Made by a program: the position numbers and the translations under genes
Shown here: one piece after another, positions 1 to 64,000 of the stretch
Position numbering within the stretch: position 1 is the stretch's first letter
How the letters are laid out: each line of letters opens with the position of its first letter
NCBI RefSeq assembly: GCF_000426465.1
Contig: NZ_AUFK01000009.1
Location: 806,001-870,000, forward strand
Source of the DNA: Epilithonimonas caeni DSM 17710
GTDB lineage: Bacteria > Bacteroidota > Bacteroidia > Flavobacteriales > Weeksellaceae
Direction of reading: 5' to 3'
DNA: 64,000 nt
Notes under the pieces: generated by a model
Seen by the model: the letters and a program-made list of their open reading frames with translations, nothing else
Told to the model about the DNA's origin: nothing
Databases searched by the model: none

Positions 1-1
1 G

Positions 2-187
2 AAACAGATGATCTTCTGTGGACGAAAGGATTTTATCATCGGTGATATTATGATCGATGACCATCCAAAGAACCTGAATCTTTTCCCAGGACAAAGATTA
101 TTATTTTCACAGCCTCATAATACTAATTCTATTGTTGAGAATTCGATAAGAGTTTCTGGATGGGATGATATTATGAAAATTCTGTAA
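2..187 (+). CDS. 5'(3')-deoxyribonucleotidase, C-terminal part (partial)
   Basis: Only the last 61 codons are in the window; the gene enters from the left edge in frame from base 2 and stops with TAA at 185-187. The peptide contains IGDIMIDDHPKN, the last HAD-superfamily motif (GD followed by an acidic residue) as found in the NT5C-type deoxyribonucleotidase family, and ends with a GWDDI segment typical of the C-terminus of that family. Such enzymes dephosphorylate deoxynucleoside monophosphates in the cytosol. The call rests on this short segment; another HAD phosphatase cannot be excluded. Confidence 0.7.
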   Translation, partial: KQMIFCGRKDFIIGDIMIDDHPKNLNLFPGQRLLFSQPHNTNSIVENSIRVSGWDDIMKIL

Positions 188-196
188 GTTCGTGCT

Positions 197-1078
197 ATGA
201 AAAAACAGATTTTCTATTTATTAATTCTCTTATCTGGTTTTCAGGTTTCTGCACAAAAAGTTGAATCTCTGAATCTCAAAAAATATATGATCGATGTTTT
301 GAGTGACTCTTTGCGAGAATCTTCTGGTTTGACGAATATTGACGGGAGATTATTTTCTTTTAATGACAGCGGAAACACCAGCGAAATTTTTGAAATAAAA
401 GCAGGAAGCTCCCACATAGCAAAGACTTTTCAAACTGGTCTAAAAAATATCGATTGGGAGGCGATTGCCAATGACGGGGAAAATTTTTACATTGGAGAAT
501 TTGGGAACAATCTGGGAACGAGAAAAGATCTGAAAGTTTATCAAATTCCTTTTAAAAATGATTCTCTGATTGTTGATTCGATTAAAACCATTTCATTTTA
601 TTATCCTGAACAAACTGATTTTACGCCGAAAAACATCAATAATAATTTCGATGCAGAAGCAATGATTTTCTTAGACGGAAACATTCATCTATTCACAAAA
701 GAGTGGATCACAAACACCGTCTCGCATTATATAATCGACAAAAACCCGACAGAAAAACAGCCCGCTCAAAAACTGGAAAGCTATAATACAGGTTTTGTTG
801 TAACAGATGCTTCTATTTTTGAAAACAAATTATATGTTGTCGGTTACACAAAAAATGCGTCAGTTTATCTTATGATTTTTGAGAAAGATAAAACCGGAAA
901 CCTTTTCTTTAATAAGCCTATAAAAAAGTATTCTTTAGGAAGAGCTTACAATGTTGGGCAAATCGAAGGAATTACCGCGACTGAAAAAGGAATTTATATT
1001 TCGGGAGAGCGTTTCAGTATCAAAATCAAAAAAGTACCGCAAAGTCTTTATTTTATTCCGTTTAAAGATTTAGAATAA
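197..1078 (+). CDS. secreted beta-propeller-like protein of unknown function
   Basis: 293 residues. It begins with a typical Sec signal peptide (MKK, a hydrophobic stretch, then a cut near VSA-Q at residue 20), so the mature protein is probably periplasmic or surface-exposed. The body has short repeated beta-rich segments (ESSGL, FNDSGN, DWEAIA, IGEFGNN, IEGIT) that recall a beta-propeller of the SdiA-regulated/phytase-like kind, with no catalytic residues I can name. It starts 9 bp after the upstream gene stops and may be co-transcribed with it. No C-terminal sorting domain is obvious. Function unknown; the fold is an inference from the repeat pattern. Confidence 0.7.
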   Translation: MKKQIFYLLILLSGFQVSAQKVESLNLKKYMIDVLSDSLRESSGLTNIDGRLFSFNDSGNTSEIFEIKAGSSHIAKTFQTGLKNIDWEAIANDGENFYIGEFGNNLGTRKDLKVYQIPFKNDSLIVDSIKTISFYYPEQTDFTPKNINNNFDAEAMIFLDGNIHLFTKEWITNTVSHYIIDKNPTEKQPAQKLESYNTGFVVTDASIFENKLYVVGYTKNASVYLMIFEKDKTGNLFFNKPIKKYSLGRAYNVGQIEGITATEKGIYISGERFSIKIKKVPQSLYFIPFKDLE

Positions 1079-1143
1079 TTATCTTTGTAAAGATTTTATG
1101 CAAGTCATAATTTTTTACTCATTTAAATTTTCAAACCCGAACA

Positions 1144-2121
1144 GTGCCAAACACAGTAGAACTAATCAAAGCTCCGATCTCTGACGAAATGAAACTTTTT
1201 GAACAGAAGTTTTACGAATCGATGAAAAGTAATGTTGCTCTGCTGGATAAGGTCACGCGCTTCATTGTTACGACCAAAGGAAAACAGATGCGTCCGATGT
1301 TTGTGTTTCTCTGCGCAAAATTGGTCGGAAATGTGAATGAGAAAACATTCCGTGGTGCAAGTATGATCGAGCTGATCCACACAGCGACTTTGGTTCACGA
1401 CGATGTTGTGGATGAGAGCTTCAAGCGCAGAAACTTCTTTTCCATCAATGCGCTCTGGAAGAACAAAATTGCGGTTTTGGTTGGCGATTATCTGCTCTCG
1501 AAATCGGTTTTGCTTTCTACAGATAATAAGGATTTTGATTTGTTGGCGGTAATTTCAAGAACGATTCGGGAAATGTCTGAAGGTGAATTGCTTCAACTGG
1601 AGAAAGCCAGAAAATTAGACATTACGGAAGATATTTATTACGAGATCATCCGTCAGAAAACTGCAACTCTGATCGCGGCATGTTGTGAAGTTGGTGTTTT
1701 ATCCAATGGTGTTGATGAAGCGACTGCAAAAAAAATGCAGGAATTCGGTACCTATACCGGAATGGCTTTCCAGATCAAGGATGACCTTTTTGATTATCAG
1801 ACGAGTAATATCATCGGAAAACCTGTCGGAATAGACATCAAGGAACAGAAGATGACTTTGCCTTTGATCTATACTTTGAAAAATGCTAGTCCTGAGAATT
1901 ACAAAAAATACTTTGCTACAATCAAACGTTACAATAACGACAGCAAAAAAGTACGTGAACTGGTAGAATTCGTGAAATCATCAGGCGGGATGGATTACGC
2001 CATCCAGACAATGAAAGATTACCAGCAAAAAGCACTTGATATTCTTACTGAATTTCCTGATAACGAAGCTAAAGAATCATTAAAACTAATGCTTGATTAC
2101 GTCATCAGCAGAAAGCTTTAA
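1144..2121 (+). CDS. all-trans polyprenyl diphosphate synthase
   Basis: 325 residues, normal length for a trans-prenyltransferase. The first aspartate-rich motif DDVVD is at residues 86-90 and the second, DDLFD, at 213-217; both bind the Mg-diphosphate of the allylic substrate. The enzyme condenses isopentenyl diphosphate onto a growing chain to make the menaquinone side chain; flavobacteria usually make MK-6, so a hexaprenyl product is likely but chain length cannot be read here. The start codon is GTG; the next in-frame ATG (1189) would remove the first 15 residues, which look native. The 3' end overlaps the convergent regulator gene by 4 bp. Confidence 0.9.
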   Translation: MPNTVELIKAPISDEMKLFEQKFYESMKSNVALLDKVTRFIVTTKGKQMRPMFVFLCAKLVGNVNEKTFRGASMIELIHTATLVHDDVVDESFKRRNFFSINALWKNKIAVLVGDYLLSKSVLLSTDNKDFDLLAVISRTIREMSEGELLQLEKARKLDITEDIYYEIIRQKTATLIAACCEVGVLSNGVDEATAKKMQEFGTYTGMAFQIKDDLFDYQTSNIIGKPVGIDIKEQKMTLPLIYTLKNASPENYKKYFATIKRYNNDSKKVRELVEFVKSSGGMDYAIQTMKDYQQKALDILTEFPDNEAKESLKLMLDYVISRKL

Positions 2122-2336
2122 TTTTTATTTTCTTCTTCCCGATATTCTAAAATATCTGCAGGCTGACAATCCAAAGCTTTGCAAATCGCTTCCAAAGTAC
2201 TGAAACGAACGGCTTTTGCTTTTCCAGTTTTCAGAATAGAAAGATTGGAAAGCGTTAAGTCTACTTTTTCAGACAATTCATTCAATGACATTTTTCGTTT
2301 GGCCATCATCACGTCCAGGTTTACTATTATTGGCAT
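2118..2336 (-). CDS. YozG-like XRE-family transcriptional regulator
   Basis: 72 residues, almost entirely one Cro/CI-type helix-turn-helix (NELSEKVDLTLSNLSILKTG forms the two recognition-helix region, then a LEAICKALDCQPADIL helix). This short form is the YozG-like group, which is usually encoded directly beside a DUF2975 membrane protein, as here (the DUF2975 gene is 3 bp upstream). The pair is probably one transcript, with the regulator acting on its own promoter or sensing through the membrane partner; that role is inferred. The stop codon overlaps the end of the polyprenyl synthase gene on the other strand. Confidence 0.85.
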   Translation of the reverse strand: MPIIVNLDVMMAKRKMSLNELSEKVDLTLSNLSILKTGKAKAVRFSTLEAICKALDCQPADILEYREEENKN

Positions 2337-2339
2337 AAG

Positions 2340-2876
2340 TTAAACTGTTAAATCGTTTTCTTCCTGCAATTCTACTCCTCTTTTGAAAATTTGAGCAATG
2401 ATGTAGATAACAGCTCCCATTAAAATAAATGCATCACTGTCTGCCCAAAATTGGTTTAAATTATCTGAAACAAACCCGTGATGCTCCAAATTTTTAACGA
2501 ACTGTCTGGCAATATAGCTTAACAATCCAATTAAAAGCGTGTAATAACTAAGTTGTGAAATTTGTTTCGCTACAAAAGCACTAAAAGGTTTTTCCAAATT
2601 CATTTTGTGCATCAGGTTAATAACAGTGTAAAATAGAACTGCTTTTAAAATTGAAATGATTAAAATAAAACTGTAAATACCGAAAAAACCGAATCGATCA
2701 TCTTGATACATTTCAATCAAGTGCAGCTTCTGATAAAGGTTTTTGATAATCTCGGGATTATAAAGATGGAAAAAGAAATTTACTATTAAACCTCCTGCTT
2801 CAATAGATAAGCCGACAAATATAATCCAAGCTATAACGTATAAGCCCCAAAATACGAAGTTGTTTGTTTTTGACAT
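2340..2876 (-). CDS. DUF2975 membrane protein
   Basis: 178 residues with four predicted membrane segments (about residues 8-33, 63-88, 108-128 and 148-166), matching the four-helix DUF2975 family. It lies immediately upstream of the YozG-like regulator (3 bp between stop and start), the arrangement normally seen for this family, so the two are likely a functional unit in membrane sensing or regulation. The biochemical role of DUF2975 is not known. The upstream 138 bp to the divergent rarA are AT-rich and hold both promoters. Confidence 0.8.
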   Translation of the reverse strand: MSKTNNFVFWGLYVIAWIIFVGLSIEAGGLIVNFFFHLYNPEIIKNLYQKLHLIEMYQDDRFGFFGIYSFILIISILKAVLFYTVINLMHKMNLEKPFSAFVAKQISQLSYYTLLIGLLSYIARQFVKNLEHHGFVSDNLNQFWADSDAFILMGAVIYIIAQIFKRGVELQEENDLTV

Positions 2877-2977
2877 AATTATGAATTTTAAATCAAGTTC
2901 AAATATAATAAATATTTATTGATAAACAATAAATATTTCTTTTTTTTCATTAAACAAAATAATCATTTGAGTTATCA

Positions 2978-3010
2978 TTTGCGGAAAAGTTTTTTAATTC
3001 CGTAATTTTG
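2978..3010 (+). promoter_or_regulatory. Bacteroidota-type promoter of rarA
   Basis: TTTG at 2978-2981 and TAATTTTG at 3003-3010, 21 bp apart, match the flavobacterial -33 TTG / -7 TAnnTTTG pattern. The -7 box ends 4 bp before the ATG at 3015, so the predicted transcript would be leaderless or nearly so. Confidence 0.55.
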
Positions 3011-3014
3011 AAAT

Positions 3015-4295
3015 ATGAATAATTCCCCGCTTGCCGAAATTCTACGTCCAAAAACTTTGGATGATGTTCTGGGTCAGGAACATCTTACAGGAAAAAATGG
3101 GACCATCAAAAGAATGATGGATAATGACACGCTCAATTCCCTAATATTCTGGGGACCTCCGGGAACCGGGAAAACAACATTAGCTGAGATCATTTCTGAA
3201 AAATCGGGGAGAAAGTTTTACAAATTATCAGCCGTTTCCGCTGGTGTAAAAGACGTGAGGGATGTGATTGATGAAGCTAAAAAACAGAATCTATTCTCAG
3301 GAAAAAGTCCAATCCTGTTTATTGATGAGATTCACAGATTTAATAAATCACAGCAGGATTCTTTGCTCCACGCTGTTGAAAAGGGCTGGATCATACTGAT
3401 TGGCGCAACTACGGAAAATCCAAGTTTTGAGATTGTTTCCGCTTTGCTATCGCGTTCGCAGGTTTATATTCTGAAAGCTTTGACTTTTGAAAAATTGGAA
3501 GAATTATCAGACATCAGCGTTTCAAAATACAACGAATTAAATAATACCAAATTTTATCTCGAAGAAAAAGAAGCATTCATTCAATACTCAGGAGGTGATG
3601 CTAGGAAGTTAATTAATTCAATTGAATTGGTTCTGAATCAATTCAAATCAGCTAAGAAAAATAAAATCTCCAACAAAGACGTACTTTCTGTTCTTCAGGA
3701 AAATATGGCTTTGTATGACAAGAATGGAGAGCAACATTATGATATCATTTCGGCTTTTATCAAATCGATGCGAGGTTCTGACCCAAATGGTGCAGTCTAT
3801 TGGTTGGCGAGAATGTTGGTGGGTGGAGAGGACATCAAATTCATAGCAAGAAGAATGATGATCTTAGCAGCAGAAGATATTGGTCTTGCCAATCCGAATG
3901 CGCTTGTAATGGCAAACAATTGTTTCCAAGCCATCAACGTCATCGGAAATCCGGAAGCCAGAATTATTCTTAGCGAAACAGCCGTTTATCTTGCTGTTTC
4001 CCCAAAAAGTAATTCAACTTACAGCGCAATTAATGAAGCAATGGCTTTTGTAAAAAAAACCGGAAACCTTCCTGTTCCTCTTCACCTTAGAAATGCGCCA
4101 ACCAAACTGATGAAAGACCTGGACTATGGTAAAGATTATCAATATGCCCATTCTTACGAAGGTAATTTTGTAGATCTGGAATTTTTACCGGATGAGATCA
4201 AAGGCACTCGATTTTATACTCCCGCCAATAATTCCACTGAGAAAAAAATCAGGGAACAGCTTAAAGAAAAATGGGGAAACAAATACGACCAATAA
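3015..4295 (+). CDS. rarA: replication-associated recombination protein A (AAA+ ATPase)
   Basis: 426 residues, full family length. RarA/MgsA is a clamp-loader-like AAA+ ATPase acting at stalled replication forks. Walker A GPPGTGKT is at residues 47-54 and Walker B FIDEIHRF around 102-109; a sensor-type RGSDPNGAVYWLARML segment and the C-terminal tetramerisation domain (LPVPLHLRNAPTKLMKDLDYG) follow. The gene stands alone between divergent and co-directional neighbours with its own promoter. The N-terminus PLAEILRPKTLDDVLGQEHL is the standard start of this family, supporting the ATG at 3015. Confidence 0.95.
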   Translation: MNNSPLAEILRPKTLDDVLGQEHLTGKNGTIKRMMDNDTLNSLIFWGPPGTGKTTLAEIISEKSGRKFYKLSAVSAGVKDVRDVIDEAKKQNLFSGKSPILFIDEIHRFNKSQQDSLLHAVEKGWIILIGATTENPSFEIVSALLSRSQVYILKALTFEKLEELSDISVSKYNELNNTKFYLEEKEAFIQYSGGDARKLINSIELVLNQFKSAKKNKISNKDVLSVLQENMALYDKNGEQHYDIISAFIKSMRGSDPNGAVYWLARMLVGGEDIKFIARRMMILAAEDIGLANPNALVMANNCFQAINVIGNPEARIILSETAVYLAVSPKSNSTYSAINEAMAFVKKTGNLPVPLHLRNAPTKLMKDLDYGKDYQYAHSYEGNFVDLEFLPDEIKGTRFYTPANNSTEKKIREQLKEKWGNKYDQ

Positions 4296-4380
4296 AGCTT
4301 TTCGTTAAATAATCCTTAAAAAAAAAATTGACCCGAGTAATTCAATTTGCTTTTAATATATTTGCGCAAGAGAGATAACT

Positions 4381-5061
4381 ATGGAACACTTTGAAAGTTG
4401 GAAAGATTTACTGAACCCCGAATTTTACATCAAACTAGGTGGTTTTTGGCTGATTTTATTTATTATTTTTGCAGAAACAGGGTTATTTGTTGGTTTCTTT
4501 TTACCGGGCGACAGTTTACTTTTCATTTCCGGGATCTATGCCGTTAAGATCATAGATACCACTTTTGGTTCTACAGGTTCAGATTTCTTGGACACAACCA
4601 TTCTTGCAACCGCAGTTTCTATTGCGGCCATCATCGGAAACGAGATCGGATATTGGTTCGGATACAAAAGCGGACCATTGTTGTACGAGAGAAAAGACAC
4701 ATTCCTGTTCAAGAAAAAATACCTTTTCAAAGCACACGATTTTTTCGAGGAACACGGGACTGTAGCCGTGATCTTGGCAAGATTCCTTCCGATTGTAAGA
4801 ACTTTTGCGCCAATCGTGGCCGGAATCGTGAAAATGGATAAGAAGAAATTTTTCTTTTATAACATCATTGGAGCCATTTCTTGGTCATTCTCGATGATTT
4901 TTGCAGGTCATTATCTGGACAAATTATTCATGGACCAATTCGGGATCGACCTCAAAACAAAGCTTGAATTAATTGTCCTTGTAATCGTTTTGGTAACCAC
5001 ACTTCCGATCATCATCAAATTTTTCTTTACCAAAGACAAAGAAAGACCGACAGAGGAATAA
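4381..5061 (+). CDS. DedA/VTT-domain inner-membrane protein
   Basis: 226 residues. The N-terminal hydrophobic region and the FxGFFLPGDSLLF segment, then GYWFGYKSGP, and later ARFLPIVRTFAPIVAGIVKMD, are the hallmarks of the DedA (SNARE-associated/VTT) family. These proteins are implicated in flipping undecaprenyl phosphate or phospholipids and in envelope homeostasis. The acidic residue and the RF.P.vR motif needed in DedA proteins are present. A terminal hydrophobic helix and charged tail (KDKERPTEE) close the protein. TATATTTG at 4357-4364 is a likely -7 box. A terminator follows at 5094. Confidence 0.9.
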   Translation: MEHFESWKDLLNPEFYIKLGGFWLILFIIFAETGLFVGFFLPGDSLLFISGIYAVKIIDTTFGSTGSDFLDTTILATAVSIAAIIGNEIGYWFGYKSGPLLYERKDTFLFKKKYLFKAHDFFEEHGTVAVILARFLPIVRTFAPIVAGIVKMDKKKFFFYNIIGAISWSFSMIFAGHYLDKLFMDQFGIDLKTKLELIVLVIVLVTTLPIIIKFFFTKDKERPTEE

Positions 5062-5093
5062 TTTTTGATAATAAAACATTGAAACAATATATA

Positions 5094-5120
5094 AAACCGG
5101 AGCTAGTTTCCGGTTTTTTT
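5094..5120 (+). terminator. Rho-independent terminator after the dedA-like gene
   Basis: Inverted repeat AAACCGGA / TCCGGTTT with a short loop, running into a T-tract. Confidence 0.85.
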
Positions 5121-5140
5121 ATTTAAATCTAAATATTAAA

Positions 5141-6112
5141 ATGAAAGTATTCCTAAACAAAAGAATTCCACAAATCGGAATCGACTTACTCAAAGAAAAC
5201 AATCTCGAAATCATAACTCCACAAACAGATAATCCATCAAACGAAGAATGGCTGGAAAACTGTAAAAAAGCAGACATTATCCTGAACGTTGGTAAAAACA
5301 AATATGACAAAGATTTTTTTGACAATTGCCCCAATGTAAAAGCCATTTCGTTATTTTCAGTAGGATTTGACCAAGTTGACATTGCTGAAGCCACAAAGCG
5401 AAAAATCCCGGTTGGCAATACGCCCGATGTATTGAGCAAAGCCACTTCTGATGTTGCTTTTCTCCTGATGCAGATGGTTTCCAGAAAAGTCAATTACAAT
5501 ATCGATAAAGTGAGATCCGGAAACTGGAAAGATTTTGACGCTCTGGAAGAACTTGGCCAGGAATTGTATGGCAAGACTTTGGGAATTTTCGGTTTGGGAA
5601 GGATCGGTTTTGAAATGGCTGAGAAATGTAAATCTGCTTTCGGAATGAACATTATTTACCATAACAGAAACCACAATGAAACCGCTGAAAAAGAACTGGA
5701 TGCTCAATATGTTTCTTTTGACGAATTAATTCAAAATTCTGATATCATTAGTATTCACGCGAATTACACGCCAGAACAAGCCAATCTTTTCAACAGATCG
5801 GTTTTTGATAAAATGAAATCCAATTTGATTTTCATCAATACCGCAAGAGGCGGTTTCCATAACGAAAAAGATCTGTATGAAGCTTTGAGATCAGGGAAGA
5901 TCTGGGGCGCAGGTCTGGACGTTACCAATCCAGAACCAATGAGTAATGAAAATCCCCTGCTCCAGCTTCCGAATATCTGTATCTTACCCCACATCGGTTC
6001 TGCAACGATAGAGGCTCGGAACGGAATGTCAAAAATTGCCGCAGAAAACATCATCGCATTTTCAAAAAATCAGCCGATGCCTAACTGTGTGAATCCTGAA
6101 ATTTATCAATAA
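5141..6112 (+). CDS. D-isomer-specific 2-hydroxyacid dehydrogenase
   Basis: 323 residues. An N-terminal flavodoxin-like substrate domain is followed by the NAD-binding Rossmann domain (GLGRIGFEMAEKC near residue 150). The catalytic triad is recognisable: Arg in NTARGG near 235, Glu in the LDVTNPEP region, and His in LPHIGSAT near 285. The family reversibly reduces 2-keto acids such as glyoxylate, hydroxypyruvate or phenylpyruvate with NAD(P)H; substrate cannot be fixed from sequence. It starts just downstream of a terminator and is probably its own transcript. Confidence 0.88.
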   Translation: MKVFLNKRIPQIGIDLLKENNLEIITPQTDNPSNEEWLENCKKADIILNVGKNKYDKDFFDNCPNVKAISLFSVGFDQVDIAEATKRKIPVGNTPDVLSKATSDVAFLLMQMVSRKVNYNIDKVRSGNWKDFDALEELGQELYGKTLGIFGLGRIGFEMAEKCKSAFGMNIIYHNRNHNETAEKELDAQYVSFDELIQNSDIISIHANYTPEQANLFNRSVFDKMKSNLIFINTARGGFHNEKDLYEALRSGKIWGAGLDVTNPEPMSNENPLLQLPNICILPHIGSATIEARNGMSKIAAENIIAFSKNQPMPNCVNPEIYQ

Positions 6113-6172
6113 TTAAAGTTATGGGTTGGAATCATATTTGTTTATAAACCCTCAATACTAAATAAAAATATT

Positions 6173-6466
6173 ATGATACCAGAAGACAATATCAACGAAC
6201 AGGACAGAAACCTGGAAGAGCTCGATTATCCAAAATCAGAAGATATATTCATCAGAGAAAAACATATACCTCTGGATGGAGATGGGAATCCAATTTTTAA
6301 CGCAGAAATAGACAACGATAAAATAGACAAAGGATTAGATATACCTGGAACAGAGGATGATGACGAGATGGAGGAGATAGGTTCTGAGGATGAGGAAAAC
6401 AACTATTGGAGTACCAGTGATAATGATGATGATCACGAAGAACAAAACGATGATGTTCTTGGATAA
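6173..6466 (+). CDS. small highly acidic protein of unknown function
   Basis: 97 residues, very rich in Asp, Glu and Asn, with an acidic C-terminal half (TEDDDEMEEIGSEDEEN and a DNDDDHEEQND tail). There are no hydrophobic segments and no signal peptide, so it is likely a soluble, largely disordered cytosolic protein. Similar short acidic proteins are common in Chryseobacterium but I do not know a function. A strong hairpin terminator follows 6 bp after the stop, which supports a real transcription unit. Confidence 0.65.
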   Translation: MIPEDNINEQDRNLEELDYPKSEDIFIREKHIPLDGDGNPIFNAEIDNDKIDKGLDIPGTEDDDEMEEIGSEDEENNYWSTSDNDDDHEEQNDDVLG

Positions 6467-6471
6467 AAATT

Positions 6472-6501
6472 AAAAGCTTACTGAATTCAGTAAGCTTTTT
6501 T
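6472..6501. terminator. bidirectional terminator
   Basis: Perfect palindrome AAAAGCTTACTGAATTCAGT continuing to AAGCTTTT, with A-run before and T-run after. It lies between the convergent acidic-protein and thioesterase genes and can serve both. Confidence 0.85.
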
Positions 6502-6505
6502 ATTT

Positions 6506-6895
6506 CTAGTTTTCGAAAATTCTGGATGGTTTTTTGTTCTCATCAATAGCGACAAGGGTAAAGTCTCCTGAAACCGCCTTTTCTCTGGTCTCTGCGTACA
6601 TCTCTTCTATAAAGATTTCGATATTGACTTTCACGCTGGTGTTTCCTACATATTTCACCTTCCCGATCAGTTCCACCAAAGTATCCGCAGGAATTGGTTT
6701 CTTGAAATCTATCCTGTCACAGCTTACCGTTACAAAAGATTTTCTGGCAAAACGAGTGGCGGTCATAAAAGCCACTTCATCCATCATTTCCATCACTTTT
6801 CCTCCGAACATGGTATTATGGTGATTGGTCGTGTTCGGAAAAACAACTTTAAAAACCCTTGTTTCAGAGCTTTTAATTTTATCTTCGTAATTCAT
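6506..6895 (-). CDS. acyl-CoA thioesterase, hotdog fold (YciA/BFIT-like)
   Basis: 129 residues, one hotdog domain. The HxxxMFGGKVMEMMDEVAF segment (residues 26-44) carries the active-site Asp on the central helix, and VTVSCDRIDFKKPI is the following beta strand typical of YciA-type acyl-CoA hydrolases. It hydrolyses acyl-CoA thioesters in the cytosol; chain-length preference is not readable. The start ATG at 6895 is followed by MNYEDKIKSSETRVFKVVFP, normal for the family. The gene converges on the acidic-protein gene across a shared terminator. Confidence 0.88.
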   Translation of the reverse strand: MNYEDKIKSSETRVFKVVFPNTTNHHNTMFGGKVMEMMDEVAFMTATRFARKSFVTVSCDRIDFKKPIPADTLVELIGKVKYVGNTSVKVNIEIFIEEMYAETREKAVSGDFTLVAIDENKKPSRIFEN

Positions 6896-7030
6896 TTATT
6901 GATTGCATTAAAGTTGTGTATCGGGATTGTTTTTTGAAGATGCAAATATAAGTGATATCAATTTATCAGAAACGGTTTGATGATATCTTCAAATTGAATA
7001 TCTTTAAAACTTTGAAATATTCAATTGACT

Positions 7031-9016
7031 ATGACTTTCCAGGAACAGATACAACAGGGAATTCCAACAGAATTACCTCAGCCAAAACCATACGAAACCC
7101 AAATCAACCACGCACCGAAACGTAAAGAAATCCTCTCAGACGAAGAGAAAAAACTCGCTCTTAAGAACGCTTTACGATACTTCGAACCAAAATTCCATAA
7201 AGAATTATTGCCGGAGTTTAAGGAAGAACTGGAAAAATACGGAAGAATTTATATGTACCGTTTTCGTCCAGATTACGAGATGAAAGCGAGAGACATCGCA
7301 GAATATCCCGGAAAATCTGAACAGGCCAAAGCGATTATGCTGATGATTCAGAACAATCTGGATCATGCTGTAGCGCAACATCCGCACGAACTCATTACTT
7401 ATGGAGGAAATGGTGCGGTTTTCTCGAACTGGGGTCAGTATCTTTTGACGATGAAATACCTGTCGGAAATGACGGACGAACAAACTTTAACCATGTATTC
7501 CGGTCATCCGATGGGATTGTTTCCTTCGCACAAAGATGCTCCGAGAGTTGTGGTGACGAACGGAATGATGATTCCGAATTATTCCAAACCGGATGATTGG
7601 GAGAAATTCAATGCATTAGGTGTTACACAATACGGACAAATGACGGCTGGATCTTATATGTACATCGGTCCGCAGGGAATTGTTCACGGAACAACGATTA
7701 CCGTTCTGAATGCTTTCAGGAAAATCAATAAAGAACCAAAAGGCGGATTATTTGTAACCTCGGGTCTAGGCGGAATGTCCGGTGCTCAGCCAAAAGCTGG
7801 AAATATCGCAGGTTGTGTCACCGTAATTGCGGAAGTGAATCCGAAGATTACCAAAATCCGTCACGACCAGAAATGGGTAAATGAAATTCACGAAAATCTG
7901 GATGACTTGGTATCAAGAGTGAGAAAAGCTCAGGAAAATAAGGAAACGGTTTCTCTGGCTTACCTTGGAAATGTTGTTGAGGTTTGGGAAAAATTTGATA
8001 AAGAAAATTTAAGAATTGATATCGGTTCAGACCAGACTTCGCTTCATAATCCTTGGGCGGGCGGTTATTATCCGGTTGGACAAACCTTTGAGGAATCCAA
8101 TACCATGATGGCTGAAAATCCTGAATTATTCAAGGAAAAAGTTCAGGAAACCTTGAGAAGACATGCCGCAGCCATCAATAAACATACAGAAAAAGGAACG
8201 TATTTCTTCGATTATGGAAATGCTTTTTTATTGGAAGCTTCCAGAGCCGGAGCCGATGTAATGGCACAAAATCCAACTTTGGGAAGAGAGTTCAAATACC
8301 CAAGTTACGTTCAGGATATTATGGGACCGATGTGTTTCGATTACGGTTTCGGGCCGTTCCGTTGGGTTTGTACCAGCGGAAAACCGGAAGATCTGCAGAA
8401 AACAGATGAGATTGCCTGCAACGTTTTAGAGGAAATGATCAAAAATTCTCCCGAAGAAATCCAACAGCAGATGAAAGATAACATCCAGTGGATCAAAGGT
8501 GCTCAGGAAAATAAACTGATAGTAGGTTCACAAGCGAGAATTTTATATGCCGATGCAGAAGGCAGAATGAAAATCGCTGAAGCCTTCAACAAAGCCATTG
8601 CCAACGGAGAAATCGGTGCGGTGGTTTTGGGTAGAGACCATCACGATGTTTCGGGGACGGATTCGCCGTACAGAGAGACTTCCAATATTTATGATGGCTC
8701 GAGATTTACTGCAGATATGGCGATTCATAATGTGATTGGTGACAGTTTCCGTGGGGCAACTTGGGTGAGCATCCACAACGGAGGCGGCGTTGGCTGGGGC
8801 GAAGTCATCAACGGTGGTTTCGGGATGTTACTCGATGGAAGCGACGATGCTGACAGAAGATTAAAATCTATGCTTTTCTGGGACGTCAACAACGGAATTT
8901 CCCGAAGAAGCTGGGCAAGAAATGAAGGTGCTGTTTTCGCCATCAAAAGAGCCATGGAAGCTGAACTGAATCTGAAAGTAACGTTACCGAATTTTGTGGA
9001 TGAGAGTTTGTTTTAA
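7031..9016 (+). CDS. hutU: urocanate hydratase (long Bacteroidota form)
   Basis: 661 residues from the ATG at 7031; an in-frame TTG two codons earlier is a less likely start. Urocanate hydratase converts urocanate to 4-imidazolone-5-propionate in histidine degradation, with tightly bound NAD. Conserved blocks include YGGNGAVFSNWGQYL, MYSGHPMGLFPSH, TAGSYMYIGPQGIVHGT, GLGGMSGAQPKAG and the C-terminal SIHNGGGVGWGEVINGGFGM. The protein is about 100 residues longer than the E. coli/Pseudomonas type, as in other Bacteroidota. No hutH, hutI or hutG is in this window, so the hut genes are not clustered here. A terminator follows at 9033. Confidence 0.93.
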   Translation: MTFQEQIQQGIPTELPQPKPYETQINHAPKRKEILSDEEKKLALKNALRYFEPKFHKELLPEFKEELEKYGRIYMYRFRPDYEMKARDIAEYPGKSEQAKAIMLMIQNNLDHAVAQHPHELITYGGNGAVFSNWGQYLLTMKYLSEMTDEQTLTMYSGHPMGLFPSHKDAPRVVVTNGMMIPNYSKPDDWEKFNALGVTQYGQMTAGSYMYIGPQGIVHGTTITVLNAFRKINKEPKGGLFVTSGLGGMSGAQPKAGNIAGCVTVIAEVNPKITKIRHDQKWVNEIHENLDDLVSRVRKAQENKETVSLAYLGNVVEVWEKFDKENLRIDIGSDQTSLHNPWAGGYYPVGQTFEESNTMMAENPELFKEKVQETLRRHAAAINKHTEKGTYFFDYGNAFLLEASRAGADVMAQNPTLGREFKYPSYVQDIMGPMCFDYGFGPFRWVCTSGKPEDLQKTDEIACNVLEEMIKNSPEEIQQQMKDNIQWIKGAQENKLIVGSQARILYADAEGRMKIAEAFNKAIANGEIGAVVLGRDHHDVSGTDSPYRETSNIYDGSRFTADMAIHNVIGDSFRGATWVSIHNGGGVGWGEVINGGFGMLLDGSDDADRRLKSMLFWDVNNGISRRSWARNEGAVFAIKRAMEAELNLKVTLPNFVDESLF

Positions 9017-9032
9017 AACTTTTTAGATATGA

Positions 9033-9056
9033 AAAACCTGCTGTGAGGCAGGTTTT
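9033..9056. terminator. terminator between hutU and the kinase gene
   Basis: Stem AAAACCTGC / GCAGGTTTT around a 6-nt loop. It lies between convergent genes and probably serves both. Confidence 0.8.
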
Positions 9057-9059
9057 GTT

Positions 9060-10073
9060 TCATTTTAATGTTGTGTCTCTTATAATTGAAAAGAAAATAT
9101 CTTCTACTTCATCATCTTTTAATTCAGTTCTACAAAAAGTCTTATTTCTAATCCCATTCTTTTTAAAATCTATAATCCACCCATTTCTTTTTCGAATTTT
9201 AGAAATAGTATAACGATCTTTACCATATATACCAGTCCAATTATCATCATCAATAAACTGCCAATCAATAAAAAAATTAAGTTTTTCAATTGATTGCCTA
9301 AATTCAAGACAATTTTGATATCTAGTTATCTTGTGTTTATTTATGGATTTTTTTAGAATTTTCAATATTCTTTCTGGAATATGTCTCAAGAAAACTCTTG
9401 GAGGATATTTATCTTTTTTTACGGCTTTAAGCCATTCATCCTTTGAAGTAAAAAGAAATGGAATATTATTAGTGTTATTAAGTAATCTATAAAATGTAAT
9501 CCCCATTGCATAAATATCACTGAGTTTATCCATTGGATTACCTTCTATAACTTCAAGAGGTTGATGAGGTCTATACCCTTTTAAATCACTTAAATCTGTA
9601 TGATAATCTATAGCCAATCCAAAATCAGAAAGCTTTGGTTCACCATTATCTCCGAACATTATGTTTCCTGGCTTAATATCTCTGTGTAAAATGTTATTAT
9701 TATGTGCGTGCTCTAATCCTAATAAAGAATTTTGAATTATTTTACAACTTTCTTGACTACTTATAAACCTTCTCTCAATATGTTTTTGAATAGAACCCTT
9801 TGCTAAATATTCCATAGAAATAATAACAACAGGTTCTCCATTAAAAAGCGTCGATCTAACGTCTATCACACTAACAATATGTTTGTGTCGGCAGAAATCC
9901 AAAACTTGACCTTCTTTTATTGCTTGAACAAACTTTGTCGGATTGGGAACTTTAATAACCTTAACCGCAACTTCTTTTTGAAGAAAAGGATCAAAACACA
10001 AATACACATCTCCAAAAAATCCATTTCCTAAATGATTAATAATTTGGAATTTATCTAACTTACTTACTGACAT
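9060..10073 (-). CDS. eukaryotic-like Ser/Thr protein kinase
   Basis: 337 residues. All catalytic elements are present: glycine-rich loop GNGFFG (16-21), ATP-anchoring Lys in VAVK (K38), alpha-C Glu (E54), catalytic loop HRDIKPGN (130-137), DFG (150-152) and DIYAMG (186-191). So it should be active. After the kinase domain (to about residue 270) there is a 65-residue beta-rich tail (FIDWQFIDDDNWTGIYGKDR onwards) that I do not recognise; no transmembrane segment or PASTA domain is seen, so it is cytosolic. It lies 9 bp downstream of the RNase-H-like gene and both are probably one transcript. The gene is visibly more AT-rich than its neighbours, suggesting acquisition by transfer. Confidence 0.88.
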   Translation of the reverse strand: MSVSKLDKFQIINHLGNGFFGDVYLCFDPFLQKEVAVKVIKVPNPTKFVQAIKEGQVLDFCRHKHIVSVIDVRSTLFNGEPVVIISMEYLAKGSIQKHIERRFISSQESCKIIQNSLLGLEHAHNNNILHRDIKPGNIMFGDNGEPKLSDFGLAIDYHTDLSDLKGYRPHQPLEVIEGNPMDKLSDIYAMGITFYRLLNNTNNIPFLFTSKDEWLKAVKKDKYPPRVFLRHIPERILKILKKSINKHKITRYQNCLEFRQSIEKLNFFIDWQFIDDDNWTGIYGKDRYTISKIRKRNGWIIDFKKNGIRNKTFCRTELKDDEVEDIFFSIIRDTTLK

Positions 10074-10082
10074 CTCCCTTAT

Positions 10083-10538
10083 TTACAAAAAGTTAAACCA
10101 AGCAACCAAAACAGCTTCTTTTGTTGCTTTATCCCAATATGGAGGATTGACTCCTATAATAGTATCAACATGCTTAAAAACATCATCTTTTTTATTAAGA
10201 CCAAATTTTGTCGCATTAATTGCTTGCGAAGAATAGCTATTTATTAAAATGTTTTTTCTCTTTGCAACTAAATTTAGTATTCCTTGTGGATAACAAGATG
10301 TTTTAATTTGGTCTAGTGAGCTAATATTTAAAGAAATCTTATGCGAAATCTGAATAGGAGAATGTTTATCCACAATTAAAGTAATTTGTGTTTCAAACCA
10401 TTCCATTAATTCTGGAGTATCTAAATTATTAGGATAAACAATTTTACTCTTTTCAATTATTGTAGGAGGATTAGTTGAATTATCAAGGACGCAAAATCTT
10501 AAATCGTTTTTGGTAAAATTAAAGCCAATGTATTTCAT
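10083..10538 (-). CDS. small RNase H/actin-fold-like protein of unknown function
   Basis: 151 residues. The N-terminus MKYIGFNFTKNDLRFCVLDN is an hhGhn beta-hairpin like the first strands of the RNase H-like/DUF3010/YqgF fold, and the C-terminus (WDKATKEAVLVAWFNF) resembles the last helix of that fold. The Asp expected after the first Gly-containing strand is Asn/Phe here, so nuclease activity is doubtful. It precedes the kinase gene by 9 bp on the same strand, implying a functional pair (substrate, sensor or effector). Fold assignment is by eye and should be treated as tentative. Confidence 0.6.
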   Translation of the reverse strand: MKYIGFNFTKNDLRFCVLDNSTNPPTIIEKSKIVYPNNLDTPELMEWFETQITLIVDKHSPIQISHKISLNISSLDQIKTSCYPQGILNLVAKRKNILINSYSSQAINATKFGLNKKDDVFKHVDTIIGVNPPYWDKATKEAVLVAWFNFL

Positions 10539-10572
10539 AGTATAAGTTTTTATTTGTTTTATAATTACAATC

Positions 10573-10599
10573 CAAATATATATAATATTGATTTACAAA
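10573..10599 (-). promoter_or_regulatory. possible promoter of the RNase-H-like/kinase pair
   Basis: On the minus strand, TTTG (10599-10596) and TATATTTG (10580-10573) lie 15 bp apart, 35 bp before the start at 10538. The -7 box is a perfect match; the spacer is shorter than the usual 17-23 bp, so this is tentative. Confidence 0.35.
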
Positions 10600-10640
10600 A
10601 ATTACGGATTTCCATAAACCAAAAAATACAACATCCAAAA

Positions 10641-10855
10641 TAGTTTGTTTACAACCTGCATACATTTTACATTCCTTTAAAACAGCCCTATTTGTAACCA
10701 AATACAACTTACATTTTGGTAAAACAAGCTTGTTTGTAATCAAATACACTTTACATTTCTTTAAAACAATATTGTTTGTAATTTCCTGAGAACAGTGGAA
10801 GTCTCCTGCAAATTGCGGGAAAGCTTCGGAGAACTTCATTTGTCCAAAACAAGAG
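10641..10855. repeat. 21/42-bp-period tandem array in the 352-bp gap before the epimerase-like gene
   Basis: From about 10647 to 10782 a 42-bp unit recurs just over three times (unit starts about 10646, 10689, 10731, 10773; core TTTGTAAYCAAATACA, then TTACATTT, then TAAAACA). Each 42-mer is made of two degenerate 21-mers. Because the period is a multiple of three, several frames stay open through it: on the plus strand it reads as heptads like YTLHFFK / TILFVIS, on the minus strand like KKCKVYL / ITNKLVL. The next 70 bp (to about 10855) continue the 21-bp rhythm with diverged units (a SCKLRES-FGELHL reading). Nothing else is seen in this gap apart from the possible promoter. Confidence 0.75.
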
Positions 10856-10890
10856 GAATTGATAATTTTGAAATTCCAAACGATTTACAA

Positions 10891-11649
10891 ATGAAAAAAC
10901 TAGGAATCATAGGCTGTGGCTGGTTGGGAACACACATTGCAGAGAGAGTTTCTGACCGATATGAAATATTCGCCACCACCACTACAGAATCAAAAATAGA
11001 AGACCTCAACAAAAAAGGTTTCAACACCACTTTAGCCAATTTTCCAGACAAATTGGATTCTGAAATGAAAGAATGGGATGTGGCGTCACAGCTAGATGCG
11101 ATCATCATCAGTGTTCCGTTTTCGGGAATCCGAGGGGCACAGATCTCTATGACAGAAAAACGCCAGAACCTGTTAAACTTTTTAGGTAATTATAAAAGGC
11201 AATTATTTATGATGAGTTCAACTGGAGTTTATCCTGAGATTGACAAAGACTTTGTTGAGCAAGACCTGACCCCTTATGAAGTGGAAAGCGAGAGTTTTAT
11301 TTTACAAAAATTCCCTCAGACTAATATTATGAGATTAGCCGGATTGATGGGTGACCAAAGGTTGCTTAAGAATTATAACATCTCCAATCTCGATCAGTTG
11401 GTTAATCATATTCACTACAAAGATATCTGTTCGGTTTTTGAAAAGATGCTTGAGAATAATTCTCAATCTAGGATTTATAATGTGGTTGCACCGATTCACC
11501 CTAATAAAGAAGAAGTGATCAATGCTCAGAAAGGACTTCCCTATTCCGGTGAACGAACCACAAAAGGCAGAACGATTTCTCCTGACAAATTAATTAAGGA
11601 ATTGGATTTTGAGTTTCAATATCCCGATCCGCGGTATTTTCATTTGTAA
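10891..11649 (+). CDS. NAD(P)-binding epimerase/reductase-like protein (YeeZ-like)
   Basis: 252 residues from ATG 10891. An extension upstream to 10795 exists but reads into the repeat array and is unlikely. The dinucleotide-binding motif GIIGCGWLG is at residues 5-13, then IIISVPFSG and a MSSTGVYP segment characteristic of the atypical extended-SDR group that includes E. coli YeeZ. The usual catalytic YxxxK is not obvious. Substrate unknown; the protein is soluble. It is divergent from the kinase cassette. Confidence 0.8.
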   Translation: MKKLGIIGCGWLGTHIAERVSDRYEIFATTTTESKIEDLNKKGFNTTLANFPDKLDSEMKEWDVASQLDAIIISVPFSGIRGAQISMTEKRQNLLNFLGNYKRQLFMMSSTGVYPEIDKDFVEQDLTPYEVESESFILQKFPQTNIMRLAGLMGDQRLLKNYNISNLDQLVNHIHYKDICSVFEKMLENNSQSRIYNVVAPIHPNKEEVINAQKGLPYSGERTTKGRTISPDKLIKELDFEFQYPDPRYFHL

Positions 11650-11710
11650 TAGTTCAAATCATTTCCAACCTTTTTTAGGATTAGGCATCTTTATTATAAA
11701 ATGAATTAAT

Positions 11711-12325
11711 ATGATAGTTACCATCCCAAAACCGTGTCACGAAAACTGGGCAGATATGACACCCGAGGAAAAAGGCAGATTCTGCCAGGTCTGTTCCAAG
11801 AGTGTAAGAGATTTTACCAGATCCTCCGACTTCGATATTATGCAGGATTTCTCCAGCCAATCCAATATCTGCGGAAATTTTCGGGTAGATCAGCGGGACA
11901 GAAACCTCAGCCATTCTTTCATCAATTCTTTGTTTGCAAAGTTTGCGGTCGGTTTTGTACTCACTTCCGGAGGTATTGTTTCTGCACAGACACAACCGAA
12001 GCAAATTTGTGAAGTGAAAAAGGATACGTTTACTAACCGAATTAAAGGCGAGGTTGCAAGTACTCCATCTCCAAAGAATGACACCTTAAGAATGTTAGGG
12101 AAATTTATCCAAATGCCAAATGATACAAAAGAACCACTTTACATTCTGGAAGGAAAAATCATTACTGAAAGAAAAATGAAGAGCCTGGACCAAAACACAA
12201 TTGAGAGAATCGATGTTCTTAAAGGCGAATCCGCAATGGTAATATATGGTTCAAAGGCAAAATACGGAGCCGTGATCATTACCTTGAAAGAAAAACCGAA
12301 GAATGGCAAGAGTAAAGTGAGGTAA
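11711..12325 (+). CDS. membrane protein with N-terminal Cys motif and TonB-plug-like C-terminus
   Basis: 204 residues in three parts. Residues 9-34 hold a compact CHENW...GRFCQVCSKSV motif (three Cys and one His), likely a small metal site on the cytoplasmic side. A single transmembrane segment (FAVGFVLTSGGIVSA) is near residues 78-92. The C-terminal 70 residues (PLYILEGKII ... IERIDVLKGESAMVIYGSKAKYGAVIIT) strongly resemble the plug domain of TonB-dependent receptors, including the conserved IYGSKAKYG loop. No beta-barrel follows. Such proteins recur in Flavobacteriia; the job may be to signal or couple to TonB, but that is inference. Confidence 0.75.
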   Translation: MIVTIPKPCHENWADMTPEEKGRFCQVCSKSVRDFTRSSDFDIMQDFSSQSNICGNFRVDQRDRNLSHSFINSLFAKFAVGFVLTSGGIVSAQTQPKQICEVKKDTFTNRIKGEVASTPSPKNDTLRMLGKFIQMPNDTKEPLYILEGKIITERKMKSLDQNTIERIDVLKGESAMVIYGSKAKYGAVIITLKEKPKNGKSKVR

Positions 12326-12443
12326 TTTCATCCAAAACTAAATGACAAAAACGCATCCTCATAAACACAACATTTATAAAATCTTAACATCCTCATCCCA
12401 ACTTTTGGAATCATTCTTGAACCTCTTCCAAAAATAGTTTATT

Positions 12444-12833
12444 ATGGAAGCAAGTACAATCAAAACTATCGCAAAATACGGATTGGGTGCGATGCTCATC
12501 TCAGCAGGAATAGGACATCTCACATTTGCAAGAAAAGAATTCCAGGCACAGGTGCCGGAATGGGTTCCGTTGGAAAAAGATGATACCGTCGTTTATTCCG
12601 GCATTGTGGAAATCGCAATGGGAACGGCTATTATTGCTGCTCCAAAGAAATATGAATCATTGGTTGGTAAAATAGCAGCAGGATTATTCACGGCCGTTTT
12701 TCCTGGAAATTACACGCAGTACAAAGAAAGAAGGAATGCCTTCGGACTGAATACCGACAACAAAAGATTTGCAAGACTATTCATGCAGCCGTTGTTATTA
12801 CTCTGGGCAATAAAATCTACTGACAATAAATAA
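12444..12833 (+). CDS. DoxX-like membrane protein
   Basis: 129 residues with about four membrane segments (residues 8-24, 50-66, 74-90 and 108-124). The GIGHLTFARKEFQAQVPEWVP block near residues 22-42 is typical of small DoxX-family proteins, which sit in the inner membrane with ill-defined roles (some couple to quinone or redox metabolism). Its own short transcription unit is likely: 118 bp precede it and 214 bp follow. No catalytic residues identified. Confidence 0.75.
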   Translation: MEASTIKTIAKYGLGAMLISAGIGHLTFARKEFQAQVPEWVPLEKDDTVVYSGIVEIAMGTAIIAAPKKYESLVGKIAAGLFTAVFPGNYTQYKERRNAFGLNTDNKRFARLFMQPLLLLWAIKSTDNK

Positions 12834-12854
12834 AGCAGTTGTAAAATAAAAAGA

Positions 12855-12922
12855 CTTCGACTCCGCTCAGACTGACAATTATTGAATATACTATTCTAAT
12901 GTTATGCTGAGCGGAGTCGAAG
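12855..12922. repeat. REP-like inverted repeat CTTCGACTCCGCTCAG
   Basis: CTTCGACTCCGCTCAG at 12855-12870 and its exact reverse complement at 12907-12922, 36 bp apart, in the 214-bp gap before the GapN-like gene. Similar 'TTCGACTCCGCTCAG' palindromes are common in Bacteroidota intergenic DNA. It could form a 16-bp hairpin but has no T-tract. Confidence 0.8.
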
Positions 12923-13047
12923 CATTCCAAGATACCGAATATCAAATCTACATCGAACCGGATATAATAAATCTATGTTAACAGCTTTCTTGATTCAATT
13001 TTAAACTCTAACTTTATTGTTATAAAAATTTTATTAAATAACAAACT

Positions 13048-14667
13048 ATGAGTTCAGCACAACAGACATTTGATGATATATTCAAAAAAGAAATTCCGGA
13101 AGAATATCAAGTTCCGGTGATCCATCAGAGAGAATATCTTCTCAACGGAGAATTGGTCCAATGGGACGGCGATGTTACCGAGATCTATTCACCAGTCTGC
13201 ATCCCGACAGAAAACGGACTGGAAAGAAAACTTTTGGGAAGTATCCCGAATATCGGGCCACAAGAAGCACTGGATGTCTTGGATGCCTGTGTAAAAGCTT
13301 ACGACAACGGACTCGGTGAATGGCCAACGATGTCTGTGGAGGGCAGGATCAAATGTATGCAGAAGTTTGTTTACCTGATGATTCAGCAGCGTGATCTGAT
13401 CATCAAATTATTGATGTGGGAAATTGGCAAAACCCTACCCGATTCTACGAAAGAATTTGACCGAACAGTCGATTATATCAACCAGACAATTGACGCATTG
13501 AAAGACCTCGACAGAGAATCCTCCCGTTTTCAACAAGCAGAGGGAACAATTGCTCAGATAAGAAGAGCTCCGCTTGGTGTAGTTCTGAGCATGGGACCTT
13601 TCAATTATCCATTAAATGAGATCTTTACCACCCTGATTCCGGCCTTGATCATGGGAAATACCATTTTGTTCAAATTGCCAAAGCACGGCGTTCTTGCCCA
13701 TTATCCTTTACTGAAAGCCTTCAAGGAAGCTTTCCCAAAAGGAACCGTAAACACACTTTACGGAAAAGGTTCAGAGATCATCACACCGATTATGGAAAGC
13801 GGCAAAGTCAATGTTCTGGCTTTCATCGGCTCCAGTAAAGTAGCGAATGGTCTTAAGAAACTCCATCCAAAGGTAAACAGATTAAGAGCAATTCTTAGCC
13901 TTGATGCCAAAAATGCAGCAATTGTTACAAAAAATGCAAACCTTGACGTTGCTGTCAGCGAATGTATTTTGGGATCCTTGTCTTTTAACGGACAGCGTTG
14001 TACTGCTCTCAAATTAATTTTCGTTCAGAAGGATGTTGCGGAAGAATTCACCAAAAAACTATCCGAAGCCGTTTCTGCCATGAAAGGCGGATTACCTTGG
14101 GAAAAAGATGTGAAGATCACCCCACTTCCGGAAGTGAACAAACCGCCCTACCTGAAAGAATGCCTGGATGATGCTTTATCAAAAGGCGCAAAAGTTTTGA
14201 ATGAAAACGGTGGCTACAACGAAGCTTCTTTCTTCTTTCCTGCTGTGGTCTATCCTGTAAACAGCGATATGAAATTGTACCACGAAGAGCAATTCGGACC
14301 AGTAATCCCTGTTGTTCCGTTCGAGAGCATCGATGAGCCGATCGATTATCAAGTGAATGCAGATCACGGGATGCAGGTAAGCATCTTCAGTGAGGATGCT
14401 TTGGAAGTTTCAAAACTGATTGACCCATTCGTGAATCTTGTAAGTCGTGTCAATATCAACTGTCAGGCTCAGAGAGGCCCTGATGTTTTCCCATTCACAG
14501 GAAGAAAAGACAGTGCGGAAGGAACGCTTTCTGTTTTTGATGCGCTTCGCTCATTCTCCATCCGTTCACTGGTCGCAGCAAAAGTGACCGACTCCAACAA
14601 AGAATTGCTGAACACCATCGTGAGAGACCATGATTCTAATTTCCTGAGCACTGATTATATTTTTTAA
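13048..14667 (+). CDS. GapN-like NADP-dependent glyceraldehyde-3-phosphate dehydrogenase (ALDH family)
   Basis: 539 residues. It has the aldehyde dehydrogenase fold; the nucleophilic Cys is C318 in FNGQRCTALK, a sequence typical of GapN enzymes, which oxidise glyceraldehyde-3-phosphate directly to 3-phosphoglycerate with NADP. The cofactor Asn is in SMGPFNYPLNE and FIGSSKVA marks the nucleotide site. Odd point: 34 residues before C318, where other ALDHs have the general-base Glu of ELGGK, this protein reads LSLDAK (Ser284). The C-terminal FPFTGRKDS is preserved. It has its own terminator at 14721. The GapN substrate is inferred from overall resemblance. Confidence 0.82.
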   Translation: MSSAQQTFDDIFKKEIPEEYQVPVIHQREYLLNGELVQWDGDVTEIYSPVCIPTENGLERKLLGSIPNIGPQEALDVLDACVKAYDNGLGEWPTMSVEGRIKCMQKFVYLMIQQRDLIIKLLMWEIGKTLPDSTKEFDRTVDYINQTIDALKDLDRESSRFQQAEGTIAQIRRAPLGVVLSMGPFNYPLNEIFTTLIPALIMGNTILFKLPKHGVLAHYPLLKAFKEAFPKGTVNTLYGKGSEIITPIMESGKVNVLAFIGSSKVANGLKKLHPKVNRLRAILSLDAKNAAIVTKNANLDVAVSECILGSLSFNGQRCTALKLIFVQKDVAEEFTKKLSEAVSAMKGGLPWEKDVKITPLPEVNKPPYLKECLDDALSKGAKVLNENGGYNEASFFFPAVVYPVNSDMKLYHEEQFGPVIPVVPFESIDEPIDYQVNADHGMQVSIFSEDALEVSKLIDPFVNLVSRVNINCQAQRGPDVFPFTGRKDSAEGTLSVFDALRSFSIRSLVAAKVTDSNKELLNTIVRDHDSNFLSTDYIF

Positions 14668-14720
14668 GAAGACCAGAAGATTATAGATAAAAGAAAAGAG
14701 ACTTTTATTTCAAAAAATTA

Positions 14721-14749
14721 AATCCGTAACTAATAATTGCGGATTTTTT
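14721..14749 (+). terminator. terminator after the GapN-like gene
   Basis: AATCCG (14721-14726) pairs with CGGATT (14740-14745), followed by a T-tract. Confidence 0.75.
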
Positions 14750-14840
14750 CTTGCTACCTAATACAAAAAAAATGCTAAAATTTTGGAATCGATTTCAGTA
14801 TTGTTTTTTTTGCAGTATTTTTGAAGTCTAAATTTCTGAA

Positions 14841-16292
14841 TTGAAAAAATTAGATAAGTATATCATTAAAACCTTTTTCGGGCCATTTCTATTTATTTTC
14901 AGTGTATTGTTCTTCATCTTCATTGTGAACATTATCTGGACACAAATGTCTCAGCTGACAGGAAAAGGCCTAACATACTGGGAAATATCCAAATTCCTTT
15001 TTTATCTGGGCATCAATGTTGTAAGCATGGTTCTGCCGCTTACGATCCTGCTTTCCTCGATCATGACGTTTGGAGATTTTGGAGAAAGGTATGAGCTTGC
15101 CGCTATGAAGGCGGCCGGAATTTCTCTAGTTCGGGTAATGATGCCATTATTCTTGACTGTTTCCTTACTTTCAGGAATATTGTTCCTGTTTTCAAATAAT
15201 GTGATCCCTGATTTTCAGCGAAAAGCAAAGAATATGATGTACAATATCATTTCTTCTAAGCCTGCCATCAACTTTACTCCGGGAGTCTTCATTGATCAGA
15301 TCACTGGATTTTCTGTTAAATTCGATAAAATATCAGGTGAAAAATCAGAGAAGCTGGAAGGTGTTTTTCTTCATAAAAATGCGAGTCCATATGATGACCA
15401 GCAGACCATCATTGCTAAGACAGGAAAATTTGCTCCTGCAGCAGACAGAAATTATTTGAAACTGATTCTTTATAATGGTTTTGTCTTTACAGATAACATC
15501 ACCAACAAACCTTATGAGGAAAGAAAAAAGCAACCGAATCAGTCCATAAAGTTCGATACACTTGTCTATCATTTCGATATCAGTGAACTGATCAATAATG
15601 CAATAGAAAAAGAAAAGATCACAGACGATTACCGTTTCCAAACGTATAGTGAAGTGAATGAAACTCTTGTTAAGAACAGAAAAGGAAACATTACCACACT
15701 TAATTCTATTGCTTCTCCCGTCATTTCACAAACCAACAATTATGTAGAATATATCGATAAGACCAAATCTAAAGACAAAATAAAGGAACCTTATAAAATA
15801 GACACTTTAAAATCCCAAAAAAAACTGGAGGTACTCTATGCAGCATATAACAAGATAGAGGCTCTGAAAACAAGCATAGATTCTAATCAGAGTGCCATCA
15901 ACGATACCATAAAAACACATAACAAGATCGTGATGTATCAACAGAGAATAATCTCCTACTCTTTTACCTGTATCATTTTCTTCATGATCGGGGCAAGTCT
16001 GGGTTCCATCATCAGAAAAGGAGGAATGGGATTGCCTGTTGTCATATCGATCATCATTTTCATCATATTTTATGTTTTGAATTTATCTGTAGAAAATCTC
16101 TCATGGAAAGGTACTTTGAATCCTTATCTTGCAGCATGGATCCCGAACATCGTATTATTCCCATTCAGCATCTGGCTGACTTACAAGGCACTGACAGATT
16201 CCCAGTTATTCGATATAGAAAAATACAAAGCACTTTTCAAACCATTGATAGAGCGATTCTCGAAACCAAAAGAACATGAGCGCTATCAATAA
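14841..16292 (+). CDS. LptF/LptG-family permease (YjgP/YjgQ)
   Basis: 483 residues, start codon TTG at 14841, giving the family-typical MKKLDKYIIKTFFGPFLFIF. Three membrane segments lie in the first 125 residues and three more after residue 370; between them is a large periplasmic jellyroll-like domain. This is the topology of LptF/LptG, the permease half of the ABC exporter that extracts lipopolysaccharide from the inner membrane. Which of the two it is cannot be decided; Bacteroidota often carry them apart from each other, and the partner gene is not in this window. A 13-bp imperfect hairpin at 16315-16373 may end the transcript. Confidence 0.88.
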   Translation: MKKLDKYIIKTFFGPFLFIFSVLFFIFIVNIIWTQMSQLTGKGLTYWEISKFLFYLGINVVSMVLPLTILLSSIMTFGDFGERYELAAMKAAGISLVRVMMPLFLTVSLLSGILFLFSNNVIPDFQRKAKNMMYNIISSKPAINFTPGVFIDQITGFSVKFDKISGEKSEKLEGVFLHKNASPYDDQQTIIAKTGKFAPAADRNYLKLILYNGFVFTDNITNKPYEERKKQPNQSIKFDTLVYHFDISELINNAIEKEKITDDYRFQTYSEVNETLVKNRKGNITTLNSIASPVISQTNNYVEYIDKTKSKDKIKEPYKIDTLKSQKKLEVLYAAYNKIEALKTSIDSNQSAINDTIKTHNKIVMYQQRIISYSFTCIIFFMIGASLGSIIRKGGMGLPVVISIIIFIIFYVLNLSVENLSWKGTLNPYLAAWIPNIVLFPFSIWLTYKALTDSQLFDIEKYKALFKPLIERFSKPKEHERYQ

Positions 16293-16314
16293 CAATTGAA
16301 AAAGCTAAATAAAT

Positions 16315-16373
16315 AAAGGTCTTATCAGAATTATTTTCCTTGCCTTAGGGAATTGATCTTGATAAGATCTTTT
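16315..16373 (+). terminator. imperfect hairpin downstream of lptF/G
   Basis: AAAGGTCTTATCA pairs with TGATAAGATCTTT (one mismatch) around a loop of about 32 nt that contains a smaller TTCC/GGAA stem. The T-tract is weak, so this may be a terminator or an RNA-stabilising hairpin. Confidence 0.4.
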
Positions 16374-16504
16374 AGGTTGCAAGAAATTCTAATCCTATTC
16401 TAATCTCTTTAATTACATTTTAATTTCGTTCCAAAAACTTTCTAATTTGGTGAGTATAGTTTTGTATTATCAAAAAGAATAACAACTCACAAAATTATAT
16501 AGTT

Positions 16505-16996
16505 ATGACAAAGACCATTTTAATAGCAACAGATTTCTCACTGGAATCTTTGGATATCCTTAAAAAAGTTTTAAAAAATAAAACTGACAAGAATGACGAA
16601 AACCAATATAATATTCTTTTGGTTTCCGGGTATGACATGGGAGACTCTATCAGAGACTTGCTATTTACAACCAAGAGTTCTGTTTTCGCCAAAATCAGAC
16701 CACAGGAGTTTTGTGATGCTTACAGTATTATCAATAACAAATATCCGAATCTGATCAACAAGATAACTTGCGACATCTTCACGGGAAGCTTCCAAAGAAC
16801 ATTCAACAATTATATAGAAGCAGCAAACATAGATGAGGCCTACTATTCAACTTCAAAAAGTAAGGATCTGGGCAAGAATCAATTTGAGATCACTTCCTAC
16901 CTTAAAAAATGCAAGCATGTCGATGCTGTAGAAGTAACGACAGAAACAACGGAATTCGTTCCTGAAAAGGGAAGACTGGCTGAAGTTTTCTTGTAG
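16505..16996 (+). CDS. small USP-like cytosolic protein of unknown function
   Basis: 163 residues. The start MTKTILIATDFSLESLDILKK is the first beta-strand and helix of the universal stress protein/HUP fold, but the ATP-binding GxxGxxxxG of nucleotide-binding USPs is not evident, so it may be a non-ATP-binding or degenerate member. It is followed after 47 bp by the YoaK-like gene on the same strand, so the two may be co-expressed. Function unknown. Confidence 0.6.
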   Translation: MTKTILIATDFSLESLDILKKVLKNKTDKNDENQYNILLVSGYDMGDSIRDLLFTTKSSVFAKIRPQEFCDAYSIINNKYPNLINKITCDIFTGSFQRTFNNYIEAANIDEAYYSTSKSKDLGKNQFEITSYLKKCKHVDAVEVTTETTEFVPEKGRLAEVFL

Positions 16997-17043
16997 GAAT
17001 AATTGAGAAAAATCTGGATTTAATTATTAAAAAGTAAAGCAAA

Positions 17044-17898
17044 ATGTTAAGAAATTATAGTAACAGCAGAACGTTGGGAGACAACATCAGACTGGGGACG
17101 CTGACTGCTTTCACAGCAGGGACTATAAACATAGCATCTCTATTGATATTCCTCTCTTTTACATCCAACGTAACAGGACATTACGCGATATTCGCAGCAG
17201 AGATCAGCCAGGGAAACTGGACCCAGGTGGCAGTAGTGGCTTCATGGATCTTCTTATTCTTCTTCGGAGGTTTTGTGGCCAATCTAAGTGTCATCAATTT
17301 CAATAAGAAAAGTAAATACTTTGCACACGCATTTCCCATTATACTGGAAATACTTTGTCTTTTAGCAGTGGGAATCTATGGGCAGTTTTATTATCAAAAA
17401 ACTTTAGGGGAAACTGAGACCTTGGTAGCGCTGATGCTGTTTGCAACAGGTTTGCAAAACGGATTGACAGCAAGTATCTCGAACTTCTCCGTAAAAACAA
17501 CCCATCTTACCGGAACAACAACAGATCTGGGAATTCTATTCTCTATGTTTACCCAGAAAAAATTCAGGAAAAACCCAGAATTGATTGCCAGAGCAAAACT
17601 ATTGATGAGTATCATGTTTGCTTATGTTCTAGGTGCCGTATTTTCCGGATTGACCTATTATAATCTGGAGTTCCGGGTGTTCTACGTGATCAGTGTCTGT
17701 CTTTTGGTTGTGATCGGTTATGACTTTTACAAGATCAATATCAGACATTTCCAAACGGAATACCGATATTACAAGATCTATCACAAGCCAACTTTCATCG
17801 CATTCTTATATTACAAGATCCATAACAAGGACGAAAAAAGAACCACAAGTCATTCCACTCCTAGAACCAATACAAAATTAGCATTCAATGAGGATTAG
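17044..17898 (+). CDS. YoaK/DUF1275-family membrane protein
   Basis: 284 residues with six or so membrane helices. The opening LTAFTAGTINIASLLIF and later FATGLQNGLTASIS and HLTGTTTDLG blocks are signature segments of DUF1275 (YoaK). The role is unknown; family members are inner-membrane proteins sometimes linked to stress. The cytosolic tail is basic and Thr-rich. It follows the USP-like gene and ends at a strong bidirectional terminator. Confidence 0.85.
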   Translation: MLRNYSNSRTLGDNIRLGTLTAFTAGTINIASLLIFLSFTSNVTGHYAIFAAEISQGNWTQVAVVASWIFLFFFGGFVANLSVINFNKKSKYFAHAFPIILEILCLLAVGIYGQFYYQKTLGETETLVALMLFATGLQNGLTASISNFSVKTTHLTGTTTDLGILFSMFTQKKFRKNPELIARAKLLMSIMFAYVLGAVFSGLTYYNLEFRVFYVISVCLLVVIGYDFYKINIRHFQTEYRYYKIYHKPTFIAFLYYKIHNKDEKRTTSHSTPRTNTKLAFNED

Positions 17899-17953
17899 AA
17901 GATCAAATAATAGAAACACTTCATATATTAGTTTTTTGTAATAGTTCTTAAAA

Positions 17954-17983
17954 AAATACACCGAGACTTTTCTCGGTGTATTT
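17954..17983. terminator. bidirectional terminator between YoaK-like gene and trxB
   Basis: A 13-bp perfect stem AAATACACCGAGA / TCTCGGTGTATTT with a 4-nt loop lies between convergent genes. Confidence 0.88.
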
Positions 17984-18007
17984 AATTTTATATTATCAAG
18001 TTAACAA

Positions 18008-18976
18008 TTACTGTTCTACCCAAGTATGGTTTTCTCCGGCCAATTCGCCAAGATATTTTTCAGCATCCATTGCAGCCATACAACCGCTTCCGGCCGCTGT
18101 AATCGCTTGTCTGTAATGATGGTCCTGAACATCTCCCGCAGCAAAAACACCAGGAAGATTGGTTCTTGCCGATTTTCCTTCCGTAATGATGTACCCATTT
18201 TCATCCAAGTTAATTTGCCCTTTGAAAAGATCTGTATTGGGTTTGTGGCCAATCGCGATGAAAATCCCGTGGACATCTATTGTTGAAACCTCGTCTGTAA
18301 GATTATTAACAACTTTAGCTCTCTCTACCAAGGCGTTTTCACCTTCTATTCCGATTAGCTCGTGATTGTATTTCACTTCGATATTGGAAGTACTCAGGAC
18401 TCGGTCAACCATCACTTTGGAAGCACGGAAATGGTCTTTTCTAACTAACACGGTCACTTTGTTACAGATCTTAGAAAGATAAGTAGCTTCTTCTGCAGCT
18501 GTATCACCAGCGCCAACAACGATCACATCTTTTCCTCTATAGAAAAATCCGTCACATGTTGCACAAGCCGAAACACCTCCACCTGCATATTTTTTCTCAT
18601 CCGGCAGTCCCAAATATTTTGCTGCCGCACCTGTAGAGATGATCACACTTTTTGCAAGAATCTCACGAGAACCTGTGCTTAATTTATGGATCCCACCCCT
18701 TACTTTGGAAAACTCAACTTTGGAGATCATCTCATAATGAACTTTGGTATCGAAACGTTCTGCTTGTTTTTGAAGTTGAAGCATCATTTCCGGTCCTGTA
18801 ATTCCATCCGGATAACCTGGGAAATTTTCTACTTCTGTAGTTGTCGTCAATTGCCCCCCTGGTTCTAATCCCGTGAAAAGTTCCGGTCTCAGGTTTGCTC
18901 TTGCTGCGTAAATTGCTGCTGTAAAACCAGCAGGTCCAGAGCCTACAATGACACAATCTAAAATATTGTTTTCCAT
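18008..18976 (-). CDS. trxB: thioredoxin reductase
   Basis: 322 residues, standard low-molecular-weight thioredoxin reductase that transfers electrons from NADPH through FAD to thioredoxin. FAD-binding GSGPAG is at residues 12-17, the redox-active CATC at 138-141, NADPH-binding GAGDTA at 155-160, and the C-terminal FAD block GVFAAGDVQD near 285. It is a single gene with its own promoter region (about 160 bp upstream to the next gene). All key residues are intact. Confidence 0.96.
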   Translation of the reverse strand: MENNILDCVIVGSGPAGFTAAIYAARANLRPELFTGLEPGGQLTTTTEVENFPGYPDGITGPEMMLQLQKQAERFDTKVHYEMISKVEFSKVRGGIHKLSTGSREILAKSVIISTGAAAKYLGLPDEKKYAGGGVSACATCDGFFYRGKDVIVVGAGDTAAEEATYLSKICNKVTVLVRKDHFRASKVMVDRVLSTSNIEVKYNHELIGIEGENALVERAKVVNNLTDEVSTIDVHGIFIAIGHKPNTDLFKGQINLDENGYIITEGKSARTNLPGVFAAGDVQDHHYRQAITAAGSGCMAAMDAEKYLGELAGENHTWVEQ

Positions 18977-19140
18977 TTTTATTATTGAATTATTTTATTT
19001 TTAAGGATATGTTAAAATTTCTTTCGAAATTGGAATTTTCAAATATAATTCTTTGTTTGAAAAATCGGGTATAAATTTCGGGAATTAATTATTCAGAACC
19101 TATCTAAACTGTCAATGTGAAATATATGAATGGTAAATAA

Positions 19141-19836
19141 TCAATGATCATTAAAAACAAAAGCCAGAATAATCAACACAATATCAATTCCCACAAGAAT
19201 CCAAACCAGTTTAAGGTCTGGTTCTGCAAAACCTTCGATAAATTGTCTTATCTTAAAAGATAAAATACTACTCAAATTGGTATTTGGGTTTTTAAAATCC
19301 ACATCATCCATTTTGATTTTTTTCAGAATGAATTTGATGATTCTCTTCTGTAGTTTAGGTGTTTGCGAATCATTATTGATTGTATCCAGCAGTTTCACTT
19401 TTACAACGCTCCAATTTGTAATATTCTTTAGAAAATCGGGTTGTTTCTGAAGGATTTTATCAACATAAAACTCAATTTTAGGTTCTACAAAATCAGCAAT
19501 TTTGAATTTCCAGACATTATAAATAGCGGAAGCAATTGCATTTTTATTAGCTAAAATAATAAACAGCACTGGCACTAGAATTCCGACAGTTAGTAACAAA
19601 GCCGACCAAAACTCAACCATAAAAAGGAAGATAAATCCCATAACGGCACCGAGAATCCCGGCGTGACCTGAAGCCGGAAATCCACCCCCCGGATTATCAC
19701 TAAATAAAATGATAGCAATTGTAATATTGGTAATCATAATCACAGCCCCAATAAAAGCGACTTTTATCCAGGCGAATAATGATTTTGCTGTAATTTTCCC
19801 GAACAATTTGATGTTACTTGATGCTTCGTTTTTCAT
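19141..19836 (-). CDS. membrane protein of unknown function
   Basis: 231 residues with three or four membrane segments: about residues 26-46, 62-82, 82-100 and a last one at 209-227. Between them lies a basic, helical cytosolic stretch (residues 105-200). I do not recognise a family. The gene is 32 bp downstream of holA on the same strand and may share its transcript. Confidence 0.65.
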   Translation of the reverse strand: MKNEASSNIKLFGKITAKSLFAWIKVAFIGAVIMITNITIAIILFSDNPGGGFPASGHAGILGAVMGFIFLFMVEFWSALLLTVGILVPVLFIILANKNAIASAIYNVWKFKIADFVEPKIEFYVDKILQKQPDFLKNITNWSVVKVKLLDTINNDSQTPKLQKRIIKFILKKIKMDDVDFKNPNTNLSSILSFKIRQFIEGFAEPDLKLVWILVGIDIVLIILAFVFNDH

Positions 19837-19868
19837 TTGTTTTGTGTTTTTAGTTTTATGATCTCAAT

Positions 19869-20906
19869 TTAAACCGAAACTTTCAGCTCATCGACTTTTA
19901 TGATTTTATAAACCATTTCTTTATAGATCTCCTCATCTTCCATTTGTCTTACACCAAGACCTTTGGACTTCAGATCCATTTCTCGAAGAATTGAAATCAC
20001 TCTGGTTGCATGTTTCAAAGGATAAAATCTTGCCGCTTCAGAATAATCTTTTATCGCATAAGGATTCACGCCCATTGTAGACGCTATCGTTTGTGGAGAT
20101 TGCCCTGACAAAGTATGATAGATAATGATGTTGGAAAAGAAATTGTAAAGCGCTCCAAAAGCCATTTGTACAGGATTGGATTTTTTGTTCTTTCCCATAT
20201 AATAAGCAATACTGAAGGCTTTTGCCTGGTCTTTCGTCGCCAAAGCTTTCTGAAGTTCGAAGATGTTGAAATCTTTACTGATCCCAATGTGTTCCTCAAT
20301 AATTTTCCCGTCCAGAACAGCACCGTCTTTTAGAACAATTTTCAGTTTATTAAGTTCATTCGCAATTCTGGAAAGGTCGTTTCCAAGATATTCTGCCAAA
20401 AGATGACTGATGTTGGGCGCAGATTTTATTCCCATCACAGACATTTCCCCTTGGATCCAGGTCGGGAGCTGATAATCTTTCATCTTCTCGCTTGTGAAAA
20501 GCATTCCGGATTTCGCTAAAGTTTTCGCTACTTTTTTTCTGGCATCCAGCTTTTTGTGCTTATGTGCGATCACCAAAATAGTTGAAGGAACAGGATTTTC
20601 CAGATAAGTTTCCAAAGCTTTGGATTCTTCTTCATTCAGTTTCATATCCTGTGCTTCTTTCACAATGATGAGCTGTTTGTCTCCCATCATTGGATATTGT
20701 CTCGCCAATGAAAGAACTTCCAGATAATTGGTATCTCGACCGTACGCAATTGTTTGGTTAAAAGCTTTTTCGTCTTCTTCCAAAACATCCTGCTCAAAAT
20801 GCTTGACAGCCAAATCGATATAAAAAGCCTCGTCACCCTGAAAAAAATAAACCGGTAAGAGTTCTTTATTTTTAATATTTTTGAGGATAATATCTATTTC
20901 TTTCAT
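19869..20906 (-). CDS. holA: DNA polymerase III delta subunit
   Basis: 345 residues. HolA is the wrench subunit of the clamp loader that opens the beta sliding clamp. The start MKEIDIILKNIKNKELLPVYFFQGDEAFYID and the LLAEYLGNDLSRIANELNKL block are characteristic, and the ATPase Walker A is absent, as expected for delta. The divergent HSDR_N-domain gene starts only 8 bp away. No ribosomal or other clamp-loader gene is adjacent. Confidence 0.9.
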   Translation of the reverse strand: MKEIDIILKNIKNKELLPVYFFQGDEAFYIDLAVKHFEQDVLEEDEKAFNQTIAYGRDTNYLEVLSLARQYPMMGDKQLIIVKEAQDMKLNEEESKALETYLENPVPSTILVIAHKHKKLDARKKVAKTLAKSGMLFTSEKMKDYQLPTWIQGEMSVMGIKSAPNISHLLAEYLGNDLSRIANELNKLKIVLKDGAVLDGKIIEEHIGISKDFNIFELQKALATKDQAKAFSIAYYMGKNKKSNPVQMAFGALYNFFSNIIIYHTLSGQSPQTIASTMGVNPYAIKDYSEAARFYPLKHATRVISILREMDLKSKGLGVRQMEDEEIYKEMVYKIIKVDELKVSV

Positions 20907-20914
20907 CTTAAAGT

Positions 20915-21349
20915 ATGCAAGTTCCGAAGCTAAATTTTGAAAATGAGTTCGATTTCCAGATCAAACAAGACAAAGATACATTTTTTATCTATGATTTGGT
21001 TCGGAAAAGCTGGCTTGTACTCACTCCGGAAGAATGGGTAAGACAGCATTGGCTTCATTATTATAGGTTTGTAAAGAAAAAAAATCTATCGTCATTGATC
21101 CTTGAAAAAAAATTGGAACTGAACGGAACAACAAAGCGAATCGACCTTCTCATAACCGAAAAAACAAAACCAAAAATATTACTGGAACTCAAAGCTCCGA
21201 ATATTGCCTTAAAAGAAATCCACTTTGAGCAAATTGCAAGATATAACAGTTTAATTGGTGCTGAACAAATCATCATCAGTAATGGATTACATCATATCTT
21301 CGCCGATTACAAAGACGGAAAATATCTGTTTTTAAATTCTAAGGTGTGA
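20915..21349 (+). CDS. HSDR_N-type PD-(D/E)XK domain protein
   Basis: 144 residues. The core RIDLLITEKTKPKILLELKAP contains the Asp and Glu-x-Lys of a PD-(D/E)XK nuclease fold, as in the N-terminal domain of type I restriction R subunits (HSDR_N), and TPEEWVRQHWLHYY is a typical leading helix. The protein consists of that domain alone; no helicase or modification gene is near, so it is not a restriction system by itself. In Bacteroidota this small protein is commonly divergent from holA, hinting at a replication- or repair-linked role. Nuclease activity is inferred. Confidence 0.8.
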   Translation: MQVPKLNFENEFDFQIKQDKDTFFIYDLVRKSWLVLTPEEWVRQHWLHYYRFVKKKNLSSLILEKKLELNGTTKRIDLLITEKTKPKILLELKAPNIALKEIHFEQIARYNSLIGAEQIIISNGLHHIFADYKDGKYLFLNSKV

Positions 21350-21397
21350 GGATAATATCTCTCACTGATTTTGGAAATTTTGCAGATTTGATACTTC

Positions 21398-21580
21398 GAC
21401 TTCGCTTAGTTTGAAAACAGGTGCTAAGTTGGCAATCAAAGGTCTAAAGTAGATCATCAAAAATATTAAGTAACAAATCAAAGGAACAAAGTAGATTGTC
21501 AAAGGTCTTTAGTAAACAATCAAAGGTGTTGAGTAAACAGTCAAACGAACATAGTAAGCTGTCAAAAGAAATTCACTAAA
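21398..21580. repeat. 21-bp tandem array (about 7-8 copies)
   Basis: Units of 21 bp repeat with a conserved core AGTAAACAATCAAAG from about 21422 to 21577, degenerating towards the left end. Reading frame 3 on the plus strand gives heptads SKQSKVL, SKQSNEH, SKLSKEI ending in a TAA at 21577-21579, interrupted by one stop in an early unit. No start codon or ribosome-binding site supports a gene. It fills most of the 238-bp gap between the HSDR_N gene and batB. Confidence 0.85.
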
Positions 21581-21587
21581 AATATTT

Positions 21588-22595
21588 CTACAAATTAAAA
21601 TCCTTCTTCGGATTGAAAAGATAGATCAAAAAGAAAAACAGAACCGAAACCGCCAAAAAGTATTGGTAATAATGAACCGCTGATTGGGAGCTTATCGTGG
21701 TCTTGGTGGAACTTGAGGATTTATGAAGTTCGCTGATAAGATTATTAATGGCGTTATCCAGATTATTTCCGTCCAGATAATTGCCTCCAGTTGAATTAGC
21801 GATATTTTTAAGTGCTTTGGTCTGCAATTTAGAAACAACTGTTTCGCCATACATATCGGATTTGTAGCCCATCAATTGTCCAAAATAATATTCTGGAATT
21901 GGAGCTCCTTCTTCTGTTCCCACACCAATTGTTGTCACCCTGATCCCCTCTTTTTTCGCCAAATTAATTGCTTCGTCTTCATGACCTTCGTTATCCTCTC
22001 CATCACTTATCAAAACGATATTACGGGAACCTTTTGTAATGTTTTTGAATTTCTGAGCAGCGATTTGAATCGGTTTCAGAAAATCGGTTCCCTGGTTTTG
22101 GATAACGCTCGTTTCGATTCCAGAAAGATAAGTTTCAGCGGCAGAATAATCGCTCGATAAAGGCATCACAGAATAAGCATCTCCGGCAAAAACAATGATC
22201 CCTACTCTATCGTTGGTCAGTTTTTGTAAGGAATTAACGATAATATTCTTAGCTTCTTCCAATCGGCTTGGCTGGATATCCTGTGCATTCATCGAGTTGG
22301 AGACATCCAGAACGAAAATCGTACTGCTGACATTTTGTTGCACACTGATCTCTTCTTTCCCCCCCAAAAGGTCTATAATCGAAAATATCAAGAATAAAAA
22401 TCCTAGCAAGTATAAAACCGGGAACAATTTGGCAAACCAAGATGTTTTCTCAAACAACACCTCCTGAAATCTACCTTCTGCAAAAAGGTCTCTTTTTCGG
22501 TTTTTCCAACGGATATAATGGATGATGAAGTAACCAATGACAGGCAACAACAAAAGCAACAACAGATACCAGTAATTTCCTAAATACCAATTCAT
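21588..22595 (-). CDS. batB: VWA-domain inner-membrane protein BatB
   Basis: 335 residues. Membrane helices at about 8-28 and 56-78 flank the start of a von Willebrand factor A domain with an intact MIDAS DVSNS (97-101) and the later SDGEDNEGH metal-loop; a last helix is at 308-328. Bat proteins are linked to aerotolerance and stress in Bacteroides and form complexes in the inner membrane. It directly follows batA (4-bp gap) and is the last gene of the MoxR-DUF58-Bat run. batC and batD of the extended operon are not adjacent in the order seen elsewhere. Confidence 0.85.
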   Translation of the reverse strand: MNWYLGNYWYLLLLLLLPVIGYFIIHYIRWKNRKRDLFAEGRFQEVLFEKTSWFAKLFPVLYLLGFLFLIFSIIDLLGGKEEISVQQNVSSTIFVLDVSNSMNAQDIQPSRLEEAKNIIVNSLQKLTNDRVGIIVFAGDAYSVMPLSSDYSAAETYLSGIETSVIQNQGTDFLKPIQIAAQKFKNITKGSRNIVLISDGEDNEGHEDEAINLAKKEGIRVTTIGVGTEEGAPIPEYYFGQLMGYKSDMYGETVVSKLQTKALKNIANSTGGNYLDGNNLDNAINNLISELHKSSSSTKTTISSQSAVHYYQYFLAVSVLFFFLIYLFNPKKDFNL

Positions 22596-22599
22596 CAGC

Positions 22600-23589
22600 T
22601 TAATTCAAAATTTTAAAAATTACCCATCTCAACAACGCATCCAACAATAAAAACCCTAAAGCTACCCAAAGAAAAATCCTGAAATATTCTTCATAATTAT
22701 ACAATTTTGAAGTTTTCACTTCAGATTTTTCCAATTGATTAATCTCATCATAAACATTCTGAAGACTGCTGTTGGAAGTTGCCCGGAAATATTTTCCGCC
22801 GGTCAATTGAGCAATATCCATCAAAGTATTCTCATCGATTTCAGTTTTCTGTTCTGTGAAAACAATGTCTCCGAAAATATTAGTTCCCGTTGGAAAAGCG
22901 GCAAAACCATTGCTTCCAATCCCAACCGTATAAACTTTGATGCTGTTATTTTTTGCTAATTCTGCAGCGATCTGTGGAGGCATTGCATTCAGAACGGTGT
23001 TCACGCCATCTGTCATCAAGATGATGATTTTACTTTTGGCCTTGCTTTTTTTAAGGTGATTAACGGCAACAGAAAGACCTTCTCCAATTGCTGTTCCAGG
23101 CTGTAATTCTAATGGATTAAGTTGGTTCAATTCATCAATAACCACCTGGTGGTCGGTCGTTAAAGGAACTTTGGTGTAAGCTTCCCCCGAATACGCAACC
23201 AAACCAATCCTGTCATTTTCTCTTTTATTAACGAAATCAATCGCGATTTTCTTCAACGCTTCCAATCTGTCCGGGTCAAGGTCTTTCGCCATCATACTCA
23301 AGGAAACGTCCACAGAAAGCATAATATCAATTCCTTTGGACTCGTCTCTGTCTTGAGAAATCGTATAAGTTCTAGGTCTTGCCAAAGCTATGATCAAAGC
23401 TGAAAGGATAAAATATTTCGAAATCTTCAGAAACGTCATCACCAGCGAAATGTTTCCGCTTGGTCGCATATTCTTCACCGAAGGCACAGCAATTCCTCTA
23501 CTCTTTTTCTTGCCAGAATCCAATATCAATAATGGAATGAACAAAATAAAAAGCAGTAAAAACCACGGACTATAAAACTCGAAATTCAC
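22600..23589 (-). CDS. batA: VWA-domain inner-membrane protein BatA
   Basis: 329 residues. Two N-terminal membrane segments (about 7-23 and 52-70), then a VWA domain with MIDAS DVSLS (94-98), Thr in PLTTDH and Asp in MTDGVN, then a C-terminal helix at 307-327. The metal-ion site is complete. It lies upstream of batB and downstream of the BatD-like gene, all on the minus strand. Role in envelope stress/aerotolerance is known for the family, the partner ligand is not. Confidence 0.85.
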   Translation of the reverse strand: MNFEFYSPWFLLLFILFIPLLILDSGKKKSRGIAVPSVKNMRPSGNISLVMTFLKISKYFILSALIIALARPRTYTISQDRDESKGIDIMLSVDVSLSMMAKDLDPDRLEALKKIAIDFVNKRENDRIGLVAYSGEAYTKVPLTTDHQVVIDELNQLNPLELQPGTAIGEGLSVAVNHLKKSKAKSKIIILMTDGVNTVLNAMPPQIAAELAKNNSIKVYTVGIGSNGFAAFPTGTNIFGDIVFTEQKTEIDENTLMDIAQLTGGKYFRATSNSSLQNVYDEINQLEKSEVKTSKLYNYEEYFRIFLWVALGFLLLDALLRWVIFKILN

Positions 23590-23608
23590 GGATTAATTAT
23601 AAATGATT

Positions 23609-23630
23609 AATGATGATTGATAAATGATTT
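23609..23630. repeat. 22-bp AT-rich motif shared with the M20 peptidase leader
   Basis: The 22 bases at 23609-23630 are identical to 59156-59177. Each copy sits within 45 bp upstream of a minus-strand gene start (batA and the M20 peptidase); core GATGATTGATAAATGA. A looser version precedes thrB near 40290. Confidence 0.55.
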
Positions 23631-23653
23631 TAATAAAATTTCTTGATTTCATA

Positions 23654-23700
23654 TTTCCATAGGTTTCACCTACGGCTATTCAGATTGAACCCTTCGGGTT
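23654..23700. repeat. intergenic palindromic element (ACCCTTCGGGT type)
   Basis: GGTTTCACC with TACGG, followed by GAACCCTTCGGGTTC (a 6-bp stem). It sits between the BatD-like gene and batA. Similar pieces occur between genes in Chryseobacterium; the element abuts the BatD-like stop codon. Confidence 0.4.
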
Positions 23701-23701
23701 C

Positions 23702-24655
23702 TTAAAGTTTTCTAATTTTAGATCTGTCTGCCTCTGAGAGTTCTGCAACAGAAACATTCCGAAGATTCTCAGCTTCTACATCTTTCGTAGAACGTTTTAC
23801 AAAATCTCTGATCTCTGTAAAATCTTTAGCCATTAATTCTTTTGTTGGAATCGTTTTCGCAAATTTCACAAGGTCACCACGCAGGAATATATCTTCCACA
23901 ACTTTTTCATTCTCTTGAGAAATGGCGTTCGTATTTTTCATATAATCTATCAAATCGTCCGTCAGCAAAACATCTGCCGGAATCTGATATTGTTTTGTAA
24001 TGAAAGTTCTTGTAATATCAATCAATTCCACATAGAAAGCACGAAAATTTTCGTTCTCGATATAATTTTTCTTTCTGAGTTTTTCCAAATCTTTCAAAGT
24101 CTGATTCGTAGTAACAATCGGACTTGATTTGCGTTTTTTTCCATATTTTACAATTCCGATAATTAAAACAATGATTGCAATGATCATCAATGCCACAAGA
24201 ACGTAAAACTTATACAAATCCCAATAATCCTGGACATTCAGTTCTACTTCTTTGTTCTTCATAATGTCATTGATCTGGTCGCCTTTTTTGGCTGTGTTAA
24301 TGACCTCTACCTCGTATGGAATTGTTTTTAGGATCTCATCACCGACTTTAATTTCGATTTCCGGAATCGTAAATTTCCCTTCCTGGAAAACTGCAAATTT
24401 TACCGAACGCAAATAGATATCTTTCTGAACCGCAATACTATCATTGACCATTTCGAAGTGAAAAGGCAATAATTCATTTCGTGGCGCAATCTGGACATCT
24501 TTTCCATCCAAATCCAAAATCTGAATTTTAAAAACCGCTACTTCGCCCAAAGCCAAAGTCGTTTTGTCCAGATTCGATGATAAGGTTTGTGAAAATCCTA
24601 ACGAAAAAAAGAATATAAAAAACGAAAAAAATATTTTGAATAATCTGTAAGGCAT
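23702..24655 (-). CDS. BatD-like signal-anchored membrane protein
   Basis: 317 residues. A Sec signal peptide (cut near GFSQ, residue 23), an extracytoplasmic Ig-like beta domain, one membrane helix at about 153-173, then a basic linker and a helical cytosolic domain (to 317). It lies between the DUF58 gene and batA, where Bacteroidota encode BatD/CCD-like proteins that join the Bat complex. I base the name on position and topology; homology to BatD proper is not certain. Confidence 0.6.
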   Translation of the reverse strand: MPYRLFKIFFSFFIFFFSLGFSQTLSSNLDKTTLALGEVAVFKIQILDLDGKDVQIAPRNELLPFHFEMVNDSIAVQKDIYLRSVKFAVFQEGKFTIPEIEIKVGDEILKTIPYEVEVINTAKKGDQINDIMKNKEVELNVQDYWDLYKFYVLVALMIIAIIVLIIGIVKYGKKRKSSPIVTTNQTLKDLEKLRKKNYIENENFRAFYVELIDITRTFITKQYQIPADVLLTDDLIDYMKNTNAISQENEKVVEDIFLRGDLVKFAKTIPTKELMAKDFTEIRDFVKRSTKDVEAENLRNVSVAELSEADRSKIRKL

Positions 24656-24713
24656 TGATTTAATTGTCAGTTGAAAGTCTTGACTCTTTTTTCTTTGTTC
24701 TTGTCTCTTTTAT

Positions 24714-25574
24714 TTATTTTCTGAAATATTGATACAAAAATTTGCTATAATCATCAGAAGTTTTGATATCTAAAAAATGGGCAGAAGAATTCTCAAACTC
24801 TTCCTTGGTGTGTCTCATTTTCTGCTTTTGCTGTTCTGCAAATTCATAACGCCATCTTGCACTGGAAGTATTTGCCCAGACTTGTTTTCCGGTTTCTGCA
24901 TCACGAAAGAGTGCATACCCGATATCAGGGATTTCCATATCTTTTTCATCAAAAACACGAAGTCCCAAAACCTGATGTTTTCTTGCCGTGACATTCAGGA
25001 TTTTCTGGTCAAATTCGTCTTCGAAATCGGAAAAGACAAAAATCAGGGATTTTCTTTTGAAAACGCTCATCATATAATTGAAAGCCGTATCGATATTAGA
25101 TCTTGAAGGAACATAATCCGCAGTCAGGATATTACTGATGATCGACAAAACGTGCTTTCTTCCTTTTTGTGGCGGAACGACTTTCAGAACTTTATCGGCG
25201 TATAAAATCAATCCGACTTTATCATTATTTCCGGCAGCAGAAAATCCAAGAGAAGCGCAAATCTCGGCAACAAATTCTCTTTTCAGCTGGGTTTTGGTTC
25301 CATAATCCATAGATGCGGAAACATCTACAACCAGCATCATCGTCAGCTCCCGCTCTTCTTCCATTACTTTTACGAACGGTTCACGGAAGCGTGCTGTTTT
25401 GTTCCAGTCGATTCGTCTGGTATCGTCTCCAAATTGGTATTGCCGCACTTCCGAAAACGTCATTCCCTGACCTTTGAAAGCACTGTGATATTGTCCCATA
25501 AGCGATGCTTCCGTTTTCTTTCGGGTCCGGATCTCTATCTGTTTTACTTTTTTGACGATATCTTTTATCTGCAT
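24714..25574 (-). CDS. DUF58 protein
   Basis: 286 residues. The DUF58 signature is clear: FGDDTRRIDWNKTARFREP near residues 49-67, then VVDVSASMDYGTK (a MIDAS-like VWA strand, 78-90) and later FVFSDFED. DUF58 proteins accompany MoxR ATPases and Bat proteins and are believed to be processed or remodelled by them. It is on the minus strand downstream of moxR, with a 351-bp gap between. Confidence 0.9.
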   Translation of the reverse strand: MQIKDIVKKVKQIEIRTRKKTEASLMGQYHSAFKGQGMTFSEVRQYQFGDDTRRIDWNKTARFREPFVKVMEEERELTMMLVVDVSASMDYGTKTQLKREFVAEICASLGFSAAGNNDKVGLILYADKVLKVVPPQKGRKHVLSIISNILTADYVPSRSNIDTAFNYMMSVFKRKSLIFVFSDFEDEFDQKILNVTARKHQVLGLRVFDEKDMEIPDIGYALFRDAETGKQVWANTSSARWRYEFAEQQKQKMRHTKEEFENSSAHFLDIKTSDDYSKFLYQYFRK

Positions 25575-25925
25575 ATTAATTTTATAAACTCTAAAAGTCT
25601 TTGAGAATCTCAGACTGAAAAGTTTCTATTGAAGCGATTAGTATTAGAGATGTCACACTGAACTTGCCGAAGTGCCTCTAATTTTGGCGGTCATCTGTTG
25701 ATAGTTTTCAAATCATCTCTTTTCTTGATATATAATTCGACAACTGACTACTATCAACCGATAACCAAATTTAAGAACAAAATTTTTGTCCTAATTATTT
25801 TTTTAATATTTCTGAGTTCGACTCCTACGGAGCCGCTCTCTTTTGGATTTAAACTTTTACAAACATTTCGTTCCTACGGAACTTTCAAATTCAAAAACTC
25901 TCAGCTCTCAAGCCCTCCAACTCGT
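25575..25925. other. 351-bp gap between moxR and the DUF58 gene
   Basis: No coding region is supported here; open frames in it are shadows. It contains the paired hairpin element at 25820-25882 and a CACTGAACTTGCCGAAGTG-like REP remnant near 25657. The gap is unusually long inside an otherwise tight operon, so moxR and the DUF58 gene may be expressed separately. Confidence 0.7.
25820..25882. repeat. paired TCC-TAC-GGA hairpin element
   Basis: Two small hairpins, ACTCC-TAC-GGAGC around 25821-25833 (imperfect) and GTTCC-TAC-GGAAC at 25870-25882, with loop centres 49 bp apart. The second is preceded by ACATTTCG. The same pair, 50 bp apart, occurs at 42841-42903. Confidence 0.7.
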
Positions 25926-26930
25926 TTAAGGCGCTTGGACCTTACTAAGAATTCTATTTACGATTTCGTCCTGAGTCACTTCCTCAGCTTCTGCCTCAAA
26001 GCTCAATCCTATTCTGTGTCTCAAGACATCTTTTGCAATTTCTTTCACATCTTCCGGAACCACAAAAGCTCTTCCTTTGATGAAAGCATAAGCTCTGGAA
26101 GCAATCGCTAAATTGATACTCGCTCTTGGCGATGCTCCGAAACTGATATAATTTTTAAGGTCAGAAAGTCCGTATTTTTCAGGGTAACGTGTTGCGAAAA
26201 CCATATCCAGAATATATTTTTCTATTTTCTCGTCCAGATAGATCTGATTGATGAGTTTTTTAGCTTCAACAATCTGTTCAAGATCGACGACTTGTCTGAT
26301 CTGTGGAATATCCTGTGTAGAAACCATTCTCATTACCTTTCTTTCATCCTCAAACTCGGGATAATCGATTTTACACTTCAACATAAAGCGGTCGGTTTGC
26401 GCTTCCGGTAAAAGGTAAGTTCCTTCCTGGTCAATCGGGTTTTGAGTGGCCAATACAAGGAAAGGTTTTGGCAAAGGCATTGTTTCGTCACCAATGGTCA
26501 CTTGTTTTTCCTGCATCACTTCAAGCAAAGCAGACTGAACTTTCGCAGGTGCTCTGTTGATCTCATCCGCCAGAACGAAGTTCGCAAATACAGGTCCTTT
26601 TTTTATAGAGAAATCATTATCTTTTACATTATAGATCATTGTTCCCACAACATCTGCAGGCAACAGATCCGGCGTAAACTGGATTCTTGAAAACTGTCCG
26701 TGAACAGCTTCTGCCAAAGTTTTGATCGCTAAAGTTTTTGCCAAACCCGGAACACCTTCCAAAAGGACGTGACCATTACCCAGAAGTCCTATCAAAAGGC
26801 GGTCAATCATATATTCCTGACCAATGATGGCGCGATTGATTTCTTGTTTTAATATGGAAAAAAAGTAATTCTGTTCTTTTACTTTCTCTGTAAGTTGTCT
26901 GATATCTTCTGCTTGATTCAATTCTGACAT
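25926..26930 (-). CDS. MoxR-family AAA+ ATPase
   Basis: 334 residues, complete. Walker A GVPGLAKT is at 59-66, Walker B FVLADEINRAP near 112-122, and LATQNPIDQEGTYLLPEAQTDRF the sensor region. MoxR ATPases act as chaperones for VWA-domain partners; here the likely clients are BatA, BatB and the DUF58 protein downstream. It is the first gene of the cluster. Confidence 0.92.
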   Translation of the reverse strand: MSELNQAEDIRQLTEKVKEQNYFFSILKQEINRAIIGQEYMIDRLLIGLLGNGHVLLEGVPGLAKTLAIKTLAEAVHGQFSRIQFTPDLLPADVVGTMIYNVKDNDFSIKKGPVFANFVLADEINRAPAKVQSALLEVMQEKQVTIGDETMPLPKPFLVLATQNPIDQEGTYLLPEAQTDRFMLKCKIDYPEFEDERKVMRMVSTQDIPQIRQVVDLEQIVEAKKLINQIYLDEKIEKYILDMVFATRYPEKYGLSDLKNYISFGASPRASINLAIASRAYAFIKGRAFVVPEDVKEIAKDVLRHRIGLSFEAEAEEVTQDEIVNRILSKVQAP

Positions 26931-27145
26931 AGTAAATATTAAAAATAATTGGTAAATTTCATATAAAAACCCGCAACAGCAAACACAATAATTGCTAATC
27001 TTGCGTTAAATATTTGTTAAAGTAGTTTTTGGCTGATAGTTGTCAGGCTGAGACTCCCGAAGCCCAATTCAATAATCTCTTCAATGACTATTCTTTTATT
27101 TTGGCTCTTTTTCATACATTTATAACTTCAAATTTAATTTTTAAA

Positions 27146-27625
27146 ATGAATTATCATTTTGCCAATCACAGACAGGTCAGAAAAAACCTGCTGAATATTT
27201 TACAAAATACATCCGAAAAGGATTTGCTTACAATTCCCGATGGATTCAATAATAACATCTATTGGAATATTGCACATTGTATTGCTCAGCAACAATTGTT
27301 ATGCTATTATCTAAGTGGAAACCAGTTCAGGATCGATAAATATTGGGTAGAAACTTATAAAAAAGGGACTTTTGCCAATGTGGATGTGAAGCAATCCGAA
27401 ATGGAGGATCTAGCTTATCTTCTGATTGAAACGTCAAAAATCCTGATGAAAGATTTTGACAATGATTTTTTCCCGGATTACACACCTTATTCCACAAGTT
27501 TTGGAATAGATTTGAAGAATATCCAGGATGCTATTATTTTCAACAATATGCATGAAAGTATCCATTACGGTTATATTTTGGCTCAGAAAAGAGCTTTGAT
27601 TGGAGAAGGATTGAGTAGTTTATAA
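27146..27625 (+). CDS. DinB-family protein
   Basis: 159 residues from ATG 27146; the longer frame from 27029 starts with TTG and reads through non-coding DNA. The helical pattern with NIYWNIAHCIAQQQLL and a closing NNMHESIHYGYILAQKR matches the DinB four-helix bundle: the two histidines of the H...HxxxH metal site are visible (His in IAHC and HESIHYG). DinB-like proteins bind divalent metal and many act in thiol-dependent transfer or remain uncharacterised. A small secreted protein gene follows 22 bp later on the same strand. Confidence 0.8.
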   Translation: MNYHFANHRQVRKNLLNILQNTSEKDLLTIPDGFNNNIYWNIAHCIAQQQLLCYYLSGNQFRIDKYWVETYKKGTFANVDVKQSEMEDLAYLLIETSKILMKDFDNDFFPDYTPYSTSFGIDLKNIQDAIIFNNMHESIHYGYILAQKRALIGEGLSSL

Positions 27626-27647
27626 ACAATGGATCATAATTGATAAA

Positions 27648-28085
27648 ATGAATTTTCGATTTCTTTTTCCAATTTTAATTTTAGGATTGTTATCATTTTC
27701 AAAATCTGAGAATGACGACCGATTCAAATATTATCAGCCTATCAGTAAAACTCAGGAAATTGAGGTTTTTTATCTGACCTGGTCGGACACCAACTTGCCA
27801 AATTTCATAAAAACATCGGATTACAAAAAGTATATTGACAAAACGGAATTGATCGATTATTGTTTTTATGTCGATTCCAAAGACCCGGAAAAAAGGAAAT
27901 TCAAAATTCCGGTTACGACAGATAAATTGATCAAAAAAATCCCGTTGACATTAAAAGGAAGATTCTATAAAACGAAACAGTTTGACGAGACTTTCCCTAC
28001 TCCATTATTCGAAGATCTAAGAAAAACCGGCGATTTGAAATTCAAGACTGAAAATGATGAGTTCTTGGTTTTTGTTTTGGATTAA
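27648..28085 (+). CDS. small protein with N-terminal signal/anchor, unknown function
   Basis: 145 residues. Residues 1-18 (MNFRFLFPILILGLLSFS) form a signal peptide or membrane anchor; the rest is polar with beta-rich character and no Cys lipobox. I recognise no family. It lies 22 bp after the DinB-like gene and may share its transcript. Confidence 0.6.
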   Translation: MNFRFLFPILILGLLSFSKSENDDRFKYYQPISKTQEIEVFYLTWSDTNLPNFIKTSDYKKYIDKTELIDYCFYVDSKDPEKRKFKIPVTTDKLIKKIPLTLKGRFYKTKQFDETFPTPLFEDLRKTGDLKFKTENDEFLVFVLD

Positions 28086-28100
28086 AATGAAATTATTCTT

Positions 28101-28237
28101 AACACTTAAGTCACTTTAGAGCTAAGTTACAAATCAATAAAATAAGTTCAATTTAGAAATGAAAATCTTTGATTTTCTAAACTTAAGTGCGCTGATGTGA
28201 ACTTTTTTCAGCATCCTTTTTCATCAACTTAAGTGTT
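28101..28237. repeat. AACTTAAGTG intergenic repeat with inverted copies
   Basis: AACACTTAAGT at 28101-28111 is the reverse complement of ACTTAAGTGTT at 28227-28237, with a further AACTTAAGTG at 28190-28199. All lie in the 257-bp gap before rlmB, which shows no gene. Confidence 0.5.
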
Positions 28238-28342
28238 TGAATTATTCTTTTGTGACTTTTGTGGTTGAAACAAGAACTTTACAATTTTCTTAAGACAAAA
28301 CTAATCTCAAAAACCTTACTTTTGCAAAACAAATTCTTATAA

Positions 28343-29095
28343 ATGAACGAACAGAAAAAAGATGATTTCATCTTCGGACTAAGACCTGTGATGGAAGCTC
28401 TGGAAGCTGGCAAAACAATTGATAAAATCTTTATTCAAAATGCTTTGCAGGGCGAAATCTATATCGAACTAAAACAGCTTCTTGCAAAACATAATCTGCG
28501 CCCCAACTACGTTCCCGTAGAAAAACTCAACCGTTTTACCAGAAAAAACCACCAGGGTGTAGTTGCCTTTATTTCTGATGTTCCATTTTATAAGATCGAG
28601 GACGTTTTACCACAACTTTTCGAGGAAGGGAAAACACCTTTCATTCTGATTCTTGACAGATTGACCGATGTCCGAAACTTCGGGGCGATTTGCAGAACTG
28701 CAGAGTGTGTGGGAATCGATGCCATCTTGATTCCTGAAAAAGGAGGCGCACCAATCAACTCGGATGCGATTAAAACTTCGGCTGGCGCCATTTATAACAT
28801 CAAGATCTGTAAAGAAAAAAACTTAGCACACTCGGTCGATTTCTTGCAACAAAGTGGTATCAAAGTTTTCTCGGCGACAGAAAAGGCGCAGAAATTGATA
28901 TACGATGCAGACTTCACAGAACCGTGCGCTATCGTGATGGGAAATGAGGAAACGGGAATCTCCAAAGAAGTGCTTCATCATTCAGATGAAAAAATAAAAC
29001 TTCCGATCGAAGGTAAAACCCAATCCCTAAACGTCTCTGTAGCTTGTGGCGCAATTCTTTATGAAGCCGTGAGACAGAAGATAATTAATAATTAA
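28343..29095 (+). CDS. rlmB: 23S rRNA (guanosine-2251-2'-O)-methyltransferase
   Basis: 250 residues. The N-terminal substrate-binding domain begins FGLRPVMEALEAGKTIDKIF, then the SPOUT catalytic domain with the trefoil-knot motifs LDRLTDVRNFGAICRTAE (motif 1), IVMGNEETGISKE (motif 2) and LPIEGKTQSLNVSVACGAILYE (motif 3). It methylates the ribose of G2251 in the 23S peptidyl-transferase loop, with S-adenosylmethionine as donor. TACTTTTG at 28317-28324 is a likely -7 box. The RlmB name over TrmH-like alternatives rests on overall resemblance. Confidence 0.9.
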   Translation: MNEQKKDDFIFGLRPVMEALEAGKTIDKIFIQNALQGEIYIELKQLLAKHNLRPNYVPVEKLNRFTRKNHQGVVAFISDVPFYKIEDVLPQLFEEGKTPFILILDRLTDVRNFGAICRTAECVGIDAILIPEKGGAPINSDAIKTSAGAIYNIKICKEKNLAHSVDFLQQSGIKVFSATEKAQKLIYDADFTEPCAIVMGNEETGISKEVLHHSDEKIKLPIEGKTQSLNVSVACGAILYEAVRQKIINN

Positions 29096-29151
29096 AAATG
29101 AATAATTAGAGATCAATCAATTTAGCTTTATTCATTTATCAAATATCATTT

Positions 29152-30195
29152 ATGAAAAAAATAACAGCGCTTGCGCTAATCGCAATAACATTAACAGCTT
29201 GTAAAAAGGAAACCAAAACCATTACACGAGTTGACCCGAAAACAGGGAAAACGGAAACAGTAACCGTAGAAGTTTCCCCAGAAGAAGCATCAAAACCAAA
29301 AGCTATTGCTGACAGCAGTGGAATCTATAAGCAGAAATTCATTCTGGAAAAAGGAACAACTTATCCTTTGGTTTCTTATCAGAGAGAGATACAGCAATTG
29401 ACCTCACCAGACGGGAAAACAGTGTCCGGAACCAGCGAAACAACAGACGAAATGTCTGTAACCGTTAATGATTTCAAAGATAACATCTACGACCTGACCT
29501 TAAATATGGTTGGAAAAAGAATGTCAACAACGGCTAATGGAAAAACGGTCTCCATCGACACTAAAAAACCTGCTCCAAAAGAAGATAATCTAAAAATGGA
29601 TTACATTGTGAGCAAAGGTCTGGCCGGCAACAAACTGAATGTAAAAATGGACGTTTACGGAAATATCAAATCGATCACAGGCTTTGAAGCGGTTCAGAAC
29701 AATTTAAGAAAATCGATTGCCGGAACTGTAAAAGACACCAAACAACAGGATGCTTTTGTAGAAAGCTTTAAAGCTGGCTTCAATGAGGAAATGATGAAGG
29801 AACAATTAAGTAAAAATCTTAAGTTAATCCCGACAAAGGGTGCTAAAATAGGAGAAAAATGGACCACATCTGAGGATATAGACCCAAGCGGAAAACTTAA
29901 GCAGACTTTGACTTTCACTTTGGTAAAAGTTGAAGATGGCAAAGCGGAGATCAGTGTAACCGGCGTGATCCCTTCCAAATCTGACAAACAAAGCCAAAAC
30001 GGAATGACACACAGCATGACAATGGGCGGTTCTGAAAGCGGAAAAATCATCATCGATGAAAATACTGGCTGGCTTCTGAATCAGAATCTATCTGTTAAAA
30101 CGAATCAGAAAGAAACTTTGTCAGACGGGAAACAGACGCAAAGTATGACCAAAAACTCCACAACATCTATTATTATTAATCCTTCTTATAAATAA
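29152..30195 (+). CDS. DUF6263 lipoprotein
   Basis: 347 residues. A lipoprotein signal ends at LTAC (lipid-attached Cys16), followed by a Lys/Glu/Thr-rich linker, then a beta-rich domain with repeated KQKFILEKGTTYPL and KLNVKMDVYGNIKSITG segments of the DUF6263 family. The function of DUF6263 is unknown; it is probably attached to the outer or inner membrane facing the periplasm. The DUF4834 gene follows after 12 bp. Confidence 0.8.
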   Translation: MKKITALALIAITLTACKKETKTITRVDPKTGKTETVTVEVSPEEASKPKAIADSSGIYKQKFILEKGTTYPLVSYQREIQQLTSPDGKTVSGTSETTDEMSVTVNDFKDNIYDLTLNMVGKRMSTTANGKTVSIDTKKPAPKEDNLKMDYIVSKGLAGNKLNVKMDVYGNIKSITGFEAVQNNLRKSIAGTVKDTKQQDAFVESFKAGFNEEMMKEQLSKNLKLIPTKGAKIGEKWTTSEDIDPSGKLKQTLTFTLVKVEDGKAEISVTGVIPSKSDKQSQNGMTHSMTMGGSESGKIIIDENTGWLLNQNLSVKTNQKETLSDGKQTQSMTKNSTTSIIINPSYK

Positions 30196-30207
30196 AAAAA
30201 TTAGGAA

Positions 30208-30432
30208 ATGAAGTACATTTTCGAATTCATATTAGCAACCATCATCATATTCTTTGTTTGGAATATTTTGAAACGATTGTTTTTCAATGCGTTTTATAAA
30301 AACTTCCCAGCTCTTAATCCTAAGAACCAACAACAGAGCGAGCAGACAAATTCTAAAAAGATGCCTGGAAAAAAGGTAAAATGGGATGCAGAAACTGTAG
30401 ATTATGAGGAAGTGAAAGAAGAGAAAAAATAA
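30208..30432 (+). CDS. DUF4834 small membrane protein
   Basis: 74 residues: one membrane helix (residues 4-20), then a basic/amphipathic segment and a polar tail ending VKWDAETVDYEEV, which is the conserved signature of DUF4834. Role unknown. It is 12 bp after the DUF6263 gene and is terminated by the palindrome at 30450. Confidence 0.8.
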   Translation: MKYIFEFILATIIIFFVWNILKRLFFNAFYKNFPALNPKNQQQSEQTNSKKMPGKKVKWDAETVDYEEVKEEKK

Positions 30433-30449
30433 TATCGAAAACCTAATTC

Positions 30450-30482
30450 AACCCTTTCAGAGTTTAAAACTCTGAAAGGGTT
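30450..30482. repeat. left palindrome flanking the RAYT (also terminator)
   Basis: 33-bp palindrome: AACCCTTTCAGAGTTT, central A, AAACTCTGAAAGGGTT, then TTTATTT. It serves as a terminator for the DUF4834 gene and lies 10 bp before the transposase ATG. The copy at 31094-31126 differs only at the central base. Confidence 0.92.
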
Positions 30483-30492
30483 TTTATTTAAA

Positions 30493-31086
30493 ATGGAAAT
30501 AGAAACTTTAGAAAACGACTATTTTTATCATATCTACAACAGAGGTAATAACAACGAAAATATTTTCTTTGAGAATGAAAATTATATTTATTTTCTTAAA
30601 CTATTAGATAAATACATCATTCCCATTGCAGATATTTATTCTTATTGCTTACTAAAAAATCATTTTCATTTATTAATTAGAGTCAAATCTGTAAATAATA
30701 TTGATTCTGAAGATTTCAAATTTTCTACAACAGAAAAACCAAAAATAATTTCCCCATCCAAACAATTTTCACATTTATTCAATTCTTACACACAAGCGGT
30801 CAACAAACGTTATAATAGAACTGGAAGTATTTTTGAAAAACCATTTGAAAGAATTAAAATCACTGATGAAATTTATTTAAAGCAAATCATACTTTATATT
30901 CATAATAACCCGGTCAAGCACGGAATTACAAATAATGCAAAATATTATAAATGGTCATCATACAATTCTATCTTATCTAGTAAAAATTCTAAATTAAAGA
31001 GAAAAGAAGTTTTAGGCTATTTTGAAGACGAGAGTAATTTCATATTTTCGCATAATAATTATGAATTACTAAACTTACCATATTAA
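30493..31086 (+). CDS. REP-associated tyrosine transposase (Y1, IS200-like)
   Basis: 197 residues. The HUH metal motif is HFH at residues 57-59 (NHFHLLI), the nucleophilic Tyr is probably Y135 in QIILYIHNNPVKHG, and YHIYNRGN near residue 12 is the first strand; this is the Y1_Tnp/RAYT pattern. RAYTs are single-copy domesticated relatives of IS200/IS605 transposases that recognise hairpin REP sequences. The gene is more AT-rich than its neighbours and sits exactly between two near-identical 33-bp palindromes, its likely substrates. Confidence 0.9.
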   Translation: MEIETLENDYFYHIYNRGNNNENIFFENENYIYFLKLLDKYIIPIADIYSYCLLKNHFHLLIRVKSVNNIDSEDFKFSTTEKPKIISPSKQFSHLFNSYTQAVNKRYNRTGSIFEKPFERIKITDEIYLKQIILYIHNNPVKHGITNNAKYYKWSSYNSILSSKNSKLKRKEVLGYFEDESNFIFSHNNYELLNLPY

Positions 31087-31093
31087 CAAGACC

Positions 31094-31126
31094 AACCCTT
31101 TCAGAGTTTGAAACTCTGAAAGGGTT
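31094..31126. repeat. right palindrome flanking the RAYT (also terminator)
   Basis: AACCCTTTCAGAGTTT, central G, AAACTCTGAAAGGGTT, followed by TTTTA. It is 7 bp after the transposase stop and 15 bp before the YfhO gene. Confidence 0.92.
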
Positions 31127-31141
31127 TTTAAAGAAATAAAT

Positions 31142-33679
31142 ATGTTCAAAAACAAGAAAAATATCCTATTCGTTATCGCCAGTCTGGTGATTTTCGTTTT
31201 GTTGGCAGTTCTATATGCAAATCCTGTAATCTCCGGAAAACGACTGATGCAACACGACATCGTTTTCTATAAAGGAGGCGCAGAAGAACTTTTGCAATAT
31301 CGTGCGAATAACGACAAAGAAACTTACTGGAGCGACGCGATGTTCGGAGGAATGCCGACTTATCAGACCGGAGCTCAGTTCCGAGGTGATATTATCAAAA
31401 AAATTGATGACTTGTTTTTGTTCCTGCCAAAACCTGCCAATTACCTTTTCTTACTATTTGCCGGATTTTTCTTTTTGGGAATGGTCGCCGTTAGAAATTG
31501 GAGATACGCTTTACTAGGTGCAACTTTCTTCGGATTATCAACTTATTTCTACATCATTATTGCCGCCGGACACAACGGAAAAGTTCATACGATTGCTTAT
31601 TTCGCTCCACTTGTAGCTGGAATCATACTCGTTTATTTTAGGAAAAAATATATTCTCGGATTTATCGTCACGGCACTTTTTGCAGGTTTGCAGATCTGTG
31701 CAAATCACCCACAGATGACTTACTACTTGTTTCTTGGATTAGGATTTTTATTTCTTTCTGAATTAATTCGGGCAATTAAAGGAAAAATCGAATGGAAACA
31801 TTTCCTGATTTCTTTCGGATTGGTTGGATTTGCAGTCATGATCGGAGTTGGAATGAATTCCCAAAGAATTATGGCCAACGCAGAATATGTGAAAGAAACT
31901 GTCCGCGGAAAGCAAATTCTGAATACAGGTTCTCATACCGCCGGGAAATCCGGAATGGACAAAGAAAGCATCACCATGTGGAGTTATGGAAAACTGGAAA
32001 CACTTAACTTATTTATTCCTAGACTAATGGGCGGTGGAAGTCAGGAACCGGGCTCAGAAAAAATGATGGAAAAAGTACAGGAACTGGCTCAGGAAAATAT
32101 CAAATCCCAGCAGGAATATGAAATGATGATGAAAGGCTTTGGTAGCCTGACCTATTGGGGTGACCAGCCAAGCACTTCCGGACCGGCCTATCAGGGCGCA
32201 GTGGTTTGTTTCTTAGCGATTTTAGGATTTTTCTTTGCCGGAAAAAAATACAGATATTGGATTTTAGGCGCTTCGATTTTGACCATCTTCTTAGCTTGGG
32301 GAAGCAATTTCGCTGTTCTTACAGATTTCTTTATCGATTATGTTCCGATGTATAATAAATTCCGTGCACCGTCTTCCATTTTGGTGGTTGTCGAGTTTTT
32401 ATTTCCTCTTATCGCGATTCTTGGATTATATAAATTCTTTACCGACAAAGATCTGACCGAAGAATACAAAAAGAAAATCTTGCTTTACGTTTCGGGAACA
32501 GTTCTCGGAATTACATTGATTCTGATGATTTTCGGAAAAGGGATTTTAGGCTTCTATACAGCCAATGAGAAAACCTACCTTCCGCCATTTCTATTGGATT
32601 ATCTGGTTGATGAAAGAGCATCAATGTTCCAAACCGATGCTTTAAAAGCCATTATTTATGTTTTGATTACGGCGGGCGTTTTATTTTTAGGATTAAAGAA
32701 AAAACTGAATACCAATTTGGTTTTATTGATTATCGGAGTTGTAAGTTTATTTGACCTATGGACGGTTAACAGACGTTATCTGAACGATGATAATTTTGTA
32801 GACAGGACTTTTGCTGATTATCCTTTCCAGACAGAAAATTCGGAATACCTGATGAGCAAAGCAGGGAACGATGCTTTTGTTCAAAGCCTTTTGCAGCAGA
32901 CCGAAGTTAACAAAGCACTTCAAACGATTGCAGAAAAAGACAAAGACCATTACAGGATTTTCAATAATATCCTGCCGACTTTCAGCGAGACCAATACATC
33001 CTATTTCAAATCGTCAATTGGTGGTTATCATGCAGTTAAATTGAGACGATATGATGACCTCATCAACAAATATTTCTCAACAACTGACCAGGTGAGAACG
33101 GTTAGGATCCTGAATCTGCTGAACACCAAATATTTCTTAGTTGGCGACCAGCAAAAACCGGAAATCACGCCCAATCCTGAAGCTAATGGAAATGCATGGT
33201 TTGTTTCTGATATCAAATTTGTGAACAATCCGAACGAGGAACTGAATGAAACAGGGAATGTTGACACAAAGAAAATTGCCGTAATTTCTAAAGATGACAA
33301 AGCTTATTTCAACGGGAAGAATCTGGCAAAAGATTCAACAGCATATTTGGCTTTGAAAACTTACCAGCCGAACGAATTATCATTTGATTCATCTTCTAAG
33401 ACACCTCAGTTAGCTGTATTTTCAGAAATCTATTATCCACACGGCTGGAATGTTTATCTGGATGGAAGCAAAGTAGATTATATCAAAGCAGATTATCTTT
33501 TGAGAGCGCTTTATGTTCCGGCAGGAAAACATAAAATTGAAATGAAATTTGAACCGGCGGTTATCGAAAAAGGGAAATTATTTTCTTTGATAAGTTTTGG
33601 ATTGTTTATTTTGTTGAGTTTGGTTGGGATTTATTTTTTGTTCAAGGATTCTAGGAAATCTGAGGTTGCGGAAGTCTAA
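31142..33679 (+). CDS. YfhO-family polytopic membrane protein
   Basis: 845 residues. Residues 1-30 form the first helix, followed by an extracytoplasmic FGGMPTYQTGAQ segment and about a dozen more hydrophobic segments up to about residue 530. A large soluble region follows with a beta-rich FSEIYYPHGWNVYLDG domain, then a final helix near 817-835. This is the YfhO arrangement, a GT-C-like fold linked in Firmicutes to glycosylation of surface polymers. In Bacteroidota its substrate is unknown. It starts 15 bp after the right RAYT palindrome; a terminator follows at 33706. Confidence 0.85.
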   Translation: MFKNKKNILFVIASLVIFVLLAVLYANPVISGKRLMQHDIVFYKGGAEELLQYRANNDKETYWSDAMFGGMPTYQTGAQFRGDIIKKIDDLFLFLPKPANYLFLLFAGFFFLGMVAVRNWRYALLGATFFGLSTYFYIIIAAGHNGKVHTIAYFAPLVAGIILVYFRKKYILGFIVTALFAGLQICANHPQMTYYLFLGLGFLFLSELIRAIKGKIEWKHFLISFGLVGFAVMIGVGMNSQRIMANAEYVKETVRGKQILNTGSHTAGKSGMDKESITMWSYGKLETLNLFIPRLMGGGSQEPGSEKMMEKVQELAQENIKSQQEYEMMMKGFGSLTYWGDQPSTSGPAYQGAVVCFLAILGFFFAGKKYRYWILGASILTIFLAWGSNFAVLTDFFIDYVPMYNKFRAPSSILVVVEFLFPLIAILGLYKFFTDKDLTEEYKKKILLYVSGTVLGITLILMIFGKGILGFYTANEKTYLPPFLLDYLVDERASMFQTDALKAIIYVLITAGVLFLGLKKKLNTNLVLLIIGVVSLFDLWTVNRRYLNDDNFVDRTFADYPFQTENSEYLMSKAGNDAFVQSLLQQTEVNKALQTIAEKDKDHYRIFNNILPTFSETNTSYFKSSIGGYHAVKLRRYDDLINKYFSTTDQVRTVRILNLLNTKYFLVGDQQKPEITPNPEANGNAWFVSDIKFVNNPNEELNETGNVDTKKIAVISKDDKAYFNGKNLAKDSTAYLALKTYQPNELSFDSSSKTPQLAVFSEIYYPHGWNVYLDGSKVDYIKADYLLRALYVPAGKHKIEMKFEPAVIEKGKLFSLISFGLFILLSLVGIYFLFKDSRKSEVAEV

Positions 33680-33705
33680 AAATCCAAGGCAAAGTATGAT
33701 ATGAT

Positions 33706-33731
33706 AAAAGCAACTCGATTTAGTTGCTTTT
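33706..33731 (+). terminator. terminator after the YfhO gene
   Basis: AAAAGCAACT / AGTTGCTTTT stem with a 6-nt loop and following T-rich stretch. The same stem core recurs at 34438 and 37223. Confidence 0.8.
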
Positions 33732-33808
33732 GTTTTCTAAAATTTGAAATTCTGAAAAAATTTTTATGAATGCCCTTTTTTAAACGTAACGTTAAAATCA
33801 GCAGTCGC

Positions 33809-33876
33809 TTTGTCATTCCGGCAGGAATCTCAACATACTGAAAATAAAACAGTTTAGATTCCTCCGGAATGACAAA
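33809..33876. repeat. REP-like inverted repeat (GTCATTCCGG type)
   Basis: GTCATTCCGGCAGGAATC at 33812-33829 is matched by GATTCCTCCGGAATGAC at 33857-33873 (one bulge) around a 27-bp spacer. It could form a hairpin of about 20 bp in the gap before the GNAT gene and resembles REP palindromes of this genus. Confidence 0.75.
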
Positions 33877-33935
33877 AAACGTTTAAAAACTAAATCATTA
33901 CGAATTACGGATATTCATTAAAACTTTAAAACCAA

Positions 33936-34439
33936 ATGAAAGAAATCTTAATAACAGAAAGACTTATTTTACGAGAATTAAATACTAATGACGCAGAAAA
34001 TTTCTACAGATTAAATCTCAATCCAAATGTGATAAAATACACAGGAAATTCCGCTTTCAAAGATATTAATGAAGCTAAAGATTTCCTTGAAAACTATCAG
34101 GACTATAAACTCAATGGTTTTGGAAGATGGGCTGTGATTGAAAAATCAAATAACGAATTTCTAGGTTGGTGTGGTTTAAAATATGATAAACATCTGAATG
34201 AAACAGATATTGGATTTAGATTTTTTGAGGAACACTGGAACAAAGGTTTCGCAACAGAAAGTGCAAAAGCTTGTCTGGATTATGGCTTTAAAAATCTGAA
34301 TTTAAAATCAATAATTGGCAGGGCAATGTCAGAAAATCTGGCTTCAATTAAAGTTCTTGAAAAAATTGGACTTAAGTTTGAAAGAGAATTTGATTTTGAT
34401 GAAAAGAACAAAGGCGTTATTTATAAAATCGAAAAATAA
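33936..34439 (+). CDS. GNAT N-acetyltransferase (RimJ/RimL-like)
   Basis: 167 residues. The N-terminus TERLILRELNTNDAENFYRL, WAVIEKSNNEFLGWCGL, the acetyl-CoA-binding loop HWNKGFATE, and SENLASIKVLEKIGLKFE are all hallmark GNAT segments of the RimJ/RimL type that acetylate ribosomal proteins or small molecules. Substrate unknown. A terminator follows directly. Confidence 0.88.
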   Translation: MKEILITERLILRELNTNDAENFYRLNLNPNVIKYTGNSAFKDINEAKDFLENYQDYKLNGFGRWAVIEKSNNEFLGWCGLKYDKHLNETDIGFRFFEEHWNKGFATESAKACLDYGFKNLNLKSIIGRAMSENLASIKVLEKIGLKFEREFDFDEKNKGVIYKIEK

Positions 34440-34465
34440 AGCAACTCAACCCGAGTTGCTTTTTT
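34438..34465 (+). terminator. terminator after the GNAT gene
   Basis: AAAGCAACTC / GAGTTGCTTT with a 5-nt loop and a T-tract. Confidence 0.85.
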
Positions 34466-34675
34466 ATTTGAAACATCTCAAAGAATCCCACCACAAAAAA
34501 CATTCAATTTACACAAAAATCGAACACCGCTCAACTGAATAATCTCATAGAAAATTAGACTTCCTAAAGGACAAATTAATCCATTAATGTCTCTAAATTT
34601 GATGTACAGCTTTTTTAAATGTTCATCAACCCATCTGTAAACCCTTCATTTACGGACAGCTACAACTATATACTT

Positions 34676-36760
34676 ATGGAAACGATTATTATCAAAAGAG
34701 ACGGAAAAAAGGAAGTTTTCTCCATCAAAAAAATCAAAAATGCCATTTCAAAAGCTTTTCTCTCTGTTGGCAGTTTTGCAACACAGGAAGCTTTGGGAAA
34801 CATCCTTAGCAGAATCAGTATCAGGAATCAGATTTCTGTGGAAGAGATTCAGAATCAGGTGGAAATTGCCTTGATGAAAGAGCAATATTATCACGTTGCC
34901 AAGTCTTATATGCTGTATCGCCAAAAGCACACAGAAGACCGAGAAGTAAAAGACAAGCTGGAGTTTTTGATAGATTATTGTGATGCTTCCAATGCTGCAA
35001 CAGGAAGCCGATATGACGCCAATGCCAACGTTGACAACAAGAATTTGGCAACATTGATTGGAGAATTACCAAAGTCAAACTTCATCCGTCTCAACAGAAA
35101 AATGTTGACCGACAAATTAAAGGATATGTATGGAAAAGAGGTCTCTGACAAGTATATAAAACTGCTCAACAATCATTTCATTTATAAGAACGACGAAACC
35201 AGCCTTGCCAATTACTGTGCAAGTATCACAATGTATCCGTGGCTGATCGACGGAACAAAATCGATTGGAGGAAATTCCAAAGCGCCAACCAATCTCAAAT
35301 CTTTTTGTGGTGGTTTCATCAATCTGGTTTTTATGGTTTCCAGTATGTTGAGCGGTGCTTGTGCAACACCAGAATTCCTGATGTATATGAATCATTTTAT
35401 ACAAAAGGAATACGGCGATGATTATTATTTGGATTCTGATAAAATCGTTGACCTTTCCTTAAAACAAAGAAGTCTGGACAAAGTGATCACGGATTGTTTT
35501 GAGCAGATTGTCTATTCTATTAACCAACCAACCGGTGCTAGAAACTTCCAAGCGGTATTTTGGAATATCTCCTACTATGACCAATATTATTTTGAAAGTC
35601 TTTTCGAGGATTTTGTTTTTCCCGATGGAAGAAGACCGGATTGGAAATCCTTGAGCTGGCTTCAAAAACGATTTATGAATTGGTTCAATGAAGAAAGAAC
35701 CAAAGCTGTTCTGACCTTTCCGGTAGAAACAATGGCTCTTTTAACGGAAAACGGTGATGTAAAAGATAAAGACTACGGCAGTTTCACGGCAGAGATGTAT
35801 TCCAAAGGACATTCGTTTTTCACTTATATCAGTGACAATGCAGATTCTTTGAGCAGTTGCTGCAGATTAAGAAACGAAATTACGGACAATACTTTCAGCT
35901 ATACTTTAGGCGCAGGCGGAATCTCAACAGGTTCTAAAAGTGTTCTTACAATTAATTTGAATCGATGTATTCAAAGTGCTATGAACAAAGGAATTCCTTA
36001 TCTGGAATTTTTGGAACAAGTTATGGATCTGGTTCATAAAGTTCAATTGGCCTATAATGAAAATCTGAAATACCTGGAAAGTAAAAGAATGCTGCCACTT
36101 TTCGATTCCGGCTATATCAATATGAAACGCCAGTATCTTACAATTGGTGTGAACGGGCTTGTGGAAGCTGCAGAATTTTTAGGAATTGAGATCAATGATA
36201 ATCATGAATATGAAAACTTTGTTCAGGAAATATTAGGGCTAATAGAACATTATAACAAGAAATATAAATCTGCTGAAGTGATGTTCAATTGCGAGATGAT
36301 TCCGGCCGAAAATGTGGGTGTCAAATTTTCAAAATGGGATAAACAAGATGGTTATCAAGTTCCCAGAAACTGCTACAACAGTTATTTTTATATCGTTGAA
36401 GATGAATCCACAAACATTCTGGACAAATTCAAATTACACGGTAAAAAATATATCGAACATTTGACAGGCGGTTCTGCCCTGCATCTTAATCTTGAAGAAC
36501 ACCTTTCCAAAGAGCAATATCAACAGCTTCTTAGAGTGGCGATCTTGGAAGGCTGCAATTATTTCACATTCAATATTCCGAATACGGCTTGTAATGACTG
36601 CGGACATATCAGCAAACAAAACCTGAAAAAATGTCCAACCTGCGAAAGTGAAAATCTGGACTATCTCACAAGAGTCATCGGTTATCTGAAAAGGGTCAGC
36701 AATTTTTCTGTGCCAAGACAAGAAGAAGCCTCTGTAAGACATTATGCTAAAGTTCATTGA
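34676..36760 (+). CDS. nrdD: anaerobic ribonucleoside-triphosphate reductase (class III)
   Basis: 694 residues from ATG 34676. The N-terminus METIIIKRDGKKEVFSIKKI is the ATP-cone allosteric domain, and an ATG at 34619 would add 19 residues of atypical sequence. The C-terminal zinc site is CNDC...CPTC and the glycyl-radical Gly is in RVIGYL (G669), followed by a longer tail than usual. The enzyme reduces NTPs to dNTPs without oxygen, with formate as reductant, and is activated by NrdG whose gene overlaps the 3' end by 17 bp. It implies some growth or survival at low oxygen. Confidence 0.93.
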   Translation: METIIIKRDGKKEVFSIKKIKNAISKAFLSVGSFATQEALGNILSRISIRNQISVEEIQNQVEIALMKEQYYHVAKSYMLYRQKHTEDREVKDKLEFLIDYCDASNAATGSRYDANANVDNKNLATLIGELPKSNFIRLNRKMLTDKLKDMYGKEVSDKYIKLLNNHFIYKNDETSLANYCASITMYPWLIDGTKSIGGNSKAPTNLKSFCGGFINLVFMVSSMLSGACATPEFLMYMNHFIQKEYGDDYYLDSDKIVDLSLKQRSLDKVITDCFEQIVYSINQPTGARNFQAVFWNISYYDQYYFESLFEDFVFPDGRRPDWKSLSWLQKRFMNWFNEERTKAVLTFPVETMALLTENGDVKDKDYGSFTAEMYSKGHSFFTYISDNADSLSSCCRLRNEITDNTFSYTLGAGGISTGSKSVLTINLNRCIQSAMNKGIPYLEFLEQVMDLVHKVQLAYNENLKYLESKRMLPLFDSGYINMKRQYLTIGVNGLVEAAEFLGIEINDNHEYENFVQEILGLIEHYNKKYKSAEVMFNCEMIPAENVGVKFSKWDKQDGYQVPRNCYNSYFYIVEDESTNILDKFKLHGKKYIEHLTGGSALHLNLEEHLSKEQYQQLLRVAILEGCNYFTFNIPNTACNDCGHISKQNLKKCPTCESENLDYLTRVIGYLKRVSNFSVPRQEEASVRHYAKVH

Positions 36761-37214
36761 TCATAATATTGTTTTTCAAGAAGTTCCGAATGAAGTATCT
36801 TTAGCCATCAATATTTCTAATTGCCCTTTGCGTTGCAAAAACTGTCATAGTCCACAACTACAGGAAGATATTGGATTTTGCCTTACACAAGATGCTATTT
36901 TGTATATCATTAAAAAATACAACAGAGCTATTACTTGTATTTGTTTTATGGGTGGAGATTCAGAACCTTTAGAAATTGAAAAACTGGCAATTTTTGTAAA
37001 ATCAATTACTCCAAAATTGAAAATCGCCTGGTATTCCGGAAAACAGAAATTGCCAAAAGCTTTTCAGATTAAATATTTTGACTTTATAAAACTTGGCCCC
37101 TACAAAGGAAAATATGGAGGATTGGATTCACTTGACACCAATCAAAGATTTTATAAAATTATCGATAATGAACTGATTGATATGACATTTTTGTTTCAGA
37201 AAGAGAGAATTTAA
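36744..37214 (+). CDS. nrdG: anaerobic ribonucleotide reductase activating protein
   Basis: 156 residues. Cys27-x3-Cys31-x2-Cys34 (CPLRCKNC) binds the [4Fe-4S] cluster of this radical-SAM enzyme, and FMGGDSEP is the SAM-binding strand-loop. It generates the glycyl radical on NrdD. Start overlaps nrdD by 17 bp, so the two are translationally coupled. A bidirectional terminator follows. Confidence 0.92.
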   Translation: MLKFIDHNIVFQEVPNEVSLAINISNCPLRCKNCHSPQLQEDIGFCLTQDAILYIIKKYNRAITCICFMGGDSEPLEIEKLAIFVKSITPKLKIAWYSGKQKLPKAFQIKYFDFIKLGPYKGKYGGLDSLDTNQRFYKIIDNELIDMTFLFQKERI

Positions 37215-37222
37215 CCATAAAA

Positions 37223-37247
37223 AAAGCAACTCAAATTGAGTTGCTTT
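37223..37247. terminator. bidirectional terminator between nrdG and rpsO
   Basis: AAAGCAACTCAA / TTGAGTTGCTTT with a single-base centre, A-run before and T-rich after; it serves both convergent genes. Confidence 0.85.
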
Positions 37248-37269
37248 AATTTTTTGCGTGAGCTTAGGA

Positions 37270-37539
37270 TTACTTTCTGATTCCTAGTTCAGCGATGATT
37301 GCTCTATATCTGTTGATATCTTTTTTCTTCAAATAATCTAAAAGAGCTTTTCTTTTACCTACTAACTTTACAAGAGATCTTTCTGTGTTGAAGTCTTTGT
37401 GATTAGCTTTCAAGTGCTGAGTCAAGTGGTTGATTCTAAAAGTGAATAGAGCAACTTGTCCTTCAGCTGTTCCTGTGTCTTGTGCAGATTTTCCGTGTTT
37501 TGCGAAGATTTCCGCTTTCTTTTCTGATGTTAAATACAT
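37270..37539 (-). CDS. rpsO: 30S ribosomal protein S15
   Basis: 89 residues, the standard length. DTGTAEGQVALFTFRINHLTQHLKANHKD and the RSLVKLVGKRKALLDYLKK block are S15 signatures. S15 binds 16S rRNA helices 20-22 early in 30S assembly. The 207 bp between its start and the thrC stop contain a nested inverted repeat (37623-37742). Confidence 0.97.
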   Translation of the reverse strand: MYLTSEKKAEIFAKHGKSAQDTGTAEGQVALFTFRINHLTQHLKANHKDFNTERSLVKLVGKRKALLDYLKKKDINRYRAIIAELGIRK

Positions 37540-37622
37540 TCCAATATTATTTAATGATTATTATGTAAATTCGGATGCAAAGATAAGATTTATTTCCGGA
37601 TTAGAAACTGTAAATCAATATA

Positions 37623-37742
37623 TTTTATCGCAAAGGCAGAAGTTTTATTTTGCAAATGTTGAAAGTCGCAAAGAAATACAATATTTCAATTTTGCGACTT
37701 TTAACCGTAATTTTATAAAAAAATTGCGCCTTTGCGATAAAA
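37623..37742. repeat. nested inverted repeats upstream of rpsO
   Basis: Outer arms TTTTATCGCAAAGGC (37623-37637) and GCCTTTGCGATAAAA (37728-37742) are perfect 15-bp complements. Inside them AAAGTCGCAAA (37662-37672) and TTTGCGACTTT (37691-37701) are 11-bp complements. The two stems are nested in a 120-bp element between thrC and rpsO on the minus strand; it may be a cruciform, a terminator for thrC, or part of the rpsO leader. Confidence 0.85.
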
Positions 37743-37746
37743 AACA

Positions 37747-39042
37747 TCACTTCTCCTCTATCAGATAGTTTTTCACAGCTTCAAAATCAACCGGGAACTC
37801 CACAGATTTCTTTTCTTTTTTATTAAATGCTTCCAATTTTTCAGGAATGGTAACCTCCTCTTTCAAAACATTTTCTACCACTTCTACAAACTTTGCCGGA
37901 TGAGCTGTTTCCAACAAAACACCAACAAAATCATCATTCGATTTTTCAGAATATTTTTCCAATCCCAAATAAGCAACCGCTCCGTGCGGGTCAAGCGTAT
38001 AACCAAATTCTTTTCTAACTTCTCGCATTGCACTTTTCGTTTCTTCATCGGAGAAAGAATAAGACTCAATGTCTTTTTTGAATTCTGAAACATCATTATT
38101 AAATAAGTTTCCCATCCTTTCGAAATTACTCGGATTCCCCACATCCATTGCATTGCTAATCGTTTGTTTTGATGGTTTCGCTTCGTAATTACCAGTTTCC
38201 AGAAACTTCGGAACAACATCATTTTCATTGGTCGAAGCTACAAAATGATGAACTGGCAATCCCATTTTCTTAGCAAAAAGTCCTGCCGTTAAGTTTCCAA
38301 AATTTCCACTTGGAACCGAGAAAACAATCGGTTTTTCTAATTTTTGCAATTGCGCAAAAGCCCAGAAATAATAGTACGATTGTGGAATCAATCTGGCAAT
38401 ATTAATGCTGTTTGCTGATGTCAATGTAAATTTCTGATTCAGTTCTTCATCAGACAGAATCTGTTTTGCCAAGGCCTGGCAATCATCAAAAGTGCCATCG
38501 ATTTCCAAAGCTTTGATATTTCCACCCCAGGTTGTCAATTGTTTTTCCTGTAATGGACTTACTTTTCCTTTCGGATAAAGAATATAAACCTCGATTCCCT
38601 GCACTCCGAAAAATCCCGATGCAACCGCACTTCCCGTATCTCCCGAAGTTGCAGCAATCACTTTCATCGGTTTTCCTTCGGAAAAATAAGACATCATTCT
38701 TGCCATAAATCTTGCTCCGACATCTTTGAAAGCCATCGTCGGACCGTGAAATAATTCCAGTGAATAGATATTGTCTGAGATTTTAACCGCAGGAATTTCG
38801 AAGTTCAGAACCTCATCGATGATTTCTTTGAGATTATCATCCGAAATGGATTCGCCAAGAAATTCTTTCGCTACTCGAAAACCGATTTCTTGCAAACTTA
38901 GGTTTGGTAGATTTTCAAAAAACTCAGAATCCAATTGCGGAATATACTCCGGCATAAATAATCCGCCGTCGTCTGCCAAACCTTTAAGGATTGCTGTTTT
39001 TATATTGGTTTCTTCTTGTTGTCTTGTTGATATGTATTTCAT
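37747..39042 (-). CDS. thrC: threonine synthase
   Basis: 431 residues. PLP-binding Lys106 is in GPTMAFKDVGARFM and the phosphate-binding loop is SVPSGNFGNLTAG. It converts O-phosphohomoserine to threonine, the last step of the pathway whose other enzymes are encoded upstream (thrB and thrA) on the same strand. Gap to thrB is 306 bp, which carries a Chryseobacterium-type interspersed repeat, so thrC may have partly separate expression. Confidence 0.95.
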   Translation of the reverse strand: MKYISTRQQEETNIKTAILKGLADDGGLFMPEYIPQLDSEFFENLPNLSLQEIGFRVAKEFLGESISDDNLKEIIDEVLNFEIPAVKISDNIYSLELFHGPTMAFKDVGARFMARMMSYFSEGKPMKVIAATSGDTGSAVASGFFGVQGIEVYILYPKGKVSPLQEKQLTTWGGNIKALEIDGTFDDCQALAKQILSDEELNQKFTLTSANSINIARLIPQSYYYFWAFAQLQKLEKPIVFSVPSGNFGNLTAGLFAKKMGLPVHHFVASTNENDVVPKFLETGNYEAKPSKQTISNAMDVGNPSNFERMGNLFNNDVSEFKKDIESYSFSDEETKSAMREVRKEFGYTLDPHGAVAYLGLEKYSEKSNDDFVGVLLETAHPAKFVEVVENVLKEEVTIPEKLEAFNKKEKKSVEFPVDFEAVKNYLIEEK

Positions 39043-39348
39043 TTTTTCTTTCTTTTACTTAGAACTGTTTTGAACGCAAAGTGCGCAAAGATTTTTTTAA
39101 TTTTATTGAAAACATTTTAAGGTTCGCAAAGGCGCTTACGCTCAGCGAAGACTAAATTTTAAAGTTATTTTGTTATTATGGTAGAAATCTAAAATTCGCC
39201 GTAAAGATTCTGCGGAATAACACAATGGGATTGAAGATAAATCTTCAACTTTGCGAAGCTGCAGCCCGACTTGAGCGGAAATCCTTTTTGTTTTTTTGCT
39301 AAAAAATAAAAAGATTGGGAGCGGAAGGCGGATTAAGCTGCCCAAATT
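39043..39348. other. 306-bp gap between thrC and thrB
   Basis: The only open frames are short and unsupported. The left part has a palindromic-looking AACGCAAAGTGCGCAAAG segment; the right part (about 39250-39345) is the first copy of the interspersed repeat. Confidence 0.7.
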
Positions 39349-39350
39349 TT
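39250..39350. repeat. interspersed repeat copy A
   Basis: It contains TGAGCGGAAATCCTTTTTG, then AAAAAGATTGGGAGCGGAAGG, then GGCGGATTAAGCTGCCCAA. The copy at 54790-54892 shares these three blocks with small differences. Confidence 0.65.
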
Positions 39351-40278
39351 AATCGATAACTCTCGCTCCTTCATCATTAAATTTCGTTACGAATGCTTCG
39401 CTTTCTATGTTTTTTTGATTAAGTAATTCTTTGATTTTGAATGAAATTTCTTCCGCAGTTTTTTTCTTTTCACACAATACAAAAACCGACGGACCGGAAC
39501 CCGAAATCCCAAAACCAATTGCACCGTTGTCCAAAGCCATCTGTTTCATCTCGTAAAAATACGGAATCAGCATCGCGCGAACCGGCTCTATAATAACATC
39601 TTCCATACTTCGACTAACCAAATCCAAATTGCCGGTACAAAATCCGGCGACCAATCCGGCAACATTTCCCCATTGCTGAACCGCAGATCTGAGACTGATT
39701 CTTTCCTTGATGATTTTCCTCGCCTCGCCAGTCGGAACATCGACGTGCGGATGAACGGAAACTACTGACAAATCTTTTGGATAAGGCAGTTTGAGCGCAT
39801 CCAAAGGTTCGTAACTTCTCACTAAAACCAAACCGCCCAAAAGTGCCGGCGCCACATTATCTGCATGTGCATTACCACAGGCAATTCTTTCACCTTCCAT
39901 TGCGAGAGGTAACAATTCTTCCTTGGAAAACGGTTTTCCCATCAATTCATTGATCGCTACCAAAGCCGCAACACTGCTTGCCGCACTGGAACCCATTCCG
40001 CTGTTGAGAGGCATTTTTTTATAGAGTTCGATATCAATTCCCTGGTTGGAATTGATTTTTTCCAGAAACAATCGGATAACGTGCGAAACAACATTTTTAT
40101 TCGGGTCTTTAGGAAGTTTTCCGTTATCACCTTCTATTTTTGTGATAATGATTTGGTTGTAATCATTTTTTCTCAGGATGATTTCATCGCCCGGTTCTTC
40201 TATCGCAAAACCGAGAATATCGTAACCACAAACCACGTTGGCGACTGTTGCGGGAGCAAAAACTTTTATAGAATCCAT
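39349..40278 (-). CDS. thrB: homoserine kinase
   Basis: 309 residues, GHMP kinase. The ATP-binding motif PLNSGMGSSAAS is at 90-101, and the C-terminal GFGISGSGPSVF segment is motif 3. It phosphorylates homoserine for thrC. Between thrA and thrC on the minus strand; 100 bp upstream is thrA. Confidence 0.95.
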   Translation of the reverse strand: MDSIKVFAPATVANVVCGYDILGFAIEEPGDEIILRKNDYNQIIITKIEGDNGKLPKDPNKNVVSHVIRLFLEKINSNQGIDIELYKKMPLNSGMGSSAASSVAALVAINELMGKPFSKEELLPLAMEGERIACGNAHADNVAPALLGGLVLVRSYEPLDALKLPYPKDLSVVSVHPHVDVPTGEARKIIKERISLRSAVQQWGNVAGLVAGFCTGNLDLVSRSMEDVIIEPVRAMLIPYFYEMKQMALDNGAIGFGISGSGPSVFVLCEKKKTAEEISFKIKELLNQKNIESEAFVTKFNDEGARVID

Positions 40279-40378
40279 TTTTATAATTGATGATTGATTA
40301 ATGATAATTGATTAAATATTGATGATAATGAACTGTTTGGGCTATCATTCATCAATTATCTTTTATCATTTATAATTT

Positions 40379-42823
40379 TTATTGTGCTGTAACTCTTACC
40401 AAATCTGCAAAAACGCCTGCAGCTGTCACTTCTGCACCTGCGCCGGGACCTTTTACGACCAACGGTGTATTCCTATATCTGGAAGTCGTGAACGAAATGA
40501 TATTATCGCTGCCCGACAATCCGAAAAACGGATGATTGGCATCAACAATCTGAACTTCGATGTTGATTTTTCCCTCTTCCAGAACTCCGATCAATCTCAG
40601 TTTTCTACCCGAATTTTCAGCTTCGTTTTTGAAAGATGAAAAGTAAGGTTCGTGCTTTTCCAATTCTTTGTAGAATGCAGGAATTGTTTCGGCTTTAAGG
40701 CAAGCTTCCGGAAGAAAATCTTTGATATCGACATCTGACATTTCCAATGGGAGTCCGATTTCCCTTCCGAGAATCAGCATTTTTCTGGAGAAATCCATTC
40801 CGTTCAAATCGTCTCTTGGGTCTGGTTCTGTATAACCTAACTCCTGCGCAGTTCTTACAACCTCCGCAAAAGTCTTATCACCCACATAATTATTGAAAAT
40901 ATAGGAAATTGTTCCTGACAAAATAGCTTCGATTTTCAGGATTTCGTCACCGGAAATCCAAAGGTCATTTAAGGTTTTTATAATTGGAAGTCCTGCTCCA
41001 ACATTGGTCTCGTATAAGAAACTCACATTATTCTTTTTTGCCAGTCTTTTGAACTTACTGTACTGCTCGTAAGACGATGAATTTCCTTTTTTGTTACAAG
41101 TCACAATAGAAATATTATTGTTAAATAACAACGGGTATTCTGCAACAACATCTTCACTGGAAGTATTGTCTACAAAAACCAAATTAGGTAAATTTTTACT
41201 TGAAATAGATTTTATAAATTCTTTCAAATCTGATTTTTGTAAATTATTATTAAAGTTATTATTTAAATCAAAATCGGATTCAGGATTATCGAAAATTTTC
41301 ATTTCCCGACTGTTGGTAATTCCCACGATATTGATTTTAATCTGATGGTTTTCTTCCAGATTTTGCTGTTCTCTTTCCAATTGTCGGAACAATTCTTTCC
41401 CGATATTTCCTGTTCCAGCAAACATCACATTGAACGTTTTTACGGGAGAAAGCAGCAGCGAATCGTGAACGACATTAAGCGCTTTTGAGAGTTCGGCTCT
41501 TTCAATCACTGCAGAAATATTGAGTTCGGAGGAACCTTGAGCAATCGCAATGATATTGATTCCATTCTTACCCAAAGCACTGAAAAACTTACCGCTGATC
41601 CCTCTCGTTTTTTTCATATTCTCGCCAACGACAGAAATAATACTTAGCTCATTATCGAACTGCGGTTCATCAATTTTGTTGGAATTAATTTCGAAATCAA
41701 ATTCTTCATAGATTGCTTTTTTCGCTTTTTTCTCATCATCGAAAGAAACCACAAATGAAATACTGTGTTCCGAGCTTGCCTGCGTAATCAGTATAACATT
41801 GACTTCATATCTCGCCAAAGCATTGAACAATCTTCCGCTGAAACCTTTCATCCCAATCATCCCGTTTCCGGTAATATTGATGAGGCAAGTTTTCTCGATG
41901 GAAACTATTCCTTTGATAAGACCTTTGGAAACTTCAGATCTTTGATGAATCAGAGTTCCTGAATTTTCCGGTTTGAAAGTATTTTTGATATAGATCGGGA
42001 TTTGACTTTCAATGGCAGGAATCATTGTTGGCGGATAAATGACTTTCGCTCCGAAATACGACATTTCCATAGCTTCCTGATAGCTGAGTTCTGACTGAGA
42101 AAACGCATTTTTCACCAATCTTGGATCAGCTGTTAAAAAACCATCAACATCTGTCCAAATCTGGATTTCATCAGCTTTTAAACCTGAGCCGAGAATTGCA
42201 GCAGTGTAATCCGAACCTCCTCTGCCCAAAGTTGTTGTATCATCATTTTTATCTTTGGCGATAAAACCTGTAACGACATAAATTTGATTTTCTGGTTTCC
42301 AGTTTTTGAGATTTATATTGGTCGTTTTGTAATCAACGTTGGCATTGCAAAAATGCGAATCCGTCACAATCAATTCTCTAGAATCCTGGAAAACCACTGG
42401 AAAATCTTCAGATCGTAGAAAAGCCGAAACAATTTTGCCCGACATCTGTTCTCCGTAAGAAAGCAGCCTATCTTTGATTCTGTCTGATAATTCTCCCAGA
42501 TTTTTAACACTGAATAAAACATCCTCAATCTCATTAAAACTAACTTTTACCATCATCAATAAGGGATTCTGAGCTGTTCTTGGCAATAACTCTGAAATAA
42601 TCTGATAATGTTTTTCTTCTGCAGATTTCAGGATTTCAGAAAAATCGTTTTGTTTCAAAGCTTCTTCTGAGGCTGATAAAAGCGCATTCGTGATTCCTGA
42701 CAAAGCGGAACAAACAACAATTAATGGCTTGTCTTTATTAAACTCTTTTTCAATGATTGATTTTACATTTCTCAATGCTTCTACACTTCCAACCGAAGTT
42801 CCCCCGAATTTTAAAATTTTCAT
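40379..42823 (-). CDS. thrA: bifunctional aspartate kinase/homoserine dehydrogenase
   Basis: 814 residues. The aspartokinase catalytic domain (KILKFGGTSVGS at residue 2; lysine-sensitive type block TLGRGGSDYTA near 198) is followed by two ACT regulatory domains (about residues 310-450), and the homoserine dehydrogenase domain begins near residue 460 with the NAD-binding VMFAGTGNIGKELF and ends with VKGPGAGAEVTA. It catalyses the first and third steps of the threonine/homoserine branch. Expression is likely controlled by the attenuator upstream (leader 42991-43062, terminator 42936-42965). Confidence 0.95.
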   Translation of the reverse strand: MKILKFGGTSVGSVEALRNVKSIIEKEFNKDKPLIVVCSALSGITNALLSASEEALKQNDFSEILKSAEEKHYQIISELLPRTAQNPLLMMVKVSFNEIEDVLFSVKNLGELSDRIKDRLLSYGEQMSGKIVSAFLRSEDFPVVFQDSRELIVTDSHFCNANVDYKTTNINLKNWKPENQIYVVTGFIAKDKNDDTTTLGRGGSDYTAAILGSGLKADEIQIWTDVDGFLTADPRLVKNAFSQSELSYQEAMEMSYFGAKVIYPPTMIPAIESQIPIYIKNTFKPENSGTLIHQRSEVSKGLIKGIVSIEKTCLINITGNGMIGMKGFSGRLFNALARYEVNVILITQASSEHSISFVVSFDDEKKAKKAIYEEFDFEINSNKIDEPQFDNELSIISVVGENMKKTRGISGKFFSALGKNGINIIAIAQGSSELNISAVIERAELSKALNVVHDSLLLSPVKTFNVMFAGTGNIGKELFRQLEREQQNLEENHQIKINIVGITNSREMKIFDNPESDFDLNNNFNNNLQKSDLKEFIKSISSKNLPNLVFVDNTSSEDVVAEYPLLFNNNISIVTCNKKGNSSSYEQYSKFKRLAKKNNVSFLYETNVGAGLPIIKTLNDLWISGDEILKIEAILSGTISYIFNNYVGDKTFAEVVRTAQELGYTEPDPRDDLNGMDFSRKMLILGREIGLPLEMSDVDIKDFLPEACLKAETIPAFYKELEKHEPYFSSFKNEAENSGRKLRLIGVLEEGKINIEVQIVDANHPFFGLSGSDNIISFTTSRYRNTPLVVKGPGAGAEVTAAGVFADLVRVTAQ

Positions 42824-42840
42824 TTTAGTTTTTTTGTATC

Positions 42841-42903
42841 GCTCCTACGGAGCTCTGTTAAACTGTCAATTATCTTACTACACACATTTCGCTCCTACGG
42901 AGC
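42841..42903. repeat. paired GCTCC-TAC-GGAGC hairpins between thr leader and thrA
   Basis: Two identical 13-bp elements GCTCCTACGGAGC (42841-42853 and 42891-42903), 50 bp apart, the second preceded by ACATTTC. They lie between the attenuator terminator and the thrA start, so they are in the transcribed leader. Confidence 0.85.
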
Positions 42904-42935
42904 TCCTGTTAATTCTTTATCATCATTCACAAATA

Positions 42936-42965
42936 AAAAGCCTTTCTGAATTCAGAAAGGCTTTT
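42936..42965 (-). terminator. thr attenuator terminator
   Basis: On the minus strand a perfect 30-bp palindrome with arms AAAAGCCTTTCTG / CAGAAAGGCTTTT and a TTTATTT tail. It lies 25 bp after the leader-peptide stop and 112 bp before the thrA start. Confidence 0.9.
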
Positions 42966-42990
42966 GTTAATTATCTAATTTTTCACAATA

Positions 42991-43062
42991 TCACAAACAC
43001 ACCTTTCTGCAGCTACTAATTGTAGTTGTTATAGAAATCGTTGTTGTGGTTGTAAAATTCAT
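42991..43062 (-). CDS. thrL: thr operon leader peptide
   Basis: 23 residues: MNFTTTTTISITTTISSCRK then VCL, stop TGA at 42993-42991. Eight Thr and three Ile codons fall in residues 4-15 (Thr at 4-8 and 12-14). It is too short for automated calling. The position, followed by a terminator and then thrA, identifies it as an attenuator leader peptide; the amino acids are those that matter for ThrA feedback and the threonine/isoleucine branch. Confidence 0.85.
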   Translation of the reverse strand: MNFTTTTTISITTTISSCRKVCL

Positions 43063-43083
43063 TATCGTTTTATAAATCTGTTA

Positions 43084-43114
43084 CGAAAGTATGAAAACAT
43101 TTTTCATCTGCAAA
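43084..43114 (-). promoter_or_regulatory. promoter of the thr leader/operon
   Basis: On the minus strand TTTG (43114-43111), 19-bp spacer, TACTTTCG (43091-43084), one mismatch to the flavobacterial TAnnTTTG. It places the start of transcription near 43077, about 15 nt before the leader ATG. Confidence 0.65.
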
Positions 43115-43141
43115 TTTTTCTTCAACAATTTTTAAAATTTA

Positions 43142-43951
43142 TTAAAGATTTGACATTAATCTTGTGGGTGCATAACCAAAATGTTTTTTGAATGCAAAAG
43201 AAAAATGCGACAGGTTTTCAAAACCGATTTCATAATAGACATCAACAGGTTTCTTATGTTTCTCGGCAAGTTCATAATGTGCCAATTCCAGACGTTTCTT
43301 GGTCAGCCATCTTTGCGGTGTAGAATTGAAAGCTTTATAAAAATCGCGTTTGAAAGTTGTCAAGCTGCGACCAGTCAAATATCCGAATTTCTCCAAAGAC
43401 ATATTGAACATAAAATTCTTTTCCATAAAACTTACCAAATCAATCTTTCCTGGTTCCTCAAAATTATTGAGTACAGCATCAATATTTTCGTCAATCGTTC
43501 TGAGAATATTAATCGCCTCATTGATTTTCAGCGAAGCAATATTTTCCGGGAAGTTATTCTGCATTTCAAAATAAGGAATCAACGAAGCTAAACAGCTTTC
43601 CAATAAAGGATGTTTCTCGAAACTGATGATTTTTTCTGTTGTAACTTTTGATTTTAATTGATCGTCATTATAGAATTCACGGAGTCTTTTTGATGACAGA
43701 TGCATTGCGACCGCTTTGTGAGGCAATCCATTTTTCGGATGATTGATGATAGTCGCCAATTGATTTCTGGGAATCAGAAAAGTACTTCCTGCGCCAAACA
43801 AAAAACTCTCGTCTGCCTGAATAATCTTCGTTTCGCCAGAAATCAGCCAAACCAGCAAATGGTCATCAAATGCCGCTTCGGTCTTGAACAACTTACCTTC
43901 GTAACAGGAAAGTTTGATTTCGGGGTTGATATAATTGACCTGATAATCCAT
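43142..43951 (-). CDS. AraC-family transcriptional regulator
   Basis: 269 residues. The C-terminus has two helix-turn-helix motifs (residues 165-265): SLEKFGYLTGRSLTTFKRDF and PVDVYYEIGFENLSHFSFAFKKHFG, typical AraC/XylS. The N-terminal half is a cupin-like ligand domain of unknown ligand. It lies 21 bp downstream of the SDR gene on the same strand and may regulate it or be co-expressed with it. Confidence 0.9.
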   Translation of the reverse strand: MDYQVNYINPEIKLSCYEGKLFKTEAAFDDHLLVWLISGETKIIQADESFLFGAGSTFLIPRNQLATIINHPKNGLPHKAVAMHLSSKRLREFYNDDQLKSKVTTEKIISFEKHPLLESCLASLIPYFEMQNNFPENIASLKINEAINILRTIDENIDAVLNNFEEPGKIDLVSFMEKNFMFNMSLEKFGYLTGRSLTTFKRDFYKAFNSTPQRWLTKKRLELAHYELAEKHKKPVDVYYEIGFENLSHFSFAFKKHFGYAPTRLMSNL

Positions 43952-43972
43952 ATTGTCACAAAGTTACAAATC

Positions 43973-44962
43973 TCAACTGAACGCAAATGCTATTCCTGTC
44001 ATTTCTTCACTTAGTTTCCACAATCTTTTTGCATGGGTTTCGTCCAAAGAATATGCTTTGATTCCACCGATAATTTTCACATCGGAACTCAACTCCGCAA
44101 CATCAACATTTTCACAATAGACTCCTCCCAAATCATTAAGCAAAGGACTTGTGGCGCACCAGACTGTGGTTGCAGCGCCTTGAGGAATGGTTTTCAGAGA
44201 AGCTTTAACTTCCGGTAATAAATTTCCTTCCGAGTCTACATAACCTAACTTTTGAAATAAGTCCAAAGGTGCTTCTCTCGATAATTCTGTTTCGCCGACT
44301 GCTCCCGGACATAGGGCATAACTTCTTACATTAAATTCTTTTGCCCGATTATCCAATTCCAATGAAAAAAGATTGACTGCAGTTTTAGATTGTCCATAAC
44401 CAAGCAGTGTTTCATATTCCCGATTGAGGAAATTCGGGTCTTCAAAATTGAAATCAGAGAATTGATGTCCGCCGGAAGATACATTCACTACTCTTGCGCC
44501 GTTTGCTTGCTTCAATGCAGGCCACAATCTTGCTGTCAACTGAAAATGAGCCAGGTAATTAACAGCCAATTGCGATTCGAAACCACGACTGTCTCTGCGA
44601 AGTGGGACCCACATAATCCCCGCATTATTGATCAATAAATGAAGCGGTCTTCCTGATTCCAGGAATTTTTCAGCAAACTTATCAATCGAATCAGTATTTG
44701 CTAAGTCCAATTCTTCCAGTTCTATATTAGGAATCCCGGCAAGATTTCTTTTTGCTTTCTCTGTATCTCTTGCGGGAACGACCACTGTTGCTCCGGCTTT
44801 TGATAAGGTTTTAACGGTTTCTAATCCAATCCCTGTGTTTCCTCCGGTCACAATTGCGATTTTTCCTACAAGATCAATCCCTTTGATGACTTCTTCTGTG
44901 GTTGATTTTGCATTAAAGCCAGAATTAATAGGCTTTTGTAATGCTCCTTGATAATTGTTCAT
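43973..44962 (-). CDS. short-chain dehydrogenase/reductase (retinol-dehydrogenase-like)
   Basis: 329 residues. TGGNTGIG nucleotide site near residues 39-46, NNAGIMW near 110-117, and the catalytic YGQSKTA near 184-190 with Ser in VVNVSSGG. Longer than a classical SDR, like the eukaryotic-type retinol dehydrogenase/WWOX-like group. Substrate unknown. It lies upstream of the AraC gene on the same strand. Confidence 0.85.
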   Translation of the reverse strand: MNNYQGALQKPINSGFNAKSTTEEVIKGIDLVGKIAIVTGGNTGIGLETVKTLSKAGATVVVPARDTEKAKRNLAGIPNIELEELDLANTDSIDKFAEKFLESGRPLHLLINNAGIMWVPLRRDSRGFESQLAVNYLAHFQLTARLWPALKQANGARVVNVSSGGHQFSDFNFEDPNFLNREYETLLGYGQSKTAVNLFSLELDNRAKEFNVRSYALCPGAVGETELSREAPLDLFQKLGYVDSEGNLLPEVKASLKTIPQGAATTVWCATSPLLNDLGGVYCENVDVAELSSDVKIIGGIKAYSLDETHAKRLWKLSEEMTGIAFAFS

Positions 44963-45162
44963 TGTTTAAATATTTTATTGAAGCAAAATTAGGAAGCAAA
45001 ACATTCATTAATTTTGTTTAAACGTCCGAATATACTTTGTTCAAAAGTCCTTTCTAAAATTAATTTCTAAATTTCTATAATTCATTGATTTTTATATTTA
45101 AAATTTTATTACTGAAAATCAATTAGTTAAATATAATTACAAAAAATATTTACTACTTTGTA

Positions 45163-45194
45163 TTGCATAATACCATTTCATTTATATATCTTTG
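45163..45194 (+). promoter_or_regulatory. promoter of the PadR/PspC operon
   Basis: TTG at 45163-45165, 21-bp spacer, TATCTTTG at 45187-45194: a good flavobacterial match, 82 bp before the padR start. It lies in the 313-bp gap 44963-45275, in which I see nothing else but AT-rich spacer. Confidence 0.6.
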
Positions 45195-45275
45195 CAATGT
45201 AAAGTTGAAGTAGTAGCTGGATGCTGGACGCAGATCCAAAAGACTTTAAGCTTTTAAACATTAAATCAAATTAAT

Positions 45276-45617
45276 ATGAATACCGAGAACACAAAGGCGC
45301 AAATGCGTAAAGGAATTCTGGAATTCTGTATTTTGAGTCTTATCCAACAACGCGAAATGTATGTTTCCGACCTGATAGAATCTCTCAAAAAAGGAAAACT
45401 GGATGTAGTGGAAGGAACTCTTTATCCTCTCCTTACTAGATTGAAAAACGGCGAATTCCTCGCTTACAGATGGGAAGAATCTACAAGCGGACCGCCAAGA
45501 AAGTATTATCAGATCACTGAAAAAGGAAGTCTCTTCTTAGCAGAATTACAAACAACCTGGCAGGAACTGACAGATTCTGTAAACCAAATCACATCAAACT
45601 CTCACTCTCAAAACTAA
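45276..45617 (+). CDS. PadR-family transcriptional regulator
   Basis: 113 residues. The winged helix (MRKGILEFCILSLIQQREMY, GTLYPLLTRLKNGEFL, SGPPRKYYQITEKG) matches the short PadR-like regulators that usually precede a PspC or other membrane-protein gene. Here a PspC-domain protein starts 4 bp later. It is expected to repress its own operon. Confidence 0.92.
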   Translation: MNTENTKAQMRKGILEFCILSLIQQREMYVSDLIESLKKGKLDVVEGTLYPLLTRLKNGEFLAYRWEESTSGPPRKYYQITEKGSLFLAELQTTWQELTDSVNQITSNSHSQN

Positions 45618-45621
45618 TATT

Positions 45622-47346
45622 ATGAACAAGACATTATCTATAGCACTCGCAGGGTTCTCTTTTATGATAGACGAACACGCTTATATAAAGCTTAGCGATT
45701 ATCTGAATGCCTTGAGAAATTCTCTAGACGCTTCAGAAGCAGACGAAGTAATGCACGACATTGAAATCCGAATGGTCGAGATTTTCAAAGAAACCCTTGC
45801 CAAAAGAGAAGTTATAAACGATTCTGATGTAGAAAAGGTAATTGCTCAAATTGGAACACCTGAGCAAATCGATGAACAGGAAGAAGCTTATTTCTCTGAA
45901 GGGAAACAAAATAAATCAAAATCCTCCACAGGCCATAGCTATAGCAGCAACTCCCAGAAACAGATGTTCCGTGACCCGGAAAGACAGAAAATTGCCGGAG
46001 TTTGTGCAGGTTTGGCTGCTTATTTCGGAATGGATATCACTTGGATGAGATTGATCTGGGTTGGTGCATTTCTGTTCCTTTGGGTAGCTCCAGGTTCATC
46101 ATTCTTAGTAGTGATTTTATATTTCATCCTTTGGGCAGTTTTACCAAAAGCCGAATCAGCTTCTGATTTTTTGAAGATGAAAGGAAAGCCTCTAAACTTC
46201 GACAACCTAAAGGAAGAATCCAGCAAAATAGTACAGTTTGCCAATGAGACAACTACAAGAGCAGGAGAGATATATAACGAGAATCGTCCAAAAGTTGGTT
46301 CTGTTGGAGATTCTTTTCTGAAAGTTCTGAAATATTGTCTAGCTGTTTTGCTTTCGTTGATGGCAGCAGGTTGTTTCATCGGATTGTTTGCAATGATGTT
46401 TGCTTACGGTTCAGACAAATTTGGAATGGATAATAATCTTGGCTTTTATCTGGAAGAAAATAATCTTGGTTATCTATTGCTTGCAATTGCAGCCCTACCA
46501 ACCATTATTTTCGGAGTAGCATTCTTGTTATTAGCAATCAAGCTATTCTCTCCAAAGACGAAATTCAACTATGTTGGGCCTGTTCTTGGAACATTGGGAA
46601 TCATCTGGATCATTTTGATCGGAATCCTGGCTGCAAGTGCATCAAGTTTCAATTTCCGATACAGCGGAGAAAATGAAGACTATGAAAATATCTCAATCTC
46701 GGCTCCAAATGACACCATCTATCTTGACAGCAAGAAAGTAGCAATTCCTGAAAATTTCAAAGCTTACTTTGGCAGAATATACTCTGATAAGGCGACTATC
46801 TATAAGAAAGACTGGCCAAGTGTAGAAATCACAAGAAAAGATGATATCAAAACACCTTATATCATCATTAAAAAAGAAGCAGACGGCTACAACCAGCCCC
46901 TTAAGATGAAAGTTCCTGTGGAAATACGAGGTAACAGAATTTTCCTTCCCAACTATTTCGAATATCCTTATGAATACAGATTCAGAGATTACAGATTGGA
47001 TTATGAACTGGTAATTCCGTCCAGAATGAAAGTAATCAACGAAAAGGAATATGAAGTTAGCACCCGTGGAGATGATGGACAAGATGAAGATGACCACGAA
47101 AATGACAACTATAACAATAATGGGATCACGGTTGAGAAAAACAAGATCAATATCAACGGTACAACTATCGAGTACAACTCAGAAGAAAGCGACAGCGTGA
47201 AGATCAATGGAAAAAATTATTCTAAAGATTCCGCGGATGTTGTTCTGGAAAGAATGAAATTGGATGAGCAGGTTAAGAAAAGTATTGAAGACCTAAACAT
47301 CAATATCAAAGATGGAAAGAAAGAAATTTCTATCAAAACTAAATAA
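45622..47346 (+). CDS. PspC-domain membrane protein
   Basis: 574 residues. The N-terminal 95 residues form a helical segment (DEVMHDIEIRMVEIFKE), like the HAAS-type domain often linked to PadR operons. PspC (RDPERQKIAGVCAGLAAYFG, then a membrane helix) is at about 117-182. Three more helices follow to about residue 345, and the C-terminal 225 residues are an extracytoplasmic, Asp/Asn-rich beta domain. The PadR pairing points to envelope-stress signalling; mechanism unknown. Confidence 0.85.
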   Translation: MNKTLSIALAGFSFMIDEHAYIKLSDYLNALRNSLDASEADEVMHDIEIRMVEIFKETLAKREVINDSDVEKVIAQIGTPEQIDEQEEAYFSEGKQNKSKSSTGHSYSSNSQKQMFRDPERQKIAGVCAGLAAYFGMDITWMRLIWVGAFLFLWVAPGSSFLVVILYFILWAVLPKAESASDFLKMKGKPLNFDNLKEESSKIVQFANETTTRAGEIYNENRPKVGSVGDSFLKVLKYCLAVLLSLMAAGCFIGLFAMMFAYGSDKFGMDNNLGFYLEENNLGYLLLAIAALPTIIFGVAFLLLAIKLFSPKTKFNYVGPVLGTLGIIWIILIGILAASASSFNFRYSGENEDYENISISAPNDTIYLDSKKVAIPENFKAYFGRIYSDKATIYKKDWPSVEITRKDDIKTPYIIIKKEADGYNQPLKMKVPVEIRGNRIFLPNYFEYPYEYRFRDYRLDYELVIPSRMKVINEKEYEVSTRGDDGQDEDDHENDNYNNNGITVEKNKININGTTIEYNSEESDSVKINGKNYSKDSADVVLERMKLDEQVKKSIEDLNINIKDGKKEISIKTK

Positions 47347-47439
47347 ATTGAGAGTGGATTAGTTGAAAAGCGGGTCAAAGATTTTCGAATCTCCGCTTTT
47401 CTCCTAGTTCATTAAAACCATCGAATCACAAAATTTAAT

Positions 47440-48357
47440 ATGAGACTCTTTACTTTTTTACTTTTGATAATTGGTTATTTACCAACTTCTGCTCAACATA
47501 ACGATAGTAAACTCGTATCTGTTGAAGGCAAAAAAATGTCCTACAAAACTTTCAATCTTGAAAACAGAAAAGATGGAGAACCTATTTTAGTGTTCGAAGC
47601 CGGATTAGGAGGTGGTACCTTCGACCCGATCCTCCGGTATCTGCCGGCTAACATTGGAGGAATAGAATATGAAAGAACTGGAGTTGGAAATTCTGATGCT
47701 GACCCAAAGATTCTCTCAGATTCCCAACTTGTAGAAAGATTACATAGTATGTTGCAAACGCTCAACATAAAACCTCCATATCTACTTGTTGGACATTCTA
47801 TTGGCGGACCTTATATCAGGCTATTTGCCGCAAAGTTCCCAGACGAGGTCTCCGGACTGGTTTTCTCGGACCCGACAGATTTTATGTTAACAAAAGAGGA
47901 AGATGAAAGGGCAAGGATAAAATCTGAAAGCAAAACCGGATATCAGGAAATTTTTACCATCATAATAAAATCGCTGTCACAGAATAAAAATGTCAGCCAG
48001 GGAACCAGAAATGATGCTATAAGAGCATTAAACTCAAATTCCAAGGGTTTTTTTATCGAATATACAGATCTGCCAGCGCTGAACAAGGATATTGCCACAA
48101 CAGTTATAATTTCGTACAACAAATATATTGAAACTCCGGATGAAGAGTTGAACAAAAATCTAAATCTGGGAATCAATTTTAAAGCTTGGTGGAAAGAATA
48201 TGACAATCTCAGAATACAGCATTTTTCTGACCTGATCAAAGACAATGACAACAGCAAAATCATTCTGCTACCAAAATATTCTCATGGTATACATTATCAA
48301 AACCCAGAATTAGTAGCAAAACTTATCGTGGAGAATTATAAAAGTTATGTTAAATAA
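47440..48357 (+). CDS. secreted alpha/beta hydrolase
   Basis: 305 residues. A signal peptide (cut near TSAQ, residue 19) is followed by an alpha/beta hydrolase domain: oxyanion EAGLGGGTFDP, nucleophile elbow GHSIGG (Ser116 or so), and a His near the C-terminus (YSHGIHYQNP). Esterase/lipase-like activity in the periplasm is expected, substrate unknown. The GLPGLI gene overlaps its 3' end or follows within 13 bp. Confidence 0.82.
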   Translation: MRLFTFLLLIIGYLPTSAQHNDSKLVSVEGKKMSYKTFNLENRKDGEPILVFEAGLGGGTFDPILRYLPANIGGIEYERTGVGNSDADPKILSDSQLVERLHSMLQTLNIKPPYLLVGHSIGGPYIRLFAAKFPDEVSGLVFSDPTDFMLTKEEDERARIKSESKTGYQEIFTIIIKSLSQNKNVSQGTRNDAIRALNSNSKGFFIEYTDLPALNKDIATTVIISYNKYIETPDEELNKNLNLGINFKAWWKEYDNLRIQHFSDLIKDNDNSKIILLPKYSHGIHYQNPELVAKLIVENYKSYVK

Positions 48358-48370
48358 AATCTATATCACT

Positions 48371-49204
48371 ATGAAACTCTATACTTTTTTATTTTTGATA
48401 TTCCTCACCACTCTATCAAAAGCACAAACGCATCGTTTTATTTACGAATACAAATTCAAGCCGGATTCTTCTTCTACTAATTATAGAAATGTGAATATGG
48501 CTCTTGATATCAATCCGAAAGATGTAAAATTCTATAACTATGAAAACATCATCAATGATTCTCTGAACAAAAAAGGAGGCAACAATCATAGCGCATCTCC
48601 AGACATTCCAACCTTAAGAAGACTTAAAAATTCCTACCAGAATACCAATTACGAGATGATGATGGATTATTTCTCTTACAACACCGAAGACAAAATGGAT
48701 TGGAAACTGGAGAAAGAAACCAAAACTTCCGGACAATACACACTTCAAAAAGCGACAACAGATTTTGGAGGAAGACATTGGACGGCTTGGTTTTGCAAAG
48801 ACATCAACATTTCCGAAGGTCCTTACAAATTCCGAGGATTACCTGGTTTGATATTCGAATTGAATGATAGTAAAGAAAACTTTTTCTTCAAATTGGCAAA
48901 AAGTCAAAAACTGGAAAAGACTTATGACACATCGGACTTTCTTGAAAGCTTTGCAGGAAAAAAACCAGTTTCGGTGTCCATTGCCAATATGCACAAAATG
49001 ATGCTTCAGTTCTACAATGACCCAACAAAAGAGATGAGACAAAAATTTGATGATGTGCCTCCTGGAACTTTCCAAGTCGGAGGAACGAAAATTACAAGCA
49101 AAGAACAGTTCAAAGATGCCGCGAAAGTTATACAGAATTTCATTGCCAAGAATAACAATCCTATGGATTTGAAAAATGCTGTGGTATATCCTGTAATAAA
49201 TTGA
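48371..49204 (+). CDS. GLPGLI-family secreted protein
   Basis: 277 residues from ATG 48371, giving signal peptide MKLYTFLFLIFLTTLSKAQ; an earlier ATG at 48347 would add 8 residues before the signal. The family signature RGLPGLIFEL is present about residue 158. GLPGLI proteins are periplasmic/secreted and restricted to Bacteroidota; role unknown. It directly follows the secreted hydrolase, so the two may act together on the same substrate or partner. Confidence 0.85.
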   Translation: MKLYTFLFLIFLTTLSKAQTHRFIYEYKFKPDSSSTNYRNVNMALDINPKDVKFYNYENIINDSLNKKGGNNHSASPDIPTLRRLKNSYQNTNYEMMMDYFSYNTEDKMDWKLEKETKTSGQYTLQKATTDFGGRHWTAWFCKDINISEGPYKFRGLPGLIFELNDSKENFFFKLAKSQKLEKTYDTSDFLESFAGKKPVSVSIANMHKMMLQFYNDPTKEMRQKFDDVPPGTFQVGGTKITSKEQFKDAAKVIQNFIAKNNNPMDLKNAVVYPVIN

Positions 49205-49301
49205 TAATTTAATAAAATTTTAACGATTTAATTAAAAAAGAAACAAAATTATTATTAAATTTGTTTGAGAAATAAACTTCTAATCAAAAAGCAACCAAAA
49301 A

Positions 49302-49364
49302 ATGATTCAATTAGTACTAGAAATCGCGATCAAAATCGTAGATTTCATCAGCAACCTGTTTTGA
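49302..49364 (+). CDS. possible 20-residue amphipathic peptide
   Basis: ATG 49302, stop TGA 49362-49364; the translation MIQLVLEIAIKIVDFISNLF alternates hydrophobic with Glu/Lys/Asp and would form an amphipathic helix like phenol-soluble modulins or type I toxin peptides. It stands in the 246-bp gap between the GLPGLI and plsC-like genes, with TAAATTTG (a -7 box) 39 bp upstream. There is no other proof of translation. Confidence 0.35.
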   Translation: MIQLVLEIAIKIVDFISNLF

Positions 49365-49450
49365 TACATAAAGAATACTTAGATATTTCTTAAGAATGAA
49401 CATATTTTGTAAATTTGTAAAGTATGACCGTTATGGTTATACTTTTTTTT

Positions 49451-50026
49451 ATGAAAAAAATATTAGCTAAAATCATTCTTAAAATCATTGGATGGAAAGT
49501 TGTTCTTCAGGGCGATGTCAACAATCTGGACAGATGTATTCTTGTTGTTGCACCACACACGGACAACAGCGAATATATCCTCGGTAACCTTGCATATTGG
49601 GCATTGGGAAAAAAACTTAAAATCATTATTAAAGATGCACATACGAAAAATCCTTTCTATGGCTGGATTGTAAAAAGCATCGGCGGCATCGGGATTGATC
49701 GTTCTCAAAAAAATAACCTTGTGAATTTTGTGGCCAATGAATTCAAGAAAGATGATTTCAGCCTGGTAATAACACCAGAAGGAACAAGGAGTTGGGTTCC
49801 GAAGTGGAGAAAAGGCTTTTATAATATGGCTCTGGCTGCAAAAGTCCCTATCGTTTTAGCAGGAGGAGATTACAAAAGGAAGACCATCAATCTTGGCTAT
49901 AAAATTCCTTATGAAAAATTGGAGACCCATACTTTTGAGGAGATCATGGAAGAAATCCAGAACTTTTATATCGAACATGATATCACTCCAAAACATCCTG
50001 AAAATTGGAATCCTCAGATTTATTAA
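49451..50026 (+). CDS. PlsC-like lysophospholipid acyltransferase
   Basis: 191 residues from ATG 49451 (MKKILAKIILKIIGWK). A -7 box at 49410-49417 would make the ATG at 49424 leaderless, so the later ATG is preferred. Acyltransferase motif I (normally HX4D) reads HTDNSE, His36 with Glu41 at the acidic position, and motif III is TPEGTRS (E110). Family members transfer an acyl chain to lysophosphatidate. Short form typical of Bacteroidota. Confidence 0.8.
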   Translation: MKKILAKIILKIIGWKVVLQGDVNNLDRCILVVAPHTDNSEYILGNLAYWALGKKLKIIIKDAHTKNPFYGWIVKSIGGIGIDRSQKNNLVNFVANEFKKDDFSLVITPEGTRSWVPKWRKGFYNMALAAKVPIVLAGGDYKRKTINLGYKIPYEKLETHTFEEIMEEIQNFYIEHDITPKHPENWNPQIY

Positions 50027-50094
50027 TCCAAGATTTGAAATCCTGAGTTTAAGTTCAAAATTAGGAACAGTTAACTTAAACCCAAAACTAAGAA

Positions 50095-50526
50095 ATGGAC
50101 GAAGCAAAAAAAATAGAAATACTTGACCGCCTAAACAAAGCCAGCAAGAACACTTTGGGAGAAACCCTGGAAATCGTTTATACTGATGTTTCCGATGATC
50201 ATCTTACAGCTACAATGCCCGTGAACTCCAGGGTACATCAACCTTACGGGATTTTGCATGGAGGAGCAAGTTGTGTTTTGGCAGAGACTTTGGGTTCTTG
50301 CCTTTCTCTCATTAATCTGGACACTTCAAAATCTGTTCCTGTCGGGACGAATATTAACAGTAATCATCTGAGAGCAAAACGAGATGGTATAGTTACCGGA
50401 ACTGCGACTTTTATCAGAAAAGGCAATACGATGCACGTTTCTCAAATCGAGATCAGAGATGAGAAAGGTCATCTAATCAATCACACAACTATGACGAATA
50501 ACATTGTTCCTGTCGGGAAAGTTTAA
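50095..50526 (+). CDS. hotdog-fold thioesterase (possible DHNA-CoA thioesterase, MenI-like)
   Basis: 143 residues, one hotdog domain of the PaaI group: HGGASCVLAETLGS on the helix with Glu as likely catalytic residue, VPVGTNINSNHL and GIVTGTATFIRKG after it. An isochorismate-synthase-like gene begins 11 bp later. DHNA-CoA hydrolysis in menaquinone synthesis is therefore the likely role, inferred from context and family resemblance. Confidence 0.85.
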   Translation: MDEAKKIEILDRLNKASKNTLGETLEIVYTDVSDDHLTATMPVNSRVHQPYGILHGGASCVLAETLGSCLSLINLDTSKSVPVGTNINSNHLRAKRDGIVTGTATFIRKGNTMHVSQIEIRDEKGHLINHTTMTNNIVPVGKV

Positions 50527-50537
50527 TATTTTTGTTA

Positions 50538-51515
50538 ATGCTCATTTTCAAATTACCCGATAACGACAAATTTTTCTCTGTTGATAATGCTTCCGGCATC
50601 AACGTTTCTTTTGTAAGTTTTGACACAAAGACCATTCTGGATTTCAAAGGAAATATCAAGGAAATATCTAGAAATGACATTGAAATTCTGAATGTTTCGC
50701 CAAAAAGTAAAAGTCCTTTCATCGAAACAGCAAAAGAAACACTTGAATCTTATGCTTTGAAAATCTCACAGGCCAAGGACTTCATTGAGAAAAATGAGCT
50801 CAAAAAACTGGTGCTCTCCAGACGAAAACTTCTGATGTACCTTGACATCGATGCTCAGAAAAAGTTATCGATGACAAAGAGTTTTCTGAAATTTTGTGAA
50901 AGCTATCCTTCCGCGTTTTGCTATTTATTTGAGAAGAACGGAGAAATCTGGATGGGAGGTTTTTCAGAAGTATTGGGAAAATTCGATAAAAGAAATAATT
51001 CCTTCGAGACCATGAGTGTTGCAGGAACTGTTCCTGTAGAAGAAAACTGGACTGATAAAGAAATTGAGGAACAGAAAGCAGTCACAGATTATATACAGTC
51101 TATTCTGAAAAAATTCTCGTCTGATCTGAAAGTATCATCTACAAAAGATATGATATCTGGAAATATCAAGCATCTTAAAACAGATTTTTCCGCAGAGATA
51201 AGCCCGGAAAGTTTGGATAAAATCATTTCCGAATTACACCCAACTCCGGCTGTTTGCGGCTTTCCAAAGGAACTCTGCGCACAAGGGATAAAAAGTATCG
51301 AACATTTTAACCGCGAATTTTATGCTGGATATATCAAAGTTGAAACCGAGGATCTCATCTATTATTTCGTAAATCTTCGTTGTGCGAGTTTCTTTAAAAA
51401 TTATGCATTTCTGTTTGTTGGTGGAGGAATTACTTTGAAAAGCGACCCCCACAAAGAATGGGATGAAACAGAACTGAAATCCCTTGCGATTCAAAACAAC
51501 CTTGTTTTCGAATAA
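50538..51515 (+). CDS. menF: chorismate-binding enzyme, likely isochorismate synthase
   Basis: 325 residues from ATG 50538; an in-frame TTG six bases earlier is unlikely. The chorismate-binding block is at the C-terminal two thirds: MSVAGTVPVEENW, LHPTPAVCGFPKE, EREFYAGY-like EHFNREFYAGYI, and GGGITLKSDPHKEWDETE. It is shorter than E. coli MenF because the N-terminal region is reduced, as in other Bacteroidota. It would convert chorismate to isochorismate for menaquinone. Symbol inferred from the upstream thioesterase and the family. Confidence 0.82.
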   Translation: MLIFKLPDNDKFFSVDNASGINVSFVSFDTKTILDFKGNIKEISRNDIEILNVSPKSKSPFIETAKETLESYALKISQAKDFIEKNELKKLVLSRRKLLMYLDIDAQKKLSMTKSFLKFCESYPSAFCYLFEKNGEIWMGGFSEVLGKFDKRNNSFETMSVAGTVPVEENWTDKEIEEQKAVTDYIQSILKKFSSDLKVSSTKDMISGNIKHLKTDFSAEISPESLDKIISELHPTPAVCGFPKELCAQGIKSIEHFNREFYAGYIKVETEDLIYYFVNLRCASFFKNYAFLFVGGGITLKSDPHKEWDETELKSLAIQNNLVFE

Positions 51516-51607
51516 TCAATATTAAATCAAATTTTATAATTAAATAATATTATTTAAACCTAATTCATACAAAAAGTTAGGAATTAATATTAATTTATTA
51601 ATTTTAC

Positions 51608-51949
51608 ATGAAACTGAGAAATATGAATCAGCTTCTAAAATTGATTTTAACAGGCATTTTGATTCTATGCTTTTTAAGCATGCCCTATCTCTTCTATAGG
51701 CTTTCCGGGTATTTGCTATTCGTTGGATTTGGCTGGCTGGCTTATGATGCCTTCAATAAAAGAAATCAGACAGATGTCAAAATATTTGCAACATTAGCTA
51801 TCATTTACAATCCCTTCTTCTCAATTCCATTCCCAAATTTTTTATGGCTAATTATCAATACCATTGTAATCATAGGAATGATCCTGAATATTCTGTTTGC
51901 GGAAGAAAATCCTTACGACAATAATTTCACAAAAAAAGATGACCTATAG
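51608..51949 (+). CDS. small polytopic membrane protein (DUF6804-like)
   Basis: 113 residues with three or four hydrophobic segments and a central LAIIYNPFFSIPF block, resembling DUF6804. Function unknown. A bidirectional hairpin overlaps its stop. Confidence 0.6.
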   Translation: MKLRNMNQLLKLILTGILILCFLSMPYLFYRLSGYLLFVGFGWLAYDAFNKRNQTDVKIFATLAIIYNPFFSIPFPNFLWLIINTIVIIGMILNILFAEENPYDNNFTKKDDL

Positions 51950-51959
51950 GACCATCTTT
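51935..51959. terminator. terminator overlapping the DUF6804-like stop
   Basis: AAAGATG / CATCTTT with an inner CCTATAGG; it lies between convergent genes. Confidence 0.6.
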
Positions 51960-51966
51960 AATTTTT

Positions 51967-52539
51967 CTACAAACCGACCTGTATCGTGAAGGCAGAATTG
52001 ACCCTTACTTTCATTTGTGTCTCGGCGATCTCGGTTCCTGTTACTTTTAAATATAAAGAATGATTTGAAGATTTCAAATAATCCATTAATTCTACATCAG
52101 CAATCGGAGTGAAGTTAAGCGAAGTCTCGCTCGTATTATTTTCAACAGTTGCAATTTCTTTATCCGAAAGATCAGGAGCTTTGATCAATAACTTTGCACT
52201 TAAAACTTTGTTTAGCTTAATGGAATCAGCATTCGAAGAAGAAAGAAAATCTATACTAAAACTTGACAATTTTGCAGATTTCAAATTATTTATAGATAAT
52301 GCAGGGAATTCCTCCTTGATCTTGGCCTCAACATCCAAATTGAGAGGCATATCCGGAAATACTACTTCTTCCATTGAAACTGCAAAAGGAATTTCAATCT
52401 CAGTATTTGTATTGATAGATAATGGAACAGGAACAGTTATATCCTCAACCGCATCTTCTGTTTTACTACAGCTACTCACACCAATGACTGCTATAACGAT
52501 AAAGAAAACCGTTGTTAAATTCAAAATTGTCTTTTTCAT
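51967..52539 (-). CDS. lipoprotein of unknown function
   Basis: 190 residues. Lipobox VSSC (Cys about residue 24) after a hydrophobic signal. The mature part is beta-rich with Ser/Asn and no recognisable motif. It lies between the nucleoside permease gene and the convergent DUF6804-like gene; about 50 bp separate it from the permease. Confidence 0.75.
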   Translation of the reverse strand: MKKTILNLTTVFFIVIAVIGVSSCSKTEDAVEDITVPVPLSINTNTEIEIPFAVSMEEVVFPDMPLNLDVEAKIKEEFPALSINNLKSAKLSSFSIDFLSSSNADSIKLNKVLSAKLLIKAPDLSDKEIATVENNTSETSLNFTPIADVELMDYLKSSNHSLYLKVTGTEIAETQMKVRVNSAFTIQVGL

Positions 52540-52589
52540 AATTGCTTTTTCATGCTTATTTTTAATGACATAAAAGTCTCAAAATTTGA

Positions 52590-53969
52590 TTAATGACCAA
52601 TGTTCTTTACATCAGAAGGTGAATGCTCATGTCTGAAAAATATTGCGAACAAAATAGCGATCACTAAAGAATATAACGCAAAATACAGCCAAATATGTTG
52701 CCAGTCTTTAACTAATACAATATTTGATAAAGTTCCATCTGTACCAACGGCAGAATTGAACGAATTTTTCAGAATCTCCACAAAAGTAGAATCATTGGAA
52801 GTTGTTTCCAAATATTTTGCCAACTCTGATGCCGTAGTGAATTTGAGTGTAAAGAATCTGTCTATAGCCCAGCCTGCAACATAGCTACCAATCACAGCCC
52901 CAAAACCATTGGTCATCATCATGAACAGACCTTGAGCCGAAGAACGAATCTTCTTATCGGTAGTGGTTTCCACAAAAAGAGAACCTGAGATGTTGAAAAA
53001 ATCAAAGGCCATCCCATAAACAATACAAGAAAGTATGATCATCCAAAGTCCTGTCACCGGGTCTCCATACGCAAAAAGCCCAAATCTAAGAACCCATGCC
53101 AGCATACTGATCAGCATCACTTTTTTGATTCCAAATTTTTTCAAAAAGAAAGGAATCGCCAAAATGAATAAGGTTTCCGAAATCTGTGAAATAGACATGA
53201 TGATTGTAGATTTTTCTACAACTATAGAATTGGCATATTTGGGAAAATGGGCAAACTCACTCAGGAAAACATCACCGTAAGCATTGGTCAATTGCAAAGC
53301 TGCTCCTAATAACATGGAAAACAAAAAGAACAATGCCATTTTATAATCTCCAAAAAGTTTAAAGGCATTCAACCCTAATTGTTCTGAAAGCGGTGCACTT
53401 TTATCGATTAATTTCTGAGGAGGACATTTAGGCAGAGTCAAAGCATACAAGCCTAACAAAACAGCAACACCACCAGCAATATAGAATTGCCCTTCCGTAG
53501 ATTTGTTACCCGTAAGATTCGTGATCCACATCGCAACGATAAACCCGATAGTTCCCCAAACCCTAATTGGTGGGAAATCCTTCACGACATCCAAATGGCT
53601 GTTTTTCAATATCGTATAAGAAATAGAATTGGTCAGAGCGATGGTTGGCATATAGAAGCACATTGCAACCAACATTATAGAAAAGAAAGAATTAGGCGTT
53701 TCAGAATGCGGCAAAATGAAAAGCACTACGCCATACAAGATCTGCAAAACAGAATAGATCCTCTCAGCATTCACCCACCTATCGGCAATAATTCCTGTGA
53801 TAGTTGGCATAAAGATAGAGGCAATACCCATAGTTCCGAACACGGCTCCAAATTGTGTCCCATCCCAATGTTTGGTCCCGAACCAGAAGTTTGCCATCGT
53901 TATCAGCCAAGCTCCCCAAACAAAGAATTGCAGAAAGCTAAGTATAGTCAGTCGTAATTTTAGACTCAT
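52590..53969 (-). CDS. nucleoside permease (NupG/NHS family, MFS)
   Basis: 459 residues, about 12 membrane helices. The opening RLTILSFLQFFVWGAWLITM and GIIADRWVNAERI loop are signatures of the nucleoside:H+ symporter branch of the major facilitator superfamily. It imports nucleosides across the inner membrane. The C-terminal FFRHEHSPSDVKNIGH is a cytosolic tail. It shares the minus strand with the bifunctional nuclease (23 bp upstream). Confidence 0.9.
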   Translation of the reverse strand: MSLKLRLTILSFLQFFVWGAWLITMANFWFGTKHWDGTQFGAVFGTMGIASIFMPTITGIIADRWVNAERIYSVLQILYGVVLFILPHSETPNSFFSIMLVAMCFYMPTIALTNSISYTILKNSHLDVVKDFPPIRVWGTIGFIVAMWITNLTGNKSTEGQFYIAGGVAVLLGLYALTLPKCPPQKLIDKSAPLSEQLGLNAFKLFGDYKMALFFLFSMLLGAALQLTNAYGDVFLSEFAHFPKYANSIVVEKSTIIMSISQISETLFILAIPFFLKKFGIKKVMLISMLAWVLRFGLFAYGDPVTGLWMIILSCIVYGMAFDFFNISGSLFVETTTDKKIRSSAQGLFMMMTNGFGAVIGSYVAGWAIDRFFTLKFTTASELAKYLETTSNDSTFVEILKNSFNSAVGTDGTLSNIVLVKDWQHIWLYFALYSLVIAILFAIFFRHEHSPSDVKNIGH

Positions 53970-53992
53970 ATCGTCAATTGATATTAATATTG

Positions 53993-54598
53993 TTATTCTA
54001 TTTTTTTATTTCTTCTCTTGATCTCCTCCTGTAATCTGAGAGCCGTATCATAATCCTCTTCCCTAACAGCGTCGGCCAGTAACTGATCCAGCTCTTCAGA
54101 AGAAATCCCTGACAGATCATTGAAATCTGAAACTTCATCAGAAATGACTTCTTCATCCCCAACTTTTGGCGTTTCATCCAGCTCCAATAAAATTCCTGCC
54201 TCATTCAGGACATCAGAAGTAGTGAAAATAGGTGCATCGAATCTTACAGCCATTGCAACAGCGTCCGAAGTTCTTGCATCCAGAATAAGTTCTTCTTCCG
54301 ACAATGGGTTTTTGAAATTGATATTTGAAAAGAAAACACCGTCCTTTATTTGATAGATGATCACAGAATCGATGTTGAAGCCTGTATTTTTGACGAATTG
54401 CGTGAATAGATCATGAGTCAGCGGACGTGGCGGATTGATATCCTTTTCCAATCCCAGTGAAATGGATTGTGCTTCGAAATTACCTATAACAACAGGCAGT
54501 TTGACTGATGTTTCTTCATGTTCCAACAACAGCGCATAAGCTCCCGATTGGGTTTGGCTGTATGAGATCCCTCTAATGATTAATCTTTTATAATCCAT
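53993..54598 (-). CDS. bifunctional nuclease (DUF151) with UVR motif
   Basis: 201 residues. The DUF151/BFN domain (ISYSQTQSGAYALLLEHEE, then VIGNFEAQSI and ARTSDAVAMAVRFDAPIF) occupies residues 1-130, and a UvrB/C-like UVR motif (LADAVREEDYDTALRLQEEI) ends the protein. BFN proteins have been described as nucleases acting on RNA and DNA. It lies upstream of the permease. Confidence 0.88.
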   Translation of the reverse strand: MDYKRLIIRGISYSQTQSGAYALLLEHEETSVKLPVVIGNFEAQSISLGLEKDINPPRPLTHDLFTQFVKNTGFNIDSVIIYQIKDGVFFSNINFKNPLSEEELILDARTSDAVAMAVRFDAPIFTTSDVLNEAGILLELDETPKVGDEEVISDEVSDFNDLSGISSEELDQLLADAVREEDYDTALRLQEEIKRRNKKIE

Positions 54599-54789
54599 TT
54601 AGCAAATATAAAATTTTTTGTTAATTTCCATTAAGGAATTGTAGATTTTTACATAGTTTGCGTAGTAAAATCATTAAATAAATTCAGCTTTTCTGATTCC
54701 GAATCCTTTAAGCGTCGAATTGCAGAAGCCTGGCTTATTAAATTACATTTATTTTTCTATTTATTTTGAATCGATGAACACTTCATTAG

Positions 54790-54892
54790 GTTTGAGCGGA
54801 ATCCTTTTTGCGAAGCATGGCGTAACAAAAAGACCGGAGCCCTTCGACAAGCTCAGGATAAACTCCAGGCGGGTAAAACTGCCCAATTATAT
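54790..54892. repeat. interspersed repeat copy B
   Basis: TGAGCGGAATCCTTTTTGCG, AAAAAGACCGGAGC, and GGCGGGTAAAACTGCCCAA, as in copy A with a CCCTTCGACAAGCTCAGG insertion between the blocks. Confidence 0.65.
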
Positions 54893-54905
54893 TCCTTAAA
54901 ATAAA

Positions 54906-54932
54906 AAAACCTAAGCCATTGACTTAGGTTTT
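54906..54932 (-). terminator. terminator after etfA
   Basis: AAAACCTAAG / CTTAGGTTTT with a 7-nt loop; T-tract on the minus strand. Confidence 0.85.
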
Positions 54933-54951
54933 GATTTTATTTTGAAATTTA

Positions 54952-55899
54952 TTAAGCTTTCAAAGCTTTGATTTTCTCTGTCAATGCAGGAATAATTTGG
55001 AAAGCGTCGCCCACTACTCCATAATCTGCAGATTTGAAGAAAGGCGCTTCCGGGTCATTATTGATAACAACAATCGTTTTAGAGCTGTTAACTCCCGCCA
55101 GATGCTGAATCGCACCGGAAATACCAACTGCAACGTACAGATTTGGTGAAATTGCTTTTCCGGTTTGTCCAACGTGCTCTGTGTGAGGTCTCCAACCGAT
55201 ATCGGAAACTGGTTTCGAACAAGCGGTTGCAGCCCCGAGAACATTCGCCAGGTCTTCTATCATTCCCCAGTTTTCAGGACCTTTCAAGCCTCTACCAGCA
55301 GAAACAACGACCTCCGCTTCTTTAAGGTCTAATTTTCCAGAAGACTGCTCATGATTGATAACTTTGGTGTCTTCATTAGCAATGCTCAATTCCTTCACTT
55401 CCTCTGAACCAGAAGCTGGATTTTCTTTAACACCAAAGGCATTTTGAGAAACGGTTACGATAACGCCAGCCGCATCTGCTTTTGCGTGCATAAATCCTTT
55501 TCCTGAGAATGCTCTTCTTTTTACCTGGAAAGGCGAAGTGCTTTCAGGAACATCAATCGCATTGGTAATCAAAGAATAATTTTTCTGAATTGCCAGCATT
55601 GGCGCAATAGAAGAAGCGTCTGTTGTATGTGGGAAAACAATAATATTCCCATCAGCAATCTGTCCAACTGCTTCTGCATAAGCCTTGGAACTGAAATTCT
55701 TAAGACCCGCATCTTTTACATTAATTACTTTATCTGCTCCATATTTGTAAAGCAAATCTGAAGAATCTGTAGGATTGATAGAGATCGCAGTCACTGGATC
55801 TCCAGTTTTTGCTGCAATAGCTTTTGCATAAGAAACGGCTTCAAATGCTGCTTTTTTGTAAACTCCGTTTATGTTTTCTGCGTATACGAATACTGCCAT
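54952..55899 (-). CDS. etfA: electron transfer flavoprotein alpha subunit
   Basis: 315 residues. The C-terminal FAD-binding part (SAGRGLKGPENW, then VGQTGKAISPNLYVAVGISGAIQH) is intact. ETF carries electrons from acyl-CoA dehydrogenases to the respiratory chain. etfB lies 132 bp upstream on the same strand. A terminator follows. Confidence 0.93.
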   Translation of the reverse strand: MAVFVYAENINGVYKKAAFEAVSYAKAIAAKTGDPVTAISINPTDSSDLLYKYGADKVINVKDAGLKNFSSKAYAEAVGQIADGNIIVFPHTTDASSIAPMLAIQKNYSLITNAIDVPESTSPFQVKRRAFSGKGFMHAKADAAGVIVTVSQNAFGVKENPASGSEEVKELSIANEDTKVINHEQSSGKLDLKEAEVVVSAGRGLKGPENWGMIEDLANVLGAATACSKPVSDIGWRPHTEHVGQTGKAISPNLYVAVGISGAIQHLAGVNSSKTIVVINNDPEAPFFKSADYGVVGDAFQIIPALTEKIKALKA

Positions 55900-56031
55900 A
55901 ATTTTATTTTTTAGATTAAAAGATAAAAGACGAATAGATGATAGACATTGATAAACTCGATTGAGATTGAGAAGTTTTTTTCTTGAATCTCTTTTTATTA
56001 TCTATTTGTCTATTGTCTCATTGACTATAAT

Positions 56032-56778
56032 TTATATCACTTTCGCTTCTTCGTGAAGTAATCTTACCAACTCATCTAGGTTATCTGCAGAAACCAATTT
56101 CACAGCTGCTCTTGGCGCAACACTGTCAAAAGAAACGGCTTCAACTTTCACTTCAGAATTTGAAGGTTCTACAACATTAAGAGCCTTGGTTCTGGCGGAC
56201 ATAATCCCTCTCATGTTTGGGATGATCAGATCCTTTTCGTCAACCAAACCTTTTTGTCCCGCAACAACAGCCGGTAATTTCACGGAAATAGTTTCTTTTC
56301 CACCTTCGATCTCTCTTACAGCAGTTGCCTCTGAACCATTCACATCCAATCCAACGCTTGCATTCACAAAAGGAATGTTAAGCAATTGAGCTACCATTCC
56401 CGGAACTGCCCCACCATTATAATCAATAGATTCTTTTCCTGTAAGGATAAGGTCGTAACTGCCATCCTGAGCTACTTTTGCAATTTCTTTTGCTACAGAG
56501 AAACTGTCTTTTGCATCTGCGTTTACTCTTACTGCATCATTCGCACCTATTGCCAAAGCCTTTCTGATAACCGCTTCTGTACCTGCATCGCCTACATTTA
56601 CAACTGTTACAGTTGCCCCTTGGGATTCCTGTAATTTTATAGCTTTTGTTAAAGCAAACTCATCTAATGGATTGATCACCCACTGGATTCCGTTTTTGTC
56701 AAAAGCAGATTTATCTGCTGTAAAATTAATTTTACTTGTAGTGTCCGGAACACTACTGATACAAACTAATATTTTCAT
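56032..56778 (-). CDS. etfB: electron transfer flavoprotein beta subunit
   Basis: 248 residues, full length. The AMP-binding beta subunit: VWVINPLDEFALTKAIKL-type stretch (residues 33-50), then DLILTGKESIDYNGGAVPGMVAQLL, the ETF-beta signature. It pairs with EtfA encoded next. The 132-bp gap between them is AT-rich with no strong hairpin. Confidence 0.93.
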   Translation of the reverse strand: MKILVCISSVPDTTSKINFTADKSAFDKNGIQWVINPLDEFALTKAIKLQESQGATVTVVNVGDAGTEAVIRKALAIGANDAVRVNADAKDSFSVAKEIAKVAQDGSYDLILTGKESIDYNGGAVPGMVAQLLNIPFVNASVGLDVNGSEATAVREIEGGKETISVKLPAVVAGQKGLVDEKDLIIPNMRGIMSARTKALNVVEPSNSEVKVEAVSFDSVAPRAAVKLVSADNLDELVRLLHEEAKVI

Positions 56779-56999
56779 TTTAAGATGATGTTTTTATTTT
56801 ACTAACTGTGCTAATATATATAAAAAATACTATGCATGCATAATTTATTGCTATTTATTAAATAACATCGGAAACTGCTTTAACAAAAGGGTATTTAGAC
56901 TCTTTATAAATAATTTTGTCCGATTTAAGCAGCTTGATCAGATTTCAAGTATTACAAAAATAAAGGTCAAATTATCGAATTTTCAAAAAAATGATTCTT

Positions 57000-57701
57000 T
57001 TATTTCTTTACCTGGCTCGCTCTGAACTCAATTTTACTTGGCAAAACACGTGGATTCATATTCAGCATATCAAGAACAAGATTCCCCATGTCTTCCGGCT
57101 GAATTTTCCATTCATCCTTTTCGGATGGTATATTTCCATTGAAATACGTCGCGACAGAACCCGGCATTATTGTAGAAACCTTGATATTGTATTTTCTCAG
57201 GTCGATCATTGCAGCTTGTGTAAAACCGACAACACCGAACTTGGAAGCATTGTAACCGGCTCCATTTTCGAAGAAGTTGGTTCCGGCAAGACTTGCGATC
57301 GTGATATAATAGCCTTGAGATTTTTTAAGTTCTTCAACCGATGCTTTTAATGTGTAGAAACAGCCTGTCAAATTGGTTTCCTGCATTGCATTCCAATCTT
57401 CGATACTCAATTCATCGACGGGTTTGAAGATTCCCAGACCAGCATTGGCAATCACAACATCAACTCTTCCGAATCTTTCAACAATTTTAGCAACTGCATT
57501 TTGTTCATCTTCGAAATTTCTAACATCTGAGCTGATTCCGAAAATACTTTCTGAAATTACTTTAAGTTCAGAAACAGCCTTATCGACATCTTCCTGTTTT
57601 CTTCCGCTGATAGCCACTTTGTGACCGTTTTTCAGTAATACTTCTGCAATTCCGAAACCGATTCCTTTGGTTCCGCCTGTGATATAAACTACTTTTGACA
57701 T
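57000..57701 (-). CDS. short-chain dehydrogenase/reductase
   Basis: 233 residues. TGGTKGIG at 8-15, NAGLG at about 88-92, Ser in TIASLAG and catalytic YNASKFG near 149-155: all classical SDR elements present. Substrate unknown. It is about 55 bp downstream of the M20 peptidase gene on the same strand. Confidence 0.9.
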   Translation of the reverse strand: MSKVVYITGGTKGIGFGIAEVLLKNGHKVAISGRKQEDVDKAVSELKVISESIFGISSDVRNFEDEQNAVAKIVERFGRVDVVIANAGLGIFKPVDELSIEDWNAMQETNLTGCFYTLKASVEELKKSQGYYITIASLAGTNFFENGAGYNASKFGVVGFTQAAMIDLRKYNIKVSTIMPGSVATYFNGNIPSEKDEWKIQPEDMGNLVLDMLNMNPRVLPSKIEFRASQVKK

Positions 57702-57755
57702 AATTGTATTTGATTAAATATTAATAAAAAAGACAGCCTAAACTGTCTTCATTTC

Positions 57756-59138
57756 TTAACCTTGAGCGTAAAACTCAAAGAAATAAGGGATACTTTCTAT
57801 TCCTTTGTAGTAATTGTAAAGTCCGTAATGCTCGTTTGGTGAATGTATCGCATCCGAATCCAAACCGAATCCCATCAAAACAGATTTAGCTCCAAGAACC
57901 TTCTCAAACAAGGATGTGATCGGAATACTTCCGCCACTTCTGTAAGGCAAAACTTCTTTCCCGAAAGCTTTTTCCATTGCTTTTTTAGCTGCTAAAAATT
58001 CTTTGGTATCGCTTTCCAGAACGTAAGGCATTCCACCGTGATGCGGTGTCACTTTAACTTTCACACTTTTAGGAGCGATTTTCTTAAAATACTTCGTGAA
58101 CTTCTCCGTGATTTCTTCCGGCGTTTGATTGGGAACGAGTCTCATTGATATTTTTGCAAAAGCTTTGGAAGCAATTACCGTTTTTGCACCTTCGCCAGTG
58201 TAACCTCCCCAAATTCCGTTCACGTCCAAAGTTGGCCTAATGGACGCTCTTTCCAAGGTCGTATAGCCTTCTTCTCCCTGAATATCATTAAGATCAATGG
58301 ATTTTTTGTAGGCTTCCGGATCATCTTTCAGTTTGTTCATTTCCTTTCTGTCTTCATCGGAAACAATCAAGACATTGTCATAAAAACCGTCAATTGTGAT
58401 ATGTCCTTTGTCATCGATCAGATCACCGACCATCTTTGACAAAACGTTGATCGGGTTGGGAACTGCGCCGCCATAAAGTCCGGAATGCAGGTCACGATTC
58501 GGGCCTTCTACTTCCACTTCTACATAACTTAGACCTCTCAAACCTGTTGTAACAGTAGGCTGTTCATTAGAATAAATATGAGTATCGGAAATCAAGATCA
58601 CATCGCAACTCAGTTTTTCTTTATTTTCTTCCAGGAAATCTGCCAAACTTGCAGAACCTACCTCTTCTTCACCTTCAATCAAAAATTTGACATTACAAGG
58701 AAGGGAATCGGTTTTCATCATTGCTTCGAAAGCCTTGACGTGCATGAAGAATTGTCCTTTGTCATCCGCAGAGCCTCTTGCAAAGATCGCACCTTCGGGA
58801 TGGAGCTCCGTCGTTTTAACAACCGGCTCGAAAGGATCGCTCGTCCACAATTTCAACGGGTCAGCAGGTTGAACATCATAATGTCCGTAAACTAAAACCG
58901 TAGGCAAATCAGCATCAATGATCTTTTCTCCGAAAACGATCGGATAGCCCTTTGTCTCAAGGATTTTCACGTTGTCTGCTCCGGCAACTTTTAGATGTTT
59001 TGCAACCTCATCGGCACATTTCAGAACTTCTGATTTGTAAGCCGGATCTGCACTGATGGAGGCAATTCTAAGGATATCGAATAATTCGTCCAGAAAACGT
59101 TGCTTGTTCTCTTGGATATATTGTTGTGTATTACTCAT
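57756..59138 (-). CDS. M20-family metallopeptidase (dipeptidase-like)
   Basis: 460 residues from ATG 59138; a longer frame to 59243 adds 35 residues of non-coding character. Metal ligands: His in VYGHYDVQP (about residue 79), Asp in GSADDKGQFF, Glu-Glu in EGEEEVGS, and His near the C-terminus in IHSPNEHYG. This is the succinyl-diaminopimelate desuccinylase/carnosinase-like group; a cytosolic dipeptidase is most likely. Confidence 0.92.
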   Translation of the reverse strand: MSNTQQYIQENKQRFLDELFDILRIASISADPAYKSEVLKCADEVAKHLKVAGADNVKILETKGYPIVFGEKIIDADLPTVLVYGHYDVQPADPLKLWTSDPFEPVVKTTELHPEGAIFARGSADDKGQFFMHVKAFEAMMKTDSLPCNVKFLIEGEEEVGSASLADFLEENKEKLSCDVILISDTHIYSNEQPTVTTGLRGLSYVEVEVEGPNRDLHSGLYGGAVPNPINVLSKMVGDLIDDKGHITIDGFYDNVLIVSDEDRKEMNKLKDDPEAYKKSIDLNDIQGEEGYTTLERASIRPTLDVNGIWGGYTGEGAKTVIASKAFAKISMRLVPNQTPEEITEKFTKYFKKIAPKSVKVKVTPHHGGMPYVLESDTKEFLAAKKAMEKAFGKEVLPYRSGGSIPITSLFEKVLGAKSVLMGFGLDSDAIHSPNEHYGLYNYYKGIESIPYFFEFYAQG

Positions 59139-59155
59139 TTCTATTATTAATGATA

Positions 59156-59177
59156 AATGATGATTGATAAATGATTT
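59156..59177. repeat. 22-bp AT-rich motif, second copy
   Basis: Identical to 23609-23630; it lies 18 bp upstream of the M20 peptidase start. Confidence 0.55.
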
Positions 59178-59214
59178 AAACTTTGTCAAAGATGAAAAAG
59201 TAAGGTTCGTAAAA

Positions 59215-59247
59215 ATAAAAAATGTCCTGCAAACGCAAGACATTTTT
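59215..59247. terminator. terminator between the small lipoprotein and M20 genes
   Basis: AAATGTCCTGC / GCAAGACATTT imperfect stem with a 4-nt loop and T-runs on both sides. Confidence 0.75.
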
Positions 59248-59271
59248 TGTTATAATATTTTAATAAAATTC

Positions 59272-59529
59272 TTAATGATGAACAGTTTCAGCTTCTTCAG
59301 AAACCGCAGGTTTAGCTTCAGGCTTCACAACTTTTGCAGAATCTGTTACAACGTGAGAAACGACCTTTGAAGAATCCGCAACTGGCTTATAAGTTCCGTG
59401 AGGTGCATTGGGGTCATCGTATCTTACTACTTCATCCGTTTTTTTCAAACGACCTTTGTTCCCTCCAGCAGGAAGATCACAAGACACAACTAAAATAGCA
59501 GAAGCCAACAATATCACTGATTTTTTCAT
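59272..59529 (-). CDS. small lipoprotein
   Basis: 85 residues. A signal ending VVSC (Cys17) marks a lipoprotein. The mature part is Lys/Val/Asp-rich, low complexity, with KPVADSSKVVSHVVTDSAKV. No known family. It forms its own unit ending at the 59215 hairpin. Confidence 0.75.
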   Translation of the reverse strand: MKKSVILLASAILVVSCDLPAGGNKGRLKKTDEVVRYDDPNAPHGTYKPVADSSKVVSHVVTDSAKVVKPEAKPAVSEEAETVHH

Positions 59530-59689
59530 TTCTATAAATTTGATGGGTCAAAAGTAGTGAAAAAGGAATTTTTGGCAAAATAAAATTTAAATTTTAGAGA
59601 GTTTATAAATTATTCATAGAATTGATTCAATATTGAAGTTTTAAATGGACGACAAATCCTCCTTTCTATGACAGATTCTCTTGTGTGCG

Positions 59690-59785
59690 AAGCGCAATCC
59701 AGCCTGAGTGGACTCTTCGAGAGCCTCAGAGTGACAAAGCGGAACGGAGGGCGGATAAAAGAGGCCAAACCTGACGAATTGGTTC
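59690..59785. repeat. interspersed repeat copy C (diverged)
   Basis: GAAGCGCAATCCAGCCTGAG, then AAAGCGGAACGGAGGGCGG and AAGAGGCCAAAC; weaker match to copies A and B, in the same position relative to a gene end. Confidence 0.4.
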
Positions 59786-59808
59786 CACGAAGTCAATTAT
59801 TATAAAAA

Positions 59809-59834
59809 AAACCTGACTCAGTTGAATCAGGTTT
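59809..59834 (-). terminator. terminator after clpP
   Basis: AAACCTGA / TCAGGTTT with a short imperfect loop region; T-run on the minus strand. Confidence 0.82.
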
Positions 59835-59840
59835 GTTACT

Positions 59841-60518
59841 TTATTTTTTTCTTTCGAGAACTTCGTCCACCATTCCGAATTCCTTAGCTTCGGTAGATGT
59901 CATCCAGTAATCTCTGTCTGAGGCTTTCTCGACCCATTCGTAAGTTTGTCCGGAGTGGTTTGAAATGATGTCATAAAGTTCTTTTTTCAGCTTCAACATC
60001 TCTCTCAAATTGATCTCCATATCAGAAGCCACACCTTGTGCCCCACCAGAAGGCTGGTGGATCATCACTCGAGAGTGCTTCAAAGCAGAACGTTTACCTT
60101 TCTCTCCTGCTACCAAAAGTACGGCTCCCATAGAAGCGGCAATTCCGGTACAGATCGTTGCAACATCCGGCTTGATGATCTGCATCGTGTCATAGATCCC
60201 CAATCCTGCATAAACACTTCCGCCAGGAGAGTTGATGTAGATCTGGATATCTTTTGCAGAGTCTGAACTTTCCAAGAAAAGTAACTGTGCCGTAATGATA
60301 TTTGCTACCTGATCGTCTATTCCTGTTCCCAGAAAAATGATCCTGTCCATCATCAATCTTGAAAAAACGTCCATCTGTGCAACGTTCATCCTTCTCTCCT
60401 CCATGATATAAGGTGTAAGATTGGTCGGGTTGAACATTCCCATATATTGGTCTGTAACAAGACCGTTATTCCCCATATGTTTTACTGAGAAATCTCTGAA
60501 TTCTTTTTTAATGTCCAT
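59841..60518 (-). CDS. clpP: ATP-dependent Clp protease proteolytic subunit
   Basis: 225 residues. Catalytic triad intact: Ser129 in GIAASMGA, His154 in RVMIHQP, Asp203 in DRDYWM. It forms the barrel of the Clp protease, fed by ClpX or ClpA. No clpX adjacent in the window. The N-terminus MDIKKEFRDFSVKHMGNNG is a usual Bacteroidota start. Confidence 0.95.
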   Translation of the reverse strand: MDIKKEFRDFSVKHMGNNGLVTDQYMGMFNPTNLTPYIMEERRMNVAQMDVFSRLMMDRIIFLGTGIDDQVANIITAQLLFLESSDSAKDIQIYINSPGGSVYAGLGIYDTMQIIKPDVATICTGIAASMGAVLLVAGEKGKRSALKHSRVMIHQPSGGAQGVASDMEINLREMLKLKKELYDIISNHSGQTYEWVEKASDRDYWMTSTEAKEFGMVDEVLERKK

Positions 60519-60590
60519 ATTAAATGTGGTTATTTTTAAATCTGTATTGAGTTTGCAATTTCTATTCCTTTGCTAAAGTAGGACTTTCTG

Positions 60591-62516
60591 TCACAAAATG
60601 CGAAATAATTCGCTGTCCAATTTATTTTTTAGTTGAGTCAGAAGGATTATTTGTTGATAAATTTGAGTATTATCATTCTCGTCACTGAGAGAATTTTTAA
60701 GGTCATTGATCAATTTTACAATATACTCTCTTTTGTGTCTCAGAACAATATCCGCAACCATCTTTGGGAGTACCTCTTCCTCTGAACTGAAATAGATATT
60801 GAACTTGTTCCAATTGCTGGTCTGATAATTTTCGATCAATGCATTGGCCAGTTTTCCAGAAACTTCTTCATCCATAAAATTGAAGAAAAAGCCACCCGAC
60901 CTTATCTCATTTTGAAGAATACCTTCTTTGATCTCGGAAACGATCTTTTTATGAATATCCAATTGTATCTCACATTCATCTTCCTCCAAATGGCCAAGAA
61001 CCTCTTCTATCACAGTGATCTTATAATCATTCCCGTCAGGATCTTTTCTTTCTAAAACGACATCACCATATTTCAACATCAGATCTACCAATTTCTCTTC
61101 CAGTACCAAAAGTGGGTTTATTGATGTGAAAGCTTCCTGGACAATCTCTAATTTCTGTGGCGCTTTTCTCTCGGCAACTGCAGGTTTTGATTCCTGCTGA
61201 TGTGTAACATTGGTCTGAATCTGAAGCTCATTGAACAAGCTTTGCTCGCTGAGTCCAAACTTATTCGAAACTTCTTTCAGATAGACCTCACGCTTCAACG
61301 CATTCTGGACAAATGCAACAGACTTCACAATATCCCGGATAGATTCTGCTTTTCTGATCGGATCATTCCCAGCGTCCTTAAGAAGGATCTCCGCTTTGAA
61401 ATCGATAAAGTCCTTCGCTTCTTTATCAATGAAATTTTCAACAAACTCCTGCGGATGTTTTCTCGCAAAAGAATCCGGATCATCGCCGTCCGGAAAAAGA
61501 AGGACCCGAATGTTCATCCCTTCGGACAACAGCATATCAATGCTTCGGAAACTCGCCTTGATGCCTGCATTATCACCATCAAAAAGAATTGTTACGTTTT
61601 CCGTTAATCTCTTTATCAGTTTAATTTGTTCCGTCGTCAGAGATGTTCCTGAACTAGCCACGACATTTTCGATTCCCGACTGATGAAGTGAGACCACATC
61701 CATATAGCCTTCTACCAAAAGGCAGAGATTCTTTCTGGAAATGGATTGTTTGCTCTGATTCAGACCATAAAGGACATTAGACTTGTGATAGATCTCGGTT
61801 TCCGGAGAATTGAGATATTTTGCCGTTTTGACATTATTCTTGAGAATCCTTGCGCCAAAACCAAGAACACGGCCCGAAAAACTGTGAATCGGGAAAACAA
61901 CCCTGTCACGGAATCGGTCAATTCCTGAAGGTGTATTTTCCGGAAAAATAGAAAGTCCGGATTTTTCCAGGATCTCTTTGGAGTAAGCTTTTTCCAAAGC
62001 AAATTCTGTAAAGGCGTTTTTCTTTTCGGGAGAATATCCCAATTGGAATTTCTTGATAATATCGTCCCGCAGCTCTCTTTCTTTGAAATAGGAAAAACCG
62101 ATCATTTTCCCCTCTTCCGAGTTCCAGAGCTGATCTTGAAAAAAATCGTTAGCAACTTCGTGGATCTTGTAAAGAACATCACGTTCTGTCTGCGCTTGTT
62201 TTTGTTCTTCAGAGTATTCTTTTACATCTTCCTTAATTTCAATTCCATACTTTTTTGCTGCATGGCGAAGAGCTTCCGGATAGGTGAAATTCTCGATTTC
62301 CATCAGGAAGGAAATAGCAGTTCCTCCTTTCCCAGTAGAGAAATCCTTCCAGATCTGTTTACTGGGAGAAACGACAAAACTTGGCGATTTTTCCTCATGA
62401 AAAGGACTCAAGCCTTTGAAGTTGGAGCCTGCTCTTTTCAGCTGGACATATTCGCCAATGATCTCTTCTACACGGATGGTAGAAAATATTTTGTCTATGG
62501 TTTCTTTAGTGATCAA
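60591..62516 (-). CDS. dnaG: DNA primase
   Basis: 641 residues. The CHC2-type N-terminal domain is present in shape (GLSPFHEEKSPSFVVSPSK) but three of the four zinc ligands are replaced: Ser37, Asp58 and Thr61 instead of Cys; only His40 is kept. The TOPRIM core (LCLLVEGYMDVVSL and FDGDNAGIKA) is intact. The C-terminal helicase-binding part is helical. Primase makes RNA primers at the fork. Start ATG at 62516 opens MITKETIDKIFSTIRVEEII, the family norm. Confidence 0.93.
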   Translation of the reverse strand: MITKETIDKIFSTIRVEEIIGEYVQLKRAGSNFKGLSPFHEEKSPSFVVSPSKQIWKDFSTGKGGTAISFLMEIENFTYPEALRHAAKKYGIEIKEDVKEYSEEQKQAQTERDVLYKIHEVANDFFQDQLWNSEEGKMIGFSYFKERELRDDIIKKFQLGYSPEKKNAFTEFALEKAYSKEILEKSGLSIFPENTPSGIDRFRDRVVFPIHSFSGRVLGFGARILKNNVKTAKYLNSPETEIYHKSNVLYGLNQSKQSISRKNLCLLVEGYMDVVSLHQSGIENVVASSGTSLTTEQIKLIKRLTENVTILFDGDNAGIKASFRSIDMLLSEGMNIRVLLFPDGDDPDSFARKHPQEFVENFIDKEAKDFIDFKAEILLKDAGNDPIRKAESIRDIVKSVAFVQNALKREVYLKEVSNKFGLSEQSLFNELQIQTNVTHQQESKPAVAERKAPQKLEIVQEAFTSINPLLVLEEKLVDLMLKYGDVVLERKDPDGNDYKITVIEEVLGHLEEDECEIQLDIHKKIVSEIKEGILQNEIRSGGFFFNFMDEEVSGKLANALIENYQTSNWNKFNIYFSSEEEVLPKMVADIVLRHKREYIVKLINDLKNSLSDENDNTQIYQQIILLTQLKNKLDSELFRIL

Positions 62517-62683
62517 TCTTTAATATAGATTTTAGAAGCTAGATATTAGACTTTCGAAACTAATTCTAAATTAAGTTCAATAAAATTTTCAATGGGTAAA
62601 GGTAATAATATGTTCAATAATTCTGCGATAAAACATTCATCAATTAATATCGCAAAAGCTTATTTTTGTAAAAAAAATTACAG

Positions 62684-63091
62684 ATGCAATTTACGATTCA
62701 TCAGCTTGAAGAATGGAAAGATATTGTCAATCAGATCATTCCTGACCTTCAGCACAATATCCTACTTCTAAAAGGAAATCTCGGCGCCGGAAAGACAACC
62801 TTCACACAATATCTGCTTAAAGAACTAGGAAGTCCTGACGAAATATCTTCCCCAACATATTCTATTGTAAATGAATATGATACACCAAAAGGAAAAGTGT
62901 ATCACTTCGATTTATATAGATTAAAATCTGTGGAAGAAGCTTACGATTTCGGGATTGAAGAATATCTGGACAATGCTTTTCTATCGATTATCGAATGGCC
63001 GGAAATCTATATGGATGAACTGGAAGCTTATGATTTCCACGAGATGACCATCACCAATACAGAATCAGGAAGAGTGATCGAGTTTAATTAA
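62684..63091 (+). CDS. tsaE: tRNA threonylcarbamoyladenosine biosynthesis ATPase
   Basis: 135 residues. Walker A GNLGAGKTTF (31-40) and SSPTYSIVNEY, then HFDLYRL, are signatures of TsaE, the ATPase that drives t6A37 synthesis on ANN-decoding tRNAs with TsaB and TsaD. Stand-alone here; alanine dehydrogenase follows 57 bp later on the same strand. Confidence 0.93.
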   Translation: MQFTIHQLEEWKDIVNQIIPDLQHNILLLKGNLGAGKTTFTQYLLKELGSPDEISSPTYSIVNEYDTPKGKVYHFDLYRLKSVEEAYDFGIEEYLDNAFLSIIEWPEIYMDELEAYDFHEMTITNTESGRVIEFN

Positions 63092-63148
63092 TAATAATAG
63101 TAAATTGTTTTATCTTTGTTTTAGATTTTGAACAATGATTCATTTTTT

Positions 63149-64000
63149 ATGAGCAGTACATCTACCATATTTACACCTTTTTCTGAAGAAGAATTGATTC
63201 CGAAAGAAGAGAAACTAGAAGTTGTAAAAAAACCTGGAAAGACCTTTAGTATAGGTGTTCCTAAAGAGACTTGTCTTAATGAGAAAAGAACCTGTCTTAT
63301 TCCTGATGCCGTTCAGATACTTGTAAACAACGGCCACAAAGTCATTATAGAAAGCGGTGCGGGAGAAGGTTCTCACTTCACTGATATCTTATATTCTGAA
63401 GCTGGTGCAGAGATCACGAACGACCCGAAAGTGGCTTTTTCTCAGGATCTGGTCCTGAAAATCAATCCGCCAACAGAAGAGGAAATCGATTATCTAAGAC
63501 CGATGACCTATCTGATTTCAGCTTTGCAGATCAACCTTCGAGATAAAGAATATTTCCTGAAATTGGCCGGCAAAAAAGTCAATGCGATCGCCTTTGAGTT
63601 CATAATGGACGAGTACAAACAATTGTCATTGGTAAGATTGATCGGCGAGATCGCAGGAAGCGTTTCAATCCTATACGCATCAGAATTACTGGCAATGTCC
63701 AATGGCTTGATGCTTGGCGGGATAACCGGCGTTCGTCCAACGGAAGTTGTGATTATAGGAGCTGGGATCGTGGGTGAATTTGCGACAAAAGCGGCAATTG
63801 GATTGGGAGCAAGTGTTAAGGTCTTTGATAATTCGCTTTCAAAACTTAGGAGACTTCATACTTTGGTAGATAGCCGCGTTCCGACATCTGTCATCGACCC
63901 GAAAGAATTGACGAAATCTCTCAGAAGGGCCGACGTTGTGATCGGAGCTTTGCCAAGACTTAACCTATCTCCAATTGTTACAGAAGATATGGTAATGAAA
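63149..64000 (+). CDS. ald: alanine dehydrogenase (partial, runs off the window)
   Basis: 284 codons to the window edge, starting at ATG 63149 (MSSTSTIFTPFSEEELIPKE). The extra 30 residues before IGVPKETCLNEKRTCL are usual in Bacteroidota Ald. The pyruvate-site Arg/Lys (GVPKE, NEKR), IGEIAGSVSILYASEL and the NAD-binding VVIIGAGIVGEFATKAA are visible. It interconverts alanine with pyruvate and ammonia. The 3' end lies beyond the window. Confidence 0.92.
   Translation, partial: MSSTSTIFTPFSEEELIPKEEKLEVVKKPGKTFSIGVPKETCLNEKRTCLIPDAVQILVNNGHKVIIESGAGEGSHFTDILYSEAGAEITNDPKVAFSQDLVLKINPPTEEEIDYLRPMTYLISALQINLRDKEYFLKLAGKKVNAIAFEFIMDEYKQLSLVRLIGEIAGSVSILYASELLAMSNGLMLGGITGVRPTEVVIIGAGIVGEFATKAAIGLGASVKVFDNSLSKLRRLHTLVDSRVPTSVIDPKELTKSLRRADVVIGALPRLNLSPIVTEDMVMK

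Follow-up and report, generated by a model that had tools for sequence, protein, structure and literature searches.

A threonine-codon leader with the features of a transcription attenuator upstream of thrABC in Epilithonimonas caeni and its relatives

The thrABC operon of Epilithonimonas caeni DSM 17710 is preceded by a short open reading frame rich in threonine codons, by an intrinsic terminator and by a leader segment able to pair with the 5' arm of that terminator. We conclude, with a probability of roughly 0.9, that these elements form a classical ribosome-mediated transcription attenuator controlling thrABC. They lie on the minus strand of a 64,000-nucleotide stretch of contig NZ_AUFK01000009.1 (positions 806,001 to 870,000), which was analysed as a whole and is called the window here. 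The frame, the terminator, the alternative pairing, their spacing and their conservation can be read from the sequence and from the comparison with relatives, and coordinates are collected in table 1. In E. coli, the thr operon attenuator comprises thrL, a short frame of Thr and Ile codons, and antiterminator and terminator structures that are mutually exclusive. The thr leader described here is a further example of this known type of attenuation, in a group where little of it has been described, and it provides a well-supported Bacteroidota thr attenuator with clear elements to mutate.

Table 1. Elements of the thr leader region and genes of the operon (positions in the window).
Feature	Position	Strand	Remarks
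TTTG, upstream promoter box	43111..43114	-	direct reading; 19 nt ahead of the -7-like box
TACTTTCG, -7-like box	43084..43091	-	one mismatch (seventh position) to TAnnTTTG
Leader ORF, 23 codons, MNFTTTTTISITTTISSCRKVCL	42991..43062	-	
Control codons 4-15 (8 Thr, 3 Ile, 1 Ser), within segment 1	43018..43053	-	
Segment 1:2 (protector) hairpin, predicted; Thr codons pair with the segment 2 region	42981..43057	-	minimum-energy fold
Segment 2, GCAGAAAGGT	43001..43010	-	core CAGAAAGG at 43002-43009, codons 18-21
Segment 3, CCTTTCTG	42953..42960	-	part of the 5' arm of the terminator and of the 3' arm of the antiterminator
Intrinsic terminator hairpin	42936..42965	-	13-bp stem, 4-nt loop; -17.4 kcal/mol
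U tract TTTTTATTT, overlapping the end of the 3' arm	42931..42939	-	direct reading
Two copies of CGCTCCTACGGAGCTC, dispersed repeat, between terminator and thrA	42840..42905 (copies at 42840, 42890)	.	
thrA, bifunctional aspartate kinase/homoserine dehydrogenase I	40379..42823	-	NF006959 1010 bits, cut-off 726
thrB, homoserine kinase	39349..40278	-	NF002288 398 bits, TIGR00191 253 bits, both above cut-off
thrC, threonine synthase	37747..39042	-	TIGR00260 320 bits, cut-off 167

Direct reading of the sequence bore out nearly all that an earlier note on this DNA had described: its coordinates, counts and element positions on the minus strand, the 23-codon frame with eight Thr and three Ile codons in residues 4-15, the TTTG and TACTTTCG boxes 19 nt apart, and the 112 nt between the end of the hairpin and the thrA ATG. 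Leader codons 18-21 are, as the note had claimed, identical to the terminator 3' arm and can pair with its 5' arm. The hairpin stands where the note had placed it, 25 nt beyond the leader stop, but what had been called a 30-bp structure is a terminator of 30 nt in all. When the 318-nt upstream region was shuffled 5000 times with its dinucleotides preserved, no frame of 8-45 residues attained eight Thr in 12 residues (the best had six), and the leader is the top Thr scorer among frames of that length in the 64-kb window, the runner-up having five. The CGCTCCTACGGAGCTC repeat is probably not part of the switch: a 317-nt query returned at least 17 further matches in the genome, at least 15 of them within the repeat part (40 of 103 candidates scored). 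Around the operon, a Flavo-1 RNA (RF01705, 46.3 bits) lies between thrB and thrC at 39259-39338 on the plus strand, antisense to the operon, and an S15-Flavobacteria ribosomal leader (RF03161) at 37537-37585 on the minus strand, immediately downstream of thrC.

Fold prediction for the 146 nt from leader to terminator gave -34.9 kcal/mol (z = -4.9), a stability equalled by none of 200 shuffles. Segment 2 and the 5' arm of the terminator were calculated to pair at -12.4 kcal/mol, and the antiterminator with its extension UUUGU/ACAAA to fold at -16.8 kcal/mol; a shuffled segment 2 matched the real pairing in 2 and in 1 of 1000 trials in two runs. When a ribosome stalled at Thr14 was simulated by masking, with the terminator 3' arm unmade, the window RNA folded as the antiterminator (-16.8 kcal/mol), and with the full terminator present the best fold had -19.6 kcal/mol. 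Masking a ribosome on the stop codon left the terminator alone (-18.0 kcal/mol). With no ribosome, segments 1 and 2 paired alongside the terminator, and the pre-terminator leader alone folded at -16.9 kcal/mol. The two forms are nearly balanced in these models, and such a balance, combined with the order of synthesis, is a requirement of the classical mechanism. The 1:2 hairpin is a fold prediction; across 22 loci of the genus, segment 2 was predicted to pair with bases upstream of it at mean values of 0.34 to 0.88.

From this arrangement we infer that the leader is translated, that ribosomes stall within it, that transcription terminates at the hairpin and that the system responds to threonine. 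If charged tRNA-Thr were plentiful, the ribosome would reach the leader stop and cover segment 2; segments 3 and 4 would then pair and transcription would end ahead of thrA. If charged tRNA-Thr were scarce, the ribosome would stall at the Thr codons and leave segment 2 free to pair with the emerging segment 3, so that the terminator would be pre-empted and thrABC transcribed. A leader left untranslated would allow segments 1 and 2 to pair and the terminator to form. As far as sequence can tell, thrABC is probably switched on only when threonine is short.

Conservation in relatives had been named by the earlier note as a check on its reading. The genus of the window (g1, Epilithonimonas-like to judge from named relatives) was sampled with 23 genomes, 22 of which contain full-length ThrA (23 copies), genome G020 giving partial matches only; one copy had too little upstream sequence, and 22 regions were examined. 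All 22 carry a Thr-rich mini-ORF, a terminator and the alternative pairing. The leaders have 8-10 Thr and 0-4 Ile codons each: the Thr half of the Thr/Ile signal proposed earlier is constant, but the Ile half is not, and four leaders (L018, L023, L030 and L031) have no Ile at all. In every one of the 22, segment 2 begins 8-14 nt after the last Thr codon upstream of it and lies 18-19 nt from the end of the stop codon. Given the size of the ribosome footprint, these distances suit the mechanism: a stalled ribosome would leave segment 2 exposed, and one at the stop would cover it. The terminator follows the stop after 17-25 nt and is separated from thrA by 18-29 nt in 14 regions and by 81-260 nt in the other eight, the window included, whose longer gap includes the CGCTCCTACGGAGCTC repeat. 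The arms are nearly invariant within the genus and no covariation is visible there, so that evidence of covariation was drawn from between lineages.

A search of 197 genomes of the family for ThrA, with a limit of E = 1e-150, gave matches in 90 of them (91 copies). Leaving out G057 and also L011, which has only 96 nt of contig ahead of thrA, 89 upstream regions were sorted: 34 have the same design as the window (class A; 22 in g1, six in g21, five in g23 and one in g29), 42 have a second design (class B) and 13 are without a recognisable Thr leader. In the three class A genera other than g1 (12 regions), leader, terminator and pairing recur with partly different sequences. At the level of the class, 32 of 159 genomes, the window's own among them, gave a match; G267, G302 and second copies in G260 and G296 yielded no locus. 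Of the 29 new loci, six (L126, L128, L134, L137, L141 and L143) went unscored as the script found no start, and the other 23 were sorted by eye into five class A, five class B, five variants of class B and eight without a Thr leader. In this wider class, L120-L124 are Thr/Ile leaders with terminators, L120 having only three Thr. The 17 class A loci outside the genus in the terminator comparison were picked for having a terminator.

Where the terminator arms differ between lineages, segment 2 differs accordingly. Segment 2 and terminator arm read CAGAAAGG/CCTTTCTG in the window, TAGAGAGG/CCTCTCTA in L032 (g29) and TTAGAAGA/TCTTCTAA in L065, one locus of g21; TAGAGAGG occurs in both segment 2 and the terminator of L032, and TTAGAAGA likewise in L065. 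In a 12-by-12 test on representatives that we chose from 39 class A loci, segment 2 paired with its own arm at a mean of -10.5 kcal/mol, compared with -7.5 kcal/mol for the arms of the others. This fit to the own arm, reached by 0 of 100,000 permutations among the 12 chosen loci, provides between lineages the compensatory change in the antiterminator that the earlier note had proposed to look for. The own arm ranked first in four rows, second in four and third to sixth in four; that it came first in just four of 12 is partly because related lineages share arms. Pairing was weaker in the g21 loci (-7.5 to -9.8 kcal/mol). Shuffles at single loci were supportive for L009, L032, L033, L037, L065 and L070 (2 to 33 of 1000) and weak for L074, L120, L121, L122, L123 and L124, where 86, 55, 125, 221, 78 and 380 of 1000, respectively, were at least as good. 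In L032 the leader, MKNNTELMTSIIYMIITVR, contains Met codons among those for Thr and Ile, a hint from sequence that Met may be a further input.

Several other readings of the region were weighed. The hairpin could be the mere 3' terminator of the AraC-family gene that lies upstream on the same strand (43951-43142), with the Thr-rich frame incidental and the thrA promoter further on. A same-strand AraC-family gene is indeed found upstream in nine of 21 genus loci, the window among them. At the other 12, however, this gene matches neither of the two nearest upstream frames of at least 90 codons, and the leader and terminator are kept; 11 of these 12, by eye, have instead an opposite-strand frame whose start resembles the gene at 45276-45617 of the window or the upstream part of that gene. 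The check took the two nearest frames at each of the 21 loci, L060 and loci above L037 being left out. A transcription start beyond the terminator, which the earlier note had named as evidence against its reading, was looked for as well. The 18-29 nt between terminator and thrA in 14 of 22 regions (the window not among them) leave no room for a later promoter there. The F. psychrophilum transcriptome paper gives TAnnTTTG as the sigmaA -7 consensus (PMC9723704). On the coding strand of the window from 43200 to 42801 the exact motif is absent, and with its seventh position freed the sole match is TACTTTCG at 43091, ahead of the leader. We rejected the AraC-terminator explanation, which we consider very improbable, on the neighbour check, and a start after the terminator on the spacing and the box search.

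An effect of the leader mainly on translation or mRNA stability, through access to thrA or through Rho or RNase action and with the hairpin secondary, appears improbable, if a little less so. The thrA leaders of sister genera have a Thr run without a strong intrinsic terminator, which suggests that Thr-run leaders may not need one; here, however, the terminator is strong and has a U tract behind it, the leader segment matches the terminator arm from lineage to lineage, and a terminator-thrA spacing that varies from 18 to 260 nt within the genus does not fit a translational switch. Control by a T-box or a metabolite riboswitch in place of a translated leader has hardly any probability. Firmicutes often use T-boxes for such operons, but neither of the two Rfam hits that pass the threshold in the window is a T-box or a riboswitch, the 14 matches at E up to 5 between 42700 and 43250 include no T-box, and what is conserved is a reading frame containing Thr codons. 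Within the thr leader itself, Rfam gave nothing over threshold and only chance-level matches below it. Attenuation by a translating ribosome is the reading that we retain.

The leader resembles enterobacterial thrL (RF00506, Thr_leader) in its short Thr-rich frame with some Ile, its exclusive hairpins and the thrABC genes downstream. It differs in scoring 19.6 bits against a gathering score of 55 (E = 0.34), below the family model, and in that Ile codons are optional (0-4 in the genus). Within the same phylum, the 2021 F. psychrophilum transcriptome paper reports 'strong clues' to attenuation by leader peptides ahead of amino-acid biosynthesis operons, and it names structured 5' elements at hisG and pheA whose conservation extends to other genera (PMC9723704). 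The likeness to our case lies in leader peptides at amino-acid operons; the words 'thrA' and 'threonine' are absent from the main text of that paper. Short frames reminiscent of leader peptides are mentioned for B. thetaiotaomicron in PMC7366714. A 2010 paper stated that, until it added its own cases from Firmicutes, such systems had been known only from Proteobacteria and Actinobacteria, with ermC as the exception (PMC2965389), and an attenuation survey of 2010 is cited in PMC4833913. A literature search covering titles and abstract openings, with subscription papers mostly beyond its reach, revealed none on a thrA leader in this group. Vitreschak et al. in 2004 reportedly predicted candidate attenuators, with Bacteroidetes/Chlorobi included and threonine operons among the targets.

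The thr attenuator seems to belong to a set of such leaders in this genome. Upstream of hisG (L157) we found the leader MKMTTQFMHHHHHFLAQTGRS and a terminator; the 5' arm of the latter pairs with CAGACGG in the leader, which 11 of 1000 shuffles did equally well. Of the 23 genus genomes, 19 yielded hisG, and a His leader with a terminator precedes it in all 19. The trpE-like gene (PF04715; L159) has the leader MKLMNNNNWWWLSNSLSGLEGLSVF, a terminator and a pairing segment equalled by 22 of 1000 shuffles. Upstream of ilvD, an ilvE-like frame (L158) follows an Ile/Val leader, MNNSIIIIVISVIIGFRW, and a terminator; its alternative pairing was no better than chance (403 of 1000 shuffles). This suggests a single genome using translated leaders at its thr, his, trp and perhaps ilv operons. 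Bacteria of this group are said to lack Shine-Dalgarno sequences (PMC9723704).

The comparison also exposed a second thrA leader, one without a strong terminator. The class B regions of the family (L075-L081, L083-L111 and L113-L118; for example L078:150-335, minus strand) have a mostly longer leader, often of about 33 residues (MNFLRNISDIS...TTTTTTP). Its Thr run abuts a hairpin, ACCCC-n-GGGGU. The stop codon falls within the loop of this hairpin or else beyond it, as it does in L075 and L081. Downstream of the stop hairpin come nATTTTCACATAT and then a third hairpin, and a conserved stretch reads AUUUUCACAUAU / ATTTTCACATAT. Between the class B leader stop and thrA we found no strong terminator, the weak candidates reaching -8.1 to -8.7 kcal/mol (L097, L114, L117 and L118). 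Rfam 15 at E up to 1, run on eight class B loci, gave no family that matches the element; weak matches in L084 and L094 lay outside it. L082 has no recognisable Thr leader, yet it keeps the downstream part of the class B design.

Covariation in class B was examined in 25 of its 42 sequences. For the hairpin within the reading frame, three of six pairs showed changes on both sides, its columns having been chosen as the best stem on the same alignment, which favours it, and the third hairpin showed them in two of six; the stop-codon hairpin was invariant in the 25 sequences and hence uninformative on covariation. Overall, 93.6% of cells could pair, compared with 90.0% in shuffles and 32-59% when slid. 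Pairs with both-side changes numbered five against 2.8 in shuffles (15 of 500 as high), and further pair types 14 against 12.3 (51 of 500). In other families, judged by eye, L129, L130, L138, L144 and L145 are related to class B, and L125, L127 and L146-L148 are variants. A strict class B pattern matched one of 395 Bacteroidia genomes, once and upstream of thrA, a count that is not a measure of distribution.

In a ThrA tree of 47 rows (11 near-identical rows dropped, no g20 row, and several long branches that make deep placement unsure), the 21 class A rows fell into one group with support 100/100, and the 10 rows of class B or its variants lay outside. Two leaderless rows, L019 and L038, were placed within that class A group; the 14 remaining rows, unscored or leaderless, lay outside it. 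ThrA identity to that of the window is 45-48% for the class B loci of the family and at least 52% for class A loci. We tentatively suggest, at slightly less than even odds, that thrA in Bacteroidia is under two unrelated ribosome-sensing leaders, the classical attenuator marking one ThrA clade and the terminator-less class B occurring outside it, in g20, g10, g15, g19 and g26 (called Chryseobacterium-like by sequence identity) and in other families. Class B might then act as a transcription pause or a Rho-dependent switch read by the leader ribosome.

Two of the leaderless cases deserve mention. In genus g16, all nine thrA regions examined (L038, L061, L062, L064, L066-L069 and L073) are without a recognisable Thr leader, and the ThrA of L038 stands within the group whose other leaders are class A. 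No leader or attenuator was found in the thrA region of L019 (G169, genus g26), whose ThrA is 95% identical to that of the window and is placed in the tree, with modest support, among the window's genus. From these sequences, L019 is likely the product of a transfer that left the switch behind.
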